Below are positions 1 through 51,968 of a DNA stretch of 51,968 nt, piece by piece. The notes under the pieces were generated by a model. That model was not told the origin of the DNA, ran no database searches, and worked only from the letters and a program-made list of their open reading frames with translations. Each line of letters begins with the position of its first letter. Position 1 is the first letter of the stretch. Origin of the DNA: Balnearium lithotrophicum (GTDB lineage Bacteria; Aquificota; Aquificia; Desulfurobacteriales; Desulfurobacteriaceae); NCBI RefSeq assembly GCF_900182585.1, contig NZ_FXTM01000013.1, forward strand, positions 1 to 51,968, written 5' to 3'. The position numbers and the translations under genes are program-made.

Positions 1-497
1 ACAAAAGCTCTATACGTGCAAACAGGGACTGAGGTTATACTTCTCCAAAGAAACCATTTAGCACCAGAAGACTTAGGTTTTGTTTTAATGTGGAGGATGT
101 TGAAGTCTGGGTAAGTCAAATAATTCCCATGGTTTCCAAAAGCCCAATCCAGAAATTCTTTTTCTACATCACTCCTGTCAGTATCGGGGTTTGATACGTG
201 TTCTCTTACAGGAATTAATTCTGCTACATCTATTAAAGAAGCTTTGTAGCTGTAGCCATCTGGAATATATAGACCATTATCGTCTGCTCCAGATGAACAG
301 ATAAGTTGAGAGTTAAAATGAACATTAACAGACGGGAATTCTCCCCTTACACCAGCTACAAAGCCGTCAACTTTTGAGTGAGCATAGTTGACTGCATCGT
401 TGACTTTCTGGTCCCACTTGTCAGCCTGTGTTGCGAACCGTTCTACAAGCTGAGAGGTGTCATTTTTTAGTTCAAGTATTGCCTGTGTTAAGTCCAT
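1..497 (-). CDS. Tail fibre/tip protein, partial (runs off left edge)
   Basis: The frame is open from an ATG at 497 to the window edge, about 165 residues, with a strong TAGGAGG ribosome binding site 6-7 bases upstream. It begins MDLTQAILELKNDTSQLVER and has a short helical N-terminus followed by aromatic and polar sequence without a recognised domain. It follows the tail-fibre gene by only 10 bases, so it is most likely another fibre, adhesin or fibre-associated protein of the tail tip. No catalytic motif is visible and the C-terminus is missing, so its exact role is unknown. Confidence 0.75.
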   Translation of the reverse strand, partial: MDLTQAILELKNDTSQLVERFATQADKWDQKVNDAVNYAHSKVDGFVAGVRGEFPSVNVHFNSQLICSSGADDNGLYIPDGYSYKASLIDVAELIPVREHVSNPDTDRSDVEKEFLDWAFGNHGNYLTYPDFNILHIKTKPKSSGAKWFLWRSITSVPVCTYRAF

Positions 498-507
498 CTT
501 CTACCTC

Positions 508-1959
508 CTATACAAGTTTTGTTATTGTTAATTTCCCTGTAAGAGAAGTTGGGTTCCCTTTACTATCTTCTACTTTGAACGTGAGATTTGAAACAGTTGA
601 ACCATTTACTTTCCAGTGGTTCGAAAAGGACGCAAAGTTTGAGTTGTATTTTGCTGTATCTGATTCGTCATAACTGATTCCACCCTGAATGGAAATTCCC
701 TCATCACAGCAGAACAACTTAAATGAGATTGCTGAATCGTCATCTAACTGGTCAACTGGAGAAAAGCTGTGTTGATTTCCGTTATTATCAGTTAGATAAA
801 TAACAGGTTTATCACTGTAGCTGTCATCTATGAATATTGCTACTTCGTAAATCCCTTTGGTAAGTGAAACATTTGCCTTTAGTTCCTTTTGACCTGATGC
901 TTCAAATACTACGGTTTCTCCGATATCTAAGGATGAACCCTCTTTTGGACTGTAGGTTATCTTTTTTCTGCTTTTCAGGATGTAATTAGCCGTATCTAAA
1001 CTCGTGTAGTTGTTATCTACGTAGTCCTTCGTTGCATAACCGTCCAAGTCGGAAGTTTTTGCGAACGTACTATCAACGTAACTCTTATCTGCTTTTGAGC
1101 TTTTGAGGTTCTCTATTTGGGTTTTGATGTCGTCTATTTCAGATTGAAAACCTGCTACAACGTCCGAATCTACTTTTTCCTTTACCTGAGCAAGGAGTTT
1201 CTCTATCTTGTCTATTTCCTCCTCTACCTCGTTTAGCTTGCTTGTGTTGACTACTCTTAGCTTTTCGGAGATGTCTGTTATTGCATTTCCTATCCTTGCT
1301 AAAACCGTTTGGTCTGTGAGCTCTTCAAGGAGAAGGTTTTGTTTTATTTCTTCTGCTCTTTCCTCTAAAATGGTGATTCTCGGAACCTGAACGTTTTGAA
1401 GCTCCTCTTTTACAGCATTGGCAGTTGCAATGGCTTCGTCTGCCTTATCCTTGATGGATATGATTGCTATTTCGTGGTTTGTCAGCATCTGAGCTATTTG
1501 CATAAACTCTTCTGTGTAAAGGAGTTTAAGGTCTGGATTGCTTTCAACTATCTCTATCTTGTCAAGTGGAACGTCTGTTACTCTGATTGAAATCCCTGCA
1601 AGGAGTTTCAGGTTTTTGTTCTTCCATGCAATCGGAACTTCAGGGTGAGACCAGACGAAGGCAAGTGTTCCGTCCTCAAGATACCAGCCTATCTCCCTTA
1701 TCCAGAACTCAGGTGCGTTTTCTGGAATCAGGGCAGATAGGTCCATGTAACCGTCCGAGGGGAAAACTTTTCCGCTTGAAATCGGGATTCTGATTATTTC
1801 GTTCTTTAGACTTGTCTGGTCTTTGTCTGGAGTGTATCCTGCATCTCCAAAACCTATGTGGGTTAGTTTTAACTTTACCTCTGGAAGTCCTGAAGCCTGA
1901 AAGAACTTTTGAAGTCCTGCCGTTGTTGTTATCGGTATCAGCTTTATCTCTTCTGCCAT
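508..1959 (-). CDS. Tail fibre protein (P2 gpH-like N-terminus)
   Basis: This 483-residue protein follows gpI directly, the usual place for the side tail fibre. The N-terminal 150 residues (MAEEIKLIPITTTAGLQKFF, then KLTHIGFGDAGYTP) resemble the baseplate-attachment domain of P2 gpH-type fibres. Residues about 165-310 are charged heptad-like sequence, probably a trimeric coiled-coil shaft. The C-terminal 150 residues are beta-rich and may contact the host surface. The start has an AGGAGG site. The assignment rests on order and N-terminal resemblance; the tip is not recognised. Confidence 0.8.
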   Translation of the reverse strand: MAEEIKLIPITTTAGLQKFFQASGLPEVKLKLTHIGFGDAGYTPDKDQTSLKNEIIRIPISSGKVFPSDGYMDLSALIPENAPEFWIREIGWYLEDGTLAFVWSHPEVPIAWKNKNLKLLAGISIRVTDVPLDKIEIVESNPDLKLLYTEEFMQIAQMLTNHEIAIISIKDKADEAIATANAVKEELQNVQVPRITILEERAEEIKQNLLLEELTDQTVLARIGNAITDISEKLRVVNTSKLNEVEEEIDKIEKLLAQVKEKVDSDVVAGFQSEIDDIKTQIENLKSSKADKSYVDSTFAKTSDLDGYATKDYVDNNYTSLDTANYILKSRKKITYSPKEGSSLDIGETVVFEASGQKELKANVSLTKGIYEVAIFIDDSYSDKPVIYLTDNNGNQHSFSPVDQLDDDSAISFKLFCCDEGISIQGGISYDESDTAKYNSNFASFSNHWKVNGSTVSNLTFKVEDSKGNPTSLTGKLTITKLV

Positions 1960-2807
1960 TAGTTGATTCCTCCTGTGAGGTTAATCCTTAGAAAAGCAAG
2001 TGAGTTAAATGAGCCTGAAACTGCACAGGAAGAGGAAAAGCTCCACTGTGTTTCTGTTGATTCAAGGGAAGCCTTTGAAACTTCGGTAGCTTTAGCAGTT
2101 GAAAAGATTGAAACTCCGTTTTCAAGGGATAGTCTCTTTTCCGTTTCCTCTTCAAGGGTGGTTTTTGTAAACGAGACAGGTTCTATGCCAGTTCCGAATA
2201 CTCTGTACTCTCCGTCCTGAGACATTAGGATTTTCTTTTCGGTGTCTTCCTCAAGGGATGCTTTTGTGAAGGTTGATAGCTTTGAGTTTGTAGCTATCTT
2301 CTGTTTGTTCTTAAAGAAGACGTGGAACTTTAGTTCGTCTAACCAGCTTCTTTCATTTTTGTATTCATTTATTAGACGTATGAGTTTTTCCTGTACTTCT
2401 GGAGAAAGAGTTATTCCTAATTTCAGGAGATTTTCAAAAAAGAGGTCTATTTTAAATTTGTAAGGTTCTCCACCATACTCAAACCATTCTTTGAAATTTC
2501 CTTTTATTCCTAAAGAATCTAAAGCTTTCTCAACGGCGAATCTTGTTCCTTTGAATTTATGCAAGTCTATTGCGTTTGCTAATTGCTTCCTATAAGATGC
2601 TGGAAGTATCTCAACAAAATCAAATCCAAGATTGCTTGCAAGGAGGGGCAATTTATCTTCAGAAATAGTGTCTATATCAATCAAATTCCAGAGGGCTTTT
2701 ACTTCTTCTAAAGCTACATCAAACTCTGGAGATAGAATTTCCTTAATAAACTCATACCAAGGTTCATTATCCTTATAAAAATCAGGAAATATCTCATGAA
2801 ACTTCAA
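1959..2807 (-). CDS. Baseplate protein, tail protein I (P2 gpI-like)
   Basis: The 282-residue protein has the gpI-family N-terminus: an acidic helical section, then a segment resembling 'LASNLGFDFVEILPASYRKQL' (split here for length) and KGTRFAVEKALDSLG, typical of proteins that join baseplate to fibre. It begins at a TTG codon (2807) with GAGAGG upstream and overlaps the end of gpJ by 14 bases, suggesting translational coupling. After residue about 175 the C-terminus holds three imperfect repeats centred on KASLEEDTEK, KTTLEEETEK and KASLESTETQ, an unusual extension beyond the family core. It ends next to the fibre gene, sharing one base. Confidence 0.85.
   Translation of the reverse strand: MKFHEIFPDFYKDNEPWYEFIKEILSPEFDVALEEVKALWNLIDIDTISEDKLPLLASNLGFDFVEILPASYRKQLANAIDLHKFKGTRFAVEKALDSLGIKGNFKEWFEYGGEPYKFKIDLFFENLLKLGITLSPEVQEKLIRLINEYKNERSWLDELKFHVFFKNKQKIATNSKLSTFTKASLEEDTEKKILMSQDGEYRVFGTGIEPVSFTKTTLEEETEKRLSLENGVSIFSTAKATEVSKASLESTETQWSFSSSCAVSGSFNSLAFLRINLTGGIN
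2561..2573. promoter_or_regulatory. GCAA-N5-TTGC palindrome inside gpI gene
   Basis: A perfect copy of the dispersed 13-bp palindrome, with central bases GTCTA. It lies within coding sequence (Ala-Ile-Asp-Leu) with no promoter boxes around it. It is a candidate stoperator-type site; one isolated coding copy could also be chance. Confidence 0.4.
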
Positions 2808-4137
2808 TAGTTACCTCTCCTAAAGTAAGGAGTTTGTAGGTTGTCTCTGGAATAACATCAGAAGATGGAGCGATTATGTGGCAGTAATCAACTCCGTCTA
2901 TCTCGTCTATCAGTCTGTAAATGTCTGAAATTCTAAATGCCTGTCCTGGAGAAAGCGATTTGAAATAATTCCTAAGCAAATTAATTGCCTTCTGCCTAAT
3001 GCTTTCAAGGTTATAACCAACAATACCTTTTATAGAAAGCTTAATGTCAATAGGAACAAACTGAACATCTTTTATATTAACTTTATCTGTTAAGGCTCTT
3101 CTTACTGCGAGAACTTCGTCAACCTTTCTCTTTAGTGCATCATCTGCTACGACTGGATTACCGTTTATGTCCTCAGTGGCTATATAAAGGTCAACAACTC
3201 CAGGTTCAGGGGAGAAAGCTACAGCGTATTTCACCCCTTCAACTAAGGTTTTAGCAAGATTTTCGTAATCCCAGCCTGTTACAGCTCTTTCGTTTGTTTT
3301 CAATCTCACTATTGCATTCCTTTTTATTTCCTCAATGCTTTCTTCGTCGGTTCCCCCTGTAAACGGAGTATCATTTCTAACCATTACAGGAACAACATTC
3401 CCGCTAATATCAGTGATAGTGTCTACTATATTCGTAAGTCTTCCTGAAAGAATATTTCCTTTTGAGCCCTCAGTTAATAATACTTCCATGAGAACTCTTG
3501 AATTCTTTGGAGGATTTACAATGGTAATCACATAACTTTCAGGAGTTTCCTCTATTTTAAAAGCGTTAGTTTCATTTAAAACAAGGTTATCTGTTTCAAA
3601 GTACTGCTTTCCATCAACGTAAACTTTAACATCATATAATCTTTTGTCTTTAATCTCAAAACTTTCATAGAATTCTCCACGGGCAGTAAAAATTAGGGTT
3701 TGAACTTCTCTCTGGATAGCTCTAACACTAACTTCTTTTTTACCTGCCTTAAGAGTGACTGTATCCTCTGTTTCGTAATAGATGCCGTTAACTTCAAGTC
3801 TTGTGCCTTTTGGAATAATAATATCTTTGTCCCAAGGAGAATCAAGGAAGAATGTAACTGTTCCTCCTGCTGGTTTCTTTCTCTTAGGAGAGTAACCAAT
3901 AAGCCTTGCAAGGCTGACTACACTTCTTCTTTGCCTTGCTTTGTCAAAAAATAATTCATTCTCAAGTTGGTTTACATAAAAACCGAGCATATCTATCGCA
4001 AAGGCTACAGCTTCGATAAAAACTGTACCAATATTTGACTCTGTAAAGTCATTAACCTTGTTTGGATATTTCTCTTTTATTCTCTGAATTATTCTCTCTT
4101 TGACGGCATCAAAAGAAAGGTCATACTTGATACTCAT
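2794..4137 (-). CDS. Baseplate wedge protein J (P2 gpJ / Mu gp47-like)
   Basis: This 447-residue protein has the baseplate J architecture: N-terminal FTESNIGTVFIEAVAFAIDM, a central beta domain containing 'IPKGTRLEVNGIYYET' and 'NDTPFTGGTDEESIEEIKR', and a C-terminal VNIKDVQFVPIDIKLSIKG fold. It is a wedge component of the contractile tail baseplate. The ATG has GAGGGAGG upstream. It is the first gene of a late operon that continues with gpI and fibre genes, and is preceded by a promoter-operator-terminator leader. A plus-strand cargo gene separates it from gp25. Confidence 0.92.
   Translation of the reverse strand: MSIKYDLSFDAVKERIIQRIKEKYPNKVNDFTESNIGTVFIEAVAFAIDMLGFYVNQLENELFFDKARQRRSVVSLARLIGYSPKRKKPAGGTVTFFLDSPWDKDIIIPKGTRLEVNGIYYETEDTVTLKAGKKEVSVRAIQREVQTLIFTARGEFYESFEIKDKRLYDVKVYVDGKQYFETDNLVLNETNAFKIEETPESYVITIVNPPKNSRVLMEVLLTEGSKGNILSGRLTNIVDTITDISGNVVPVMVRNDTPFTGGTDEESIEEIKRNAIVRLKTNERAVTGWDYENLAKTLVEGVKYAVAFSPEPGVVDLYIATEDINGNPVVADDALKRKVDEVLAVRRALTDKVNIKDVQFVPIDIKLSIKGIVGYNLESIRQKAINLLRNYFKSLSPGQAFRISDIYRLIDEIDGVDYCHIIAPSSDVIPETTYKLLTLGEVTIEVS
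2976..2988. promoter_or_regulatory. GCAA-N5-TTGC palindrome inside gpJ gene
   Basis: A perfect copy (centre ATTAA) in the C-terminal coding part of gpJ, about 400 bases from the gpI-internal copy. No promoter boxes accompany it. Confidence 0.4.
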
Positions 4138-4159
4138 AATCCTCCCTCAAAATAAAAAA

Positions 4160-4189
4160 GGCTAAGACAGCCGACTAACTGCCTTAGCC
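4160..4189 (-). terminator. Leader terminator hairpin ahead of gpJ operon
   Basis: On the minus strand, GGCTAAGGCAG and CTGTCTTAGCC form an 11-bp stem with one mismatch, followed directly by TTTTTTATTTT, a textbook intrinsic terminator. It lies only about 10 bases downstream of the -10 box at 4199-4204 and upstream of the gpJ start, so transcripts from that promoter would stop early unless antiterminated. It may also end leftward transcripts arriving from the gp25 operon. Confidence 0.85.
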
Positions 4190-4198
4190 TTTCAAAGT

Positions 4199-4227
4199 AT
4201 TTTAATGCAAATGAATTGCTAAGTCAA
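4199..4227 (-). promoter_or_regulatory. Late promoter with operator palindrome in spacer (gpJ operon)
   Basis: The minus strand reads TTGACT, 17 bases, then TAAAAT. The spacer contains the palindrome GCAATTCATTTGC (4207-4219). Three other operon heads (11405, 19240, 30405) share this layout, each followed at once by a terminator hairpin. Binding at the palindrome would block RNA polymerase. The promoter call is by consensus only. Confidence 0.75.
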
Positions 4228-4288
4228 TTATTGAAAAAGCAAATTTGATATACTTAAAAATCATTTCAAATTTTAGAAGAGCTAAGAA

Positions 4289-5089
4289 ATGATGAAAGAA
4301 CTAACGATAACTAAGTTGGCAAGATTTATCAGTGCCCATTTAACAAATAGTGAAATAGAAGAAATTCTTCTGGAAGCTGGTGATTCAGAATCTTGTAGGG
4401 ATTGTAATGAACCTATTTCTGTTTACAGAAAAAACAATCCACAGTTTTCCTCTAAGGAGAAACGTCTTAAAAATGTTTTTTTGTATTATTCAAAACAAAC
4501 CTGGTATGATGGAAGTTACTATTACTGTTTATTAGAAATTATAAATGCTTTTTATACTAAAATACATGATTTTAAAACTACTGATGAGGGAAAAGAAATT
4601 TTAAAAAGACTACATGATGACGGTATTGAAATAGAAAGACTTGGAATTAAAAAGGAACTTTATGATAGTTTTGATTTACCAGAAAAGATTAGTCTTATAA
4701 GAGAGAAACTCACAGACTATAATCTTGAAATTTCGCTTCATCACATTGATGAAGCTTTATCAAGTTATAAACTGGGAAACTATGCATCTGCCAATAGCCA
4801 AATTAGAACATTCTTTGGTGCTTTTTTTCAGGAAATAATGAAAAAGCTTCAAAGAGATTGTGAGGGCGAAGGAGATTGTAGAAAGAAGTTTTTAGAATTT
4901 TTTCTTAAACCGGTGTTGGATGAAAAAGAATTCAAAGCTATAGATAATATGCTAACTGGATTTTCCAAGTTTCTACATTCCAAAGGTTCTCATCCAGGTA
5001 TTCCTGATAAAGCAACTACGGAATTCCGCCTTACAGTAGCTGTAGCATGGGTTTTATATACTCTGGAGTTACTTAAAAATAAGATTTAG
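4289..5089 (+). CDS. Cargo (moron) protein, possible HEPN/Abi-like
   Basis: A 266-residue plus-strand gene inserted between the minus-strand gp25 and gpJ genes. The N-terminus carries a Cys pair (SCRDC). The C-terminal half is all-helical, with residues from about 155 (DEALSSYKLGNYASANSQIR) to the end resembling the helical C-termini of abortive-infection proteins, including HSKGSHPG near the end. I do not see a definite RX4-6H HEPN catalytic motif, so enzyme activity is uncertain. Its opposite orientation and different, AT-richer coding style suggest an acquired gene expressed from the prophage, perhaps for superinfection exclusion. It ends 4 bases into the gp25 stop region. Confidence 0.6.
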   Translation: MMKELTITKLARFISAHLTNSEIEEILLEAGDSESCRDCNEPISVYRKNNPQFSSKEKRLKNVFLYYSKQTWYDGSYYYCLLEIINAFYTKIHDFKTTDEGKEILKRLHDDGIEIERLGIKKELYDSFDLPEKISLIREKLTDYNLEISLHHIDEALSSYKLGNYASANSQIRTFFGAFFQEIMKKLQRDCEGEGDCRKKFLEFFLKPVLDEKEFKAIDNMLTGFSKFLHSKGSHPGIPDKATTEFRLTVAVAWVLYTLELLKNKI

Positions 5090-5457
5090 TAAATTGGAAA
5101 GTTAATATCAACCTGTTTAGTTCCTGTAAGCCCTATTATCTCGTAATAAATCTTAAACTTTACATAGTTTTCCTTTCTCTCAATCAATTCTAAATCTCTA
5201 AAAACAACTCTTTTTTCCCATTTCTTTATAGCTTCCTCAACTACAACCCTCATTAACTCTACGAGGACATCATCATTAGGTTCAAAGATTACTTTCCTCC
5301 AATCGGAACCAAAATTCCTAAGCATTGCTCTTTCACCTTTAGCTGTGAGAACTATTTGTTTAATACTATCTGCAATAAGAGCCTCATCTTCTTTAATAGG
5401 TGGAGTGGAAATTGTTCCTTTATTAAAACCAAGTCCAAAGCCCTTATATACAGCCAT
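5086..5457 (-). CDS. Baseplate wedge protein gp25/gpW-like
   Basis: The protein of 123 residues begins MAVYKGFGLGFNKG. It shows the gp25-like hallmarks: 'ESIKQIV'-type helix (DSIKQIVLTAKGERAML), the RNFGSDW strand and a C-terminal beta hairpin (FKIYYEIIG). It forms part of the baseplate wedge. I chose the ATG at 5457, which has GTGAGGG just upstream, rather than the upstream in-frame ATG at 5517 that would overlap the preceding gene by over 50 bases. It lies in the sheath-to-baseplate operon. Confidence 0.87.
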   Translation of the reverse strand: MAVYKGFGLGFNKGTISTPPIKEDEALIADSIKQIVLTAKGERAMLRNFGSDWRKVIFEPNDDVLVELMRVVVEEAIKKWEKRVVFRDLELIERKENYVKFKIYYEIIGLTGTKQVDINFPIY

Positions 5458-5464
5458 CTTTCCC

Positions 5465-5656
5465 TCACAGAATTTTCTCATGTTCTTCTGAAGTTTCTGC
5501 ATTTTGCTGAATCTCATCTACAACTGCATTGGCTATAGCAGTAGCAAATCGGTACATCCAGTTGATTTCGTCTCTTCCCAAATTTCCTATTCCAAATCCT
5601 TGGGATTCAAGCTCATTTATTATTCTATTTCGCAAACTCTCCTTTGATAGAGCCAT
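5465..5656 (-). CDS. Small baseplate-region protein, unknown
   Basis: A 63-residue acidic, helical protein starting MALSKESLRNRIINELESQG, with a good AGGGG site. It sits between the spike protein (2 bases upstream) and gp25 (7 bases downstream), so it is in the same operon. Small proteins at this position in other myophages are baseplate or PAAR-adjacent factors, but it has no motif I recognise. Confidence 0.7.
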   Translation of the reverse strand: MALSKESLRNRIINELESQGFGIGNLGRDEINWMYRFATAIANAVVDEIQQNAETSEEHEKIL

Positions 5657-5658
5657 CT

Positions 5659-6216
5659 CTACCCCTTGCTTGCCTTAACGTTTATTGAATAGTCTGAATG
5701 AGGTTTTCCTGTAAACGGACAAATGCAATCTTTTGTAACTACTCCAGATAAATCTCCAGTTCCACCATCTATTAAGACTTCTCTGTTTGCCTTGATTACT
5801 ATTTTTCCATCCTCACGAAGAATTAAAATTTCATTGCCGTTGGGGTCTATGATTTTTATAAATCCTTCATCATCCGAGATATGAATCAGATTTCCAGATG
5901 GGGTTTTAATTAAAAACTGCTTGTTGTTTTTCATTTCAGTTGAAGGTTCACCTTTTCCAAACCAGGTCCCTATCCAGACGGGCTTTGTTGTATCAGGCTT
6001 AAGGTTGTAGTTCCCCTCAAACGTTACCCAAACTGTATCTCCTTTCTTAGGAATCATCCAAAAGCCATAATCAGAGCTCCCACCTATCGGTAAAACTGGA
6101 TACGCCCAAGGTAAATCCTCTGTTCTATATCCGTCATAAAGCCCAATAACTCTCACTTTTAATCTTCCCATTCCAAGAGGGTCTTTGTCCTCTTCCACTA
6201 TTCCTCTATAAAACAT
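5659..6216 (-). CDS. Baseplate spike/assembly protein (gpV / gp5 OB-fold-like)
   Basis: This 185-residue protein has the gpV/gp5 OB-fold: YRGIVEEDKDPLGMGRLKVR at the start, WAYPVLPIGG and PKKGDTVWVTFEGNY in the middle. After residue 95 come short beta repeats (GNLIHISDDEGFIKIIDPNG, then NEILILREDGKIVI), the pattern of the trimeric membrane-piercing spike helix. The C-terminal 'CICPFTGKPHSDYS' resembles the metal-binding tip or PAAR-like end. No lysozyme domain is present. It follows the hub gpD by 2 bases. Confidence 0.85.
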   Translation of the reverse strand: MFYRGIVEEDKDPLGMGRLKVRVIGLYDGYRTEDLPWAYPVLPIGGSSDYGFWMIPKKGDTVWVTFEGNYNLKPDTTKPVWIGTWFGKGEPSTEMKNNKQFLIKTPSGNLIHISDDEGFIKIIDPNGNEILILREDGKIVIKANREVLIDGGTGDLSGVVTKDCICPFTGKPHSDYSINVKASKG

Positions 6217-6218
6217 TT

Positions 6219-7364
6219 TTAGCTCCTATTGATAGTTCCTGAAACTGGTTGGTTTGCCGTAGAAATGGCGTTCCTTATAAGCCTTAGTTCTGTCCTAAAA
6301 TCCCCTACGGAAATAGAGTGTTTTACTCCAACTACTTGGTAAATACCGCTTGTGTAATGGAGTTTTACCCTCTGCCCTTTCTTTATGTAGACGAGAACTT
6401 TAATGTTGGATAGTGGCTTTATATCTGGATTTCCGAAAATTTCAGCTGAAGCAGTTACTGGGATATCGGCACTTTTACCCCAAAGGTTCTTTAAAACAGT
6501 TAATTCCTTTCCCGTTTCACTGGAAAATGGTCTTAAACTCTCAGCTTTTACAGAAACCTTTTTAGTATCAAGTTTTACGTTCTTAACTGTTTTCTGATTT
6601 ATTTCAAAAACCTGCTTTTGCTTTGTAATTGGGTCGTAGCGAACTGCTTTGACATTTTCTCCAGTTGAATTGATTCCTAAAAGCATGCTGCCTTTCACTT
6701 CTGGTTCAAAACTGATTAAGGGCTCATGCTGCAAATGAGTTGCATTGTAAGCAAAGGTTTTAATTGGTTTATTTTCCAGGGGAAGTCTTTTGAAGTGGAG
6801 CTTGTTGTCTTTCCAATTTACTGTAAATGGAGATTCATTTGCCCTTTGATTGGCAAAGGGTAGTAGTTTCTTTAGGATGAACTCGTAATCAGTTTCATTC
6901 TGCTGATAGAAAGTCCCCCTTTCTTTGACGTCGTCAACTTCACACTCTATTCCATTTTCCCTGCATATCTGTTTCACAATATTTGAAGGTGTATCGTGAA
7001 AACTTCTGTTTTTCTCCTTGCTCATTAAGGGAATTCCGCCCTGAGCAACTGTTTTTATTTCAACCTTTATTCCCACTGGCATAAAGTGAGGAGTGTAATC
7101 AAGAATTTCTCCCTTAAAGATATAAGACGATTGCCTCTTTCCGTAATCATCTATCCAGCCAAATTGAAATTCAATTTTTTCCCCTATGTGGGAAGCAAGA
7201 ATTGATTCTACATAATCCCCAATCAAGTCGAAAAGTGAAATAGTAGCCGTAGCTATTTTATCCGCTGGAATATCTATTTCTGCAGAAACCTTTTGAACAT
7301 CGGTTGGTAATTCTCTTCCGTTTAACTTTACTATTAAAAACGGTCTCTTGTTAACGGGAGCCAT
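6219..7364 (-). CDS. Tail hub protein (gpD / gp27-like late control protein D)
   Basis: The 381-residue protein matches the gpD fold: N-terminal 'PFLIVKLNGRELPTDV', a beta-barrel with IEFQFGWIDDY and YIFKGEILDYTP, then SFHDTPSNIVKQICRENGIE and 'YQQNETDYEFILKKLLPFA', typical of hub proteins that hold the spike. It overlaps the upstream LysM/gp53-like gene by 14 bases. In P2-type phages this protein is also called late control protein D, but here it is best read as the hub of the baseplate. Confidence 0.88.
   Translation of the reverse strand: MAPVNKRPFLIVKLNGRELPTDVQKVSAEIDIPADKIATATISLFDLIGDYVESILASHIGEKIEFQFGWIDDYGKRQSSYIFKGEILDYTPHFMPVGIKVEIKTVAQGGIPLMSKEKNRSFHDTPSNIVKQICRENGIECEVDDVKERGTFYQQNETDYEFILKKLLPFANQRANESPFTVNWKDNKLHFKRLPLENKPIKTFAYNATHLQHEPLISFEPEVKGSMLLGINSTGENVKAVRYDPITKQKQVFEINQKTVKNVKLDTKKVSVKAESLRPFSSETGKELTVLKNLWGKSADIPVTASAEIFGNPDIKPLSNIKVLVYIKKGQRVKLHYTSGIYQVVGVKHSISVGDFRTELRLIRNAISTANQPVSGTINRS
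6731..6743. promoter_or_regulatory. GCAA-N5-TTGC palindrome inside gpD gene
   Basis: A perfect copy (centre ATGAG). On the minus strand it follows TTACA and so weakly resembles the promoter-embedded copies, but no convincing -10 is seen. Confidence 0.4.
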
Positions 7365-7632
7365 TTATCCAGTCCTCTATATCTTCAACGTAGGGAATTT
7401 TCAGTTTTTTACCAGGAATTACTTCCTCTAAGGGATTGAGAATGTCGTTAGCTACGGCAATAGCCCACCAGTAATCGTGGGTTCCATAATAGTTAAAGCT
7501 TATCAAGTCTAAAGCTCCTTCTTCTCCAGGTTGAACAATATGAATAGTCTGGAATCTCCTGAATTCAGGTCTTTCCCAAAGCCCGTAATGGTTTCCGTAA
7601 ACAGGAGTTCTTGCAAAGCGTGTACTGGACAT
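7351..7632 (-). CDS. LysM/gp53-like baseplate protein
   Basis: A 93-residue protein with a LysM-like pattern: 'HIVQPGEEGALDLISFNYYG' followed by YWWAIAVANDILNPLEEV and IPGKKLKIP. T4 gp53 and P2 gpX family proteins at this position join the inner baseplate near the hub. It has a GAGG site, overlaps the upstream tube-initiator-like gene by one base and the downstream hub gene by 14 bases, so all three are translated together. Confidence 0.82.
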   Translation of the reverse strand: MSSTRFARTPVYGNHYGLWERPEFRRFQTIHIVQPGEEGALDLISFNYYGTHDYWWAIAVANDILNPLEEVIPGKKLKIPYVEDIEDWINGSR

Positions 7633-8093
7633 TATTTCCTCACATCGTATGCTGAAATCCTATCCTCGTGAACTGCGAATTCAATTGAAACTGTTGCATA
7701 CCTTGGTAGCCCCCTCCTAATATCCCAAACATCACCGTATTGAACTTCAACATCTCTAACGTTGCCAGTGCAATTGAAGGTATTTCCCCATATTAGCTTT
7801 ACATCTGGTGGAGTCGTTAAAACATTACCAGATTTAGCTGGATAGGTGAGGCTCTTTAAGAAATTTATTTTCTTTTCTACTTCATCCCCTCTTCCATAAA
7901 AAGTAAGAGAGAAGCTTATGGACCTTAGAGATGAGGCTGAAAAAACAGGAACCGGTGCTGAATTACCTATGACTTCAACGTCATTATAGTTTGCACTTTT
8001 TCTCTCTATTAGGTCAGAAGGCTGTAACATTCTACCTTCAATCTCAAAAGACAAGTATTCCTTAGTTGTAAGGTCTATAAGCATCCCTTTCAT
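7632..8093 (-). CDS. Baseplate/tube-initiator protein (CIS_tube-like)
   Basis: A 153-residue beta-rich protein. Its N-terminal layout, LSFEIEGRMLQPSDLIERKS followed by a small-residue and hydrophobic strand pair (SISFSLTFYGRG), resembles the tube-initiator proteins that precede LysM/gp53 in contractile systems. It lies where the tape measure gene would normally end. Start chosen at ATG 8093; a GGAGG is 19 bases upstream and there is no better site, so initiation may rely on coupling. The family match is by eye. Confidence 0.6.
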   Translation of the reverse strand: MKGMLIDLTTKEYLSFEIEGRMLQPSDLIERKSANYNDVEVIGNSAPVPVFSASSLRSISFSLTFYGRGDEVEKKINFLKSLTYPAKSGNVLTTPPDVKLIWGNTFNCTGNVRDVEVQYGDVWDIRRGLPRYATVSIEFAVHEDRISAYDVRK

Positions 8094-8098
8094 GTTCT

Positions 8099-8128
8099 TT
8101 AAATAGCAAAACCTCCACTAAATTTCAT
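8099..8128 (-). other. Nine-codon stub ORF where a tape-measure gene would start
   Basis: An ATG that overlaps the stop of the gp51-like ORF in an ATGA quartet opens a nine-codon frame (MKFSGGFAI, then TAA). Tape-measure genes usually begin at exactly this point, coupled to the tail chaperone. Nothing longer is open here, so this may be the remnant of a deleted tape-measure gene or simply chance. Confidence 0.35.
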
Positions 8129-8262
8129 TTTTGCCTTCTCCTTTCCTTAAGTTCGCTAATAAACCTGTCGATAAACCACTTTCTTTCTGCAACTGTCATG
8201 CTCATGGCTTCTGAATAGCTTATAGAAAAGTGTCTTGTGAGGATGTAAACTTCCTCAAGCAC
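8125..8262 (-). CDS. T4 gp51-like small tail chaperone ORF, out-of-frame after gp26
   Basis: A frame of about 45 codons ending at TGA 8125, in the +1 frame relative to the preceding gp26-like gene and overlapping its stop if read back to codons before 8276. The sequence has the chaperone signature: an aromatic helix (EEVYILTRHFSISYSEAMSM) then AERKWFIDRFISELKER. No ATG with a good ribosome site exists upstream; GTG 8262 or an internal ATG are weak starts, so it may be made as a frameshifted extension of gp26, as tail chaperones often are. Confidence 0.6.
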   Translation of the reverse strand: MLEEVYILTRHFSISYSEAMSMTVAERKWFIDRFISELKERRRQK

Positions 8263-8275
8263 AGCATTTAGAAAC

Positions 8276-9007
8276 TTACTCTTCTCTGAATTCGGTAGGA
8301 AGAAAGAACTCTAACGTAATTGGAATATTTGCCGTAAAAGACTTGCCACACAAAGGACACTTTAAGTCCTGTCTAAAGTCAACTCCATGTTCAAGAAGTC
8401 TCTCTGCCTTTCTTAGTTTTGCGAGCTCTCTTCCTAAAAGCCCCTCAATGAAATCTATCCTTTCTGAAAGGGGAACTTCCTTGCCGTCCAGAGCTCTTAT
8501 CATATATGCGTAACTCACAGAGTATAGGTCTTCTAAACTTCTGCCCTGAGCTGCCAGCTGGGATTTATAGTTGTTAACTTCTTCTACTTCCTGAGAAGTT
8601 AAAGGAGATAGAGCAACTTTTCTTCCGTTTATTTCAATTTCTAAGGGGAGCTTATCAACCTGAATTTCCTTAATAGGTAACTTCTTCAAATCTATGAACT
8701 TCTTGAAAACCTTTTTACAGGCAGGACAGTCTATTTCTACAGAGTAATCTGGAAAGTAAGAATTAACTCTTAACCATACCAGGAGGAAAGATTTATCCCC
8801 TTCTGATAGTTCTTCTGCCTTTGGACCTTCTTTTATACATCTATTAAGAACCCTATTAATAGCACTTTCAACCGTATCTCCATTAGCAGAGGCTATTATT
8901 TTTTCTTCCCTTCCTGTTATGGGTCTAATCAAAACTTTTCCACTATACCCTAAAAGACCCTTGCTTGGCAGTTTAACCTCTATAGCTTCGGGTTCAACAA
9001 AAGCCAT
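8276..9007 (-). CDS. T4 gp26-like baseplate hub/tail chaperone with two Zn ribbons
   Basis: The 243-residue protein starts MAFVEPEAIEVKLPSKGLLG and continues VLIRPITGREEKII, the signature of the T4 gp26 family. It has two zinc-ribbon halves: CPACKK near residue 96 and CPLCGKSF near residue 220. The tail chaperone lies between tube and hub genes in related phages, and here it sits between the tube gene and the tube-initiator-like gene. The ATG has GGGGAGG upstream. A downstream ORF in another frame probably corresponds to gp51. Confidence 0.82.
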   Translation of the reverse strand: MAFVEPEAIEVKLPSKGLLGYSGKVLIRPITGREEKIIASANGDTVESAINRVLNRCIKEGPKAEELSEGDKSFLLVWLRVNSYFPDYSVEIDCPACKKVFKKFIDLKKLPIKEIQVDKLPLEIEINGRKVALSPLTSQEVEEVNNYKSQLAAQGRSLEDLYSVSYAYMIRALDGKEVPLSERIDFIEGLLGRELAKLRKAERLLEHGVDFRQDLKCPLCGKSFTANIPITLEFFLPTEFREE

Positions 9008-9023
9008 ACTATTCCTCCCCAGC

Positions 9024-9572
9024 TTAAATTTCTAATTCCATATAGCGGTAGATTCCTTGAACTTCATACTGCTGTTTTTCTGAGGCTGACCAGTCCCAGT
9101 TTTGATTGGCAGGTTTGAGCCACATGGAGCTAAATTTGTAGCTGAAGAGCTGATTACCTGTGGTATCAAGAACTATTAGCCTTCCATCAAAAGAGAGGTC
9201 CTTTACATCCTGTTGAACTCCTCCATTCTTGGGGTCGAAAAGCATTCTCGTACAGGCTTCAACAAACTTAACCCCTGTGAGATTCGTATCCTTTCTAATA
9301 TCAATGTTGAACGTGATATCTCCAGCTCTTATTTGTCCTGGAAACCTGTCAACAAAATTGAGGTATGGAACCTCCACCTCTTGAACTTCGTTTCCCTGTA
9401 TATCAACTACAGCTATCTCCATAGAAATTATTTTTGACTGACCATTTATCGCAGATAAAACAGCTGGAGGAGGGTATACCTCCATAACTGCCATATTCTT
9501 TCTTACAACATCTAAAAGGGGAGCCATAGGGCTTACTTTTCCTACAGATGGTGGAGTAAAGCTAAAACCCAT
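9024..9572 (-). CDS. Tail tube protein (gp19-like)
   Basis: The 182-residue protein follows the sheath gene, and has the tube-protein layout: 'NGQSKIISMEIAVVDIQG', a central 'DRFPGQIRAGDITFNIDIRK' strand, and C-terminal YEVQGIYRYMELEI. It polymerises into the inner tube. I use ATG 9572, which has GGAGGT 5 bases upstream. The upstream in-frame ATG at 9584 would place that ribosome site inside the coding region. A palindrome (9585-9597) fills the gap between the sheath stop and this ribosome site. Confidence 0.87.
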   Translation of the reverse strand: MGFSFTPPSVGKVSPMAPLLDVVRKNMAVMEVYPPPAVLSAINGQSKIISMEIAVVDIQGNEVQEVEVPYLNFVDRFPGQIRAGDITFNIDIRKDTNLTGVKFVEACTRMLFDPKNGGVQQDVKDLSFDGRLIVLDTTGNQLFSYKFSSMWLKPANQNWDWSASEKQQYEVQGIYRYMELEI

Positions 9573-9584
9573 TTTTACCTCCAT

Positions 9585-9597
9585 GCAATTTAATTGC
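9585..9597. promoter_or_regulatory. Intergenic GCAA-N5-TTGC palindrome between sheath and tube
   Basis: A perfect copy, centre TTTAA, fills the 26-base gap between the sheath stop and the tube ribosome site. No -35 precedes it. This is one of five copies placed immediately upstream of a GGAGG-type ribosome site inside an operon. Confidence 0.6.
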
Positions 9598-9598
9598 T

Positions 9599-11074
9599 CT
9601 ACTGAACGTATTCGTTAAACTCTGCACCTGTTCTTAGAATTCCGAACTCACTAACAACAATCTCAGCTGCTTTCGTTGGTTTAATTAAAGCCTTTCCGTA
9701 CATCAGATATTTATCTATTCTCTCAGGAGTGTTGGTTGTTTCATCACAAATAGTCTGAAAAGCGTATATGCCTCTTCTTCTCTTTATATCTTCCAAGAAT
9801 GGGTCAACAAGTCCCTTCCACTGCCTCCATGTAAATGGGTCGTTAGGCTCAAAAACGAGGTATTTAGTAGAGGTAGCAATAACTTTTCTAATATAGAGAA
9901 GAAGCCTTCTGACATTTACTCTGTCGAGTGCTGATGGTTTTCTCTGTAAGGTTTTTTGCCCCCAAATTGCTATGCCGTCTTTCTTAAATCTGACAATTGG
10001 GTTTAAAGCATTTTGATTGCCGTACATTAACTCCATTTCACCTTCAGTGGGGTTATACTCGACATTAAGAGGAGTAACGAGTTTTCCTCTATTTAAACCT
10101 GCTGGTGCAAACCATGGGTCAGCTACCTTATCCGTGTATGCATAGACTCCTGCTACGAATCCTTCTGGAGGAACCCAAATTTCCCTATCTCTCCACCGGT
10201 CGTAAACCTTTAGCCATCCGTAGTACATAGCTCCGTAAGAACTGTTAAATGCCTGGAATGCTCCACCATTTCCGTTGTGCCACTCCACGGCTTCCTGTGG
10301 AGTCATTCCTTGTGGAGTGCAGTGAATGCTCATGCAATCGCCTCTGCTTTCACATACAGAAAGGCATTTATTGATTACTTCTGGTTCTGTCCATCCTGGA
10401 GCTGTTATGATGTTGATGTCTATTTCGTTAGGATTGGCAACTGTATCAATTGCTTTCATTACATTGCCAGCGGTTACTTTACCTCCGTCAGACCCGCCTG
10501 TGAGCTTAACTGTTGCAGGTGCTGGATTATTTGTGGATAGAACTTTGAATTTGACATACTTGCTGCGGGTGTTCTGGATAAATTCTTTGGCTTCTGGATA
10601 TTTAGAGGTTTTCCAGTTAATTACCTCAACAACGTTATCAGATTTATCAAGAGAAATAAGGACTTTATAGTAATCCTCATTAATGGAGGATACAGTAACA
10701 ACAATTCTGTTGTAGTAGGAACCTTCTCCAATAGCCTCTACTTTTAGAACGTCTGCTCCCCCTGAATCCTTAAGTACTGCCGATGCCTTGGTTGCATCGT
10801 CTGGAACAACTCTTATACAGTAGAGCATATTTCCCTTTTCAAGAAAGGCTAAAGCACTGAAAAAGTCCTGATTAATGGCAGATAAAATCGGCTGACCATT
10901 GTCCCCAAAGAAAGTATTAATCAGCATATCCGTAACTGATGTAAGTGTAGGTTTAAAACTTTCTCCTTTTGGAGAAACTATTGGCATAGCACAGATAGAA
11001 CTTGATAAAGCTAATGCGTACAAAGAAAAATCTTCTTCCTCTGTATAAGAGCCTGGAACAACAAATACTCCCAT
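9599..11074 (-). CDS. Contractile tail sheath protein (gp18-like)
   Basis: A 491-residue protein starting MGVFVVPGSYTEEEDFSLYA, with sheath-family features: GVFVVPGSYTEE at the N-terminus, 'AGNVMKAIDTVANPNEIDI' in the middle, and a C-terminal domain with GLNRGKLVTPLNVEYNPTEG, 'ERIDKYLMYGKALIKPTKAA' and IVSEFGI-like strands. It forms the contractile outer cylinder and shows the myovirus nature of the phage. AGGAGG lies upstream. It is second in the late operon that starts at 11338. Confidence 0.93.
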   Translation of the reverse strand: MGVFVVPGSYTEEEDFSLYALALSSSICAMPIVSPKGESFKPTLTSVTDMLINTFFGDNGQPILSAINQDFFSALAFLEKGNMLYCIRVVPDDATKASAVLKDSGGADVLKVEAIGEGSYYNRIVVTVSSINEDYYKVLISLDKSDNVVEVINWKTSKYPEAKEFIQNTRSKYVKFKVLSTNNPAPATVKLTGGSDGGKVTAGNVMKAIDTVANPNEIDINIITAPGWTEPEVINKCLSVCESRGDCMSIHCTPQGMTPQEAVEWHNGNGGAFQAFNSSYGAMYYGWLKVYDRWRDREIWVPPEGFVAGVYAYTDKVADPWFAPAGLNRGKLVTPLNVEYNPTEGEMELMYGNQNALNPIVRFKKDGIAIWGQKTLQRKPSALDRVNVRRLLLYIRKVIATSTKYLVFEPNDPFTWRQWKGLVDPFLEDIKRRRGIYAFQTICDETTNTPERIDKYLMYGKALIKPTKAAEIVVSEFGILRTGAEFNEYVQ

Positions 11075-11086
11075 AATTTAGCCTCC

Positions 11087-11338
11087 TTATTTGACTTCGG
11101 AAATTTCTATGAGACCTCTTTCTTCAAGCCTCTTGAGATTGGCTGGAATTTCAGAAAGCTCTACCTTTAGCTTTTCAAATGGATTAAGTCTGACTCCGCA
11201 GATTGTTAAATCTTGACCAGAAGAGTTCTTTATGAGAAAAGTTTTTCTTTGAGGTTGTTCCTTGTTGGATACCCCTACATCCTGAATTTTTTGATTTTCT
11301 TTATTTTTCTCCATTTCCTTGTTTTCAGTCTTTTCCAT
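11087..11338 (-). CDS. Small late protein ahead of sheath, unknown
   Basis: An 83-residue protein with a charged, disordered N-terminal half (MEKTENKEMEKNKENQK) and a C-terminal beta part (TFLIKNSSGQDLTICGVRLN, then ELSEIPANLKRLEERGLIEI). I use ATG 11338, which has AGAGGAGG six bases before it, over an ATG 15 bases upstream. It is the first gene of the sheath operon. Its position between neck and sheath genes suggests a small tail or neck factor; no function is recognised. Confidence 0.75.
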   Translation of the reverse strand: MEKTENKEMEKNKENQKIQDVGVSNKEQPQRKTFLIKNSSGQDLTICGVRLNPFEKLKVELSEIPANLKRLEERGLIEISEVK

Positions 11339-11365
11339 AATTCCTCCTCTCATAGAAATAAAAAA

Positions 11366-11396
11366 GGGACTAAGACCGACTGAAAGTCTTAGTCCC
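11366..11396 (-). terminator. Leader terminator hairpin ahead of sheath operon
   Basis: The minus strand shows a perfect 11-bp stem, GGGACTAAGAC with GTCTTAGTCCC, loop TTTCAGTCG, then TTTTTTATTT. It lies just after the promoter at 11405-11433 and before the first gene of the operon. Stem and loop are nearly identical to the hairpin at 19202. Confidence 0.9.
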
Positions 11397-11404
11397 TCAT
11401 TGAT

Positions 11405-11433
11405 ATGTTAATGCAAATAGATTGCTAAGTAAA
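11405..11433 (-). promoter_or_regulatory. Late promoter with operator palindrome (sheath operon)
   Basis: TTTACT, 17 bases, TAACAT on the minus strand, with the palindrome GCAATCTATTTGC (11413-11425) in the spacer. The architecture equals the gpJ and radical SAM operon promoters. Confidence 0.7.
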
Positions 11434-11503
11434 GAGTTCGTTTGTAAAGAACAATTTAAAATAGAACTATCTAATTTAAAATAGTTAATTGATGGAGAAA
11501 AAA

Positions 11504-11977
11504 ATGGATGGACTTGGCTTTGAGTATTTACTGTTGAGAATCTTCGAATGTGGGATGAAAGAATCTATCTTAAGATACTTAACAAAAGAAGAAATTGCCG
11601 AACTTAAAAAAGCATTAGTGGATAAATCAAGCCTTTATGGGATTTCCGTAAATAAGGAAGGAAAACTAACAGTTGTTTTGTACAAAGGAGATGATCCTGC
11701 TGGATTGGCAAGTGCAAACACTTTTAATAACTGTAAGCGGGATAAGATTTCTTTTTTGAAAACCAAGACAGTAGTAGCTTATGCTATAGCTACAGCCAAT
11801 AGTCTTATAACGAACAGATGTAATGACCTTAGGGATCCTGAGGATTATAGACTTATGGATAAGTATCTTGAGGATGTCTTTAATGCAAAAGATTGTGATA
11901 CTCTCTTTAAAACTTTAGTAGATTATAAAAGTAACTTTCTGGGGAGATTTAAGGATTGTTTCTGTCCAGAGTATTAA
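11504..11977 (+). CDS. Cargo (moron) protein, unknown
   Basis: A 157-residue plus-strand gene. I use ATG 11504, which has GGAG six bases upstream, over TTG/ATG codons just before it. The N-terminus is helical (MDGLGFEYLLLRIFECGMKE), with ISVNKEGKLTVVLYKGDDPA, an Ala/Thr-rich helix (TKTVVAYAIATANSL) and a C-terminus with four Cys. No domain is recognised. It overlaps the following acetyltransferase by 22 bases, and the two form a plus-strand pair opposite the late genes. Two 12-base direct repeats (11453, 11473) precede it. Confidence 0.6.
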   Translation: MDGLGFEYLLLRIFECGMKESILRYLTKEEIAELKKALVDKSSLYGISVNKEGKLTVVLYKGDDPAGLASANTFNNCKRDKISFLKTKTVVAYAIATANSLITNRCNDLRDPEDYRLMDKYLEDVFNAKDCDTLFKTLVDYKSNFLGRFKDCFCPEY

Positions 11978-12507
11978 AGAGATTTTTAGAAAAGCCAATA
12001 AAGTTGAAATCTCGCAAAGAGAATAATGAGAAAAATAAATTTCGCCTTAATCTTCTCAAAAAAGAGACTCTTCCGTATTATCAAGAATTTATCGAATATT
12101 TTATTAAACATCTCTGCGAAATATCTTATCACTATCAACCTTGTAAAATGGAAAACGAAGAACAGAGAAGTTTTTACATTTTAAATTATCTTTTAACACA
12201 TATTATTCCTTTTTATGATATTTGGGCGTTAACCTACAACGGAAAAATTGTAGGTTTTGCTGTTGTTCTTCCTGGTCCTGATACTTCTTGCTTGACTTAC
12301 TTGTACATTGACAAGAAGTATAGAGGCAGGCGATTAGGATTATCCACTCTTAAAATATTAGAAAATCATTACGGAAAGCTTCACTTATATATAGAAGAGG
12401 AGAGGAGTAAAGAACGCATTCCATTCTACAAAAAGGCTGGATTCAAGGTAGTAGATTCAAAAGAAGAAAAAGGGGCTAAATATTTAAAGCTTGCTAATTG
12501 GAAATAA
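11956..12507 (+). CDS. GNAT-family N-acetyltransferase (cargo)
   Basis: A 183-residue protein with a TTG start overlapping the upstream cargo gene. The C-terminal half shows the GNAT fold: a beta strand 'WALTYNGKIVGFAVVLPG', motif A (YIDKKYRGRRLGLSTLKILE) whose R-G-x-G-like turn binds the CoA pyrophosphate, and 'IPFYKKAGFKVVDSKEEKGA' at the end. The substrate cannot be told. Phage GNAT proteins can act on host proteins or block toxins; the plus-strand location beside a late promoter suggests expression from the prophage. Confidence 0.8.
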   Translation: MFLSRVLKRFLEKPIKLKSRKENNEKNKFRLNLLKKETLPYYQEFIEYFIKHLCEISYHYQPCKMENEEQRSFYILNYLLTHIIPFYDIWALTYNGKIVGFAVVLPGPDTSCLTYLYIDKKYRGRRLGLSTLKILENHYGKLHLYIEEERSKERIPFYKKAGFKVVDSKEEKGAKYLKLANWK

Positions 12508-12608
12508 TACCGATACAGAATAAACTTTCGAATGACAAGCCTTTTGTTTATCTCTTTCTTTAACATAGGAAGATTGAGCAAAAGGTAATTTGAAAACGGT
12601 ATTGGTAT
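12507..12608. repeat. Long imperfect inverted repeat between convergent genes
   Basis: The ends ATACCGATAC (12507) and GTATTGGTAT (12599) pair with one mismatch or wobble; an inner pair CCTTTTG/CAAAAGG lies at 12540 and 12579, with partly matching sequence between. The whole is about 102 bases long with a 32-base loop. It fills the gap between the plus-strand acetyltransferase and the end of the minus-strand neck operon. It may be a bidirectional terminator or a remnant of a small inverted-repeat element. Confidence 0.5.
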
Positions 12609-12616
12609 AAGTACCC

Positions 12617-13189
12617 TTAATTGTCTGTTAATTCTATTAATTCATTTACTATTGTTTCAATTCTTTTCGTTTCTTTCTCCCCAGCAGAAAGCCAGCTCTC
12701 AATCCTCAAAGTTGCAACAAACCTCAAAATCCGGTCTTCAGAATCAGACTCTAACTCAGAAGCATCTGAGATGTCCTCAAGGAAAACAGGAAAAACAAGC
12801 CCACCACAATTTATCTTCCCACCATAAGCAAACCAGTGAACAAGCTGGGTCTGGAGATAAGAAACGTCTGAATAATACTTACACCAAACGTCAACCTGAT
12901 ACTGAACATCAACGGGAGTGAACTTTGTTATGTTCCAGTCTAAATCTTCCCTTTTGGCTGGAGCTCCATACCACGGTCTAATAAAAGCATTAAACCTTGA
13001 AGGATTAGGCATAACAGAAACTCTGAAAAAGGAAACTATAGGAAGAGACTGCCTTGAATCTTTGGCAAAGGCTTTTTCTGGAATTGCATAAATAACTTTT
13101 ACTGGAACGCTATTACCGTTCTTATCAAGGTAAACAAGTCCTTCAAGAGCTTTCTTCAAACCTTCATCAATTTCTCTAAGGGTTACCAT
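12617..13189 (-). CDS. Putative tail terminator/completion protein
   Basis: A 190-residue protein, last gene of the neck operon. It has an N-terminal helix (LREIDEGLKKALEGL), a beta section with IVSFFRVSVMPNPSRFN, and central 'PVDVQYQVDVWCKYYSDVSY' strands, the pattern of tail-terminator and gp15-like completion proteins. The position, last before the sheath genes, agrees. It overlaps the upstream HK97-gp10-like gene by 7 bases. Assigned from order and fold-like pattern; not certain. Confidence 0.55.
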   Translation of the reverse strand: MVTLREIDEGLKKALEGLVYLDKNGNSVPVKVIYAIPEKAFAKDSRQSLPIVSFFRVSVMPNPSRFNAFIRPWYGAPAKREDLDWNITKFTPVDVQYQVDVWCKYYSDVSYLQTQLVHWFAYGGKINCGGLVFPVFLEDISDASELESDSEDRILRFVATLRIESWLSAGEKETKRIETIVNELIELTDN

Positions 13190-13674
13190 TTTCTCCCTTT
13201 CTCTTTCAGGAACCTATTCCAGAAGTAACGGATATTCTTTGAAACGTAATCGAAAGCTGGTCTCCAATGAGGTCTTGGAGGCATTCTTCTTGTTCCAAAC
13301 TCCAGCCATTTAGCAAGGTCTCCCATCTTAACCGTTCTACCTTCAAAGTAGTGAATTCTCTCTTTATCTACTCCAGCAACGTAGAAATTTCCTGAACGAT
13401 ATACTTTAAAGGTATCTAAATACTGTCCTGTAGCTATTAAAGTTCTTGTATCAAGTCCTTTTTTCTTTTTCCATTCAAGGTATTTAGGAGAAAAAGGCTG
13501 CCACTTGTTAGCCCATCTTTGCTCTAAAATCGCAGTTTTAGCTGTTTCTACAATCTTCCTTGCTACATATTTATCAAAACCTCTTCCGAGTTTCTCACCT
13601 TCTCTCTTCAGCTTCTGCCTTATTCTTTTGGCAGGTTGATAATTTCTACCTCTAACTTGAATTTTAACTGGCAT
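13183..13674 (-). CDS. HK97 gp10-like neck/tail-completion protein
   Basis: A basic 163-residue protein with the gp10/virion-morphogenesis pattern: 'W.P.SP.Y..WK' (NKWQPFSPKYLEWKKKKG), TLIATGQYLDTFKVY, and the C-terminal 'WLEFGTRRMPPRPHWRPAF'. These proteins join head and tail. It overlaps the upstream gene by 11 bases and the downstream gene by 7, as is typical of a tightly packed neck operon. Confidence 0.75.
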   Translation of the reverse strand: MPVKIQVRGRNYQPAKRIRQKLKREGEKLGRGFDKYVARKIVETAKTAILEQRWANKWQPFSPKYLEWKKKKGLDTRTLIATGQYLDTFKVYRSGNFYVAGVDKERIHYFEGRTVKMGDLAKWLEFGTRRMPPRPHWRPAFDYVSKNIRYFWNRFLKEKGRKW

Positions 13675-14098
13675 TTTCGGTAATCCTTTTAGCAGTTGCT
13701 ACAAATTGGATGAAATTTCCTGTATTTCCAAAAAAATCTCCTCTATCGGGTCCAAAGGTGAGGATTTCGTATTCGTCTCCTTCCTTGAGCACTACTCTAT
13801 CCCCAATTGACACCGTCAATTTTTTTTCTTCAAGTAAAGGCTTGGAGAAGGTAATCAGCAGGTCCCTCTGCTCGTCTATTCCGTACTTTGAGAGAAGTTT
13901 CAATGGTGGATTTCTGACAACAAAAGCATCTATTTCTACGGGTTCTTTATAAACTCTGCTTTTTGTTTCTCCGTATAAATCATCAACAGCGGTAGATTCT
14001 TTATCGAGGACTTTAACCTGTATGGTCTCAAAGTAGAGTTTAAAGAGTTCCTTATGAAAACCTTTGGTAAGAGAGAGTTCATACTGTCCAAATTTCAC
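13664..14098 (-). CDS. Putative head-closure (neck) protein
   Basis: A 144-residue, beta-rich protein starting with GTG. The sequence contains YGIDEQRDLLITFSKP, VSIGDRVVLKEGDEYEIL and GNFIQFVATAKRI, a small-barrel pattern like the SPP1 gp16/head-closure group. It lies between a small Cys-containing protein and the gp10-like gene. The name is from order and pattern; other neck roles are possible. Confidence 0.5.
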   Translation of the reverse strand: MKFGQYELSLTKGFHKELFKLYFETIQVKVLDKESTAVDDLYGETKSRVYKEPVEIDAFVVRNPPLKLLSKYGIDEQRDLLITFSKPLLEEKKLTVSIGDRVVLKEGDEYEILTFGPDRGDFFGNTGNFIQFVATAKRITENAS

Positions 14099-14376
14099 TT
14101 TCTTCCAGCTCCTTTACCAGCAATCTGTCTACTTCTCTTCTTAATTGCAATTATTTTGCACGTTTCATAGGCTTTCTTTTCTGAATAGCCAAGACATTTG
14201 TAGTACTCAACACAATTGGCAAATCTTTCTCCAGTTCCAGCTCTGCCTTTGAAGTGGATTATTTGAGAACCATCATGGACTGTATATTTATCAAGGCACT
14301 TTTGCTTTTTCTTATTGTCAAGTTTTTGTTTAGTTTCCTGAATAACTGCTTTAACGTAAGACCTGTACCATCCCAT
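14095..14376 (-). CDS. Small basic Cys-containing neck-region protein, unknown
   Basis: A 93-residue, strongly basic protein with four Cys. A central 'FKGRAGTGERFANCVEYYKC' stretch followed by YSEKKAYETCKIIA is a pattern I associate with small conserved phage proteins in head-neck operons, but no function is known to me. It overlaps the neighbouring gene by 4 bases at its end and starts 3 bases after the adaptor gene. Confidence 0.65.
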   Translation of the reverse strand: MGWYRSYVKAVIQETKQKLDNKKKQKCLDKYTVHDGSQIIHFKGRAGTGERFANCVEYYKCLGYSEKKAYETCKIIAIKKRSRQIAGKGAGRK

Positions 14377-14379
14377 AGC

Positions 14380-15039
14380 TCACCCCGTTGTAAAGAAGCC
14401 GTAGAATTTCCTCTCCTCAACTCTTCTCTTGTACTCCTCTTCTGCTTCTTGAGCCTCCTGAAGGAGAACGTCAGCATCAAGCTGAACGGTTCCCCCTGGA
14501 GAAGGAACTCCTGAAAACTTCCCTCTAATAGTTCTAAGAATTCTCCTTGCTTTAGCACCTACAAGTAAGAGGAAGAGCTCCCCGATTTCTGTACCTTGTT
14601 CTATTTCCCCTAAACTGTAAGGAGTGACGTATTCAACCGCACAAACCGAAGAGGAAGTCGGAGGAGGATTGAGATATAGGACTCCATCTTCCCATTCCCA
14701 ATCTGGGTCTGTTCCATAAGCCCTTTCAGCCATCTCAGTCCATGCCTTAAGGCGGGCATAGTAAGCTATGCTAAGAAAATTTCCTTCCGAGAAAAGGCTG
14801 AAAATATCTTCGGGAGGGTTGGGAATATAGGTGACACGAAAGGGTTCATAGGGAAAAGGATAGCTCTGCTGACCAGGAGTAAGAAGAAGGGCAACCTTGT
14901 TCTTTTTTACAAAATCACTGTTTATTCTTGATAGTGCAAAAGATATGCAGCGGTTTATTTGCTCGTCTGTTAATTCCACTTCAACTTTGGGATAACCCAA
15001 TTCTGAAAGGACTATATCTTTAACTTCTTCAAAGGTCAT
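14380..15039 (-). CDS. Head-tail connector adaptor (gp13/gp6-like)
   Basis: A 219-residue protein whose N-terminus (MTFEEVKDIVLSELGYPKVE, then LTDEQINRCISFAL) is a helical adaptor pattern; a middle section with LTPGQQSYPFPYEPFRV and 'WEWEDGVLYLNPPP' is typical of gp13-like connectors. It probably docks beneath the portal. The last 40 residues form a charged helix. The ribosome site is weak (AT-rich upstream) so coupling with an upstream gene or a leader hairpin may matter. Confidence 0.65.
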   Translation of the reverse strand: MTFEEVKDIVLSELGYPKVEVELTDEQINRCISFALSRINSDFVKKNKVALLLTPGQQSYPFPYEPFRVTYIPNPPEDIFSLFSEGNFLSIAYYARLKAWTEMAERAYGTDPDWEWEDGVLYLNPPPTSSSVCAVEYVTPYSLGEIEQGTEIGELFLLLVGAKARRILRTIRGKFSGVPSPGGTVQLDADVLLQEAQEAEEEYKRRVEERKFYGFFTTG

Positions 15040-15072
15040 TTTTTAATCCAATTTTTAAGAATTGGAAAGAAC

Positions 15073-15102
15073 GGCGGGAGGCACACTATTTCACCTCCTG
15101 CC
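15073..15102. other. Stem-loop overlapping end of gene and GGAGG
   Basis: GGCGGGAGG (15073) pairs with CCTCCTGCC (15094) on the plus strand, and nearly fully on the minus strand. It covers the stop region of the gene ending at 15086 and a GGAGG motif. It may act as a weak terminator or mRNA stabiliser before the adaptor gene; no T-run follows. Confidence 0.4.
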
Positions 15103-15412
15103 AGCTTCTTACTACTTCAACTTTCTTGGTGAAATCAAACTTTATAGAAGTGCCATCAATAGAGAAAGGAATCTTGTAGTATTTATCTCCCCCTGAAACT
15201 TCGGAGCCGTAGAAATGAGCAATTATGTAATCTTTATAAATTTCTACTATCCAACCGTCCTTAATTCCTTGAGCTTTTGTGGCTTTCGCAAACTCTCTTC
15301 TAATTAAATCAGTTAGTTGATTAAGGCTTATGTTTTTTGGAAGTTTTAAAACTTTCTGAAGAGCATTCATAGGATATTTTTTTTGAAGGCTTTGGAGTAT
15401 GGTTTTATTCAT
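15086..15412 (-). CDS. Small head-region protein, unknown
   Basis: A 108-residue protein with a helical N-terminus and a C-terminal beta section (GWIVEIYKDYIIAHFYGSEV, then KYYKIPFSIDGTSIKFDF). This pattern is common in phage proteins near capsid genes, where a beta hairpin with aromatic residues binds or caps capsid proteins, but no function is established. The start has GGAGG ten bases upstream. Confidence 0.6.
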   Translation of the reverse strand: MNKTILQSLQKKYPMNALQKVLKLPKNISLNQLTDLIRREFAKATKAQGIKDGWIVEIYKDYIIAHFYGSEVSGGDKYYKIPFSIDGTSIKFDFTKKVEVVRSWQEVK

Positions 15413-15758
15413 TCTTCTGTGCCTCCAGAATAGCCTTTATCAACTCATCTTTCTTCAAACCTTCTGTCTCAATCCCCATCTTCTTTGCTATCTCCAGGAG
15501 TTCTTTTTTATGGAGCTTTTCAAGTTCTTCTTCAGTAAAAAGAGGAGCCTCAGAGGGCTCCTGCTCTACCGGGGAGGAGGGATTCGAGACTACCGGGACT
15601 TCCCTGATGGCAGAGGTCTTTACAGGTTTAAAGTCCTGCGGATAGACCTTGACCAGCTCGGCGTCTTCTATGACATCATTCTGCTCTATTCTGATTCTCT
15701 TTCCCTTGAAATATCCTGTAATTACTCCAGGAGTTACTTTTATCCACTTATCAGCCAT
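15405..15758 (-). CDS. Capsid-adjacent protein with SAP/HeH-like C-terminus
   Basis: A 117-residue protein. The N-terminal 40 residues are beta-rich (WIKVTPGVITGYFKGKRI). A Pro/Ser/Glu linker follows, and the C-terminus (LEKLHKKELLEIAKKMGIET, then KKDELIKAILEA) is a helix-extension-helix of SAP or Rho-N type, which often binds DNA. It follows the major capsid gene by 10 bases. The start can be either of two adjacent ATG codons after AAGGAG. Confidence 0.65.
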   Translation of the reverse strand: MADKWIKVTPGVITGYFKGKRIRIEQNDVIEDAELVKVYPQDFKPVKTSAIREVPVVSNPSSPVEQEPSEAPLFTEEELEKLHKKELLEIAKKMGIETEGLKKDELIKAILEAQKNE

Positions 15759-15768
15759 CATTTACTCC

Positions 15769-17208
15769 TTAGCTTGTGATAGTTACAAGACCATAAAGTC
15801 TTGCATTGACGGCTTTGAATGCTTCTCTGCTTCTAAGAGCCTTTTTCTTTGTGAATGGGTCGATTCTGTTGTTAACAACCTCTGGCACTGCAGGGGAGAT
15901 TTCGAACTTGTAAGGGAAGTATCCAAATCCCATTAGAAGTGGGTCTGCTGGTTTTATTCCAACAACTATTACATCATCTGGTAATTGAGGGTTGTAATAA
16001 ACAGTGTACTTCTTATTAAGGGTTCCAACCCTTGCAGAGCCTACGTTCCCTTCAACGTTTGTATTCCCTTCAAATCCATCAAGATCTCCTACATGAGCAA
16101 GGGCATCTGTACCGCAGAGGAGAAACTTGTTTCCTACAGGGATATAGCCAAGTTGCTTAGCAATAGCTGCGTCAACCTGATTGATAGCCTTCTTAAGTAA
16201 GAACATGTGGTCCTTGTCGCTTACTCCAGAAGGTGGAGTTACACTCCATGTAGCCTTAGCACCTGATGCCTGAGCTAATGCATAGAGTTCAAGATGAATT
16301 TTTGCTTCTGTTTCAAAAATAGCCTGTTGGCTCATAGCAGAAACCATGTCTGGCTCAAGGGAGATGCCAAAGTACGCCTGAACATCCTCCTCAAATTCTG
16401 AAGTCCAGGAAGCTCCAATTTTTCTTGACATTACTTTAACTTGCTCACTTTCATATTTAAACTTGATTTCTGCATAACTGTTGGATTCCTGGTCGTACCT
16501 ATAGGTTGCCTTTACAACCTCACCCTTGGCTGGAGCTGAGGAGAACTCAATAGAAACCTGTCCCGTTGAATAGTTTATAGTTCCAGAAACTCCATCTCCA
16601 GAGATATTTCCTGAACCATCATCCTTGCCTACTATTGTTCCAGCAATCACCGTTACTGTTCCTGGAATAACAGGTTTAAATTGGAGAGTTGCTGAAAATG
16701 TGGTTTTAGTACCGTCTCCTGTGCCAAGGGATGGGTCGTCAACAACTAAGTCTGCTGCAACATAGGGCTGGTATTTATTGTTTGTATTGGTAGCTGCAAG
16801 TTCCGTTCCTGGTTTAAGAGACCCTTTTACGCTGTCTAAAACAGGCTTTCTGTAGAAAATCTTTCCTTCTGGAGCTACTAAACCTCTTACATGGACAACT
16901 TCAAAAGCTGAAAGATTCTGATAAACATAGCTAACCATTCCAAGGTAGTTAAGGTCAAATGGAGGAATATCTGCCGTTGTGTTTGCTTCACAGATTATTG
17001 ATTTTCCTTGGAGGAAAGATTCTAAAACTTTCTCTCTTTCAACTCTGGCACTTTTTGCAACCTGTTCAAAGGCGTTATTGATAGCTATTGCCATAGAGGC
17101 TTTATCGTCTGGAGATAAATGTTCGGGGATAAAATCCTTATAGTCCTTTGCCAGTTCAAGACCAAAATTCCTGTACTCTTCATGACTTTCAAAAGTGATG
17201 TGAGCCAT
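15769..17208 (-). CDS. Major capsid protein (gp23-like) with Ig-like insertion
   Basis: The 479-residue protein has an N-terminal charged delta-type region, probably cut by the prohead protease, then an HK97-type core (IFETEAKIHLELYALAQASG, then LLKKAINQVDAAIAK, and DDVIVVGIKPADPLLMGFGY). Residues about 150-245 form an inserted beta-sandwich with GTGDGTKTTFSATL and 'GTINYSTGQVSIEFSSAP', an insertion known in other gp23-like capsids. It follows the protease gene by 3 bases, with AAGGAGGT upstream. Confidence 0.88.
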   Translation of the reverse strand: MAHITFESHEEYRNFGLELAKDYKDFIPEHLSPDDKASMAIAINNAFEQVAKSARVEREKVLESFLQGKSIICEANTTADIPPFDLNYLGMVSYVYQNLSAFEVVHVRGLVAPEGKIFYRKPVLDSVKGSLKPGTELAATNTNNKYQPYVAADLVVDDPSLGTGDGTKTTFSATLQFKPVIPGTVTVIAGTIVGKDDGSGNISGDGVSGTINYSTGQVSIEFSSAPAKGEVVKATYRYDQESNSYAEIKFKYESEQVKVMSRKIGASWTSEFEEDVQAYFGISLEPDMVSAMSQQAIFETEAKIHLELYALAQASGAKATWSVTPPSGVSDKDHMFLLKKAINQVDAAIAKQLGYIPVGNKFLLCGTDALAHVGDLDGFEGNTNVEGNVGSARVGTLNKKYTVYYNPQLPDDVIVVGIKPADPLLMGFGYFPYKFEISPAVPEVVNNRIDPFTKKKALRSREAFKAVNARLYGLVTITS

Positions 17209-17211
17209 CTT

Positions 17212-17820
17212 TTACCTCCTTACTGGTAATCCAAGTTTTTCGTAGATAGTTGTTACGGAAACGGTTTTCTCTTCGTTTACGCTGCTTTTCCCCTTTGGCT
17301 CTCCCTGATTGCTTTCGTCTATCGTTTTTCTTATGCTTTCTTCAAATTCCTGGATTAGCTTATCAACCTGCTCTTTAGACTTAGCTTCTTTAAGAATGCC
17401 TGCTTCTTTGATTTTGTTTCCGTATGGTGATTCAGAGAGTTTCTGCTCTATATATAAAGCAATTTCCTTGCGTTCTACGTCCTCTTTAAGAGTTTTAATT
17501 TCGTCATCCTTCTTCCTTAAAGACTCTTCTAACTGCTTTATTCTGTCTTTTAATTCCTCAACATGCTCACCTGCAATACCCTCACTTATGAAAGGCTTGA
17601 GAATATCGATTATTCCCTCGACAGCAACTTTTGCCCCTGCTATATCAGGGTCGGAGAGGAGCTCCTCTTTAATTTCTTCTCTCATTTTTGAGCTTTTCTG
17701 TTCTATAGCTTCTATTACTCTCTCTTCAAATTCCTGTCTTAGCTCCTCTTTCGCCTCCTTTTTAATAGCTTCAACAAGGTCTGGATAATCTCTCTTTAAA
17801 GTTTCCAGCGTAAGCTCCAT
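17212..17820 (-). CDS. Nested in-frame scaffold protein (internal start)
   Basis: Within the protease-scaffold gene, ATG 17820 (MELTLETLKRDYPDLVEAIK) is preceded by AAGGAGG 8 bases upstream. It would give a 202-residue, almost purely coiled-coil protein without the protease. The arrangement mirrors lambda C and Nu3, where an internal start in a protease gene makes the scaffold. The internal start is inferred; protein data would prove it. Confidence 0.65.
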   Translation of the reverse strand: MELTLETLKRDYPDLVEAIKKEAKEELRQEFEERVIEAIEQKSSKMREEIKEELLSDPDIAGAKVAVEGIIDILKPFISEGIAGEHVEELKDRIKQLEESLRKKDDEIKTLKEDVERKEIALYIEQKLSESPYGNKIKEAGILKEAKSKEQVDKLIQEFEESIRKTIDESNQGEPKGKSSVNEEKTVSVTTIYEKLGLPVRR

Positions 17821-18348
17821 CGGTTTATCCTCCTTCGATTCTTTTATCGGCTCAGGGAAAGCTCCTGGAGTTGATGGGTCATAGACAACGTCAAAAGCGA
17901 GGAATTCGTAGTCCTCTCCAACTACAACGGTTCCGTCTGCCCTCTTTATAAGAGTTCCAGAGCCTCTTGAAGAGATTCCAAACTTCACGCCGTTGTCTAT
18001 GAGGTTTTTAAGGATATCTCCCTTTGGAGTTCCTACAAGAACTTCTGCTTCTCCAATTACTTCTCCCTTATCGTTCATAGAGAGAGAAGTTATCTTTATT
18101 GCAGCTTCATCAAGCCTTGTTTTTCCGTCGGCAGGGTGCTCTATCATCCCAAGAGCTCTGCCTTCCCTGATTAGTCCTTGATACTTTGCAACAGCCTTTT
18201 CAAGTACTTTCTTTGGGTAAATTCTTCCATTTCCATTTTTTACATCTGCTCTCTGGAAAATGCCCTTAAACTTGTATTTGCCATCTTTTGATTCAACAAG
18301 CTGAGGGGTTATTTCTGAGACAAAATCAATTATCAGCTGTTTACTCAT
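17212..18348 (-). CDS. Prohead core protease fused to scaffold domain
   Basis: A 378-residue protein from ATG 18348, which has AAGGAG upstream. The N-terminal 150 residues match phage prohead serine proteases (gp21/U9-type): FKGIFQRADVKNGNGRIYPK, then LGMIEHPADG with the His and 'FGISSRGSG' with the likely Ser. After residue 175, long charged coiled coil runs to the end, a gp22-like scaffold. The C-terminus (TTIYEKLGLPVRR) may act as a capsid-binding tip. A strong internal start lies at 17820. Confidence 0.85.
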   Translation of the reverse strand: MSKQLIIDFVSEITPQLVESKDGKYKFKGIFQRADVKNGNGRIYPKKVLEKAVAKYQGLIREGRALGMIEHPADGKTRLDEAAIKITSLSMNDKGEVIGEAEVLVGTPKGDILKNLIDNGVKFGISSRGSGTLIKRADGTVVVGEDYEFLAFDVVYDPSTPGAFPEPIKESKEDKPMELTLETLKRDYPDLVEAIKKEAKEELRQEFEERVIEAIEQKSSKMREEIKEELLSDPDIAGAKVAVEGIIDILKPFISEGIAGEHVEELKDRIKQLEESLRKKDDEIKTLKEDVERKEIALYIEQKLSESPYGNKIKEAGILKEAKSKEQVDKLIQEFEESIRKTIDESNQGEPKGKSSVNEEKTVSVTTIYEKLGLPVRR

Positions 18349-19177
18349 CTTTATCTCCTTCGTCCTCTTCACCAAAGAAGATTTCTTCAACGTCTGTAAG
18401 GAGTGCATCTATGTTCTCAATGGCGGCTTCAATCTCCTTTTCATCGACATCATTATCCTTCAAGCTTTCAAGGAAGTCTGCTAAGTATTCAAGCTCTGCA
18501 ATTGCAGATTTAATGCCTTTTGTATCTTCAAGTTCTCCAAGGATTTCGAGGAGAGCATTGATTCTTTCAAGAAGCTCATCTATTGTAGGCAATTGAGTTG
18601 CATTTTGAGATTCACCGAATCTTTGCCTAAATTTCTTTCTGTACTGCTTAAGTGCAGTTTTGTTTCTTTTAGCCCACTGCTTAACAGCTCGGAGAATCTT
18701 TGCTTTGTTTCTACGGTAATAAGCTTTTCTTTTTGCCCTGACAGATGCAGGGACAACTTTATGTTTCATCTTTCTTATACCAACCCTTATAGCTTCAACT
18801 ATTTCTTTATCCTCTTTCTCATCCTTATAAAGTTTGGAAAGTTTCTCAATAAGGGGCTTCATAGTAGAAGAGGATGTTTTAACTTTTCCTTTTGCTACAC
18901 TCTCTATAAGCTGGTCAAGTTTCTTTTTTATAGGTCTTCCAGATAGGAAATCTTCCACAATGTCAGCGGGAGTGACTGTGGACTCCTCTATTGGTTTTAA
19001 CTCTATTTTATCCTCTTTGAGATAAGCTCTATAGTGTTTCCCTTCATGCAAAATAATTGCACCATCTTTGAATGTTCCCAAAATTTTGACATCGTCAAGG
19101 GATTCTTGAATTTTCTTTCTGATGTTCTCAGCTTTTGCTTCAAGACTTTCCTGTAAGAGCTTATCAATTATGCTCAT
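18341..19177 (-). CDS. Probable prohead core/scaffold-related protein
   Basis: A 278-residue protein, first gene of the capsid operon. N-terminal helices (MSIIDKLLQESLEAKAENIR), a short beta part (ILGTFKDGAIILHEGKHYRA), a basic central stretch near residues 135-185 (RAKRKAYYRRNKAKILR) and an acidic helical C-terminus. It overlaps the protease by 8 bases. In T4-type phages core proteins lie here, so a prohead-core role is likely; the basic part could bind DNA. It may alternatively be a capsid-bound internal protein. Confidence 0.55.
   Translation of the reverse strand: MSIIDKLLQESLEAKAENIRKKIQESLDDVKILGTFKDGAIILHEGKHYRAYLKEDKIELKPIEESTVTPADIVEDFLSGRPIKKKLDQLIESVAKGKVKTSSSTMKPLIEKLSKLYKDEKEDKEIVEAIRVGIRKMKHKVVPASVRAKRKAYYRRNKAKILRAVKQWAKRNKTALKQYRKKFRQRFGESQNATQLPTIDELLERINALLEILGELEDTKGIKSAIAELEYLADFLESLKDNDVDEKEIEAAIENIDALLTDVEEIFFGEEDEGDKDE
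18589..18601. promoter_or_regulatory. GCAA-N5-TTGC palindrome inside core protein gene
   Basis: A perfect copy, centre TTGAG, in coding sequence (Asn-Ala-Thr-Gln-Leu-Pro). No promoter boxes adjoin it. Confidence 0.4.
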
Positions 19178-19201
19178 TCCAGTCCCCCCAAAATAAAATA
19201 A

Positions 19202-19230
19202 GGGCTAAGACCGACTGAAAGTCTTAGCCC
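19202..19230 (-). terminator. Leader terminator hairpin ahead of capsid operon
   Basis: On the minus strand GGGCTAAGAC and GTCTTAGCCC form a perfect 10-bp stem with loop TTTCAGTCG, then TTATTTTATTTT. It lies between the promoter at 19240-19268 and the first gene. It is nearly the same as the hairpin at 11366. Confidence 0.88.
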
Positions 19231-19239
19231 TTTGATAGT

Positions 19240-19268
19240 ATGTTAATGTGTAAAATCTATAGGGTCAA
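19240..19268 (-). promoter_or_regulatory. Late promoter with degraded operator (capsid operon)
   Basis: TTGACC, 17 bases, TAACAT. Here the spacer does not hold the palindrome: where the other late promoters have GCAA and TTGC, it has TAGA and TTTACA. The promoter thus may escape the regulator that binds at the other three late heads. Confidence 0.65.
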
Positions 19269-19307
19269 GAGTTATTAAACTATCCCTTCGGTCAGTTTAG
19301 GAAATTA

Positions 19308-19490
19308 CTAAGTTAGGTAGGAAAGTCTCTTCTTAAGAAGTTTTCTGTTGAGCTTCCTAATTTTCCTCTCTTTAAGTTTTCTTGGAATAGAGAGGAGAAG
19401 GTAAAGAATTCCCTCGGCTATCGAGAGGAAAGTTCCGATAGATACAACGGCTATGAATACGAAAAAGAGAAATCCGAATAATACTTCCAT
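19308..19490 (-). CDS. Small membrane protein, unknown
   Basis: A 60-residue protein from ATG 19490 (MEVLFGFLFFVFIAVVSIGT). It has one long transmembrane segment, then a short hydrophobic part and a strongly basic tail (KERKIRKLNRKLLKKR). It is the last gene before the capsid operon leader and follows two other membrane proteins. This group could include a holin or accessory lysis protein, but no endolysin is seen nearby. Confidence 0.6.
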   Translation of the reverse strand: MEVLFGFLFFVFIAVVSIGTFLSIAEGILYLLLSIPRKLKERKIRKLNRKLLKKRLSYLT

Positions 19491-19518
19491 AGCATAGAGC
19501 CTTTCATTGGTGGAAAAG

Positions 19519-19614
19519 TTAGTGAGCCTTTTTTTCTGTAGGCAATGCAAAGTAAATAAATGCCAATCCTAAAATTAATATTAATAAAGCCATTAAAATC
19601 TCAAGTATCAGCAT
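19519..19614 (-). CDS. 31-residue membrane peptide overlapping upstream gene
   Basis: MLILEILMALLILILGLAFI followed by a short tail (FALPTEKKAH). It is one hydrophobic helix and starts inside the end of the gene above, in another frame, with AAAGGAG seven bases before ATG 19614. The good ribosome site and the coupled overlap make it a likely real gene. A lysis-linked or membrane-anchoring role is possible. Confidence 0.6.
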   Translation of the reverse strand: MLILEILMALLILILGLAFIYFALPTEKKAH

Positions 19615-19858
19615 TACATAACTCCTTTATACGATTAACTCTGTCCTTCCACTCCTTAATGAATATAATCAAGGAAGCTGTGAAAATGTAGGAAAAAATT
19701 AAACCTGATAAGCTCCAAAAACAAAATCCATTAGTTCTTATAAGCGTAATAGTTGCACCTATTAAAAGCAAATCTGCCGTGAAAACTTTCCCCGTAAGCC
19801 CTTTATAGAAGTCTATTTCAGTTTCCAGAGCTTTCAGTTTTCTCTCAAAATTGCCCAT
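19601..19858 (-). CDS. Small two-helix membrane protein (holin-like)
   Basis: An 85-residue protein with an acidic N-terminal helix, then two hydrophobic segments (FTADLLLIGATITLIR and 'FWSLSGLIFSYIFTASLIIF') and a charged tail. Size and two-helix layout fit a class II holin. The ribosome site GAGG lies several bases upstream. No endolysin gene is found next to it, so the holin idea is only a suggestion. Confidence 0.55.
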   Translation of the reverse strand: MGNFERKLKALETEIDFYKGLTGKVFTADLLLIGATITLIRTNGFCFWSLSGLIFSYIFTASLIIFIKEWKDRVNRIKELCNADT

Positions 19859-19920
19859 TGTCTGCCTCAGAGGTTATTTCATCAAAATTAAGTTTATCAA
19901 AGTTACTATAGATTCCAAAA

Positions 19921-20130
19921 TCAAGTGTTACAAAGGATTTCCTGTATTGATTTCTCTGCAAAATTCCTCAAATCCTTCACCTTGACAAAGGCTTCCAACT
20001 TCACAACCATATTTCTATCCTTCATTCCTATCACCACATTCCCCCTAAATCCCTGTTGCTTTAGAGCAACTATAAAAGCGGAAATTGCATTGATTTCCTC
20101 CATGTTAATGATTCCGCTTTTATCAGACAT
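19921..20130 (-). CDS. Small hypothetical protein
   Basis: A 69-residue protein (MSDKSGIINMEEINAISAFI) with a beta-like middle part (GNVVIGMKDRNMVVKLEAFV). AAAGGAGGG precedes the start, and it directly follows the MuF-like gene. No domain is recognised; it may be a small structural protein. Confidence 0.6.
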   Translation of the reverse strand: MSDKSGIINMEEINAISAFIVALKQQGFRGNVVIGMKDRNMVVKLEAFVKVKDLRNFAEKSIQEILCNT

Positions 20131-20132
20131 AA

Positions 20133-20909
20133 CTACCTTCCCTCCTTTATCTTCCTTAATTCTCTCAATAACCAGTTCTTGTTAATTCTTTTAGCCTGTA
20201 ACCACTCCTTTTGATTCTTAGGTGGTCTCACTCTTAAATAACATTTACAGTTACTGAGACACTTTGTAGTTCCGTCTCTTGGCACACAGGGAAGCGTCCA
20301 TTTCGTATAAGGAGAATGTCTTTGAAGAAATAGACAACTTTCGCAGTGTTCTGCATCTGTCATTACCCAGTCTATTACATACTGAGATGGTAAAGCCTCT
20401 ATCTTTCCAGCCTGATAAACAAAGTCAAGAGTATTAACATACATTTCCCATCTTCTTCTGTAGTCCATTTTTCCAGATTGCTTTTCTAAATCCCTTAAGA
20501 AGCTGTTAAGGTATTTGTACTCGTGCTTTCTTGCTCCATCGAGCCAGCTGACGTCAACTTTTTCTTTCTTGACAAACGGAACCCCTGAAGCCTCCATCCC
20601 CAAATCGTAAGCTTTATGGTAAGTTTCTTTGAAGAGCTTCTTTATTCTGAATCTCAGTTGTCCTATATTAATTTTGCCATTTAGAAAATCTTGAATTAAC
20701 TGCCATCCTTCTTCTTTAAATTTCTCCTTCAGCCGTTTGTACTTCTTAAAAGCTCTATCTGTAGCTCTTTTTTTCTCCTTGTAGTACTCACTTCCAAGTG
20801 CAGAGAACCAGAGGGAGCTCTCTACATCCCTCTCAGGTCTCCTTGCTCTTCTTGCTCCTACTGTCTTACCCTCAACAATAACTACTGGGAGCGGATAATC
20901 CTCTTTCAT
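20133..20909 (-). CDS. MuF-like minor head protein
   Basis: A 258-residue basic protein. The C-terminal part (DWVMTDAEHCESCLFLQRHS, then LPCVPRDGTTKCLSNCKCYL) has the MuF/SPP1 gp7 Cys-rich motif, C..C with later C...C.C, found in minor head proteins located near the portal and sometimes injected with DNA. The N-terminal half is helical and charged. It overlaps the dUTPase end by 4 bases and follows the portal region. Confidence 0.8.
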   Translation of the reverse strand: MKEDYPLPVVIVEGKTVGARRARRPERDVESSLWFSALGSEYYKEKKRATDRAFKKYKRLKEKFKEEGWQLIQDFLNGKINIGQLRFRIKKLFKETYHKAYDLGMEASGVPFVKKEKVDVSWLDGARKHEYKYLNSFLRDLEKQSGKMDYRRRWEMYVNTLDFVYQAGKIEALPSQYVIDWVMTDAEHCESCLFLQRHSPYTKWTLPCVPRDGTTKCLSNCKCYLRVRPPKNQKEWLQAKRINKNWLLRELRKIKEGR

Positions 20910-21478
20910 CTCACCCCCGTACTTCCAAACCCTCTTTTTCCTCTCTTGGACGGAAAAAACTCATCAAACCTTTCAAAGATTTCTTTACTGGCTCCTATGT
21001 AGATTGGGTAATTTTCACTGAAAACAGCTTGGCAGATACGGTCTCCGTGATGGAGCTCAAATTCCACAGCGGAAAAGTTTATAAGAAGAGCTTTAACAGT
21101 ATTTCTGTAATCGTTATCCACAAAGCCAGGGGAGTTTAGAATGGTAATGCCATTTTTCCAAGCCAATCCGCTTCTTGGTCTTATATCCATATAGCAATTC
21201 CTTGGCATATAAACCTTAAAGCCAAGGGAGACCAAAGCCCTCTCCATAGGGAATAAAAACTCCCTTTCCTTTTCTTCTGAGGAGTACTCTTTATTGCTTT
21301 TGCTTCTAAATAGGATGCTTTCACTTAAATCAGCCTTACAATCAATTCCGTTTGAATCGTACTTAACAACTGGTAAGAGTTCTTCACTCTTGGCAATAAT
21401 TACAATTCCCAACTCCTTTATTGTTCCAACCCAATGCTTAAACTCGTCTAAACTCCCTGGAATAGCTCTAAATTCCAT
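20906..21478 (-). CDS. dut: dUTPase (trimeric dut family)
   Basis: A 190-residue protein with the five dUTPase motifs: motif 1 DSNGIDCKA, motif 2 RPRSGLAWKNG, motif 3 GFVDNDYRNTVKALLIN with the catalytic Asp, motif 4 GDRICQAVF and motif 5 RGKRGFGSTG at the end. It hydrolyses dUTP to dUMP and so lowers uracil in phage DNA. It lies among head genes, not replication genes, which is unusual, and has a longer N-terminus than usual. GGAGGAAG lies upstream. Confidence 0.9.
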   Translation of the reverse strand: MEFRAIPGSLDEFKHWVGTIKELGIVIIAKSEELLPVVKYDSNGIDCKADLSESILFRSKSNKEYSSEEKEREFLFPMERALVSLGFKVYMPRNCYMDIRPRSGLAWKNGITILNSPGFVDNDYRNTVKALLINFSAVEFELHHGDRICQAVFSENYPIYIGASKEIFERFDEFFPSKRGKRGFGSTGVR

Positions 21479-21493
21479 TACTCTTCCTCCTCT

Positions 21494-21916
21494 TTATTTT
21501 CCCTTTACAAGTAACTCGTAATACTGCAAATATCTTGCATCATTAATTTGCTTAAATTCACTCATGGGTAGGAAAATTCTTCTTTCTACTCTCTCCTTGA
21601 AAAAAAGGACAAAGCCCTTACTGAAAAACTTTTCAACGTCCGTTATAAAAACGGCTCCATTGAAGATAACTACAGCCTGTTTAACTCCTCTCAACTGTGC
21701 TTGTTTGAGGAGCTCATAAGGGAAGCCGAAGCTCATGGTTTTTCTATGAATTCCGTGACCGTTTTCCTTCTTGACTATTTCGTCCCCAAATATCCTCGCT
21801 ATTCTCCTAATTCTTCTTTTTGTTTCACAGTTGAGTTCTATAAAACAGTAACCATCAACACTGATGTAGTATCTATTCTGGTCTATATCTCTAAATTCAA
21901 CTGCCGATACTGCCAT
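21494..21916 (-). CDS. Hypothetical protein in portal operon
   Basis: A 140-residue protein from ATG 21916 (MAVSAVEFRDIDQNRYYISV), which has GTGAGGAAAG upstream; an in-frame GTG 12 bases earlier is less likely. It has a beta-rich N-terminus and 'FFSKGFVLFFKERVERRIFLP' near the end. No domain is recognised. It follows a small Cys-rich protein. Confidence 0.6.
   Translation of the reverse strand: MAVSAVEFRDIDQNRYYISVDGYCFIELNCETKRRIRRIARIFGDEIVKKENGHGIHRKTMSFGFPYELLKQAQLRGVKQAVVIFNGAVFITDVEKFFSKGFVLFFKERVERRIFLPMSEFKQINDARYLQYYELLVKGK
21526..21538. promoter_or_regulatory. GCAA-N5-TTGC palindrome inside hypothetical gene
   Basis: A perfect copy (centre ATATC) close to the end of the gene at 21494-21916, within 50 bases of the dUTPase start. 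Confidence 0.45.
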
Positions 21917-21927
21917 TTCTTTCCTCA

Positions 21928-22146
21928 CTAAACCTGATTTTGTTTGTAGTTAGGGCAATCAACAACCCTAACTTCTGGTAAATTTTCCTTACAGTCCCTT
22001 TGACATGAACTGCATAGGTTAATCGGTTCAAAATCTTCACAACTTACTTCTTCTTCAGCCATTAGAGCTCTCCAATTACCATTACCTAAAGTACAGTGTC
22101 CTTTGTGATTCCACTGACAGTATTTGCATAGTTCTTTAAGTTTCAT
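21928..22146 (-). CDS. Small Cys-rich Zn-binding protein, unknown
   Basis: A 72-residue protein from ATG 22146, which has GGAGGAGG directly upstream. It has nine Cys and a His in a spaced pattern: CKYCQWNHKGHC, then CEDF, then CSSCQRDCKEN and DCPNY. This looks like one or two zinc-binding modules. Similar Cys-rich small proteins occur in phages, role unknown to me. It overlaps the upstream membrane gene slightly. Confidence 0.65.
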   Translation of the reverse strand: MKLKELCKYCQWNHKGHCTLGNGNWRALMAEEEVSCEDFEPINLCSSCQRDCKENLPEVRVVDCPNYKQNQV

Positions 22147-22336
22147 CCTCCTCCCCCTCCAAATAAGTTTTCTCAATGTTTTCGATATCAATTAGCGAAA
22201 GTAACGGTAAAAGTAAGAAAACAGTTACCAATGCAACTATTTTGCTTAGAAGATAAGGGATTTCTGCTAATGTAGAGAAAATCTCAGCTGCGAATATTCT
22301 TAAATACTCTTTTAATCTCTGAAAATACCCTCTCAC
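22136..22336 (-). CDS. Small membrane protein after portal
   Basis: A 66-residue protein starting with GTG that overlaps the portal stop by 4 bases. A basic N-terminus, then a long hydrophobic segment near residues 22-50 (IPYLLSKIVALVTVFLLLPL) and an acidic tail. It has one or two membrane spans. Role unknown. Confidence 0.6.
   Translation of the reverse strand: MRGYFQRLKEYLRIFAAEIFSTLAEIPYLLSKIVALVTVFLLLPLLSLIDIENIEKTYLEGEEDET
22233..22245. promoter_or_regulatory. GCAA-N5-TTGC palindrome inside membrane-protein gene
   Basis: A perfect copy (centre CTATT) in coding sequence of the small gene downstream of the portal. Confidence 0.4.
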
Positions 22337-23652
22337 TGGTTCCCTTCTCCTTCTTTTTTCATAGCTCCAATTTCCTTATCTGTAAGTCCAAGGATGTTTT
22401 TTAGGATGAAATCTTTATTAACAAGTGAGTTACCTTCTTTATCAGTGAGGCTAAGGAGCTCCTGGGCAATTTGAACCTTCTTGAGCAAAGACTCCATTCT
22501 AAGGTCTTCTTCTATGTAATTTGGAGAGTGCATTGTGAGGGTAAATTCGGCATCCTTGATTCCGTTCTTCTCCAGATGAATCCTGATTAACTTTTTGACG
22601 CCGTCAACAATTGCATTCTGAATGCTTTTAACGGAACGACTGAATTGAATTGAGATTGAAGAGAGAGTTGCCCTTGTAGAAAAGCCTTCTTCATTTGCAA
22701 GATAAGCTTTAGGAATCTTTAAAGCTGCAAAGAGCATTTTCTGGAAGTACTCTATATCGGCAATATCGGCTATGTTGGAAGCTCCTGCCAAACTCTCAAC
22801 CCTTGAACCTCTACCTCCTTCAAAAACAGGGAAGTAAAAGTCCTCATCGGCTGCGAGGAAATCGGGCTTTGCTACAAACTTTCCAGTTTTTGGGTCTATA
22901 AGCCTCTTCTTCTTAAATTTTTTCTTGAGCCTATCGATAAAAGCTTCTGCCTTTTCGGGAGCCATGTTCCCGACATCTATGTAAAAGACCCATCTGTTTG
23001 GAGCTCTGGTGAGCCTGTAGATGACAACAGCATCTTCCATGAGTGCTAATTGTCTGTATATTCTCCTTGCATCCTCAAGAATTGGATATCCGTAAGGGTA
23101 GAACTTCGCATCTTCAAGAAGTCTAAAGTGAATCATTTCATCGGGTTCAAAATCTATCGTTTTTCCTTGAATATTCTGTTTAAAACCCTCTAATCTCCCT
23201 TTTTCATCCTCTTTTCTTTCTATAGTTCCAGCAGGTCTGTGGTAGATGCCAGTAACTCCTATTCCTTCTTCAGAAACAACTTCCCAAAAAGAGTCTCCAA
23301 GTTTAAAAAGTTCTTTGGATACAAAGGGACACTTTTCCTCAATTTTTATCCTATCGAATAGCTCCTTTATAAGTTTTTCTACTTTTGGGTTTTTGCTTGA
23401 AAATGCAAATATCTTGCCTGTATCTGGATTCCTCTGGCAGCATTCATCAACGTACACCTTGGCTGCTGCTGCAACGTATGGCATTTCCATCATCTTTTCA
23501 TATTCGGCGTACCTCTCCATTCTGTCTGTAGAGAGATTTAGAAGAGAGGCTAAAGGGGAGGTGGCTTCATAACTGTAACCTTTAGGCTCTGGTTCAGATA
23601 CGCTTTCTTCGTTCTTGGAGAAGAATTTAAACAAGTCCTTAAATATGGGCAT
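22333..23652 (-). CDS. Portal protein (gp20-like)
   Basis: A 439-residue protein with features of T4-type portals: 'SPLASLLNLSTDRMERYAEY', CPFVSKELFKLGDSFWEVVS, FEPDEMIHFRLLEDAKFYPYG, then GYPILEDARRIYRQLALMED, 'RLTRAPNRWVFYIDVG' and IQFSRSVKSIQNAIVDGVKK. The 'FEPDEMIHFR' and 'RLTRAPERRVFYIDVGNLP'-like stretches are family hallmarks. It forms the dodecameric DNA gate. It overlaps the preceding coiled-coil protein by 14 bases, with GAGGT at the start. Confidence 0.92.
   Translation of the reverse strand: MPIFKDLFKFFSKNEESVSEPEPKGYSYEATSPLASLLNLSTDRMERYAEYEKMMEMPYVAAAAKVYVDECCQRNPDTGKIFAFSSKNPKVEKLIKELFDRIKIEEKCPFVSKELFKLGDSFWEVVSEEGIGVTGIYHRPAGTIERKEDEKGRLEGFKQNIQGKTIDFEPDEMIHFRLLEDAKFYPYGYPILEDARRIYRQLALMEDAVVIYRLTRAPNRWVFYIDVGNMAPEKAEAFIDRLKKKFKKKRLIDPKTGKFVAKPDFLAADEDFYFPVFEGGRGSRVESLAGASNIADIADIEYFQKMLFAALKIPKAYLANEEGFSTRATLSSISIQFSRSVKSIQNAIVDGVKKLIRIHLEKNGIKDAEFTLTMHSPNYIEEDLRMESLLKKVQIAQELLSLTDKEGNSLVNKDFILKNILGLTDKEIGAMKKEGEGNQ
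23405..23417. promoter_or_regulatory. GCAA-N5-TTGC palindrome inside portal gene
   Basis: A perfect copy (centre ATATC), identical to the copy at 21526, in coding sequence for KIFAFSS. It has no promoter boxes. Confidence 0.4.
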
Positions 23653-24379
23653 TTTCTACCTCGTGCAATTCATTTGCATTAGATTTTAGCAAAATGTAGC
23701 CCTTACACATGTTGGGTTCTATAACTTGAACTTCTATTTCAGGGTCAATTTCTCTTATGAGCCTTGCAAGGCTTTTGAGTTTTTCTGGATGGATAGCGTA
23801 GTAGTCCAGAAAGTTGACTATTATCTTGGGTTCACAAATAATCATGTTCCCATCGTCTTGAACACTCATTTTTAACCTTACAGGTTCATCTATCGATTCA
23901 AGGTACTTATTAACTGCAACTATTACCTCACGACACTTTTCAGTAAAAGACTTTTGAACTTGGAATCCTCTGGTTTCGTATTCCTTGAGAAGGTCATGGA
24001 AAGCTTTTTTGACGCTGTCTTTAACAACTATACCAAGAAGGTTGTAGTCTATTTCTGGAGAGTTTTGCGACTGCTTCTGAATTTCTTCAAGTTCTTTTAA
24101 TTGTTCTTTAAGTTTTTGATTTTCCTTTCGGAGTTCCAAAAATTTCTCCAGAGAAACGGACTTTTCCTTAATGAGAGATTCCAGTCTTTCTTTCTCTTTT
24201 TCCAACCGTTGAATCTTCTTTTTCAAAGCCTCTTTTTCAGATTCAACCCGTGCTTTTATCCAACCATTATTACCCTTAACAGCTTCAATGACAATTTTTT
24301 CAACGATTTCTTTAACAGTTCCTTGCTTTCTTATCAGAGCATTAAAAACATCCTCGGGCAAATCAATTGCAACTCTCAT
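23639..24379 (-). CDS. RHH-like N-terminus plus coiled-coil protein, unknown
   Basis: A 246-residue protein. The first 45 residues (MRVAIDLPEDVFNALIRKQG) look like a ribbon-helix-helix DNA-binding strand and helix. Residues about 45-110 are a Lys/Glu coiled coil, and the C-terminus is a mixed domain with DDGNMIICEPKIIVNFLDYY. It lies between terminase and portal and has its own promoter, so it may be a DNA-binding regulator or a packaging factor. The start has GGAAGAGGT. Confidence 0.65.
   Translation of the reverse strand: MRVAIDLPEDVFNALIRKQGTVKEIVEKIVIEAVKGNNGWIKARVESEKEALKKKIQRLEKEKERLESLIKEKSVSLEKFLELRKENQKLKEQLKELEEIQKQSQNSPEIDYNLLGIVVKDSVKKAFHDLLKEYETRGFQVQKSFTEKCREVIVAVNKYLESIDEPVRLKMSVQDDGNMIICEPKIIVNFLDYYAIHPEKLKSLARLIREIDPEIEVQVIEPNMCKGYILLKSNANELHEVENAHI
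23665..23677. promoter_or_regulatory. GCAA-N5-TTGC palindrome just ahead of portal start
   Basis: A perfect copy (centre TTCAT) ending about 10 bases before the portal ATG, overlapping the last codons of the upstream gene. It directly precedes the ACGAGGT ribosome site. Same layout as 9585 and 35499. Confidence 0.55.
24358..24370. promoter_or_regulatory. GCAA-N5-TTGC palindrome at start of RHH/coiled-coil gene
   Basis: A perfect copy (centre ATCAA) over codons 4-8 of the gene starting at 24379, about 40 bases downstream of its promoter. It could act as a roadblock site. Confidence 0.5.
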
Positions 24380-24409
24380 ACCTCTTCCCGTTCAACAGTT
24401 ATTGGGGAA

Positions 24410-24438
24410 ATAATAATGCAAATTATTTGGATTGTCAA
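24410..24438 (-). promoter_or_regulatory. Promoter with half-degraded operator
   Basis: TTGACA, 17 bases, TATTAT on the minus strand, one of the best consensus matches in the window. The spacer holds GCAA-N5-TTGG in plus-strand reading, one base off the palindrome. It drives the gene at 24379. No hairpin follows, unlike the late operon heads. Confidence 0.75.
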
Positions 24439-24492
24439 CGAATTGAATAAGTAGAATAAAAGATAAACATATTTGCATAGAGGTTACTTCGA

Positions 24493-25044
24493 TTGAGAGG
24501 TGATAATTCAAAGGTAGATATTTTGCTCAATTTGTACAAAGAAATATGTGAAGAAGAAAGATATTATGTGGAAAGGTTTTTCAACCATTTAAAATTTTTC
24601 TGGAGTATAGCTTCCTTCATGTTTACAGGATTTGCCGTAGGCATATATAAGGCTGGAAGTTCACCAGAGTATGTATTGTTATACATTATTCCAATTGCAC
24701 TAATAAAACTGGCAAATTTTTTTAAGAGTTTGACAACTAAAGATTACCGCAGATTTATAGAAGCAATTATTTTGAAGTCTAAGATAGAAGCTATGCTATC
24801 TTTAGATAAGTGGAATCTTCCAGAAGATTCTGAATACTGGAAAGGGGAAAGGTTTCTACACTTTAGACACTTAGAAGATAGAAGGAAATTTGGAAATTCT
24901 AAAGAGTTCCAAGAATTTTTTATAGAGAATGCGGGTTCAGTTAAGATTTATCACAAAATTTTTAATTTTGTTAGATTCACTGCTTTATTATTAATGCTTT
25001 ACTTAACACTTTTAATTTTATACGACTTTGTTACTTTTTCATAA
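24493..25044 (+). CDS. Membrane cargo protein, unknown
   Basis: A 183-residue plus-strand gene between terminase and the RHH/coiled-coil gene. It has two N-terminal membrane segments (FFWSIASFMFTGFAVGIY and YVLLYIIPIALIKLANFF) and one at the C-terminus (FTALLLMLYLTLLILYDF), with a charged middle. TTG start with AGAGGT eight bases before. Topology is like SLATT-type or superinfection-exclusion proteins, but no family is certain. It is the third plus-strand cargo gene. Confidence 0.55.
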   Translation: MRGDNSKVDILLNLYKEICEEERYYVERFFNHLKFFWSIASFMFTGFAVGIYKAGSSPEYVLLYIIPIALIKLANFFKSLTTKDYRRFIEAIILKSKIEAMLSLDKWNLPEDSEYWKGERFLHFRHLEDRRKFGNSKEFQEFFIENAGSVKIYHKIFNFVRFTALLLMLYLTLLILYDFVTFS

Positions 25045-25050
25045 CCATTA

Positions 25051-26913
25051 TTACCACCACCACTCCTCTTCCCCCTCCTCTTCATGCTCTCCTATACTTG
25101 GCTCTATCACTTTTGGAATCTGATTGTCTATAAAACAGCTATAAACTGCTCCGCATAAAGCATCTGCAACGTCTTTACTCCCATCTGGCGGATGGTCAAC
25201 TTTTCTACCGTCAAATTCAAGGGCAAAAAGCTCCTGTAAAAGAGGCTCATAATGGTAGAGGATTATTCTCTGGTCAAAGAATGCTTCTTTCAGACTCATG
25301 TAAGGTTCAAGAGTAGCGTCAACCGAAATCCTTTCAGCGTTATAACCTTTCTGTTTAAACTGCTGAATCGATTCTCTACTCTGAAACTGGTCATAAGAAA
25401 TCCTTCTAACATAGAGTCCGTGCTTTTCAACTATTGCATAGATAAACTCCCTAATCCTGGATATGGGAATTTCTGACTTAGGCACAACTCTAAGAACAAA
25501 ATCAACTTCAGCAATAGGGAGCTCCTCATAATGTTCTGTCCCATCTGGGAGTAATCTCTTAACCTTCTTGAATCCTGCAAAGTGGACCATAGCTACACCT
25601 GTAGCGTCTCCTGTGACTCCAAGGTCAATGTGAATGTATCTTTTTAGACTTTTATCAAGGTTCATCTTTTCATAGTCTATTTGGATGTCTCCAAGCTCAA
25701 CGGAAACTTCTTTACTAAAGGGGTGTTTCTTTTCAGGGTCTATGCAGTTAAGAATTGATTCTCTATCGTGGAAGAAGGGAGCTGTAGTTAAAACAGGTCT
25801 TCCTGCTATATCCCTGATAGCTTTTTCTATGTTCCTCTCAAATGAGAACCTAAACTCTTCCGGTACTAAAATCTGTTCAAAACCACAACTTTGATAAGTT
25901 TTTCCTTTGGCAATAAAGCACTCTGCACAGTCCTTTTCACTATCGATAATCCTTGGAGGTTGAGATAAGCTACCAAGACAGACTCTAAACCTCTTTGAAT
26001 TTTCGTATCCGCTTTTTACATCGTAGATAGCATAACGTCTAATGTAAGCCATAGGATTCCCTTTGAATTCCCTAATCATTCTCTCTGTAAAGTCCTCTGG
26101 ATACTTTGCAGAAGAGAGAACCATTAGCTTCCCTGGAACCCTTCCCTTCTGCTGAAACCTTGATTCTAACCTTCGGTAGAGAGAATCGAAGAGCTCCTCA
26201 GCAATATCAAAGACCTCATTACCCTTTCGCTTCTGACCTAAGAAGTTTGCTTCGTCGATTACTGCTGAAAAAACGTTTAAGCTGATAGCCTCATTACTTA
26301 TGGGAAGAGGCTGGAGAATAATGTTGTTGTGAGTTCTTATTTCCTCTTTTTTTATGTCTATTTCTCCCTCAAGAATGAAATGCTTAAAGAATGGACTTGC
26401 CATAAGGTCGTTTTTGAGTCTATTAAAGAAGGAGGTCATAGCTGTTTTCAAGTTTACAGAGAAATTGACGAGGGCAATTTCAGTAGAAGGGTCTAAGCCG
26501 TAAAACTCCTGAGGGTTCCTTAGAATAAAGAGCTTATAGAAAATGTACTGCTTGGCAATTATTCCAAATGTTGTTTTTCCCCAACCGATAGAACCTGTTA
26601 GCAAAGCTATGATGTAATCACCGTTAAAGAAATTCTCCAATTCCTTTAAGAGCTTCGGTCTAATGTACTTGGCTTTGTTTAGGTAGTATGGAGATAGAAC
26701 AAATTCTCTTATGGAGACTGGCTTAAATCTATAATCTGCATAACGTATCTGGTCTAACAGTGGAGAATAACCGTACTTTTGAATCTCCTTTAGAATTTCT
26801 ATAAGCAAATCAATTGCATCTGGAGATAGATTAAACTCCTCTATGATTTTCTCAAGTTCCGAAATACCTTGTTTTTGTAATTCGTCAACTGCCTGAACTA
26901 AAGAGTCCTTCAT
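25051..26913 (-). CDS. Terminase large subunit (gp17-like)
   Basis: A 620-residue protein. ATPase: Walker A near residues 106-114 (TGSIGWGKTTFG), Walker B near 214-221 (VFSAVIDEANFLG) with the catalytic Glu. C-terminal RNase-H-like nuclease with HIDLGVTGDATGVAM, 'RRISYDQFQSRESI' and HPPDGSKDVADALCGAV giving the acidic residues. It pumps DNA into the head and cuts it. It overlaps the upstream small gene by 4 bases (ATGA). The tail ends in an acidic run and WWW. A GCAA-N5-TTGC site lies at 26805. Confidence 0.95.
   Translation of the reverse strand: MKDSLVQAVDELQKQGISELEKIIEEFNLSPDAIDLLIEILKEIQKYGYSPLLDQIRYADYRFKPVSIREFVLSPYYLNKAKYIRPKLLKELENFFNGDYIIALLTGSIGWGKTTFGIIAKQYIFYKLFILRNPQEFYGLDPSTEIALVNFSVNLKTAMTSFFNRLKNDLMASPFFKHFILEGEIDIKKEEIRTHNNIILQPLPISNEAISLNVFSAVIDEANFLGQKRKGNEVFDIAEELFDSLYRRLESRFQQKGRVPGKLMVLSSAKYPEDFTERMIREFKGNPMAYIRRYAIYDVKSGYENSKRFRVCLGSLSQPPRIIDSEKDCAECFIAKGKTYQSCGFEQILVPEEFRFSFERNIEKAIRDIAGRPVLTTAPFFHDRESILNCIDPEKKHPFSKEVSVELGDIQIDYEKMNLDKSLKRYIHIDLGVTGDATGVAMVHFAGFKKVKRLLPDGTEHYEELPIAEVDFVLRVVPKSEIPISRIREFIYAIVEKHGLYVRRISYDQFQSRESIQQFKQKGYNAERISVDATLEPYMSLKEAFFDQRIILYHYEPLLQELFALEFDGRKVDHPPDGSKDVADALCGAVYSCFIDNQIPKVIEPSIGEHEEEGEEEWWW
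26805..26817. promoter_or_regulatory. GCAA-N5-TTGC palindrome near start of terminase gene
   Basis: A perfect copy (centre ATCAA, same as 24358) over Ala-Ile-Asp-Leu codons about 100 bases into the terminase gene. Confidence 0.4.
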
Positions 26914-27101
26914 GCTTTTATGTTTATTGAATCTGGTTTTTTGGGAGCATAGGGAGGGGCGTAATTACGGGAGGGATGTAACCTTGAACACTCTTTGAAA
27001 CCTGTAAATCTTTCCTCTTGCTTACTATAGGCAAGGAAAAGGCTTAAGCAGATGGAGGCTGTTATAGCTATTAATGCTAATAAAATGCATAAAATATTCA
27101 T
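26910..27101 (-). CDS. Small single-span membrane protein before terminase
   Basis: A 63-residue protein from ATG 27101 (MNILCILLALIAITASICLS), with AAGGAG 8 bases before it. It has one N-terminal membrane helix and a Pro/Lys-rich tail (SRNYAPPYAPKKPDS). It overlaps the terminase start by 4 bases. Spanin-like layout is possible but not shown. The 120 bases upstream hold no gene; a 7-bp hairpin (27147-27170) is there. Confidence 0.55.
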   Translation of the reverse strand: MNILCILLALIAITASICLSLFLAYSKQEERFTGFKECSRLHPSRNYAPPYAPKKPDSINIKA

Positions 27102-27224
27102 AGCTTCAGCTCCTTCCCTTTTTAAAGAGAAGAATTCTTTTCTTAGGCAGATTCTCAACTCTACTACTGAGAATTCTCGTGCATATTTCTAAGAACCTAA
27201 CAATGATTGAATCTAAACTCAGCC

Positions 27225-27710
27225 TCACTTCTTTTCCTCTAACTTCTTTTTCTTTAGGGACTGAAGGGTATCTATCACTTGAGCCAGTTTCTCTCTTTCT
27301 TCCTTTGGAAGTTCAGCCACCTTACTATCAACCTGAATCTGTTGAGTTGCAACCATATTAACTTCATCAGGAACCTTTGGAAGAAGTCCCATGCTTTGCA
27401 TTATCTGGACTCCACGAGCGTTGGTTTCTCTGATTTCTGCCAAGACCATAACTTTCTCTCTTACATCCTTGGCTTTATCGTAGTTCTTCCAGAGCTCTTT
27501 CTCTATAGCTTGAAACTTGACTTTCACATCCCAAGGATGGAGTCCATCCTCATCCCCTTCCCTGATTTCCTTAACTATTTGATGAATTCTCTGAGGAGTC
27601 TTACCAAGGAGCTTTGCTATTTCAGTCTGAGAAAGTCCACGGGCAAGCAGTTTTATAACCTTACTTCTTAGCTCGTAACTCTTTTTTGACTTAGTGACCT
27701 TCTTCGCCAT
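27225..27710 (-). CDS. Terminase small subunit-like, HTH protein
   Basis: A 161-residue basic protein. Residues about 12-50 are a helix-turn-helix (VIKLLARGLSQTEIAKLLGK then TPQRIHQIVKEI). The remainder is helical, ending in a Lys/Glu tail (LQSLKKKKLEEKK). This fits a small terminase subunit that recognises the packaging site. The position upstream of the large subunit supports this. No direct proof; other DNA-binding roles are possible. Confidence 0.7.
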   Translation of the reverse strand: MAKKVTKSKKSYELRSKVIKLLARGLSQTEIAKLLGKTPQRIHQIVKEIREGDEDGLHPWDVKVKFQAIEKELWKNYDKAKDVREKVMVLAEIRETNARGVQIMQSMGLLPKVPDEVNMVATQQIQVDSKVAELPKEEREKLAQVIDTLQSLKKKKLEEKK

Positions 27711-27755
27711 CTCTTTAAAATCCCTCTCTATAAAGGTGAAACTTTAAAGTCCATT

Positions 27756-28559
27756 TCAAATTTCCTGATTATCGTTCAAATCAGAAAATCCCTGTGGTTC
27801 TAAGCTTTCGCCGTTTTCCTCAAGGTCTCTTTGAATAGCATAGGCAATTCCAGCTACAACGTAACCGTTCTCTATTTCTGTAATAGGAGCTTTTATTAGC
27901 TTCATAAAGGCTTCTTCATCTGTCATTTGGAGGTCTCTTTTGTACTTTTCTATCAGGGTTTTAACTACGTTCATGTTTTCACGGGAGAGCATAACTGTAA
28001 AGGCTTCTCTTTTTACATTTTCTATTTGCCCTTCGATTTCAGCATGGTCAAAGAGCTCCTGAGTTTCTTCCTCATCCTCTTCCATAACTGCCTTTAGGGC
28101 TTCTATATCGTCATCAAAGAACCCTTCCAATAGTTCCGTTGGTACAGTTTCTTCAAGAAGCTTTAAGTATTCCCTATAGGCTTCCTCATCGCTGTCAAAC
28201 TTTCCTCGGATGGTATCTATAAGACCAGTAGCTAAAACAGCCTTTTCCTCTGGAATGTCAGCTACAAGGAATGGAGCTTCCTCTATGCCTGCATGTTTTA
28301 AAAGGTAATAACGGTGTTCTCCATCTATGATTATGTATTTGTTTTTAGCTTCATCATAGCGGACAAGGATTGGTTCTATATAGCCAACCTTCTTTACCGA
28401 TTCGGCAAGTTTCTTGAATGCAGTTTCTCCCATTACGTTAGGGTTGTACTTGTTTGGCTCTACATCCTTTAGTTTCAGAACTTCAAGTCTTATTGGACTC
28501 TTTATTTCATCTGCTTTTACTTTTGCGGCAATTTCTGAAAGGCGGTGTTTGAAAGACAT
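27756..28559 (-). CDS. ParB/sulfiredoxin-fold protein in packaging operon
   Basis: A 267-residue protein with an N-terminal ParB-like domain: LKDVEPNKYNPNVMGETAFK, then VGYIEPILVRYDEAKN, YIIIDGEHRYYLLKHAGIEE. The DGEHRY box is the nucleotide-binding motif of ParB/Srx-fold enzymes (CTPase, nuclease or kinase). There is no HTH after it; the C-terminus is acidic and helical. Proteins of this type often stand beside terminase and may act in DNA processing. GGGGAGG lies upstream, after a hairpin. Confidence 0.8.
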   Translation of the reverse strand: MSFKHRLSEIAAKVKADEIKSPIRLEVLKLKDVEPNKYNPNVMGETAFKKLAESVKKVGYIEPILVRYDEAKNKYIIIDGEHRYYLLKHAGIEEAPFLVADIPEEKAVLATGLIDTIRGKFDSDEEAYREYLKLLEETVPTELLEGFFDDDIEALKAVMEEDEEETQELFDHAEIEGQIENVKREAFTVMLSRENMNVVKTLIEKYKRDLQMTDEEAFMKLIKAPITEIENGYVVAGIAYAIQRDLEENGESLEPQGFSDLNDNQEI

Positions 28560-28581
28560 ATTTCCTCCCCGTTAGGTTAGA

Positions 28582-28599
28582 GGAGGGCAGAAGCCCTCC
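28582..28599 (-). other. Stem-loop after small basic gene (no U-tract)
   Basis: On the minus strand GGAGGGC-TTCT-GCCCTCC, a perfect 7-bp stem with a tetraloop seven bases after the stop of the 38-residue gene. No T-run follows. It closely resembles the stem-loop at 41503. Perhaps an RNA stabiliser or pause site. Confidence 0.55.
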
Positions 28600-28605
28600 A
28601 GGGTT

Positions 28606-28722
28606 TTACTTTTTCGCTTTGGCAGTAGCTTTCGTGGTAGCTTTACCTTGAGCTTTAGCTGTGGCTTTTTTAGTGGTTCCTTTTGTTCCACCTGTTTTTG
28701 TAGCACCTGGGCTCATCGGCAT
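28606..28722 (-). CDS. Small histone-H1-like basic protein B (38 aa)
   Basis: A 38-residue protein of extreme composition: MPMSPGATKTGGTKGTTKKA and then Ala/Lys repeats (KAQGKATTKATAKAKK). AAGGAGG is 8 bases upstream and overlaps the stop of the neighbouring copy. Its first 17 residues are identical to those of the 57-residue neighbour, so a tandem duplication happened. The composition is like histone-H1/Hc1 tails or a DNA-condensing peptide. It lies just upstream of the ParB-fold and terminase genes. Confidence 0.75.
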   Translation of the reverse strand: MPMSPGATKTGGTKGTTKKATAKAQGKATTKATAKAKK

Positions 28723-28735
28723 GCCAGTTACCTCC

Positions 28736-28909
28736 TTACTTTAATTTTTTACCAGTTTTGTAGCCTGAACCTGCAAATCCTCCGTGCTTCATGGCTTTTA
28801 CAACTGAACGGGCTCCTTTGTTGACCTTTCCAGCTTTTACTCTTGCAGAAGCCTTTCTTGTAGTTCCCTTTGTCCCTCCTGTTTTTGTAGCACCTGGGCT
28901 CATCGGCAT
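28736..28909 (-). CDS. Small basic protein A (57 aa), paralogue of B
   Basis: A 57-residue basic protein: it starts with the same first 17 residues, MPMSPGATKTGGTKGTT, then RKASARVKAGKVNKGARSVV and a Gly/Lys tail (GGFAGSGYKTGKKLK). It follows the radical SAM gene, with AGGAGGTGAAC just before ATG. It probably binds DNA and may be a head-internal protein or a peptide substrate. The radical SAM enzyme next to it could act on it; this is only a location-based idea. Confidence 0.75.
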   Translation of the reverse strand: MPMSPGATKTGGTKGTTRKASARVKAGKVNKGARSVVKAMKHGGFAGSGYKTGKKLK

Positions 28910-28919
28910 AGTTCACCTC

Positions 28920-30341
28920 CTATTCAAATTCAATTCCAAACTCTTTAAGAAATTCAGTGGATAGAACTCCATCAGTTACTCCATCCTTTGGATTTGTTTT
29001 AGCCTGCAGGAGCTCTATTGACGGTAGGAATACAGCGAGAGGGTCTCCATTTTCGTCTACTAACAGGTTCCCTTCACTGTCCTTTACTTTCCATACAGTG
29101 TAGTCTTCAAAGAGGTTGTGTCCTGCCTCCTTTAACCAGCCGTATCTGAGCATTTCAAGAAAGCTCATCTGTTTCAAGGCTTTTGAGAAAGCTCTATCTA
29201 TCTGGAAGCTGGAATGGATATCTCTAAACCTCTGGGAGTATGGAAATGCAATTAAATTGCAAACTTCCTTAGCAGTTTCTATAAATTCGGAAAGTGTAAA
29301 GACAAAGATTTCAGAGTCCTTTCTCTTGCGAAGTTCATTAAGAATCATCTGGATGGTTGGAACTATTTTTGGAGAAAAGGTATCTACAAGGTTTTGGTAG
29401 GTTACCGTGTAGCTTCCTTCATCATCTAAAGGATAATTAATCGACTTTATTAATGTATTGAGCTCCCATTGGTAGCTTGTTCTTACTTCTAAGTCTTTTG
29501 AAATATTTTCTATTTCCTGGAAAAGTTTTGATAGTTTAGGGAAATTGGCATATACTCCCTTTCTATTGATGTAGTAATACTTACTTGCTGGAGGGGATAG
29601 TTCAAGGAACTTGAAATTCTCTGGAATTATCTTTAGAGTTCCTCCTCTAAAGTTTAGAGCTCCAAAAGTTACCTCTCTCGCCCCTACTTCTTTTGCCTTC
29701 GTCAAAAGTTTCTCTATCTCCTTAAGTGTAGGAAATTGTGAATGGAGAAATGGGACAACGTTTATTCCAGTTGGAATTCCAGCTTCATTGAGCTTGGCAA
29801 CAAGCTCGAATCTTTCTTCAGGAGATAGAGATTCAGGTTCATACTTTTTTCTGTATTTATCACTTAGAGAGGTTATTGTTATCAATCCAGCTCTTGGAGT
29901 GGACATCTGAATGAGAGTTTTAAACAGCTCTTTTGTATGGATTCCTTTGGTTGTGAAAAAGAATGGGAAACCATATTCATCAAAAATCTCTAATAGTTGT
30001 CTTGAGACGCCTTCGCAGCCAGGTACAAAAATATCTGAATTATTGGAGGCATAAATAGGATAGCGGTTCTTTAAATACCAGTCTAAGAAACTGTTAGGGT
30101 TTGGGTTCTTATCTGCCTTTTCTACTGTAGAAACGGTCGAGTGTATTAGCTTTGAAGGGCTGCCAAGTCCACCTACAGAAAGGTCAAATATTTTTTTCTT
30201 GTTTATGCAGGCAAAACAGTAAGCACACCCTCTAAAACACCAGCGGAAGGCTTCATAGTTAACACCTATAGGAAATGCTGGAATGGAACCAAAAACAGTA
30301 AAGTTGTTGGCTTCTTTAAAGAAATTGACCTTTTTACCCAA
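28920..30341 (-). CDS. Radical SAM protein (spore-photoproduct-lyase-like)
   Basis: A 473-residue protein from TTG 30341, with GGAGG seven bases before it (a more upstream TTG lacks a site). The CX3CX2C cluster motif is RWCFRGCAYCFAC near residue 35-45. Downstream 'ASNNSDIFVPGCEGVSRQLL', TTKGIHTKELFKTLI and GLITITSLSDKYRKKYEP resemble the SplB/photolyase-like radical SAM group. Thereafter a long unassigned domain. It is the first gene of the packaging operon, preceded by a promoter-operator-terminator. The substrate is unknown; DNA lesions, bases or the adjoining basic peptides are possible. Confidence 0.8.
   Translation of the reverse strand: MGKKVNFFKEANNFTVFGSIPAFPIGVNYEAFRWCFRGCAYCFACINKKKIFDLSVGGLGSPSKLIHSTVSTVEKADKNPNPNSFLDWYLKNRYPIYASNNSDIFVPGCEGVSRQLLEIFDEYGFPFFFTTKGIHTKELFKTLIQMSTPRAGLITITSLSDKYRKKYEPESLSPEERFELVAKLNEAGIPTGINVVPFLHSQFPTLKEIEKLLTKAKEVGAREVTFGALNFRGGTLKIIPENFKFLELSPPASKYYYINRKGVYANFPKLSKLFQEIENISKDLEVRTSYQWELNTLIKSINYPLDDEGSYTVTYQNLVDTFSPKIVPTIQMILNELRKRKDSEIFVFTLSEFIETAKEVCNLIAFPYSQRFRDIHSSFQIDRAFSKALKQMSFLEMLRYGWLKEAGHNLFEDYTVWKVKDSEGNLLVDENGDPLAVFLPSIELLQAKTNPKDGVTDGVLSTEFLKEFGIEFE
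29248..29260. promoter_or_regulatory. GCAA-N5-TTGC palindrome inside radical SAM gene
   Basis: A perfect copy (centre TTAAA), in coding sequence for Cys-Asn-Leu-Ile-Ala. Confidence 0.4.
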
Positions 30342-30361
30342 AATTTCCTCCAAAAAAACAA

Positions 30362-30398
30362 AAGGGACTAACGGGCTTTATATTACCCGCAGTCCCTT
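30362..30398 (-). terminator. Leader terminator hairpin ahead of radical SAM/packaging operon
   Basis: The minus strand has AAGGGACTGCGGG and CCCGTTAGTCCCTT pairing with one bulge, then TTGTTTTTTT. It sits between the promoter at 30405-30433 and the TTG start at 30341. It probably also ends the early operon transcript coming from the right. Confidence 0.82.
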
Positions 30399-30404
30399 GA
30401 AATT

Positions 30405-30433
30405 ATTTTAATGCAATTAGTTTGCTAAGTCAA
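30405..30433 (-). promoter_or_regulatory. Late promoter with operator palindrome (packaging operon)
   Basis: TTGACT, 17 bases, TAAAAT, with GCAAACTAATTGC (30413-30425, minus reading) in the spacer. The -35 overlaps the stop of the gene ending at 30425. Confidence 0.75.
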
Positions 30434-30922
30434 GACGCCATCAAAATCAAATCTAAAATCTCTAACGTCTTTTAAAAATTCTATTTTTTCGCAATCCCAT
30501 CTGGAGCGAACCGAAGGAGCTATGAAATTTATTATTTGATATATCTCAAATGTTGAGAAAAGTTTAACAGCCCAATCATCACTGTAATAGTAAAATAGAG
30601 TATGCACCTTATCAAAATGGAGATTAAGGCAAATTAGAAAATCTTCTATTCGTTGAACGCAGAGATAAGAGCTGACTATTTGATATATAGTCCAGTGAGC
30701 ACTATCAGGATTAACTTTTGGAATGTTTTTTCTCTCCTCTTCTATTCTGGGGTTGCATCCGCAATTTTCCAGGTAATCAAAAACATCTTGGAGAGTTTGA
30801 TATCTGTAAATATCATCTTTTTTTTGAAAGAATGGTCGGGGATAAAAGGTTATAACTTTATTCCCTAAACAGCCTCCCGTCATTTCCCCCATTCCGTCAC
30901 CACGAATAAAGATTTCTATCAT
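30425..30922 (-). CDS. Hypothetical early protein (165 aa)
   Basis: A 165-residue protein starting MIEIFIRGDGMGEMTGGCLG. The middle and end are rich in Phe and Tyr (VHTLFYYYSDDWAVKLFSTF). AAAGGAGG precedes the start. It is the last gene of the early operon; no domain is recognised, though a mainly alpha fold is likely. Confidence 0.6.
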   Translation of the reverse strand: MIEIFIRGDGMGEMTGGCLGNKVITFYPRPFFQKKDDIYRYQTLQDVFDYLENCGCNPRIEEERKNIPKVNPDSAHWTIYQIVSSYLCVQRIEDFLICLNLHFDKVHTLFYYYSDDWAVKLFSTFEIYQIINFIAPSVRSRWDCEKIEFLKDVRDFRFDFDGVLT

Positions 30923-30937
30923 GGCTTCCTCCTTTAT

Positions 30938-30950
30938 GCAATAAGTTTGC
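30938..30950. promoter_or_regulatory. Intergenic GCAA-N5-TTGC palindrome ahead of 165-aa gene
   Basis: A perfect copy (centre TAAGT) that fills the 28-base gap between the stop at 30951 and the AAAGGAGG site of the next gene, inside an operon. No -35 box. Confidence 0.6.
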
Positions 30951-31337
30951 TTAAGATTGAGGTATTTCTTCTTCTACAATCTCTAAAGGTTTATAGGTTG
31001 CTGGGTCGTAATCCTCTACTTTTTCCTGTTTGAGGAACTTTGGAAGTCTTTTGTATAAGGCGACTCCAAAAGAGATTCCGATAGCAAAGGATACTTTTGC
31101 TTTTCTGTCCCATAGAACTCCTAACGGAGCAATTACAACATACTTGTGAGGTAGCTTTAATTTTTTGAGTTTTTCAACTACTTTAGGAGCTACATTTTCT
31201 AATAGTTGAGCTTCTAAGTCGGGAATGTTTCTCTCTACACTTGCACAACCGATGTTGCTTTCTATCAGTGATATCATTTCTTTTCTTTCATCGTACACAA
31301 AGACATGGACAGAGTCGATACACCTCCAGAGCCACAT
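30951..31337 (-). CDS. Hypothetical protein (128 aa)
   Basis: A protein starting MWLWRCIDSVHVFVYDERKE. It has a charged central part and one moderately hydrophobic segment (KVSFAIGISFGVALYKRL). GTGGAGGT precedes the ATG, a partial copy of the leader seen at several early genes. No domain is recognised. Confidence 0.55.
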   Translation of the reverse strand: MWLWRCIDSVHVFVYDERKEMISLIESNIGCASVERNIPDLEAQLLENVAPKVVEKLKKLKLPHKYVVIAPLGVLWDRKAKVSFAIGISFGVALYKRLPKFLKQEKVEDYDPATYKPLEIVEEEIPQS

Positions 31338-31367
31338 TTTCCACCTCCACAGTTTGGTTTCTAAGGT

Positions 31368-31661
31368 TTAATTCTTTCTCAAATTAAGGTCTACAGCTAA
31401 ATCGTTTATTAGGAATGTCAAAGCGGTTAGAGCTTCTCGGTAGGTTGTTCCTTTAGGTAATCTGGTCTTATTCCATCCGCTTCCAAGCTCCGTTTCTACA
31501 AGGACAGTATCACGACCGTAGAGTACTTCATTGACAAGAAGCTGAGTAATAACTCTTTCAAATACTTTACTCATTCTTTTAGCTTCTCTTTTTATTTCTT
31601 GTTTTTTCTCCTCTGGAAGATTGCCAAAATCAACTTCTTTCAATTTTTCTAAAGTTACCAT
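31368..31661 (-). CDS. Hypothetical protein (97 aa)
   Basis: A helical protein, MVTLEKLKEVDFGNLPEEKK, with ETELGSGWNKTRLPKGTTYR followed by an Ala/Leu helix. Its start is preceded by a palindrome and GAGGTG. No function is recognised. Confidence 0.55.
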   Translation of the reverse strand: MVTLEKLKEVDFGNLPEEKKQEIKREAKRMSKVFERVITQLLVNEVLYGRDTVLVETELGSGWNKTRLPKGTTYREALTALTFLINDLAVDLNLRKN

Positions 31662-31674
31662 TCCACACCTCTAT

Positions 31675-31687
31675 GCAATTAATTTGC
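31675..31687. promoter_or_regulatory. GCAA-N5-TTGC palindrome between two small early genes
   Basis: A perfect copy (centre TTAAT), overlapping the stop of the 91-residue gene and standing before the GAGGTG site of the 97-residue gene. Identical core to the copy at 35499. Confidence 0.6.
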
Positions 31688-31954
31688 TTCAAACATAAGG
31701 TTTCGAAGTTCAAAGTCGTCAATAAATTTTTGGAGCTCCTCTGCATCTTCCTTTTCCGCCCAATAATAGAACCAACTCTCAGCGTCTTTCCAGGAAGCCT
31801 TTTCTCCAGAAGGAGAGTAAACAAGTTCATGGACTCTTTCGTCTGGAACTTCTAAGTAGAGAGCTTTAGGGGTGATTTTTAAAGGTTTGTAGAGATAAAA
31901 AGCTTTTGTAACAATTCCGTCGTCAAAGTCCGATTTCCAGATACGCATTATCAT
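31679..31954 (-). CDS. Hypothetical early protein (91 aa)
   Basis: MIMRIWKSDFDDGIVTKAFY, with a Trp-rich acidic middle part (SWKDAESWFYYWAEKEDAEE). It has a GTGGAGGTG site and its own promoter with an operator at 31995-32022. The leader carries a 10-codon upstream ORF whose stop overlaps this start. No function is recognised. Confidence 0.6.
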   Translation of the reverse strand: MIMRIWKSDFDDGIVTKAFYLYKPLKITPKALYLEVPDERVHELVYSPSGEKASWKDAESWFYYWAEKEDAEELQKFIDDFELRNLMFEAN

Positions 31955-31994
31955 TTTTCACCTCCACGGTTTGGTTTTTCCATCGTCAAAATTC

Positions 31995-32022
31995 AATTTA
32001 TGCAATTGCTTTGCATTGTCAA
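31995..32022 (-). promoter_or_regulatory. Early promoter with operator palindrome
   Basis: TTGACA, 16 bases, TAAATT on the minus strand, with GCAAAGCAATTGC (minus reading, 32002-32014) in the spacer. A conserved leader, starting GACGATGGAAAAACC and ending CCGTGGAGG, follows. The -35 overlaps the stop of the DUF488 gene. Confidence 0.78.
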
Positions 32023-32465
32023 GTTAGGGATATTTCATGTAAACTACCATCTTTAGCGATATCAAAAACATTTACTTGATAATCAGAAATAAGAAAAACA
32101 GCAATTATGCTTCTATGACACTTATCGAAGTTCCCGCAGGCACACATTAAACAAACTTTCTCTTTTTTTGCGATGTCAACAACCTTTTCCAAGCCAAGCC
32201 ATACCTTTTTCTCTGTTTCCTTAAAAAGCCCACATTCTTCACCATCCTTCCAGAATAGGGAACCTCCTAAACTCCCGCCCATCCATTTGTACTTAATGCC
32301 ATTTTTAAACAAAATATCTGGAAGCTTCTTTATAGAAGTCCAGGGTTGCCAGCGGCTGTAGGGTTTTTCTCTGATGTCAATTACCATAGTTATACTGTTC
32401 TTTTTGAGGTTTTCGATAAATTTGTCTTGTGGTAGGTTTGAGTATCCCGTCATAAAAATTTTCAT
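32019..32465 (-). CDS. DUF488 family protein
   Basis: A 148-residue protein. The family hallmarks are MTGYSNLPQDKFIENLKKN at the start, 'VIDIREKPYSRW' and the Cys cluster 'CLMCACGNFDKCHRSIIAVF' near the end (C..C.C....CHR). Such proteins occur in phages and bacteria with unknown function; the Cys/His cluster suggests metal binding or a thiol role. AAAGGAGGG precedes its ATG. Confidence 0.85.
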   Translation of the reverse strand: MKIFMTGYSNLPQDKFIENLKKNSITMVIDIREKPYSRWQPWTSIKKLPDILFKNGIKYKWMGGSLGGSLFWKDGEECGLFKETEKKVWLGLEKVVDIAKKEKVCLMCACGNFDKCHRSIIAVFLISDYQVNVFDIAKDGSLHEISLT

Positions 32466-32466
32466 G

Positions 32467-32598
32467 TTAAATCCCTCCTTTTACATTTATTTCCTTTTCG
32501 CATTCTCTGCATATTCCTTGCTTCTTGAAGTTGTGAGCAAACACAAGGCAGGCTCCTAAACTTGGGTCGCCACCATGTACTACATAAGGATTTAGCAT
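32467..32598 (-). CDS. 43-residue protein with Cys pair
   Basis: MLNPYVVHGGDPSLGACLVF, then AHNFKKQGICRECEKEINVK. It contains a CxxC pair, perhaps a zinc knuckle with the earlier Cys/His. Its ATG overlaps the stop of the upstream gene by one base (TGATG) and GGAGG lies upstream. Probably a real, coupled small gene; no function is recognised. Confidence 0.6.
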   Translation of the reverse strand: MLNPYVVHGGDPSLGACLVFAHNFKKQGICRECEKEINVKGGI

Positions 32599-33296
32599 CA
32601 CTCCTCCTTTACGACTACAGGCAGTTTGCACTCTTGGGCAATTTCCTTAACAGATTCCTCTACTTGACCATCCTTGCTTATATAGGCAATGTTAGTAATA
32701 GGAGCATAAAGAAATATCCCTGTTTGGAAAACTGGTTGGAAGTTTAATTTTTCAAGAGGATTTGGAATGGAATAGGTCAAATCCCCCACTGTACGGTCAA
32801 CCCACTTTCCATATTTTCCTCTGTCCCCTGTTTCTTTTCCTTTTAGGACATAGTAGAGTAATGCCATACAATTCTCCTTAAGTTCACTGTGTTTAGGATC
32901 CATCTTAGGACAGGGAATTTTAGTAATTCCTTGTTTCTTAATTTCTTTTACTAAGTCCTGCCAGTTTTGAATTATGGCGTCTGAATGGACAAAAAGCATT
33001 TTGGAACCTGGAGAAAGCTTCTGAATAGGAAAGTTTTTAGGGATTCTCCTGCTGATTCCTTTAATTTCTGCCTCTCTAATAAAATCCCAAGGAGATTCAT
33101 AGAATTTCTTCCCAACCCAGATTAAAACATGATAGATTCCTGTTCTTTCGTCCCTGTACAGAATTGGAGCTCTGAATGGTTCTTGATTGATTGGAATCGG
33201 TAAGTCAAAGATAAAGTCTTCAATCGGAGCTCCATCTGGAGAAGGGGTACTTTCTAAGTAGAAAGCCTTGTCCTTTCTTTCTCCACATCCTCTCAT
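32598..33296 (-). CDS. Hypothetical protein (232 aa)
   Basis: It starts MRGCGERKDKAFYLESTPSP; then 'RAPILYRDERTGIYHVLIWV' and a C-terminal section with PNPLEKLNFQPVFQTGIFLY. Moderately conserved-looking alpha/beta protein, role not recognised. It overlaps the ParB-like gene by 4 bases. Confidence 0.6.
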   Translation of the reverse strand: MRGCGERKDKAFYLESTPSPDGAPIEDFIFDLPIPINQEPFRAPILYRDERTGIYHVLIWVGKKFYESPWDFIREAEIKGISRRIPKNFPIQKLSPGSKMLFVHSDAIIQNWQDLVKEIKKQGITKIPCPKMDPKHSELKENCMALLYYVLKGKETGDRGKYGKWVDRTVGDLTYSIPNPLEKLNFQPVFQTGIFLYAPITNIAYISKDGQVEESVKEIAQECKLPVVVKEE

Positions 33297-34342
33297 CTTT
33301 CCACCTCCACGGTTTGGTTTAGGTATTTAGAAACTATCTTAAGCAATTTACTTGCATTCCTTATTAGAGCTTCATTACCGTTGGCAAGGATTTTTATAGC
33401 ATTGGCGATGTTTTGGATTTCTTTCATATCCTTCATTAAGCTTTTGTTATCTTGAGTTTCAACGGTCGGGAAGGGTTCAGTATTGGAAAATGTATTTTCT
33501 GGAATTTCAGAGGAAATAGCTTGAGGATTTAACACGTTCTCCATAGGAAGTTTAACATCAGGCAACCTTACTCTTGCTTCTTCAAGGGCTACCTTAGCAC
33601 TCTTTTCTATCTTCTTTTGTCTTACGAACTTCTCAACATCCTCAACTGTCCATTTGCTTTCAGGATTCTGGAGATACTCTTTTTGGTCGTCTGGAAAAAG
33701 TTTTGCAAGTTCGCGGGCAACTGTAATGTTAATTTCAAATCTCTTAAGTTTCTCAAATATTTCAGGAATAAGATTCAGCAGTTTCAATCTTTTAGTTATG
33801 TGTGAATTTGAGACGTTTAAAAGCCTTGCAACTTCGCTTTTCTTTAGGTTTCTTTCCTCTATAAGTTTAGCGATTAGCTCAGCTTCAAGGGCAGGGTTAT
33901 CGGCTCTATGAAAGTTTTCAACAAGAGTAAGCACTGGATTATCCCCGTTCTCTTTAACGATACACTTAACTTTTTCAAAACCCAAAATCCTTGCAGCATT
34001 TAACCTTCTCCTACCAGCTATAACTTTGTACTTTCCATTTCCTGCAGGAGAAACTAACGGCGGTTCAAGAATTCCGTACTTCTCAACGCTTTCAAGAAAG
34101 TTTTTAGGGACATCAAATTCTGGGAACTCAATAAGAGAAAGGGGAATTTCTCTAAGCCCTTCTTTCTCTCCCTCAAGCTGGAAAATAACTTCCTCTACAT
34201 CGGGAAGGGAGAGGCTATCCTTCCTCTCCCGTAGTATTTTAAGAGTTTTAGGTTTTATCAATCTGGTAATAGAGCTATTGTTATCAGAAATCCTAACTTT
34301 TATTTTGTCCTTTACTCTTCCCTTGTTTTCTATCTTCACCAT
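33293..34342 (-). CDS. ParB/RepB/Spo0J-like partition protein
   Basis: A 349-residue protein: N-terminal ParB domain with EIPLSLIEFPEFDVPKNFLE, 'VIAGRRRLNAARILGFEKVK' (the GERR box variant GRRR) and ENFHRADNPALEAELIAKLI. The HTH is KSEVARLLNVSNSHITKRLK. The C-terminus is charged and ends in a helical part. It could bind a partition or operator site. No ParA is seen in the window. AGGAGGT precedes the ATG. Confidence 0.85.
   Translation of the reverse strand: MVKIENKGRVKDKIKVRISDNNSSITRLIKPKTLKILRERKDSLSLPDVEEVIFQLEGEKEGLREIPLSLIEFPEFDVPKNFLESVEKYGILEPPLVSPAGNGKYKVIAGRRRLNAARILGFEKVKCIVKENGDNPVLTLVENFHRADNPALEAELIAKLIEERNLKKSEVARLLNVSNSHITKRLKLLNLIPEIFEKLKRFEINITVARELAKLFPDDQKEYLQNPESKWTVEDVEKFVRQKKIEKSAKVALEEARVRLPDVKLPMENVLNPQAISSEIPENTFSNTEPFPTVETQDNKSLMKDMKEIQNIANAIKILANGNEALIRNASKLLKIVSKYLNQTVEVER
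33343..33355. promoter_or_regulatory. GCAA-N5-TTGC palindrome at end of ParB-like gene
   Basis: A perfect copy (centre TTTAC) 50 bases before the next gene start, in the C-terminal coding part of the ParB-like gene. A partial leader copy (CCAAACCGTGGAGG) follows it. Confidence 0.5.
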
Positions 34343-34351
34343 AGCGACCTC

Positions 34352-35485
34352 CTAAAGTTTTACAGGCATTACAACTACTTTAAGTTCGGGCTCTTGGGAA
34401 CATTCAAAGAGAACTGGGGAGATTGCAGAGGTATTAAATAGCATTTTTATGGTTTCCTTAGAGAAAGTTTTAAGAGTTGTAGATAGGTGGTTAAGATTAA
34501 ATCCTATTGTTGCAGGTTCCCCTGACACGTTAGAGTCAATTTCTATCTTAGAAATTGCCTTTTGATATTTTCCATCAACAAGTTCTTTAGCAGACAAGGT
34601 TAATTCTTTTTTAAGTATTTCCAACTTTCCACAAGGAAATGAATCTTTTTCAAATAGAACAGAAACCTCATCGATTGATTCAAGAAGAGTTTTACGACAA
34701 AAAGTAACCTTATTTGGATTATCCTCTGGAACAACCGCTCTCCAATCTGGATATGTACCTTCTATGGTCTTCCAAGTTAAATAGTAGTTTCCAGCCCTTA
34801 CACCGACTGCATCGTCTGAAAAGGTGCCTATTTCAACAGACTGTGAATTAGAAAGGAAATTTTTGAAAAGAGATATTACTTTACGCCTTATTAATATTTG
34901 AAACTCTTCATCTGGAGGTTCTTCCCAGTCTACTCTATACCATGCTAAATAATGTCCATTGGAGGCTATAAAATGAAGAGCATCCTTCTTGGCTTCAATA
35001 TATAGAGAATTAAGAATCTCTCTTGCTTCATCATCGGAAGTAAAGGGCAAGAGCTTTTTGCTGATATTAAGAAATGTATCTGTATCCATTTCTAATAAAG
35101 GTTTAAATTCTCTGGAGATTTCAGGAAATTCCTCTACAGGGTGAGGTTCATTAAAGGAGAAAGAAGTTTTGCCTGTGTCCACAATTATTTCCCGTTCTTC
35201 TTCACCCTTTCTTACCTCAAATACAACTGAATTGCCTTTCGCTTTCGAAACTATTTTCTCTAACCTCTTGATAGGAAAAACAAAACTTCCCTTTTCACTT
35301 TGAAACTTGGCAGGTATTTCAGCCCATCCAGTAACTTCAAGATTAGTTGTAGTAAGTCTCAGTTTTCCGTTTTCAAGTTCTGCAAGTAAACAGGAAAGAA
35401 TAGGAATGGTGCCTTTAAGGTCAGCAGTCTTGAGGAGTTTCTTAAGGGCATTTGATAAGTCTTTTCTTTTTACCTCCACTTTCAT
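34352..35485 (-). CDS. dnaN: DNA polymerase sliding clamp (beta) homologue
   Basis: A 377-residue protein from ATG 35485, which has GGAGGTGTAG before it. The three-domain clamp pattern is clear: MKVEVKRKDLSNALKKLLKT, 'NLEVTGWAEIPAKF' in domain 1, 'ASNGHYLAWYRVDW' in domain 2, IGFNLNHLSTTLKTF and a C-terminal VVMPVKL. It tethers the host polymerase to DNA. The phage has no polymerase in this window, so it may swap the host clamp or supply extra processivity. Confidence 0.9.
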   Translation of the reverse strand: MKVEVKRKDLSNALKKLLKTADLKGTIPILSCLLAELENGKLRLTTTNLEVTGWAEIPAKFQSEKGSFVFPIKRLEKIVSKAKGNSVVFEVRKGEEEREIIVDTGKTSFSFNEPHPVEEFPEISREFKPLLEMDTDTFLNISKKLLPFTSDDEAREILNSLYIEAKKDALHFIASNGHYLAWYRVDWEEPPDEEFQILIRRKVISLFKNFLSNSQSVEIGTFSDDAVGVRAGNYYLTWKTIEGTYPDWRAVVPEDNPNKVTFCRKTLLESIDEVSVLFEKDSFPCGKLEILKKELTLSAKELVDGKYQKAISKIEIDSNVSGEPATIGFNLNHLSTTLKTFSKETIKMLFNTSAISPVLFECSQEPELKVVVMPVKL

Positions 35486-35498
35486 TCTACACCTCCAT

Positions 35499-35511
35499 GC
35501 AATTAATTTGC
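35499..35511. promoter_or_regulatory. Intergenic GCAA-N5-TTGC palindrome before clamp gene
   Basis: A perfect copy (centre TTAAT) directly before the CATGGAGGTG site of the clamp gene, overlapping the stop of the preceding small gene. Confidence 0.6.
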
Positions 35512-35697
35512 TTTCGTTTTTCTGTAGGAAAAATCGAAAATACCTACAGAGCAACCAGTATTTTGAGAAATTTCGTTAGCAATTGGGTAAGTTTCAGAGC
35601 TGTCTTTCCCTACTGCGATTATTCTTACTTCCGCCATGTAGGGTTGATAAGGTAAGGCAAGTTTCAACTGATAGGTTTTAAGTTTTTTCCCAGCCAT
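35503..35697 (-). CDS. Small hypothetical protein (64 aa)
   Basis: From ATG 35697, MAGKKLKTYQLKLALPYQPY, with GTGGAGG before it. A beta-like protein with a central EVRIIAVGKDSSETYPIANE stretch. It follows a palindrome-bearing promoter at 35737. No function is recognised. Confidence 0.6.
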   Translation of the reverse strand: MAGKKLKTYQLKLALPYQPYMAEVRIIAVGKDSSETYPIANEISQNTGCSVGIFDFSYRKTKAN

Positions 35698-35736
35698 CGC
35701 AACCTCCACGGTTTGGTTTTTCCATCGTCAAAATTG

Positions 35737-35764
35737 AATTTAAGCAATTACTTTGCATTGTCAA
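35737..35764 (-). promoter_or_regulatory. Early promoter with operator palindrome (clamp operon)
   Basis: TTGACA, 16 bases, TAAATT, with a palindrome at 35744-35756 (GCAAAGTAATTGC on the minus strand). The following 30-base leader is almost identical to that at 31968. Confidence 0.78.
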
Positions 35765-36126
35765 GAGAACCTAATAACAGGAATAACTATTTCTGATACT
35801 GCAGATATCTTCTTATTCTTAGCGAGGTCAAATCTTACATAGTTAGTATTTTCAATACGGAAGAGAGCATTAACAGTAATTTTCTTAATTTTAGTAACAT
35901 CAAAGAAATCTTTTTTTCCACATTTAGTAAAAATACCTACATTTCCAAATTGGTCAGCCTCTTTGTTTAATATTTCTTTTACTTGGTTTACAAGGTACTT
36001 GTAGAGTTTCCTGTATCTTTTATTCGTAAGATACTCTAAAATCTTTTTCTCCTCACCTAACGTAATTATTCCACCATAAAAGTTGTATTGTCCTTTTCCT
36101 TCTATATCAAATAGTATTCTAAACAT
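35761..36126 (-). CDS. Hypothetical protein (121 aa)
   Basis: MFRILFDIEGKGQYNFYGGI, with a charged helical middle section and a beta-rich end (RIENTNYVRFDLAKNKKISA). AATGGAGGT precedes the ATG. No function is recognised. Confidence 0.55.
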   Translation of the reverse strand: MFRILFDIEGKGQYNFYGGIITLGEEKKILEYLTNKRYRKLYKYLVNQVKEILNKEADQFGNVGIFTKCGKKDFFDVTKIKKITVNALFRIENTNYVRFDLAKNKKISAVSEIVIPVIRFS

Positions 36127-36138
36127 TCGCTACCTCCA

Positions 36139-36327
36139 TTAATTTTCATTAAAATTAGATTTAGATATGTTCTTTGCATTGTTAAAAAAGATAAAAACAA
36201 GAAATGCTGGAAACAGCACCAATCTTAAGAGGAAAGTCTTTAATTTTTCCTTACGAATGGTTCTTTCTCTTCTTTGTTTCAGTTTCCGTTTTACCATACA
36301 TTCCCAGCCACCAGGTGCTCCAACCAT
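36139..36327 (-). CDS. Small basic membrane protein
   Basis: A 62-residue protein from ATG 36327 (MVGAPGGWECMVKRKLKQRR). A basic N-terminal half is followed by a membrane segment (FLLRLVLFPAFLVFIFFNNA). CGTGGAGG lies upstream. An in-frame GTG in the leader could extend it by 12 residues. Role unknown. Confidence 0.55.
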   Translation of the reverse strand: MVGAPGGWECMVKRKLKQRRERTIRKEKLKTFLLRLVLFPAFLVFIFFNNAKNISKSNFNEN

Positions 36328-36364
36328 TTCTACCTCCACGATTTGTTTTTCCACCGTCAAGTTT

Positions 36365-36392
36365 AAAGTATGCAAATTACTTGCATTGTCAA
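36365..36392 (-). promoter_or_regulatory. Early promoter with operator palindrome
   Basis: TTGACA, 16 bases, TACTTT, with GCAAGTAATTTGC (minus reading, 36372-36384). It lies directly after the sigma-factor gene and drives the small genes at 36327 and 36126. Confidence 0.7.
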
Positions 36393-36393
36393 G

Positions 36394-37062
36394 TTAGAGG
36401 TACTTCATGCAAATTTCCCTTAAAAAGGCTGAATTTTCCTTAAGAATTTGGTTAACTCTTTGTTTAGTACATCCAAGTTCTAAGCCTATTTCTTTTAAAG
36501 TTTTTCCCTCCAACCTCCTTAAAACGACAAGAGCAAGCTTTTCATTCTTCTTAGAAAGTTCTCTAAAGATTTTTTCCTTCATCTGTTCGTAAGCTATTTC
36601 ATCAACTAAGTTTCCAAGTTCATCTTTTGCAGGTATTACCTCCAGTAAGGAAAAACTGTCATCATAGATAGGTGAATCTATACTTAACGTTTTTTTGTCT
36701 AAAGCTTCATCATGGTTCTTTTCAGTGTTAAAAAGGCTTCGATTTCGACGGATATACTCCTGTTTGCCCCAGATTAGAGCTTGATAAACATATGTTGAAA
36801 ATTTGGTTCCTTTATCTTTTGAATATGAAAGTAGAGTTTTGAGGTAAATTTCTATAAGAAATTGAACGGCATCCTCAAGGTGTTCAAAGTTCTCAATATA
36901 CTGGCAGATTTCACAAGCGAACTTGTAGATAAGTTTTATATCAGATAGCAACAATTTCTCTTTAGATTTTTTATCTCCTTCTTTGGCTTTTAAAACTAAA
37001 TTGGCTTTTTGATTTTCAGGCAATTCAATTGCATTGTTAAGTAACTCTTTTATCCAGTTCAC
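36394..37062 (-). CDS. Sigma-70-family RNA polymerase sigma factor
   Basis: A 222-residue protein starting with GTG. Region 2 lies at about residues 40-110 (LLLSDIKLIYKFACEICQYI, then KGTKFSTYVYQALIWGKQEY, IRRN). Region 4 is at about 170-218 (LALVVLRRLEGKTLKEIGLE, then LGCTKQRVNQILK). Region 1 and most of region 3 are missing, as in small alternative sigma factors. It could direct the host polymerase to phage promoters. A palindrome lies in its N-terminal coding sequence (37020). Confidence 0.87.
   Translation of the reverse strand: MNWIKELLNNAIELPENQKANLVLKAKEGDKKSKEKLLLSDIKLIYKFACEICQYIENFEHLEDAVQFLIEIYLKTLLSYSKDKGTKFSTYVYQALIWGKQEYIRRNRSLFNTEKNHDEALDKKTLSIDSPIYDDSFSLLEVIPAKDELGNLVDEIAYEQMKEKIFRELSKKNEKLALVVLRRLEGKTLKEIGLELGCTKQRVNQILKENSAFLREICMKYL
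37020..37032. promoter_or_regulatory. GCAA-N5-TTGC palindrome with weak promoter inside sigma gene
   Basis: A perfect copy (centre TTCAA) over codons 10-14 of the sigma-factor gene. The minus strand reads TTAACA before it and TGAAAA after it, resembling the early promoters, and it may down-regulate the sigma gene. Confidence 0.5.
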
Positions 37063-37552
37063 CTATCCCATCCAGAAATCTAAGAACTCCTATTTTCATA
37101 TCATATTCTACTTCAAATTCCTCTAAATCTTTTGGAACTAAAGAACCTTTCGTCTGCAGTAGAAAGTCAAAAGGAATAAAATAGAAGTTGTCCCATTCGC
37201 CCACCCAGTCAAAATGAAGAAGAATAAAAGAAAGACCTCCTAAATCCTGAAAACTTTTCAGGTATTTTCTCTGATGCTTTTTAACTAACTTCTTCCAGCT
37301 AAACTTTTTCGCAGTTGTTGACTTAGCATCAAAAGCTATTCCTCTCCCTCCTCTGAGGATTCCAACGTAATCCACCGTACTTTTCTTTAGGAAAAAAGCT
37401 TCATACAAGGAACCCCTTATATGACGGGAAACCTTTATCGGTGTAGGTATCTTATCTATAACACAAACTCCCTGCTCCTTATAGTATTCAATCGATACAT
37501 CAACTATTCTTTCAAGGTACATTCCGAGATTTTTTCTATAGAAATAGCCCAT
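37037..37552 (-). CDS. recU: RecU-like Holliday junction resolvase
   Basis: A 171-residue protein with the RecU pattern: 'KSTVDYVGILRGGRGIAFDA', KSTTAKKFSWKKLVKKHQRK and a conserved GGLSFILLHFDW stretch. The Asp, Glu/Asp and Lys residues of the catalytic core are present (D..G...DAKST). It probably resolves recombination or replication junctions before packaging. It begins at the stop of the upstream gene and overlaps the sigma gene by 26 bases. Confidence 0.87.
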   Translation of the reverse strand: MGYFYRKNLGMYLERIVDVSIEYYKEQGVCVIDKIPTPIKVSRHIRGSLYEAFFLKKSTVDYVGILRGGRGIAFDAKSTTAKKFSWKKLVKKHQRKYLKSFQDLGGLSFILLHFDWVGEWDNFYFIPFDFLLQTKGSLVPKDLEEFEVEYDMKIGVLRFLDGIGELDKRVT

Positions 37553-38296
37553 TTATGGCTCCAATTTTTCTCCTGACTCTTTTTTAATGTAGATAACTTC
37601 TATATCAGGGAATTGAGCTTCTGTTATTTCCTTCCTTTTTCTCAGGATTCCTATTTCTGGATTCTTTTGAAATACAACATCTGCATAGTAGCCCTTCCAG
37701 TCCTCAACTATCCTTGAAAGGAGAATTCCCTTCTTTCCAGCATCAAGCTCTTCCTTTGGTATACCTTCAAGACTTGCGGCTAATTCTATAGCTTCATCTA
37801 TAGCAGCTTTCTCTTCGGGAGGAACTCTGTACGATGAGAGAGGTTTCCAACTTTGAGTTTCAGGAACTTCTTTTCCTAATTCTTCATTTACAGCTTCTTT
37901 AAATTCTGCAGTAGTCATCCCTTTTGCTCTATCTATCCAGGGTAGTGCCTCCTCTTCTGACTTAATAACTTCCTCCTTAACCAATACTGCCAAGAAATAA
38001 GCCTTTGTATAGCGAATTTCAGACAGCAAGTCCTGTCTAATTGGCACTTTTCCTTGTTCTCCTATGTATCTATCTAAAAAGAGAAGCATATCTATAGTTC
38101 TCTTCTCTCTCTGAGTTAATGACTTAGCATAATCATAAAAGTCCTCAAAACCTTCTTGAAAGTAAACCTGCTGCTCTTTTGCAAGAGCTAATAATCTCGC
38201 TAATCGGAGGTACGCAATTTCTATTTCTTTAACAGCTTCTTTTATCTCCTGAGTTAAGGGGGCAACCTTTATTTGAACATCCTTTAACTTTTCCAT
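37553..38296 (-). CDS. Hypothetical early protein (247 aa)
   Basis: A charged helical protein; N-terminal part MEKLKDVQIKVAPLTQEIKE with 'RLARLLALAKEQQVYFQEGF' and 'SLTQREKRTIDMLLFLDRYI', resembling small phage or plasmid accessory proteins with a helical DNA-binding region. The C-terminus is beta-like. GGAGGAAAG precedes ATG. Function not recognised. Confidence 0.6.
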   Translation of the reverse strand: MEKLKDVQIKVAPLTQEIKEAVKEIEIAYLRLARLLALAKEQQVYFQEGFEDFYDYAKSLTQREKRTIDMLLFLDRYIGEQGKVPIRQDLLSEIRYTKAYFLAVLVKEEVIKSEEEALPWIDRAKGMTTAEFKEAVNEELGKEVPETQSWKPLSSYRVPPEEKAAIDEAIELAASLEGIPKEELDAGKKGILLSRIVEDWKGYYADVVFQKNPEIGILRKRKEITEAQFPDIEVIYIKKESGEKLEP

Positions 38297-38307
38297 CTTT
38301 CCTCCTT

Positions 38308-38550
38308 CTACTCTTCCCCAAATTCCTTACCAAATCTCCTTTTGTAGAATTCTCTCCAGCTCTTTCCATATTCCTTACGGCAAAACTCGTCAAATTCTTT
38401 AGAGCTGAGAAGTTCTCTAAAGAAAACAGATTGTTTAGTTTTGAGCTCCTTTTTAAAAAACTCCTGTAAAGCTATAACATCGGGAGCCTTCATTGTAATT
38501 GTCATTCCTGCAGTTCTATTAAGAACTCTTTTTTCTATTTCGGTAGGCAT
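38308..38550 (-). CDS. Hypothetical protein (80 aa)
   Basis: MPTEIEKRVLNRTAGMTITM, then a helical, basic part (FRELLSSKEFDEFCRKEYGK). AGGAGGAG precedes the ATG; its own promoter with palindrome lies at 38581-38608. Small nucleic-acid-binding protein is possible, not shown. Confidence 0.55.
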   Translation of the reverse strand: MPTEIEKRVLNRTAGMTITMKAPDVIALQEFFKKELKTKQSVFFRELLSSKEFDEFCRKEYGKSWREFYKRRFGKEFGEE

Positions 38551-38580
38551 TACTCCTCCTGATAAATGGCTTTATTAAGT

Positions 38581-38608
38581 AATTTAAGCAATTTATTTGC
38601 ATTGTCAA
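38581..38608 (-). promoter_or_regulatory. Early promoter with operator palindrome
   Basis: TTGACA, 16 bases, TAAATT, with GCAAATAAATTGC (minus reading, 38588-38600). It overlaps the stop of the helicase-loader gene and drives the operon from 38550 leftward. Confidence 0.78.
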
Positions 38609-39390
38609 TAAAGCTTAGGTTCTGAAGGTAAGAAATCTGGAAAACCTAATTTGCGGTAATCTCTGTCTGTAAACTGGCGAAAAATAGTTATAGAAGAAAT
38701 CCTGGACCATACCCTCCTACTAATGTAAGGAAGATTTTCTATCTCTTCACGAGAGAGGTTGGTCGTTAAAATAAGTCGGGGGACTTTTAATCCTTCTACA
38801 GGTTTCATTATCCTTCTTTTATCAAAAAGCCCCTCATAGAATATTCTCATTTCTTCTATTTTTCTCTCATCATTTGGAATTACCTGTCCAAAGTCATCAA
38901 CTACCAAGAGTTGAGCACTTTTGAGATATTCTATAACCGCTTCTTTTAAATCCCCTTTAAAACCAAGAGGACCAAATAACTCCTGTTCCTTAACAAAGAA
39001 TATACTCCAGTTCTCAAATCCGTGTTTAAAAGCCGTTTTCCATGCACAGTAAAGGTAAAATGCAGATGCAAACGTCTTTCCTGTTCCAGGAGGAGAGGAA
39101 AGTATCAAAATTCTTTTATTAGTTTTACTCCATTCCCTTATTATTCTCATGGCTTTAGGTTCAGGAACGTTTTTAGCTTCTCTCTTTTGGATGTATTTGC
39201 TAAAATTAAATTTTGTAAGCCTTGCTTGCTCTAACATAGGACGGAAGGTTTTTATAAATTTTTGTTGAGTTTCCCACTTTTCTATTTCTTCCTCTGTTCT
39301 ACTCTTAATTTTTCCTTTAAACTTTCTAAATAACCAGTCTTTCATAAAAAATTTTCCATCTCCAGCATCAATTGTCTCTCTATAACTCAT
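38605..39390 (-). CDS. DnaC/IstB-like helicase loader ATPase
   Basis: A 261-residue AAA+ protein: Walker A at 100-106 (PPGTGKT), Walker B at about 161-166 (LLVVDDFG), a sensor-like LILTTNLSREEIENLP, and an arginine stretch (YISRRVWSRI). It loads the host replicative helicase at the phage origin, like lambda P or DnaC. It follows the initiator gene with an 11-base overlap. GGAGGAG is upstream. Confidence 0.87.
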   Translation of the reverse strand: MSYRETIDAGDGKFFMKDWLFRKFKGKIKSRTEEEIEKWETQQKFIKTFRPMLEQARLTKFNFSKYIQKREAKNVPEPKAMRIIREWSKTNKRILILSSPPGTGKTFASAFYLYCAWKTAFKHGFENWSIFFVKEQELFGPLGFKGDLKEAVIEYLKSAQLLVVDDFGQVIPNDERKIEEMRIFYEGLFDKRRIMKPVEGLKVPRLILTTNLSREEIENLPYISRRVWSRISSITIFRQFTDRDYRKLGFPDFLPSEPKLY

Positions 39391-40363
39391 AACATTCTCC
39401 TCCTATATCAGGGTCAGTGTCTACTTGTTTCCATTTGATTCCTATTTCTTTTTTCTTACTGGAGCTGGAATGTATTAGCTTAGGTAGTTGTGAAACAAAT
39501 CCTGAGAATGAGTAGTTAACTTTGTGCTTTATAAAGTAATCATCGCTATTTAAGTAATCGGGAATTACTTCTAATGCCTTTTCAACAAAAGCTGCTTTTT
39601 CAGTTTCACTTAGAAACGAAAGTTGTCTCTCTAAGTTTTCTATTGCTTTTGGATAAATAGCTGGAGGACAGGCAAATTTATCCATATAGTGGTGTTTAAA
39701 AACCTCTACTATTCTCTTGGCGTAAGGTGAAATATACTTTGAGTGCGATTTAATTGCTTTTCTCGTTGCAGGTTGATTTTTGACGGCGTCAAAAATTTCG
39801 CCGCCGCCAGCTTGCTCTAATTTTTCTTTCCCTTCTTTTTTAGGAGAAGGTTCTTTTTCTTCAAGCGAAGGAGTGCTTATTTCTCTCTCTGTTTTTTCTT
39901 CTATATGAGTTTTCTTATTTGTTTTTTCTTTATGTCCGTCTGACGAACAACCCTTGTCTGTCTCACGGACTACCCTTTGTTCGTCTGACGACCTACCCTT
40001 GTCTGCTTGGCGGACAACCCCTTGTCCGTTAGACGGACTATCTTTCTTCCAAACTGATTTATCAAGTAGTACGTAAACCGTACTTTGGTAGTTCCCTTTT
40101 TCTCCTATTCTATGTTCTCGACGAATTATGTTCTTCCCTTCAAGCTCCTTTAGGCTTTTAAGAAGCCTATCTTTGCTGATTGAAAGTGCTTTTTGTAGAT
40201 TGCTTAAAGAAGGGAAAGCATAAGATTTATCACCTGCACAACGGCATAAATAGAAATAAACGGCTAAAGAATAGACACTAAGGTTCAAGTCAAATATTTC
40301 ATTATCCACTGTAAAAAAATGTTTTCTCCTGCTATCTCTCAGTTCAATAATTTCTCCACCCAT
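39380..40363 (-). CDS. Replication initiator with internal iterons (lambda O/DnaD-like)
   Basis: A 327-residue protein. The N-terminal 115 residues hold a winged HTH (VDNEIFDLNLSVYSLAVYFY, then FPSLSNLQKALSISKDRLLK). The middle part (about 118-180) is a repeated polar linker: two copies of a 15-residue unit, VVRQADKGRSSDEQR and VVRETDKGCSSDGHK. These repeats are encoded by five iterons. The C-terminus is a helical domain with FKHHYMDKFACPPAIYPKAI. This is the layout of lambda O, where the origin lies within the initiator gene. Confidence 0.82.
   Translation of the reverse strand: MGGEIIELRDSRRKHFFTVDNEIFDLNLSVYSLAVYFYLCRCAGDKSYAFPSLSNLQKALSISKDRLLKSLKELEGKNIIRREHRIGEKGNYQSTVYVLLDKSVWKKDSPSNGQGVVRQADKGRSSDEQRVVRETDKGCSSDGHKEKTNKKTHIEEKTEREISTPSLEEKEPSPKKEGKEKLEQAGGGEIFDAVKNQPATRKAIKSHSKYISPYAKRIVEVFKHHYMDKFACPPAIYPKAIENLERQLSFLSETEKAAFVEKALEVIPDYLNSDDYFIKHKVNYSFSGFVSQLPKLIHSSSSKKKEIGIKWKQVDTDPDIGGECYEL
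39934..40038. repeat. Five iterons, candidate phage replication origin
   Basis: Five units start at 39934, 39956, 39979, 40001 and 40024, spaced 22, 23, 22 and 23 bases. Each is an imperfect palindrome of the form GTCCGTCTGACGGAC followed by aCCC and TT. The near-two-turn spacing would put bound proteins on one face of the helix. They lie in the middle of the initiator gene, next to a loader gene, as in lambda ori. Confidence 0.82.
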
Positions 40364-40373
40364 CGTTTCCCTC

Positions 40374-41081
40374 CTAAAACGGAAATTCTTTTATCAATTC
40401 AATTCCAAATCTTTTAGCAGCATCCTTAGTAAAAAAGGCAATTCTTTTCTTCTTGCAGAACTCCTTTATGGGTTTTATCCAGGAATTAGAGAACTGATAG
40501 AAAGGATGGTATTTCCTTCCGGTTAGAGGTCCTACTATTACCCATTTGTAGTATTGCAGGTAGTCTAAATCTCTTATCGACTTTAGAAGTGGTTCTAACG
40601 AAATAAACAGTTTAACTTCGGGAAATTTGGAGATAGCTTTTAAGAGTACTTTTGTTCGCTCTGTGAGCTCCAGATTATTAGTTGCAGATACTCCAATCCA
40701 AACATTTTCAGGAATAATTTCAGGAAATTTCTTATAACTTTTGGGATTTTTAGAGAGAAATAAAAATATTTTATCTTGCTCCTGCTCTATTCTTTCAAAG
40801 ACTTTTTCAATCCAATCTCGCTTCCAAAATACTATGTCGCTCATAGAATTTACAAAGATTATCCCTTCTCCTTTTGAGAATTTGCGAGCAAAATTCTTTG
40901 GCAAGAACACGGGCTGAAAGTTCTTTAACCTTTTTGTATCCTTCGGAGAAAGATTGTTACTCTTTGCTATGTTTCTGTAAAATCTCCTTGCAAATTTCCT
41001 TGCATAGCAGAAAGGGCAACCATGAAGACAACCCCATACTGGATTCCATACTTCATCACACCAGTCTATTTTAGTTGACAT
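40374..41081 (-). CDS. Phage gp37/gp68 family protein (DUF5131, radical-SAM-like)
   Basis: A 235-residue protein beginning MSTKIDWCDEVWNPVWGCLH. The CX3CX2C triad (CLHGCPFCYA) follows a WNPVWGC box, the signature of DUF5131 proteins known from many phages. Later 'IIFVNSMSDIVFWKRDWIEK' and 'FLFLSKNPKSYKKFPEIIP' also fit. A Fe-S and SAM dependent activity is likely from the triad; the substrate is unknown. It lies just upstream of the initiator gene. Confidence 0.88.
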   Translation of the reverse strand: MSTKIDWCDEVWNPVWGCLHGCPFCYARKFARRFYRNIAKSNNLSPKDTKRLKNFQPVFLPKNFARKFSKGEGIIFVNSMSDIVFWKRDWIEKVFERIEQEQDKIFLFLSKNPKSYKKFPEIIPENVWIGVSATNNLELTERTKVLLKAISKFPEVKLFISLEPLLKSIRDLDYLQYYKWVIVGPLTGRKYHPFYQFSNSWIKPIKEFCKKKRIAFFTKDAAKRFGIELIKEFPF

Positions 41082-41082
41082 T

Positions 41083-41397
41083 TTAAACCTCCATTCCCCA
41101 AAATCGCTTCCAGAGGGTTACCCACTTTTCGTAACAAGGATCTCCACAAAGTAAACGGATTTCTAAAACTTTAACCCTTTTAAGATTCCCTCTCTCATTG
41201 AGAGAATAATCTTCGGTTCTTCTAATTTGGAATACTGAAAGCTTTGAAAGAGAATAAGTAATTTCTTCTTCATTCAAAATACCTATAATAGGAGCATTAC
41301 CATAAACTCTAATCTTGGGCTTTCCCTTGATTTTCAAAAGTCTTTTGATAAAGTTAAAGAAATCTTTCCTTGCACTCTCTAATTCTTTAGTATCCAT
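41083..41397 (-). CDS. Hypothetical protein (104 aa)
   Basis: MDTKELESARKDFFNFIKRL, then a short beta part and 'VLEIRLLCGDPCYEKWVTLW'. AGGAGGG precedes the ATG. It ends one base before the DUF5131 gene. No function is recognised. Confidence 0.55.
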   Translation of the reverse strand: MDTKELESARKDFFNFIKRLLKIKGKPKIRVYGNAPIIGILNEEEITYSLSKLSVFQIRRTEDYSLNERGNLKRVKVLEIRLLCGDPCYEKWVTLWKRFWGMEV

Positions 41398-41525
41398 TTT
41401 CCCTCCTTGACAACACGATTTAATTGCCTAAATTAACAAATAAGCCGCTAAGGTGCTCCACACCTCCAGAGAGTACCTCCACGGTTTGGTCCATCGTCAG
41501 TAGGGGGCGGAAGCCCCCGCTTAAA
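41398..41525. other. Gene-free leader-like region with decayed operator
   Basis: This gap holds a copy of the early-gene leader (minus strand TGACGATGG, then CCAAACCGTGGAGGT), a half-palindrome (GGCAATTAAATCG), and a stem-loop at 41503. A 20-codon frame from the leader ATG runs to TAA but lacks a ribosome site. It probably marks a gene lost by deletion. Confidence 0.45.
41503..41518 (-). other. Stem-loop after annealing-protein gene
   Basis: Minus-strand GGGGGC-TTCC-GCCCCC, a perfect 6-bp GC stem with tetraloop, eight bases past the stop of the gene ending at 41526. No U-tract. Similar to 28582. Confidence 0.55.
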
Positions 41526-42494
41526 TCAGAACTGAATATCATCTTCCTCATTTTTGTTCCCTTCTTGAGTCTTTCCATTCTTCTCTTGCTTAAGCTTTTT
41601 CAAGTACTCCAAGAACTTTTGAGCTTCTTTTTCAGTGAAAAGCTTAGATGTGCTTTTTCCAATTACTGTCTGATACAGCTTTTTCTTCTCGCCATTCTTT
41701 ATGCCCAAACCCTTAAGTGTATTCTGAATCTCAATAAGAATTTGCTTAGGAGCTAACTTGTTAAGTTCTGTAATCACCTTTGAAGCTTCCTCCTTATCTA
41801 ATTCCTCAAGCTTTTCTTTGTTAACGAGGAGTTTGAGAAATTCCCTCAACTGTTCTTCTGATAGCTTCCTCTTATCTGCTATTGTTTTAATAGCGTTTAC
41901 TTGTCTGTCGCTTGCATCTCCGTTTCTGTTGTTGTTTTGTCTTTTCTCTTCAATTACCTCTCCCGTTTCAGGGTCGTAAAGTATATCTTGCTCTGCAAGT
42001 TCCTCGTAAGAACATAAACCAATAGGGAACGCTACTCTCAGTGCACGGTTCACCGCACGGGTCTCAGCCATCCTGATTAAGTGAGGGGAGATTGTACGAT
42101 TTGTATTGTTTTTATCTGCGTCACCGTAAGCCTCATACTTCCCGCCATCTTTAGTTCTCACCGTCGCTTTCATTAAGCAAAAATTTTGCGTTCTTTCCAC
42201 GATTTCCACTTCTATTCCTGCAAGCTGTCCTGATTTCTGAGCATAATAGATTAGCCCTTCTTTAGTAATATAAGGACGGTCACCCATCACAATGATATGT
42301 CCCAAATCTGGACGAAGACCAAACTCAGCAAAAAGGGCTCTTATTTGCTGTGCGAGATGTTCCTGGGCTTTTTCGGGAATACCTTTATGTCCCTTTAGCC
42401 ACCCTTTGATTCTCGTTAAATCAAGCCACTGTTCTTGGAGTTCCTCAGCAACTTTGATTCTTACCTGGTCAGCTGTTGTTTTGACTTCTGACAT
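41526..42494 (-). CDS. Probable ssDNA-binding/annealing recombination protein
   Basis: A 322-residue protein from ATG 42494, with GGAGGAG upstream. A central domain (GLRPDLGHIIVMGDRPYITK, then MKATVRTKDGGKYEAYGDAD) carries an AETRAVNRALR box, which I associate with phage Erf/Rad52-like single-strand annealing or accessory proteins. The C-terminus is disordered and ends EEDDIQF, much like the acidic DDDIPF tip of bacterial SSB. It lies first in the replication operon. Family assignment is by eye. Confidence 0.6.
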   Translation of the reverse strand: MSEVKTTADQVRIKVAEELQEQWLDLTRIKGWLKGHKGIPEKAQEHLAQQIRALFAEFGLRPDLGHIIVMGDRPYITKEGLIYYAQKSGQLAGIEVEIVERTQNFCLMKATVRTKDGGKYEAYGDADKNNTNRTISPHLIRMAETRAVNRALRVAFPIGLCSYEELAEQDILYDPETGEVIEEKRQNNNRNGDASDRQVNAIKTIADKRKLSEEQLREFLKLLVNKEKLEELDKEEASKVITELNKLAPKQILIEIQNTLKGLGIKNGEKKKLYQTVIGKSTSKLFTEKEAQKFLEYLKKLKQEKNGKTQEGNKNEEDDIQF

Positions 42495-42512
42495 TTTCTC
42501 CTCCATCCATTA

Positions 42513-42541
42513 AGGTTAATACCAATAATTTGCTTTGTCAA
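42513..42541 (-). promoter_or_regulatory. Promoter with half palindrome ahead of annealing-protein gene
   Basis: TTGACA, 17 bases, TAACCT; the spacer has ACCA-N5-TTGC (plus reading), two mismatches from the palindrome. A perfect palindrome stands just upstream at 42547-42559. Confidence 0.6.
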
Positions 42542-42546
42542 TTTAG

Positions 42547-42559
42547 GCAATCTCATTGC
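42547..42559. promoter_or_regulatory. GCAA-N5-TTGC palindrome upstream of promoter
   Basis: A perfect copy (centre TCTCA) within a larger TTAGGCAA...TTGCCTAA palindrome, directly beside the -35 at 42536. It is centred 26 bases from the half-site in the spacer, so two-site cooperative binding is possible. Confidence 0.65.
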
Positions 42560-42563
42560 CTAA

Positions 42564-42752
42564 CTATTCTTCCTTACTGGAAAGCTTCATTGGGTCAAAG
42601 GTTGATGCTTTCTTAAGAGCCTCTTCTACAGTGTCAGCTGTGTAAACTGCACAAATTCCCTGGTCTTCTACAACTACTTTTACTCCCTGTCCATTAACCG
42701 TAATGGTTAATGTTCCGTCTAACATGTTTTTGAGAACTCTTTCAACTCCCAT
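42564..42752 (-). CDS. Small hypothetical protein (62 aa)
   Basis: From ATG 42752 (MGVERVLKNMLDGTLTITVN), which has GGGAGGT upstream. A leader ATG at 42782 is in frame and could extend it by 10 residues. The acidic tail ends in SSKEE. Contains a compact beta/alpha pattern; no function is recognised. It has its own promoter at 42794. Confidence 0.6.
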   Translation of the reverse strand: MGVERVLKNMLDGTLTITVNGQGVKVVVEDQGICAVYTADTVEEALKKASTFDPMKLSSKEE

Positions 42753-42793
42753 TTTATACCTCCCATTTAGATTTTTTTCCATCGTCAAGGTTA

Positions 42794-42821
42794 AATATAA
42801 GTTATTATTGACGAATGTCAA
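42794..42821 (-). promoter_or_regulatory. Promoter with a different inverted repeat
   Basis: TTGACA, 16 bases, TATATT. The -35 is part of the inverted repeat TTGAC-ATTC-GTCAA, not the GCAA-N5-TTGC type. It points to another regulator for this gene. Confidence 0.7.
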
Positions 42822-42825
42822 TACA

Positions 42826-43023
42826 TCAGTCTTTAATACCATTTTTTTCTTGAATGTACTTCAACATTAAATAATTAAGGCAATCAGAAACAGTTAACCC
42901 TTCCTTTTGGCAGGTTTCTTCAAATAATTTTTTTAACTTGGGGTTAACGCGAAAATTGAGGTTTTTTGTTCTATTGGAGAGAAGCTTAATGAACTTTTCC
43001 ATTTCTATTTTTTCTTTTTCCAT
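42826..43023 (-). CDS. Ribbon-helix-helix (Arc/CopG-like) protein
   Basis: A 65-residue protein from ATG 43023, with GGAGG six bases before it. 'RTKNLNFRVNPKLKKLFEET' followed by CQKEGLTVSDCLNYLMLKYI has the RHH pattern: a beta strand with N-x-R-V, then two helices. It probably is a small DNA-binding regulator, the Cro-like partner of the upstream repressor. It has its own promoter with the AATCATTTGATT site. Confidence 0.75.
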   Translation of the reverse strand: MEKEKIEMEKFIKLLSNRTKNLNFRVNPKLKKLFEETCQKEGLTVSDCLNYLMLKYIQEKNGIKD

Positions 43024-43050
43024 CCCCATCCTCCATGTTTTCCATAGTCA

Positions 43051-43079
43051 AATTTAAATCATTTGATTGAAGCTGTCAA
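43051..43079 (-). promoter_or_regulatory. Promoter of RHH gene with AATCA-type palindrome
   Basis: TTGACA, 17 bases, TAAATT. The spacer has AATCATTTGATT (43057-43068), a palindrome shared with the repressor promoter at 43736-43764. Its -35 overlaps the end of the repressor gene. Confidence 0.7.
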
Positions 43080-43720
43080 CGGTTTTTCCTATAAAAGCCT
43101 ATTACCTTAAATATCATTATGTCGTCAGACTCTTCTAAAGGTAACTCTATTGGCTCGTAATCGTCATTTACAGGAACAAGTCTGATTTTATCTTCTTCTG
43201 CATAATATTTCTTTAAAGTGGCATCTCCGCCCTTAATAACTACAACATCATCCCCATTCTCTGGAGGATAAAAAGAAGGGTCTGCAAGGTGAACTAAATC
43301 TCCAGGTTTAAATTCTGGATACATGCTATTACCTTCAACTCTCATAAAAAAGGTACGAATTTCAGCATCTGGAATAGAGACTATAAAAGATGGTAGAGGT
43401 AAATATTCCTCTACATTACTATCGATATATCCTCCAAAGTTTCCAGCCTGTGTTTCTCCAATTATTGGAATGTAAATTACTTCCCCTTTTAGCCACTGGA
43501 GGGGTACTCCAAAATAGTCTGCTATTGGCTTTAAGGTTTCATCTTTAGGGTTTCTTTTACCTTTTTCTATCATATATAAATATTGATTAAGGGATTCCAC
43601 GGAATCATAATTTACAAACCCCTTTTCTATCAGTTCCTTAGCAAGCTGCAAACGTGAAAGACCTCTTTCTTCTCTCAATTTTTTTATTCTTTTTCCTAAT
43701 TCGCTCAAGTCTTCCTCCAT
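43076..43720 (-). CDS. LexA/CI-like phage repressor (HTH + S24 peptidase)
   Basis: A 214-residue protein. N-terminal HTH (SRLQLAKELIEKGFVNYDSV, then LNQYLYMIEKGKRNPKDETL). The C-terminal S24 domain has the Ala-Gly cleavage site (GETQAGNFGG, A92-G93), the catalytic Ser in GNSMYPEFKPGD (S132) and Lys near 170 (DATLKKY). It should be self-cleaved after RecA activation, inducing the phage. ATG 43720 has a GGGG site; TTG 43708 with GGAGG is an alternative. It is the rightmost phage gene. Confidence 0.9.
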   Translation of the reverse strand: MEEDLSELGKRIKKLREERGLSRLQLAKELIEKGFVNYDSVESLNQYLYMIEKGKRNPKDETLKPIADYFGVPLQWLKGEVIYIPIIGETQAGNFGGYIDSNVEEYLPLPSFIVSIPDAEIRTFFMRVEGNSMYPEFKPGDLVHLADPSFYPPENGDDVVVIKGGDATLKKYYAEEDKIRLVPVNDDYEPIELPLEESDDIMIFKVIGFYRKNR

Positions 43721-43735
43721 CCCCTATTTCTGTTT

Positions 43736-43764
43736 ATTTTAAATCTTTTGATTGAAGAAATCAA
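43736..43764 (-). promoter_or_regulatory. Repressor promoter with AATCA-type palindrome
   Basis: TTGATT, 17 bases, TAAAAT, with AATCTTTTGATT (43742-43753) beside the -10. The two promoters of the immunity region share the bases TTCAATCAAA-N-GATTTAAA on the minus strand, so one regulator probably acts on both. Confidence 0.7.
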
Positions 43765-43864
43765 TTGTTTTTTGACAGATAGCACACTACTTTGGAATGG
43801 CACAAATTGGGCACAAAAAAACTTTTTCATGAATTACTGAGAGGGAGATAAGACTTGGTAGATT

Positions 43865-43940
43865 TGGAGGCGGCGGGCGGATTCGAACCGCCGAATAAGG
43901 GATTTGCAGTCCCCTGCCTTAGCCACTTGGCTACGCCGCC
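43865..43940 (-). tRNA. tRNA-Cys (GCA)
   Basis: The minus strand folds as a tRNA with acceptor GGCGGCG/CGCCGCC, anticodon loop CTGCAAA giving GCA, T-loop GGTTCGAATCC, discriminator T and an encoded CCA. It is the tRNA nearest the prophage; its 3' end faces the phage and is a candidate attachment core. Confidence 0.95.
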
Positions 43941-43944
43941 TTAA

Positions 43945-44020
43945 TGGAGCGGGCGACGGGACTTGAACCCGCGACCCCAACCTTGGCAAGGTTGTGCTCT
44001 ACCAACTGAGCTACGCCCGC
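43945..44020 (-). tRNA. tRNA-Gly (GCC), copy 1
   Basis: Acceptor GCGGGCG/CGCCCGC, anticodon loop TTGCCAA giving GCC, T-loop GGTTCAAGTCC, encoded CCA. It is identical over 76 bases to the plus-strand copy at 51220-51295. Confidence 0.96.
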
Positions 44021-44021
44021 A

Positions 44022-44107
44022 TGGTGCGGGAGGTGGGAGTCGAACCCACACGCCACGAAGGCACTGGATCCTAAGTCCAGCGCGTCTGCCAGTTCCGCCA
44101 CTCCCGC
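44022..44107 (-). tRNA. tRNA-Leu (UAG)
   Basis: Acceptor GCGGGAG/CTCCCGC with a long variable arm (GTGCCTTCGTGGCGT), as expected for tRNA-Leu; anticodon TAG within ACTTAGGAT; encoded CCA. Confidence 0.95.
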
Positions 44108-44109
44108 TG

Positions 44110-44186
44110 TGGGGTGGGAGACGGGACTTGAACCCGCGACCGCCGGGGCCACAACCCGGCGCTCCACCAACTGAGCTACTCCCACC
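44110..44186 (-). tRNA. tRNA-His (GUG)
   Basis: Acceptor GTGGGAG/CTCCCAC with an extra G at position -1 opposite discriminator C, the tRNA-His hallmark; anticodon GTG; encoded CCA. Confidence 0.95.
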
Positions 44187-44197
44187 ATAATAATAAA

Positions 44198-44272
44198 TGG
44201 CTGGGGCGGCAGGATTCGAACCTGCGAATGGCGGATCCAAAGTCCGCTGCCTTACCGCTTGGCTACGCCCCA
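44198..44272 (-). tRNA. tRNA-Gln (UUG)
   Basis: Acceptor TGGGGCG/CGCCCCA, anticodon TTG in ACTTTGGAT, discriminator G and encoded CCA. Its 5' end lies one base after the ispE stop codon, so processing from a shared ispE-tRNA transcript is likely. Confidence 0.95.
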
Positions 44273-44273
44273 G

Positions 44274-45113
44274 CTATACTGCGGAGAGAAATTTATACCA
44301 CCAGCCACTATTTTTCAAGGGGGTCAAGTCAGAAATACTACCAGTCAAAATGGCAAAAACTGAAGAACCACTTCCACTCATTAGGGGTTTAAGGCCTATG
44401 TTTTCTAAAACTTTTTTAACTTTCTTAACACCTTCTATACAGGGAGCTCTGCTCAGTTCAAGGTCATTTACCATATTGTTTATAGCCTCTTCTATTTTTC
44501 CGGATACTAAAGGAGATATAACAAATTTTTCGGCATCCTCTGGTGATATATCTCTCTTGATTGGAGGGAGATTCTGATACACCTCAGCTGTTGAACATTG
44601 AAAGTTAGGGTAAACCAGCAAGAGCTTAAAATTTACCGGGTTGTAGTTTCGAATCTTCTCTCCCCTTCCATAGGCCAGTGCTAGTCCACCCTTTATGAAG
44701 AAAGGAACATCACTACCGATTTGAGCAGCTAACTGATAGAGTTCCTTTTCAGATAGTGGATTTCCGTAAATTTCATTAAGCCCCTTCAGTGTTGAAGCGG
44801 CGTTTGAACTTCCTCCTCCAAGCCCTGCTCCAACAGGTATTCTCTTTTTAAGCCTTATTCCTACCTTGGGTTTAATCCCTGTTGCTTCTTTGAAAATATT
44901 GGCAGCTTTTACTATTAGATTTCCTTTATTTAAGGGAAGAGTGTCGTTTCCGACAATTTCAAGCTCAAACCTGTCTGATGGATGGAAACTAAGAACATCA
45001 AATAGATTTATCGTGTGCATAACAGTAACAATTTCGTGGTATCCGTCTGGTCTCTTTCCTTTAATCCATAAGGACAAATTGATTTTTGCAGGTGACGGCA
45101 CTATTAATCTCAT
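44274..45113 (-). CDS. ispE: 4-diphosphocytidyl-2-C-methyl-D-erythritol kinase
   Basis: A 279-residue GHMP kinase of the MEP isoprenoid pathway; it phosphorylates CDP-ME at the 2-hydroxyl. Hallmarks: VPSPAKINLSLWIKGKRPDG, PVGAGLGGGSSNAASTLKGL (ATP loop) and LMSGSGSSVFAI near the end. I chose ATG 45113, where the family N-terminus begins; a TTG 30 bases upstream is also open. A TATAAT box lies 9 bases before this ATG, suggesting a leaderless or very short-leader mRNA. The stop is one base from tRNA-Gln. Confidence 0.95.
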   Translation of the reverse strand: MRLIVPSPAKINLSLWIKGKRPDGYHEIVTVMHTINLFDVLSFHPSDRFELEIVGNDTLPLNKGNLIVKAANIFKEATGIKPKVGIRLKKRIPVGAGLGGGSSNAASTLKGLNEIYGNPLSEKELYQLAAQIGSDVPFFIKGGLALAYGRGEKIRNYNPVNFKLLLVYPNFQCSTAEVYQNLPPIKRDISPEDAEKFVISPLVSGKIEEAINNMVNDLELSRAPCIEGVKKVKKVLENIGLKPLMSGSGSSVFAILTGSISDLTPLKNSGWWYKFLSAV

Positions 45114-45156
45114 AGTGAATAAATTATATCTATTTAGAAACAATTAGGAGAAAATT

Positions 45157-46197
45157 TTGAATGTAGTATTCTTCCTTCACAGAGTTTATCCTGAAAGGGG
45201 TAAGGACGACCTAAATCTCAAAAATTTCATCAGAGCTCTAAAGCTGATAAAGAGTAGATTCAGAATAGTTCCTTTGGATGCTTTAGTTGAGGAAGGGTCA
45301 AACGAAAGGAGGGCGGCAATAACGTTTGATGATGGCTATACAGACAATTTTGTTTACGCCTATCCTATTTTGAAAAAGCTTGGTATTCCGGCTCACATTT
45401 TTATAACCTCTGGAAGAATTTTGGAAGGGGGAGTTAGAAGAAACTTGGAGGATTACTGGAACGGAAAAGTCTCATTCAAGGAGCTCTTTAAGCCAAAATC
45501 AATGTTTGATGGCCATTTGGAGTTCGTTAAGTACTCTAAATCTCAGGAATTCCTCTCCTGGGAAGAACTTGACAGGATGAGGGACGTTTTCTCCTTTGGA
45601 GCTCACGGAGAGTTTCACTTCTCAATTCCTCAATCAGGTGAAATTATCGACTTTTACGACGGAAGGAACTTTCACTGGAACGTGCTCCTCTATTCAAAGG
45701 AACCCTTTATAGGCCTTCCAAAGTTTAGAACGAGGAGCTCCCTCTACGGGAGGAAGTTTGAACCGAGCAAGGAGCTCCTTGAATTCTGCAGGGAGTTCAA
45801 AAAGGAGGGCAACTGGAAGGAGGAATTAAAGAAGAGAATAGAGAGGGAAGTGAAGAATCTGGGAAGACTCGAGAGTGAGAACGAGGCAAGAGAGAGAATA
45901 AGGAGAGAGTTGACTTACAGCAAGGAGGAAATTGAGAGAAACTTGTCTACAAGGGTGTCTACCTTCTCATGGCCCTTTGGACACTATTCAAAATTAAGTA
46001 AGGAAGTAGCTTCCGACGTATACAAGTTCATATTTACTACGAAGAGGGGCTTTTTTTCAAAGGAAACTGACATCAAGGAAATTCCGAGAGTTCCTTTAGG
46101 AAAGGATATATTCACAATTCTCGGTAGGATTTTAACGTTTTCTACAGGTGTAGGTTTCAAAATTTATAAGACATTTAGGAGGAATAAGGCAGTTTGA
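45157..46197 (+). CDS. Polysaccharide deacetylase-like protein (NodB domain)
   Basis: A 346-residue protein with a TTG start and AGGAG upstream. NodB-type motifs: ITFDDGYTDNFVYAYPILKK (catalytic Asp and metal Asp), IPAHIFITSGRI and FGAHGEFHFSI, where the two His would bind metal. The C-terminal FSWPFGHYSKL fits the family. It probably removes acetyl groups from an envelope polysaccharide and starts a plus-strand envelope cluster. Confidence 0.85.
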   Translation: MNVVFFLHRVYPERGKDDLNLKNFIRALKLIKSRFRIVPLDALVEEGSNERRAAITFDDGYTDNFVYAYPILKKLGIPAHIFITSGRILEGGVRRNLEDYWNGKVSFKELFKPKSMFDGHLEFVKYSKSQEFLSWEELDRMRDVFSFGAHGEFHFSIPQSGEIIDFYDGRNFHWNVLLYSKEPFIGLPKFRTRSSLYGRKFEPSKELLEFCREFKKEGNWKEELKKRIEREVKNLGRLESENEARERIRRELTYSKEEIERNLSTRVSTFSWPFGHYSKLSKEVASDVYKFIFTTKRGFFSKETDIKEIPRVPLGKDIFTILGRILTFSTGVGFKIYKTFRRNKAV

Positions 46198-46955
46198 ATC
46201 TCTCTGTAGGTATTTTAACCTTCAATTCGGAAAAGAGAATAGAAAGGGTTTTGGAAAGTGTTAAAAATTTTGCGGACGAAATTGTTGTGGTTGATTCCGG
46301 TTCAAGGGATTCCACGTTAGATGTTTTAAAAAGGTACAATGTAAAGCTCTTTGAGAGAAAATTTGATAACTTTGTAAATCAAAAGAACTTTCTCCTTTCA
46401 AAGTGTAGTTGTGATTGGGTTCTATTCCTTGATGACGATGAGGTTGTGAGCGAGGAACTTTCAAAGAATATACAGAAGTTAAAATCTGAAGGAACGGAAT
46501 TTTCCGGATTCTTTGTTAACAGGTTGACAAACTACCTCGGAAGGTGGATAAGACACGCCTGGTATCCAGATTGGCAGTTGAGACTTGCTAAAAGGGAAAA
46601 ATGTAAGTGGATGGGTAATGGAGTTCACGAAACCCTCAAGGTCAAAGGAAAGGTTGGTTATCTAAAGGGTGACCTACTCCACTACTCCTACGATTCCCTC
46701 TCTCAACACTTGAGGAAGATAGACCTGTACACTACCCTCTATGCAGAAGGAGCCTACAAAAGGGGAAAGAGATTTTCAACGTTTAAATTGATAACATCTC
46801 CGGTCGGTTCCTTCTTAAGGAGGTACTTCCTTAAAAGGGGATTCTTAGACGGATTTGAAGGGTTTATCGTAAGCGTTATGGCATCTTACTACTCATTTTT
46901 GAAATACTTGAAACTCTGGGAGATTGAAAAACTTGAGAGCTCTCGTCGTTCTTGA
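46194..46955 (+). CDS. Family 2 glycosyltransferase (LPS core WaaE/LgtF-like)
   Basis: A 253-residue GT-A protein: LSVGILTFNSEKRIERVLES, VVVDSGSRDSTLDVLKRYNV, then 'LFLDDDEVVSEEL' giving the metal-binding DxD, and later RRYFLKRGFLDGFEGFIVSV, typical of WaaE/LgtF sugar transferases. TTG start overlapping the previous stop. It probably adds a sugar to the lipopolysaccharide core. Confidence 0.88.
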   Translation: MNLSVGILTFNSEKRIERVLESVKNFADEIVVVDSGSRDSTLDVLKRYNVKLFERKFDNFVNQKNFLLSKCSCDWVLFLDDDEVVSEELSKNIQKLKSEGTEFSGFFVNRLTNYLGRWIRHAWYPDWQLRLAKREKCKWMGNGVHETLKVKGKVGYLKGDLLHYSYDSLSQHLRKIDLYTTLYAEGAYKRGKRFSTFKLITSPVGSFLRRYFLKRGFLDGFEGFIVSVMASYYSFLKYLKLWEIEKLESSRRS

Positions 46956-47997
46956 CGAAAGGTGGAACAGTGCACTCACGGACCTTGGATTTAAGGTAGC
47001 GCTTTCCCTGTCGAGGGAGTGTAACGTTTCAATAGCAGCCATAAGGGACTTTCCTGCCTGGAGGAGGGCAAAGAAGGAGGGAATTCCTCTACTTGAAATA
47101 GCGGACCCAAGGAAGGGGCTTTCACTAAAGCCCTTTTTGACCTTTAAAAGGAGCTTAGAGAAGTTTAAGCCCAACCTCGTTGTTACCATTAGAGGAGATG
47201 AGATGCTCTTTGGAGCTCTCCTTAAAAAAAGTTTTGGATATAGGCTCTTCAGAATTCACGGAAATGCAAGGGGAGTTAGAAATTCCCTATTAAACAGATT
47301 CATACACAGGAAATTTGTGGATGGGGTCATTGTCTCAACTAAAAAGTTTATAAATTCTGTTATCTCAAGTGTTCCAAAACTGACAATTCACGGAATTGTT
47401 GATACAAATATGTTTTCATTTTCTGAGTCGGGAAAGAGGGCTTTTAGGAAAAGGTTGAAGGTAGGAGAGAGAAAGCTGATTGGGGTCGTAGGAAGGTTGG
47501 ATCCTGTAAAGGGGCACAGACTTCTCCTTAGGGCCATTTCTAAATTGAGGAGGGACGACTTTGTTTTAGCCGTTGTTGGAGAGGAAAAGAACACAAAACT
47601 TTCAGAGTTAAAGGAGCTCTCCAAAAAGTTAAATATCTCAGATAGGGTCATCTTCATAGGGAATAGGATAGAAAGGATATCCGACTTTATGTCTGCATGT
47701 GACCTGGCAGTTGTTCCCTCTGTTGGTTCAGAGGTTGTAGTGAGAGCTCCATTGGAGTTTATGGCCTGTAAAACTGCGGTTGTTTCAACGAATGTAGGGG
47801 CTCTACCGGAGGTAATCCGCCCTCCCTTTGGAGTGGCTGTTGAACCAGACGAGAAAAAATTGTCAAGTGCTATAAACAGATTTTTGGACGTGGATTTAGA
47901 AAAATTGGGAGAGTTGGCCAGGGAGGTAGCCGTTGAAAAGTACTCCTTTTCTTCTCTCAGTCCTGTTATTAATTCTTTCATCCTTGACAGGGTGTAG
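46924..47997 (+). CDS. Family 4-type glycosyltransferase
   Basis: A 357-residue GT-B protein. The C-terminal domain has KLIGVVGRLDPVKGHRLLLR, 'DRVIFIGNRIERISDFMSAC' and 'VRAPLEFMACKTAVVSTNVG', the nucleotide-sugar-binding part of GT4 enzymes. It starts at TTG and overlaps the previous gene by 32 bases. It probably extends the same envelope glycan. Confidence 0.87.
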   Translation: MKNLRALVVLDERWNSALTDLGFKVALSLSRECNVSIAAIRDFPAWRRAKKEGIPLLEIADPRKGLSLKPFLTFKRSLEKFKPNLVVTIRGDEMLFGALLKKSFGYRLFRIHGNARGVRNSLLNRFIHRKFVDGVIVSTKKFINSVISSVPKLTIHGIVDTNMFSFSESGKRAFRKRLKVGERKLIGVVGRLDPVKGHRLLLRAISKLRRDDFVLAVVGEEKNTKLSELKELSKKLNISDRVIFIGNRIERISDFMSACDLAVVPSVGSEVVVRAPLEFMACKTAVVSTNVGALPEVIRPPFGVAVEPDEKKLSSAINRFLDVDLEKLGELAREVAVEKYSFSSLSPVINSFILDRV

Positions 47998-48301
47998 AAC
48001 GGTAAGCAAGGACTATACAATAACGTACCCCGCCGGCCTCTTGTCCGAACATCCAAAGGGTTACTGGGGGTGTTACGTCAGGGTAGTGGGAAGGTTAACC
48101 TATAAAAGGCCTCAGGACCTATTTCCTCCCTATCCTAAGGACCCTTTGGTCTGTGATAAATCGGGTTGTATATATATCCACTACGACTATGGAGATTTAA
48201 GTAAACTGATAGGAAGAAGGGTAAAGGTTGTGGGTTACGTCGAGGTGACAGAATTTAATTTCCCTTACATTGATGCAGTAAAAGTGGAGGAATTAAAATA
48301 G
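47933..48301 (+). CDS. Lipoprotein, unknown
   Basis: A 122-residue protein with a signal peptide and lipobox (LLLILSSLTGC at residues 11-21). The rest has a beta-rich OB-like pattern (GCYVRVVGRLTYKRPQD, then GRRVKVVGYVEV). TTG start, overlapping the glycosyltransferase end by 65 bases. It is likely an outer- or inner-membrane lipoprotein. Confidence 0.7.
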   Translation: MKSTPFLLSVLLLILSSLTGCRTVSKDYTITYPAGLLSEHPKGYWGCYVRVVGRLTYKRPQDLFPPYPKDPLVCDKSGCIYIHYDYGDLSKLIGRRVKVVGYVEVTEFNFPYIDAVKVEELK

Positions 48302-48309
48302 GAGGTAAC

Positions 48310-48399
48310 GTGTTTACTACTCTTGTTGTTTTCCTGGTAGCAGTGGCTTCCCTCCTTCTTCTATTGATGGCAATAGGTTCGACATTTAGGAAGGGATAG
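48310..48399 (+). CDS. 29-residue membrane peptide
   Basis: A GTG-started frame with GGAGG four bases upstream: VFTTLVVFLVAVASLLLLLM, then AIGSTFRKG. It is a single membrane helix with a short basic tail, between the lipoprotein and priA. The strong ribosome site supports it as real. Resembles the start of small membrane assembly factors but lacks their Cys-rich end. Confidence 0.5.
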   Translation: MFTTLVVFLVAVASLLLLLMAIGSTFRKG

Positions 48400-48400
48400 G

Positions 48401-50752
48401 TTGTTTGTAAGAGTTGCCTTAGACCTTCCTGTAGATTCGACATTTACCTACAGATTAACAGGATACGAATCCTATCCTCCTGAGATAGGAAAGAGGGTTA
48501 TCGTTCCATTTGGTAAGGGAAACAGGTTAAAAACGGGAATTATTGTTGACGTATTTAATGAATTAGAAGAAACAGAATTTACAGTTAAGGAAGTTTTTGA
48601 CGTACCAGACCCTTTCCCTCTGTTTACAGAAAGAACCTTGGAGCTCTGCTCCTGGATTTCTGAGTTTTACTGCTCATCCTTTGGAGAGGCCCTCTTCAGG
48701 TTCCTCCCTGAGGGATTCCTCGTGGAGGAAAAACTGAGGATTAAACTAAAGAACGTTAACTTCCCTCTCTCTCCAAACGAGGAAAAGCTGATAACCCTTT
48801 TGCAGAACTCTTCCTCAGGGGAACTTTCCCTTTCAAGTCTTAGGAGGAAGTTGAAAATTTCAAATCTCCTTGAAGTTGTCAAGAGGCTCTCAAAAAAGGG
48901 AGCTCTTGAAATTGTTGAGGAGACGAAGAGAGATGCTGTTAACAGGGTAACCTATCTGAAGTTGACCGGGAAGAAGTACGGTGGAAGGAGCAAGAAGGTC
49001 TTAGAGCTCCTGAATTTTATTGCTCAAAGGGAAGAGGTTTCCATTGACACAGTTAGAAGTTTGGGATTTTCAAGAAAAACGGTGAAAAAACTTGTAGATG
49101 AAGGAATTTTGGAGGAGTTTCTAAGGATAGAAACCGTCCCATTTAGACCTCAAAATTTGAAAGAAAAGAAAAAGGTTGTTTTAACACCGAGTCAAAATAG
49201 GGCTTTAAGTGAAATTCTCTCCCAAAGAGGTATCCATCTACTCTTTGGTATTACCGGCTCTGGGAAAATGGAGGTTTACCTCCAGGCTGCAAAGGAGGTT
49301 GTTGAAAGGGGAAGGAGGGTTTTAATTTTGGTTCCGGAGCTCCTTCTGACTCCGGAGCTCCGAAGTAGAGTTGAGGACTACTTTGGAAGTGTGGGAATAT
49401 TTCATGGAAAGCTCTCAAGGAAAGAAAAGGTCTCTGCCTGGATTTCTGCCTTAACCGGTGAGTATTCCGTTTTCATAGGTACCCGCCAGGCCGTTCTCCT
49501 CCCCGTAAAGGATTTGGGACTAATCATCGTTGATGAGGAGCAGGATTCCTCCTACAAGGAGCAGAAGAAACCCTACTACAATGCAAGAGATGTTGCAGTA
49601 AAGAGGGGAGAGGTTGAGAACATTACTACTCTCCTTGTATCTGCAACACCTTCCGTCGATTCGTTCAAAAGGGCCAAGGAGGGAAAACTCTTTCTTCATC
49701 ACCTAAAGGAGAGGGTTTCTGCTCTACCACTTCCAAGAGTGGAGCTCTTAGACCTTAAAACTGAGGAGAAAAGAGGCATTTTCACGGAAAAGCTCTTAAG
49801 GACATTAGAAAGGGTCGTAAAGGGGGGAGAGCAGGGACTCCTTTACATAAACAGGAGGGGGTACTATTCAAAAATTTTCTGTTTAAACTGTGGCTTCTTA
49901 GTTGAGTGTAAAAACTGTAAAGTTCCCCTTACATACCACAAGTCAAAGGAGCTCTTTATCTGTCACGTCTGCGGTAAAAAGTACAGGCCCGTTTACAGGT
50001 GTCCAAAGTGCGGAAAACTCTTTGAGTTTAAAGGTTACGGAACTGAAAGGGTAGAAGAGGGGTTAAAGCTTCTCTATCCGGATTGGAAAATTGTTAGATT
50101 GGACCTTGATACAGTTAAGGACCCTATAAGGGGAGCGGAAATCATAAGGAGAATAAAGGAGGGATACTACAACGTTATAGTCGGAACAAACATTGCAATT
50201 AAGGGGCACAACTTTCCAAGACTTTCCTTCGTAGGAGTTCTGATTGCAGACCTCCTTGGGGGACCTCCTGACTTCTTCTCCTCCGAAAGAATTTTTCAAT
50301 CCATCGTCCATGCTACCGGTAGAGCTGGAAGGTTCATTCCAGGTTCTGCCATCGTTCAGGCATTCAACATTGATCTCCCATCAATAAGGTATGCAGTTAA
50401 CTACGATTACAGTTCCTTCTACGAAGAGGAGCTCCTAACGAGGAAAATTTTTGGATACCCTCCGTTCAAGTTGGGAGTTCTCCTTGAATTTCAAATTGAG
50501 AACAGGAGAGAGGAAGGTGAGCTTAAAAGGTTTTATGATAATTTGAAGTTAAAACTACGGAGTGATTTTGAGTTTCCTAAGCTCAATCCTGCTCCTATTC
50601 CAAAGGTTTCGGGGAACTACAGGTACATTGCCCTTCTTAGAACTGATTGGGAAAGTGTTATTGAGAAATTGAAAAAGCTTAAAAACTCTGTTTCTACCGT
50701 TCCCAAGAAGTTTAGGGTTAAAATAGACGTTAATCCTGTTAGAATTTCGTGA
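48401..50752 (+). CDS. priA: Primosomal protein N' (PriA helicase), altered ATPase motif
   Basis: A 783-residue protein. N-terminal 3'-DNA-binding domain (MFVRVALDLPVDSTFTYRLT). The helicase core has Walker A GITGSGKMEVYL (K289, M290), where M replaces the usual Thr, and DEEQ (378-381) in place of DEEH. Zinc modules follow (CLNCGFLVECKNC, then CHVCGKKYRPVYRC PKC). Motifs GTNIAIKGHNFPRL and ATGRAGR complete it. It restarts stalled forks. TTG start; the gene follows the small membrane peptide by one base. Confidence 0.93.
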   Translation: MFVRVALDLPVDSTFTYRLTGYESYPPEIGKRVIVPFGKGNRLKTGIIVDVFNELEETEFTVKEVFDVPDPFPLFTERTLELCSWISEFYCSSFGEALFRFLPEGFLVEEKLRIKLKNVNFPLSPNEEKLITLLQNSSSGELSLSSLRRKLKISNLLEVVKRLSKKGALEIVEETKRDAVNRVTYLKLTGKKYGGRSKKVLELLNFIAQREEVSIDTVRSLGFSRKTVKKLVDEGILEEFLRIETVPFRPQNLKEKKKVVLTPSQNRALSEILSQRGIHLLFGITGSGKMEVYLQAAKEVVERGRRVLILVPELLLTPELRSRVEDYFGSVGIFHGKLSRKEKVSAWISALTGEYSVFIGTRQAVLLPVKDLGLIIVDEEQDSSYKEQKKPYYNARDVAVKRGEVENITTLLVSATPSVDSFKRAKEGKLFLHHLKERVSALPLPRVELLDLKTEEKRGIFTEKLLRTLERVVKGGEQGLLYINRRGYYSKIFCLNCGFLVECKNCKVPLTYHKSKELFICHVCGKKYRPVYRCPKCGKLFEFKGYGTERVEEGLKLLYPDWKIVRLDLDTVKDPIRGAEIIRRIKEGYYNVIVGTNIAIKGHNFPRLSFVGVLIADLLGGPPDFFSSERIFQSIVHATGRAGRFIPGSAIVQAFNIDLPSIRYAVNYDYSSFYEEELLTRKIFGYPPFKLGVLLEFQIENRREEGELKRFYDNLKLKLRSDFEFPKLNPAPIPKVSGNYRYIALLRTDWESVIEKLKKLKNSVSTVPKKFRVKIDVNPVRIS

Positions 50753-50763
50753 GGAGGGAAATT

Positions 50764-51195
50764 ATGAGGAGAGGAGTTTTCCTTCTATTGCTATTTTTAG
50801 CCGGAGCATGTGCTCCCGTTTCTCAGCAGAGCGTTAAAACCTCCCCCGTTCAGGAGGAGCAGGTCAAGGAGGAGCTCCTTGGTGAAAACGTACCTGTCTA
50901 TCCTGGATTTAAGCTGATTCCTGAAAAGAGCTTCATTTACGAATCTGGGAGTGTAAAGGTTGGCCGTTTGGTATTTAAGGGTAGAGCTCCAATTAAGGAA
51001 ATTGTCTCTTACTACAAGGAGACCCTTCCTGAAAAGGGATGGGAACCTCTAACCATTACCGTTTATGGAAACAGTGCAGAACTAACGTTTACAACTCCCG
51101 AAAAAGTTCTTCAGATTCAAGTTTTAAAGGGGTTCAGTGAAACAGAAATTGTCCTAAGCTTAGGTCCTAAGGGAGAGTTGACAAATAGGGAATAG
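50764..51195 (+). CDS. Lipoprotein, unknown
   Basis: A 143-residue protein from ATG 50764, with GAGGAGGG upstream, preferred over an overlapping GTG at 50749. Signal peptide with lipobox (FLLLLFLAGAC). The mature part has VPVYPGFKLIPEKSFIYESG, then YYKETLPEKGWEPLTITVYG, a pattern I have seen in conserved thermophile lipoproteins without known role. It lies just downstream of priA. Confidence 0.7.
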   Translation: MRRGVFLLLLFLAGACAPVSQQSVKTSPVQEEQVKEELLGENVPVYPGFKLIPEKSFIYESGSVKVGRLVFKGRAPIKEIVSYYKETLPEKGWEPLTITVYGNSAELTFTTPEKVLQIQVLKGFSETEIVLSLGPKGELTNRE

Positions 51196-51219
51196 TTTCT
51201 AATTTTTATTAGTGTTCAA

Positions 51220-51295
51220 GCGGGCGTAGCTCAGTTGGTAGAGCACAACCTTGCCAAGGTTGGGGTCGCGGGTTCAAGTCCCGTCGCCCGCTCCA
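51220..51295 (+). tRNA. tRNA-Gly (GCC), copy 2
   Basis: Identical to the minus-strand copy at 43945-44020, including the encoded CCA, with the next bases TTAA also shared. The two copies are inverted and about 7.2 kb apart. Confidence 0.96.
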
Positions 51296-51300
51296 TTAAC

Positions 51301-51968
51301 TGTTGAAGTTCAGAAAGAAGGTGGACACCCTAAAATAAGATTTGAACTCCAACAAAAGGAGGTGTCCACCAATGAAACAATTAAAGAAATTCAAAGGAAC
51401 ATCCCTGCACATATCAAATACACCCTTCAAAAAAACAATCAAAAGAGGAACGAAAATCAAAACCAAACTCGACCTAACAAAAGACCCAAACGTGAGAAAA
51501 AGACTTAAATGGATTCAACATTACGAAAAACACCAAAATGCAAGACTAACCTGCAGATACTTCGGAATAAGTCCAACTACCTTCTACAAGTGGAAAAATA
51601 GATACAAAAAGTACGGTTTAGAAGGCCTCAAAGACAGAAACAAAAGACCTCACAGAGTAAGACAACCTCAGATAGAACCAGAACTTGAACTTCTCATAAT
51701 CACAGTTAGGGAAAAATTCCCTACCTGGAGCAAAGAAAAAATATCAGTCTTTATAGAAAAATACCTCAACATAAAAGTCTCTCCTTCAACCATCTACAGA
51801 GTTTTAAAGAGAAACAATCTGATAGAAAGAACCAGAAAACTCACATGGAACTTTAAGAAAAGAAAACAAATATGGAAAAAAAACCGCACCAGAAGAGGGT
51901 TGAGAGCCGATAAACCCGGAACAGTCCTCATAGACGTCAAATACCTCTACTGGTGCGGAAAAACCTTC
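51301..51968 (+). mobile_element. Insertion sequence, left part (runs off right edge)
   Basis: Begins just after tRNA-Gly, with a transposase on the plus strand. GGTGGACACC (51322) and GGTGTCCACC (51361) form a 10-bp inverted repeat that brackets the leader and ends at the transposase ribosome site. The outer inverted repeat and target duplication cannot be seen without the right end. Confidence 0.75.
51372..51968 (+). CDS. DDE transposase (IS481/IS3-like), partial
   Basis: From ATG 51372 the frame is open for 199 codons to the window edge: MKQLKKFKGTSLHISNTPFK. An HTH lies in 'HQNARLTCRYFGISPTTFYK', then WKNRYKKYGLEGLKDRNKRP, a typical IS481/IS3 N-terminus. The start of the catalytic core is seen at RADKPGTVLIDVKYLYWCGK, where the Asp of the DDE motif is expected. 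AAGGAGG lies upstream within the hairpin. Confidence 0.88.
   Translation, partial: MKQLKKFKGTSLHISNTPFKKTIKRGTKIKTKLDLTKDPNVRKRLKWIQHYEKHQNARLTCRYFGISPTTFYKWKNRYKKYGLEGLKDRNKRPHRVRQPQIEPELELLIITVREKFPTWSKEKISVFIEKYLNIKVSPSTIYRVLKRNNLIERTRKLTWNFKKRKQIWKKNRTRRGLRADKPGTVLIDVKYLYWCGKTF

Follow-up and report, generated by a model that had tools for sequence, protein, structure and literature searches.

Two neighbouring genes in a prophage of Balnearium lithotrophicum encode tiny, strongly basic proteins that begin with the same 17 residues and then diverge. We asked what these proteins do beside the genes for DNA packaging and why they share an N-terminus. The window, meaning the whole 51,968-nt stretch of DNA analysed here, is one entire contig of a 1.73 Mb genome and holds a T4-like, contractile-tailed prophage. 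On the tail side, this prophage encodes a tail fibre, baseplate J, an OB-domain baseplate protein, a T4 baseplate protein and a sheath. Its head genes are of T4 type and include Portal_T4, a Gp23-type major capsid protein (15769..17208, minus strand; Pfam Gp23 E=1.5e-23) and a Peptidase_S77 prohead protease of the T4 gp21 type (17212..18408, minus strand; Pfam E=3.5e-27). A sigma-like factor and an S24 repressor are also encoded. The prophage further carries a gene for a DNA polymerase III beta-clamp-like protein (34352-35554, minus strand), and a second gene of ParB type (33293-34342) adjoins it. Of the window proteins scanned, none was identified as an integrase. Two tRNA-Gly(gcc) genes, identical at 76/76 positions, lie in a tRNA array by the repressor end of the prophage (43945-44020, minus strand) and near the contig end (51220-51295, plus strand), a pair possibly linked to integration.

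The local gene order is radical SAM, long peptide (P0002), short peptide (P0001), ParB_N protein, HTH protein, terminase large subunit (TerL) and portal. This bears out the earlier note on this DNA, which had placed the peptides between a radical SAM and a ParB-fold gene. The radical SAM protein gene (28920..30353, minus strand; 477 aa) was recognized by Pfam Radical_SAM at E=9e-7, and the ParB_N-domain protein gene (27756..28559, minus strand; 267 aa) by Pfam ParB_N at E=6e-15. The HTH protein gene (27225..27710, minus strand; Pfam HTH_23) precedes TerL and is by position a probable small terminase subunit. TerL itself (25051..26913, minus strand) was assigned through PHROG terminase large and through tblastn to annotated phage terminases over at least 80% of its length, and it is related to the TerLs of many phages.

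As the earlier note had said, P0002 (28736..28909, minus strand) has 57 residues, P0001 (28606..28722, minus strand) has 38, and the 17-residue N-terminus, MPMSPGATKTGGTKGTT, is exactly common to both. Their net charges are +15 and +10, and per residue they rank second and third among the 320 window ORFs of at least 35 aa. Neither contains Asp, Glu or Cys. P0001, with its Ala/Lys/Thr tail, has 10 Lys and 8 Ala in its 38 residues, and P0002 has 12 Lys, 7 Ala and 11 Gly in its 57. A low-confidence structure prediction for P0002 gives a floppy N-terminus, a helix at residues 16-43 and a floppy tail. PDB matches for P0002 to ribosomal eL30 and a tape measure protein were non-significant and were rejected.

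The translation signals, read from the sequence, are tightly packed. The SAM stop codon shares bases with the Shine-Dalgarno AGGAGG of the long gene (28916..28921, minus strand), and the stop codon of the long gene does so with the AGGAGGT of the short gene (28730..28736, minus strand). Because of these overlaps, the SAM and peptide genes are probably translationally coupled. The junctions overlap likewise in L010, a viral contig from IMG/VR, with TAAGGAGG between the SAM and long genes and GGGAGGTAA between the long and short genes. In L006, a prophage of the same-genus genome G004, TAAAGGAGG lies upstream of the short gene. A promoter and terminator scan found no excess over shuffled sequences.

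The window, L010 and L006 together formed our comparison set. L010 carries homologues of the SAM, long, short, ParB, HTH and TerL genes in the window order, with both peptides intact, and its ParB protein, like that of L006, is 86-87% identical to that of the window. The order is kept in L006 as well, where the short gene is intact and the long gene survives only as a remnant. There, a single deletion runs from SAM codon ~343 to about codon 11 of the long gene. At L006 6060-6231 (G004:C8), SAM is thereby fused to the long-peptide tail in a different frame, which leaves a truncated SAM protein of 355 aa. The remnant (6079-6231) still encodes the tail but has no usable start. An assembly error is possible there, and the broken gene could mean either that the long peptide is dispensable there or that the prophage is decaying.

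Between the window and L010, pS was 0.73 for both peptides, and pN was 0.19 for the long one and 0.24 for the short one. Neighbouring genes had pS of 0.59-0.71 and pN of 0.04-0.09. The peptides are therefore under selection, with proteins kept while synonymous sites are near saturation; they evolve faster than their neighbours, yet their protein sequences are plainly constrained. All three phages conserve KVNxxxRSxVxAxKHxxFxGxGYxxGKK as the tail of the long protein. In L010, a 24-nt tandem duplication (4257-4303) makes the short peptide longer, so that the tail of this peptide varies in length by in-frame repeats. Very short length, low complexity and the broken long copy in L006 would fit spurious ORFs or decaying gene fragments without a product. 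Still, conservation in three phages, the strong synonymous excess, good Shine-Dalgarno sites and the fixed order argue so heavily against this that we give it almost no weight, and the pair is more than a chance likeness.

The known range of the pair is narrow. Neither peptide matched Pfam, PHROGs or NCBIfam, and tblastn with the long peptide found no match among phage and plasmid records. Among 124 loci translated in six frames, peptide HMMs found just the window, L010 and L006. Viral-contig scans with the long and the short alignments recovered the L010 contig only, and a scan with the long peptide alone recovered nothing. In the long alignment used for its viral-contig scan, the L006 remnant carried a made-up N-terminus; the alignment used for the structure model held the true sequence. 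Among 24 genomes of the order, the long peptide occurs only in the window's genome and G004. Related TerLs occur in prophages of G041 and G034, which come from a different family within the same class, and the G041 prophage also has genes of ParB_N-like and HTH type; neither prophage has such peptides. A Desulfurobacterium MAG contig begins inside ParB and is uninformative on their presence. In the more distant phages L018-L020, L027-L036, L123 and L124, no small basic gene close to ParB or TerL was a convincing candidate. Homologues away from packaging and SAM genes would have refuted the earlier note by its own account, and none turned up.

All three phages also have a predicted hairpin downstream of the short peptide gene and ahead of ParB. 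In the window, it lies directly 3' of the short gene (28582..28599, minus strand) and is GC-rich, with a 7-bp stem, GGAGGGC-UUCU-GCCCUCC, and no U run. Its counterparts are GGAGGGC-UUUAC-GCCCUCC at ~4342-4360 in L010 and CGGGGGC-UACU-GCCCCCG at ~6362-6379 in L006. Comparison by eye of the window and L006 hairpins finds two pairs changed on both sides; a MAFFT alignment placed the L010 stem out of register. Only four such hairpins occur in the window, one of them within the tRNA array. In the predicted fold of L010, the 3' arm pairs instead with the Shine-Dalgarno of ParB. From these three sequences, the hairpin might set expression of the peptides apart from that of ParB.

Does the shared N-terminus reflect a function or a copying process? 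The earlier note had taken its strict conservation as the sign of a recognition tag. The two 17-codon segments (28859..28909 in the long gene and 28672..28722 in the short gene, both on the minus strand) have the same first 31 nt, which open a 70-nt DNA repeat of 83% identity between the genes, and DNA identity falls beyond codon 10. Over the first ten codons, with the start codon left out of the count, the long and short genes match at 27/27 nt in the window and 25/27 in L010; any pair of a window and an L010 gene matches at only 19-20/27. Ser4 is encoded by AGC in the two window genes and by TCT in the two L010 genes, and L006 has AGT. Codon usage by itself gives a chance of ~1.6e-4 for eight identical non-Met codons, as seen in the window. 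Paralogues are thus closer than orthologues in these codons, which suggests that in each phage the 5' ends have undergone gene conversion or repeated copying and are not kept alike by constraint alone.

This evidence, from five genes in three phages, seems good but not conclusive. Given such apparent homogenization within each phage, exact N-terminal identity is in itself no proof of strict constraint, though the segment is also conserved across phages. Conservation is strict between the two copies of this phage, while from one phage to another the sequence is variable (MPMS[PS]G[AG]T[KR]...). A recognition tag is still plausible, but the evidence for gene conversion has weakened the argument that had been made for it from strict conservation.

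Our leading interpretation, held tentatively at a probability of about 0.4, is that these are DNA-binding peptides that probably enter the phage head by way of the shared N-terminus and stay uncleaved. On this account, a tandem pair of lineage-specific genes would yield tiny, mostly disordered, strongly basic proteins whose Lys-rich tails bind DNA. The Gly/Thr-rich N-terminus would be a docking segment that brings both proteins into the prohead core. Inside the head, the peptides would help to neutralize the packaged DNA, with which they may also be ejected. Gene order and selection conserved in three phages, the strongly basic composition free of acidic residues, the low-confidence P0002 model, the T4-type head and the position beside packaging genes speak for this account. 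On the other hand, terminase-adjacent genes need not encode virion proteins, and gene conversion alone could explain the identical N-termini.

The closest functional precedent is in T4, where the internal proteins IPII and IPIII share a common N-terminal capsid-targeting sequence of ~10 residues (PMC9958956). For the remainder, T4 internal proteins differ widely from each other, and their lysines are in contact with DNA phosphate (PMC3012670), in the manner that we suppose for the tails here. Like IPII and IPIII (and IPI), the peptides are small, share a short N-terminus before diverging and belong to a phage with head genes of the gp20/gp21/gp23 type. Unlike the T4 internal proteins, they are smaller still, carry a Gly/Thr-rich tag and have no L/I-x-E site; no similarity to proteins of T4 or other phages was detected in PHROGs or by tblastn. 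The peptides may work like T4-type internal proteins, and we do not claim membership of that family.

The giant phage SPN3US offers a second parallel, in which the first 15 residues of gp53 and gp54 are identical and the remainder has diverged (PMC5694885). These are also neighbouring paralogues, but they are much larger, have long cleavable propeptides and show no sequence similarity to the pair described here.

Cleavage is where both precedents part from our peptides. A gp21-type site has the form L/I-x-E (PMC9026906), and a motif scan found none in P0001 or P0002, which have no Glu at all. The earlier note's suggestion of a head-protease cleavage site is therefore not supported for the window peptides, although the prophage has a T4-type Peptidase_S77 and its capsid protein contains a possible gp21-type site, ICE74/A, in the same kind of scan. 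In T4, Asp at position 10 blocks cleavage, and targeting still works (PMC9026906). The docking segment proposed here could act in a similar way, as a capsid-targeting sequence that the prohead protease leaves uncut.

The simpler reading of the earlier note, DNA condensation, agrees with the composition of the peptides insofar as they lack acidic residues, have an Ala/Lys-rich tail and, in P0002, a weakly predicted helix. The same tail resembles histone H1-like and Hc1-type proteins and likewise suggests DNA binding. However, the peptides are far shorter than these proteins and have a conserved N-terminus that is not of H1 type, and neither matched the H1/Hc1 family models of Pfam, including PF07432, at E <= 1. 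H1-like proteins of that family have been reported in other phages, with function unknown (PMC12619734).

DNA or RNA binding could also take place outside virions. Intracellular binding is nearly as likely as the head-internal reading: during lytic growth, the peptides would coat phage DNA or RNA or form bridges in it, possibly assisting the adjacent ParB-like protein and the terminase, and the shared N-terminus would be a remnant of tandem duplication maintained by gene conversion. Their basic composition, their coupling to SAM and position ahead of the ParB and HTH/TerL genes, the homogenized 5' ends and the missing head-protease site are all compatible with this. Yet the N-terminus has been kept between phages whose synonymous divergence is near saturation, which suggests more than a leftover, and the long tail has a conserved motif of its own, KHxxFxGxGYxxGKK, for which generic charge would have no need.

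A different possibility, which we consider unlikely, is that the peptides take over the host or counter its defences by binding a target such as RNA polymerase, the ribosome or a nuclease. Lineage-specific genes that evolve fast relative to their neighbours and have no known domain would suit such a role, and T4 itself provides an example in the internal protein IPI, an anti-restriction protein (PMC3012670). Low-complexity tails, at least in the short peptide, argue against a specific binding surface.

The adjacent radical SAM gene raises the question of whether the peptides are modified. The earlier note had entertained a ribosomally made, radical-SAM-modified product. The shared N-terminus would then be a leader and the divergent tails the cores of RiPP-like precursors. 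Known precursor-maturase pairs likewise combine small ORFs and a common N-terminus with an adjoining radical SAM gene. The main point in favour is how closely the SAM and peptide genes are coupled, in the window as in L010, and the one deletion in L006 strikes the long gene together with the 3' end of SAM.

The enzyme itself looks different from such maturases. It has the motif CxxxCxxC at residues 39-46, and its Pfam matches were only Radical_SAM and a sub-threshold HTH_22, with no SPASM or RRE/PqqD match; the quality of an AlphaFold model was too low to show whether an RRE-like domain is present. About seven Cys are required in SPASM domains (PMC5682303), and the C-terminal half of this protein has one, so there is no room for such a domain. 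Its nearest NCBIfam families, both below cut-off, are rSAM_PA0069 and Rv2578c.

The peptides also fit poorly as substrates, with no Cys in either and tails of low-complexity Lys/Ala/Thr, and L006 retains the short peptide despite its truncated SAM protein. Moreover, the viral contig L022 (2543-4546) has a weak SAM relative close to a ParB_N-like gene but no such peptides, a hint that ParB and SAM genes may be recurrent neighbours. Modification as RiPP-like precursors is thus disfavoured and, in our judgement, very improbable. We hold just as little belief in a combined version, in which SAM would modify both histone-like peptides through an N-terminal docking leader and the modified, DNA-condensing products would travel in the head. 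Elsewhere in the prophage, a DUF5131 protein (40374-41081, minus strand) with a weak radical SAM match is a second SAM-like gene product.

If the peptides only bind DNA, they would constitute a minimal family of H1-like phage proteins, not described before and limited to a small group of phages, which would be of modest interest. If the head-entry tag is real, a phage of a thermophile would have a capsid-targeting sequence without a protease site, carried by neighbouring genes that gene conversion homogenizes. The requirements of such tags would then become testable, and a heat-stable tag could serve for loading proteins into phage heads.
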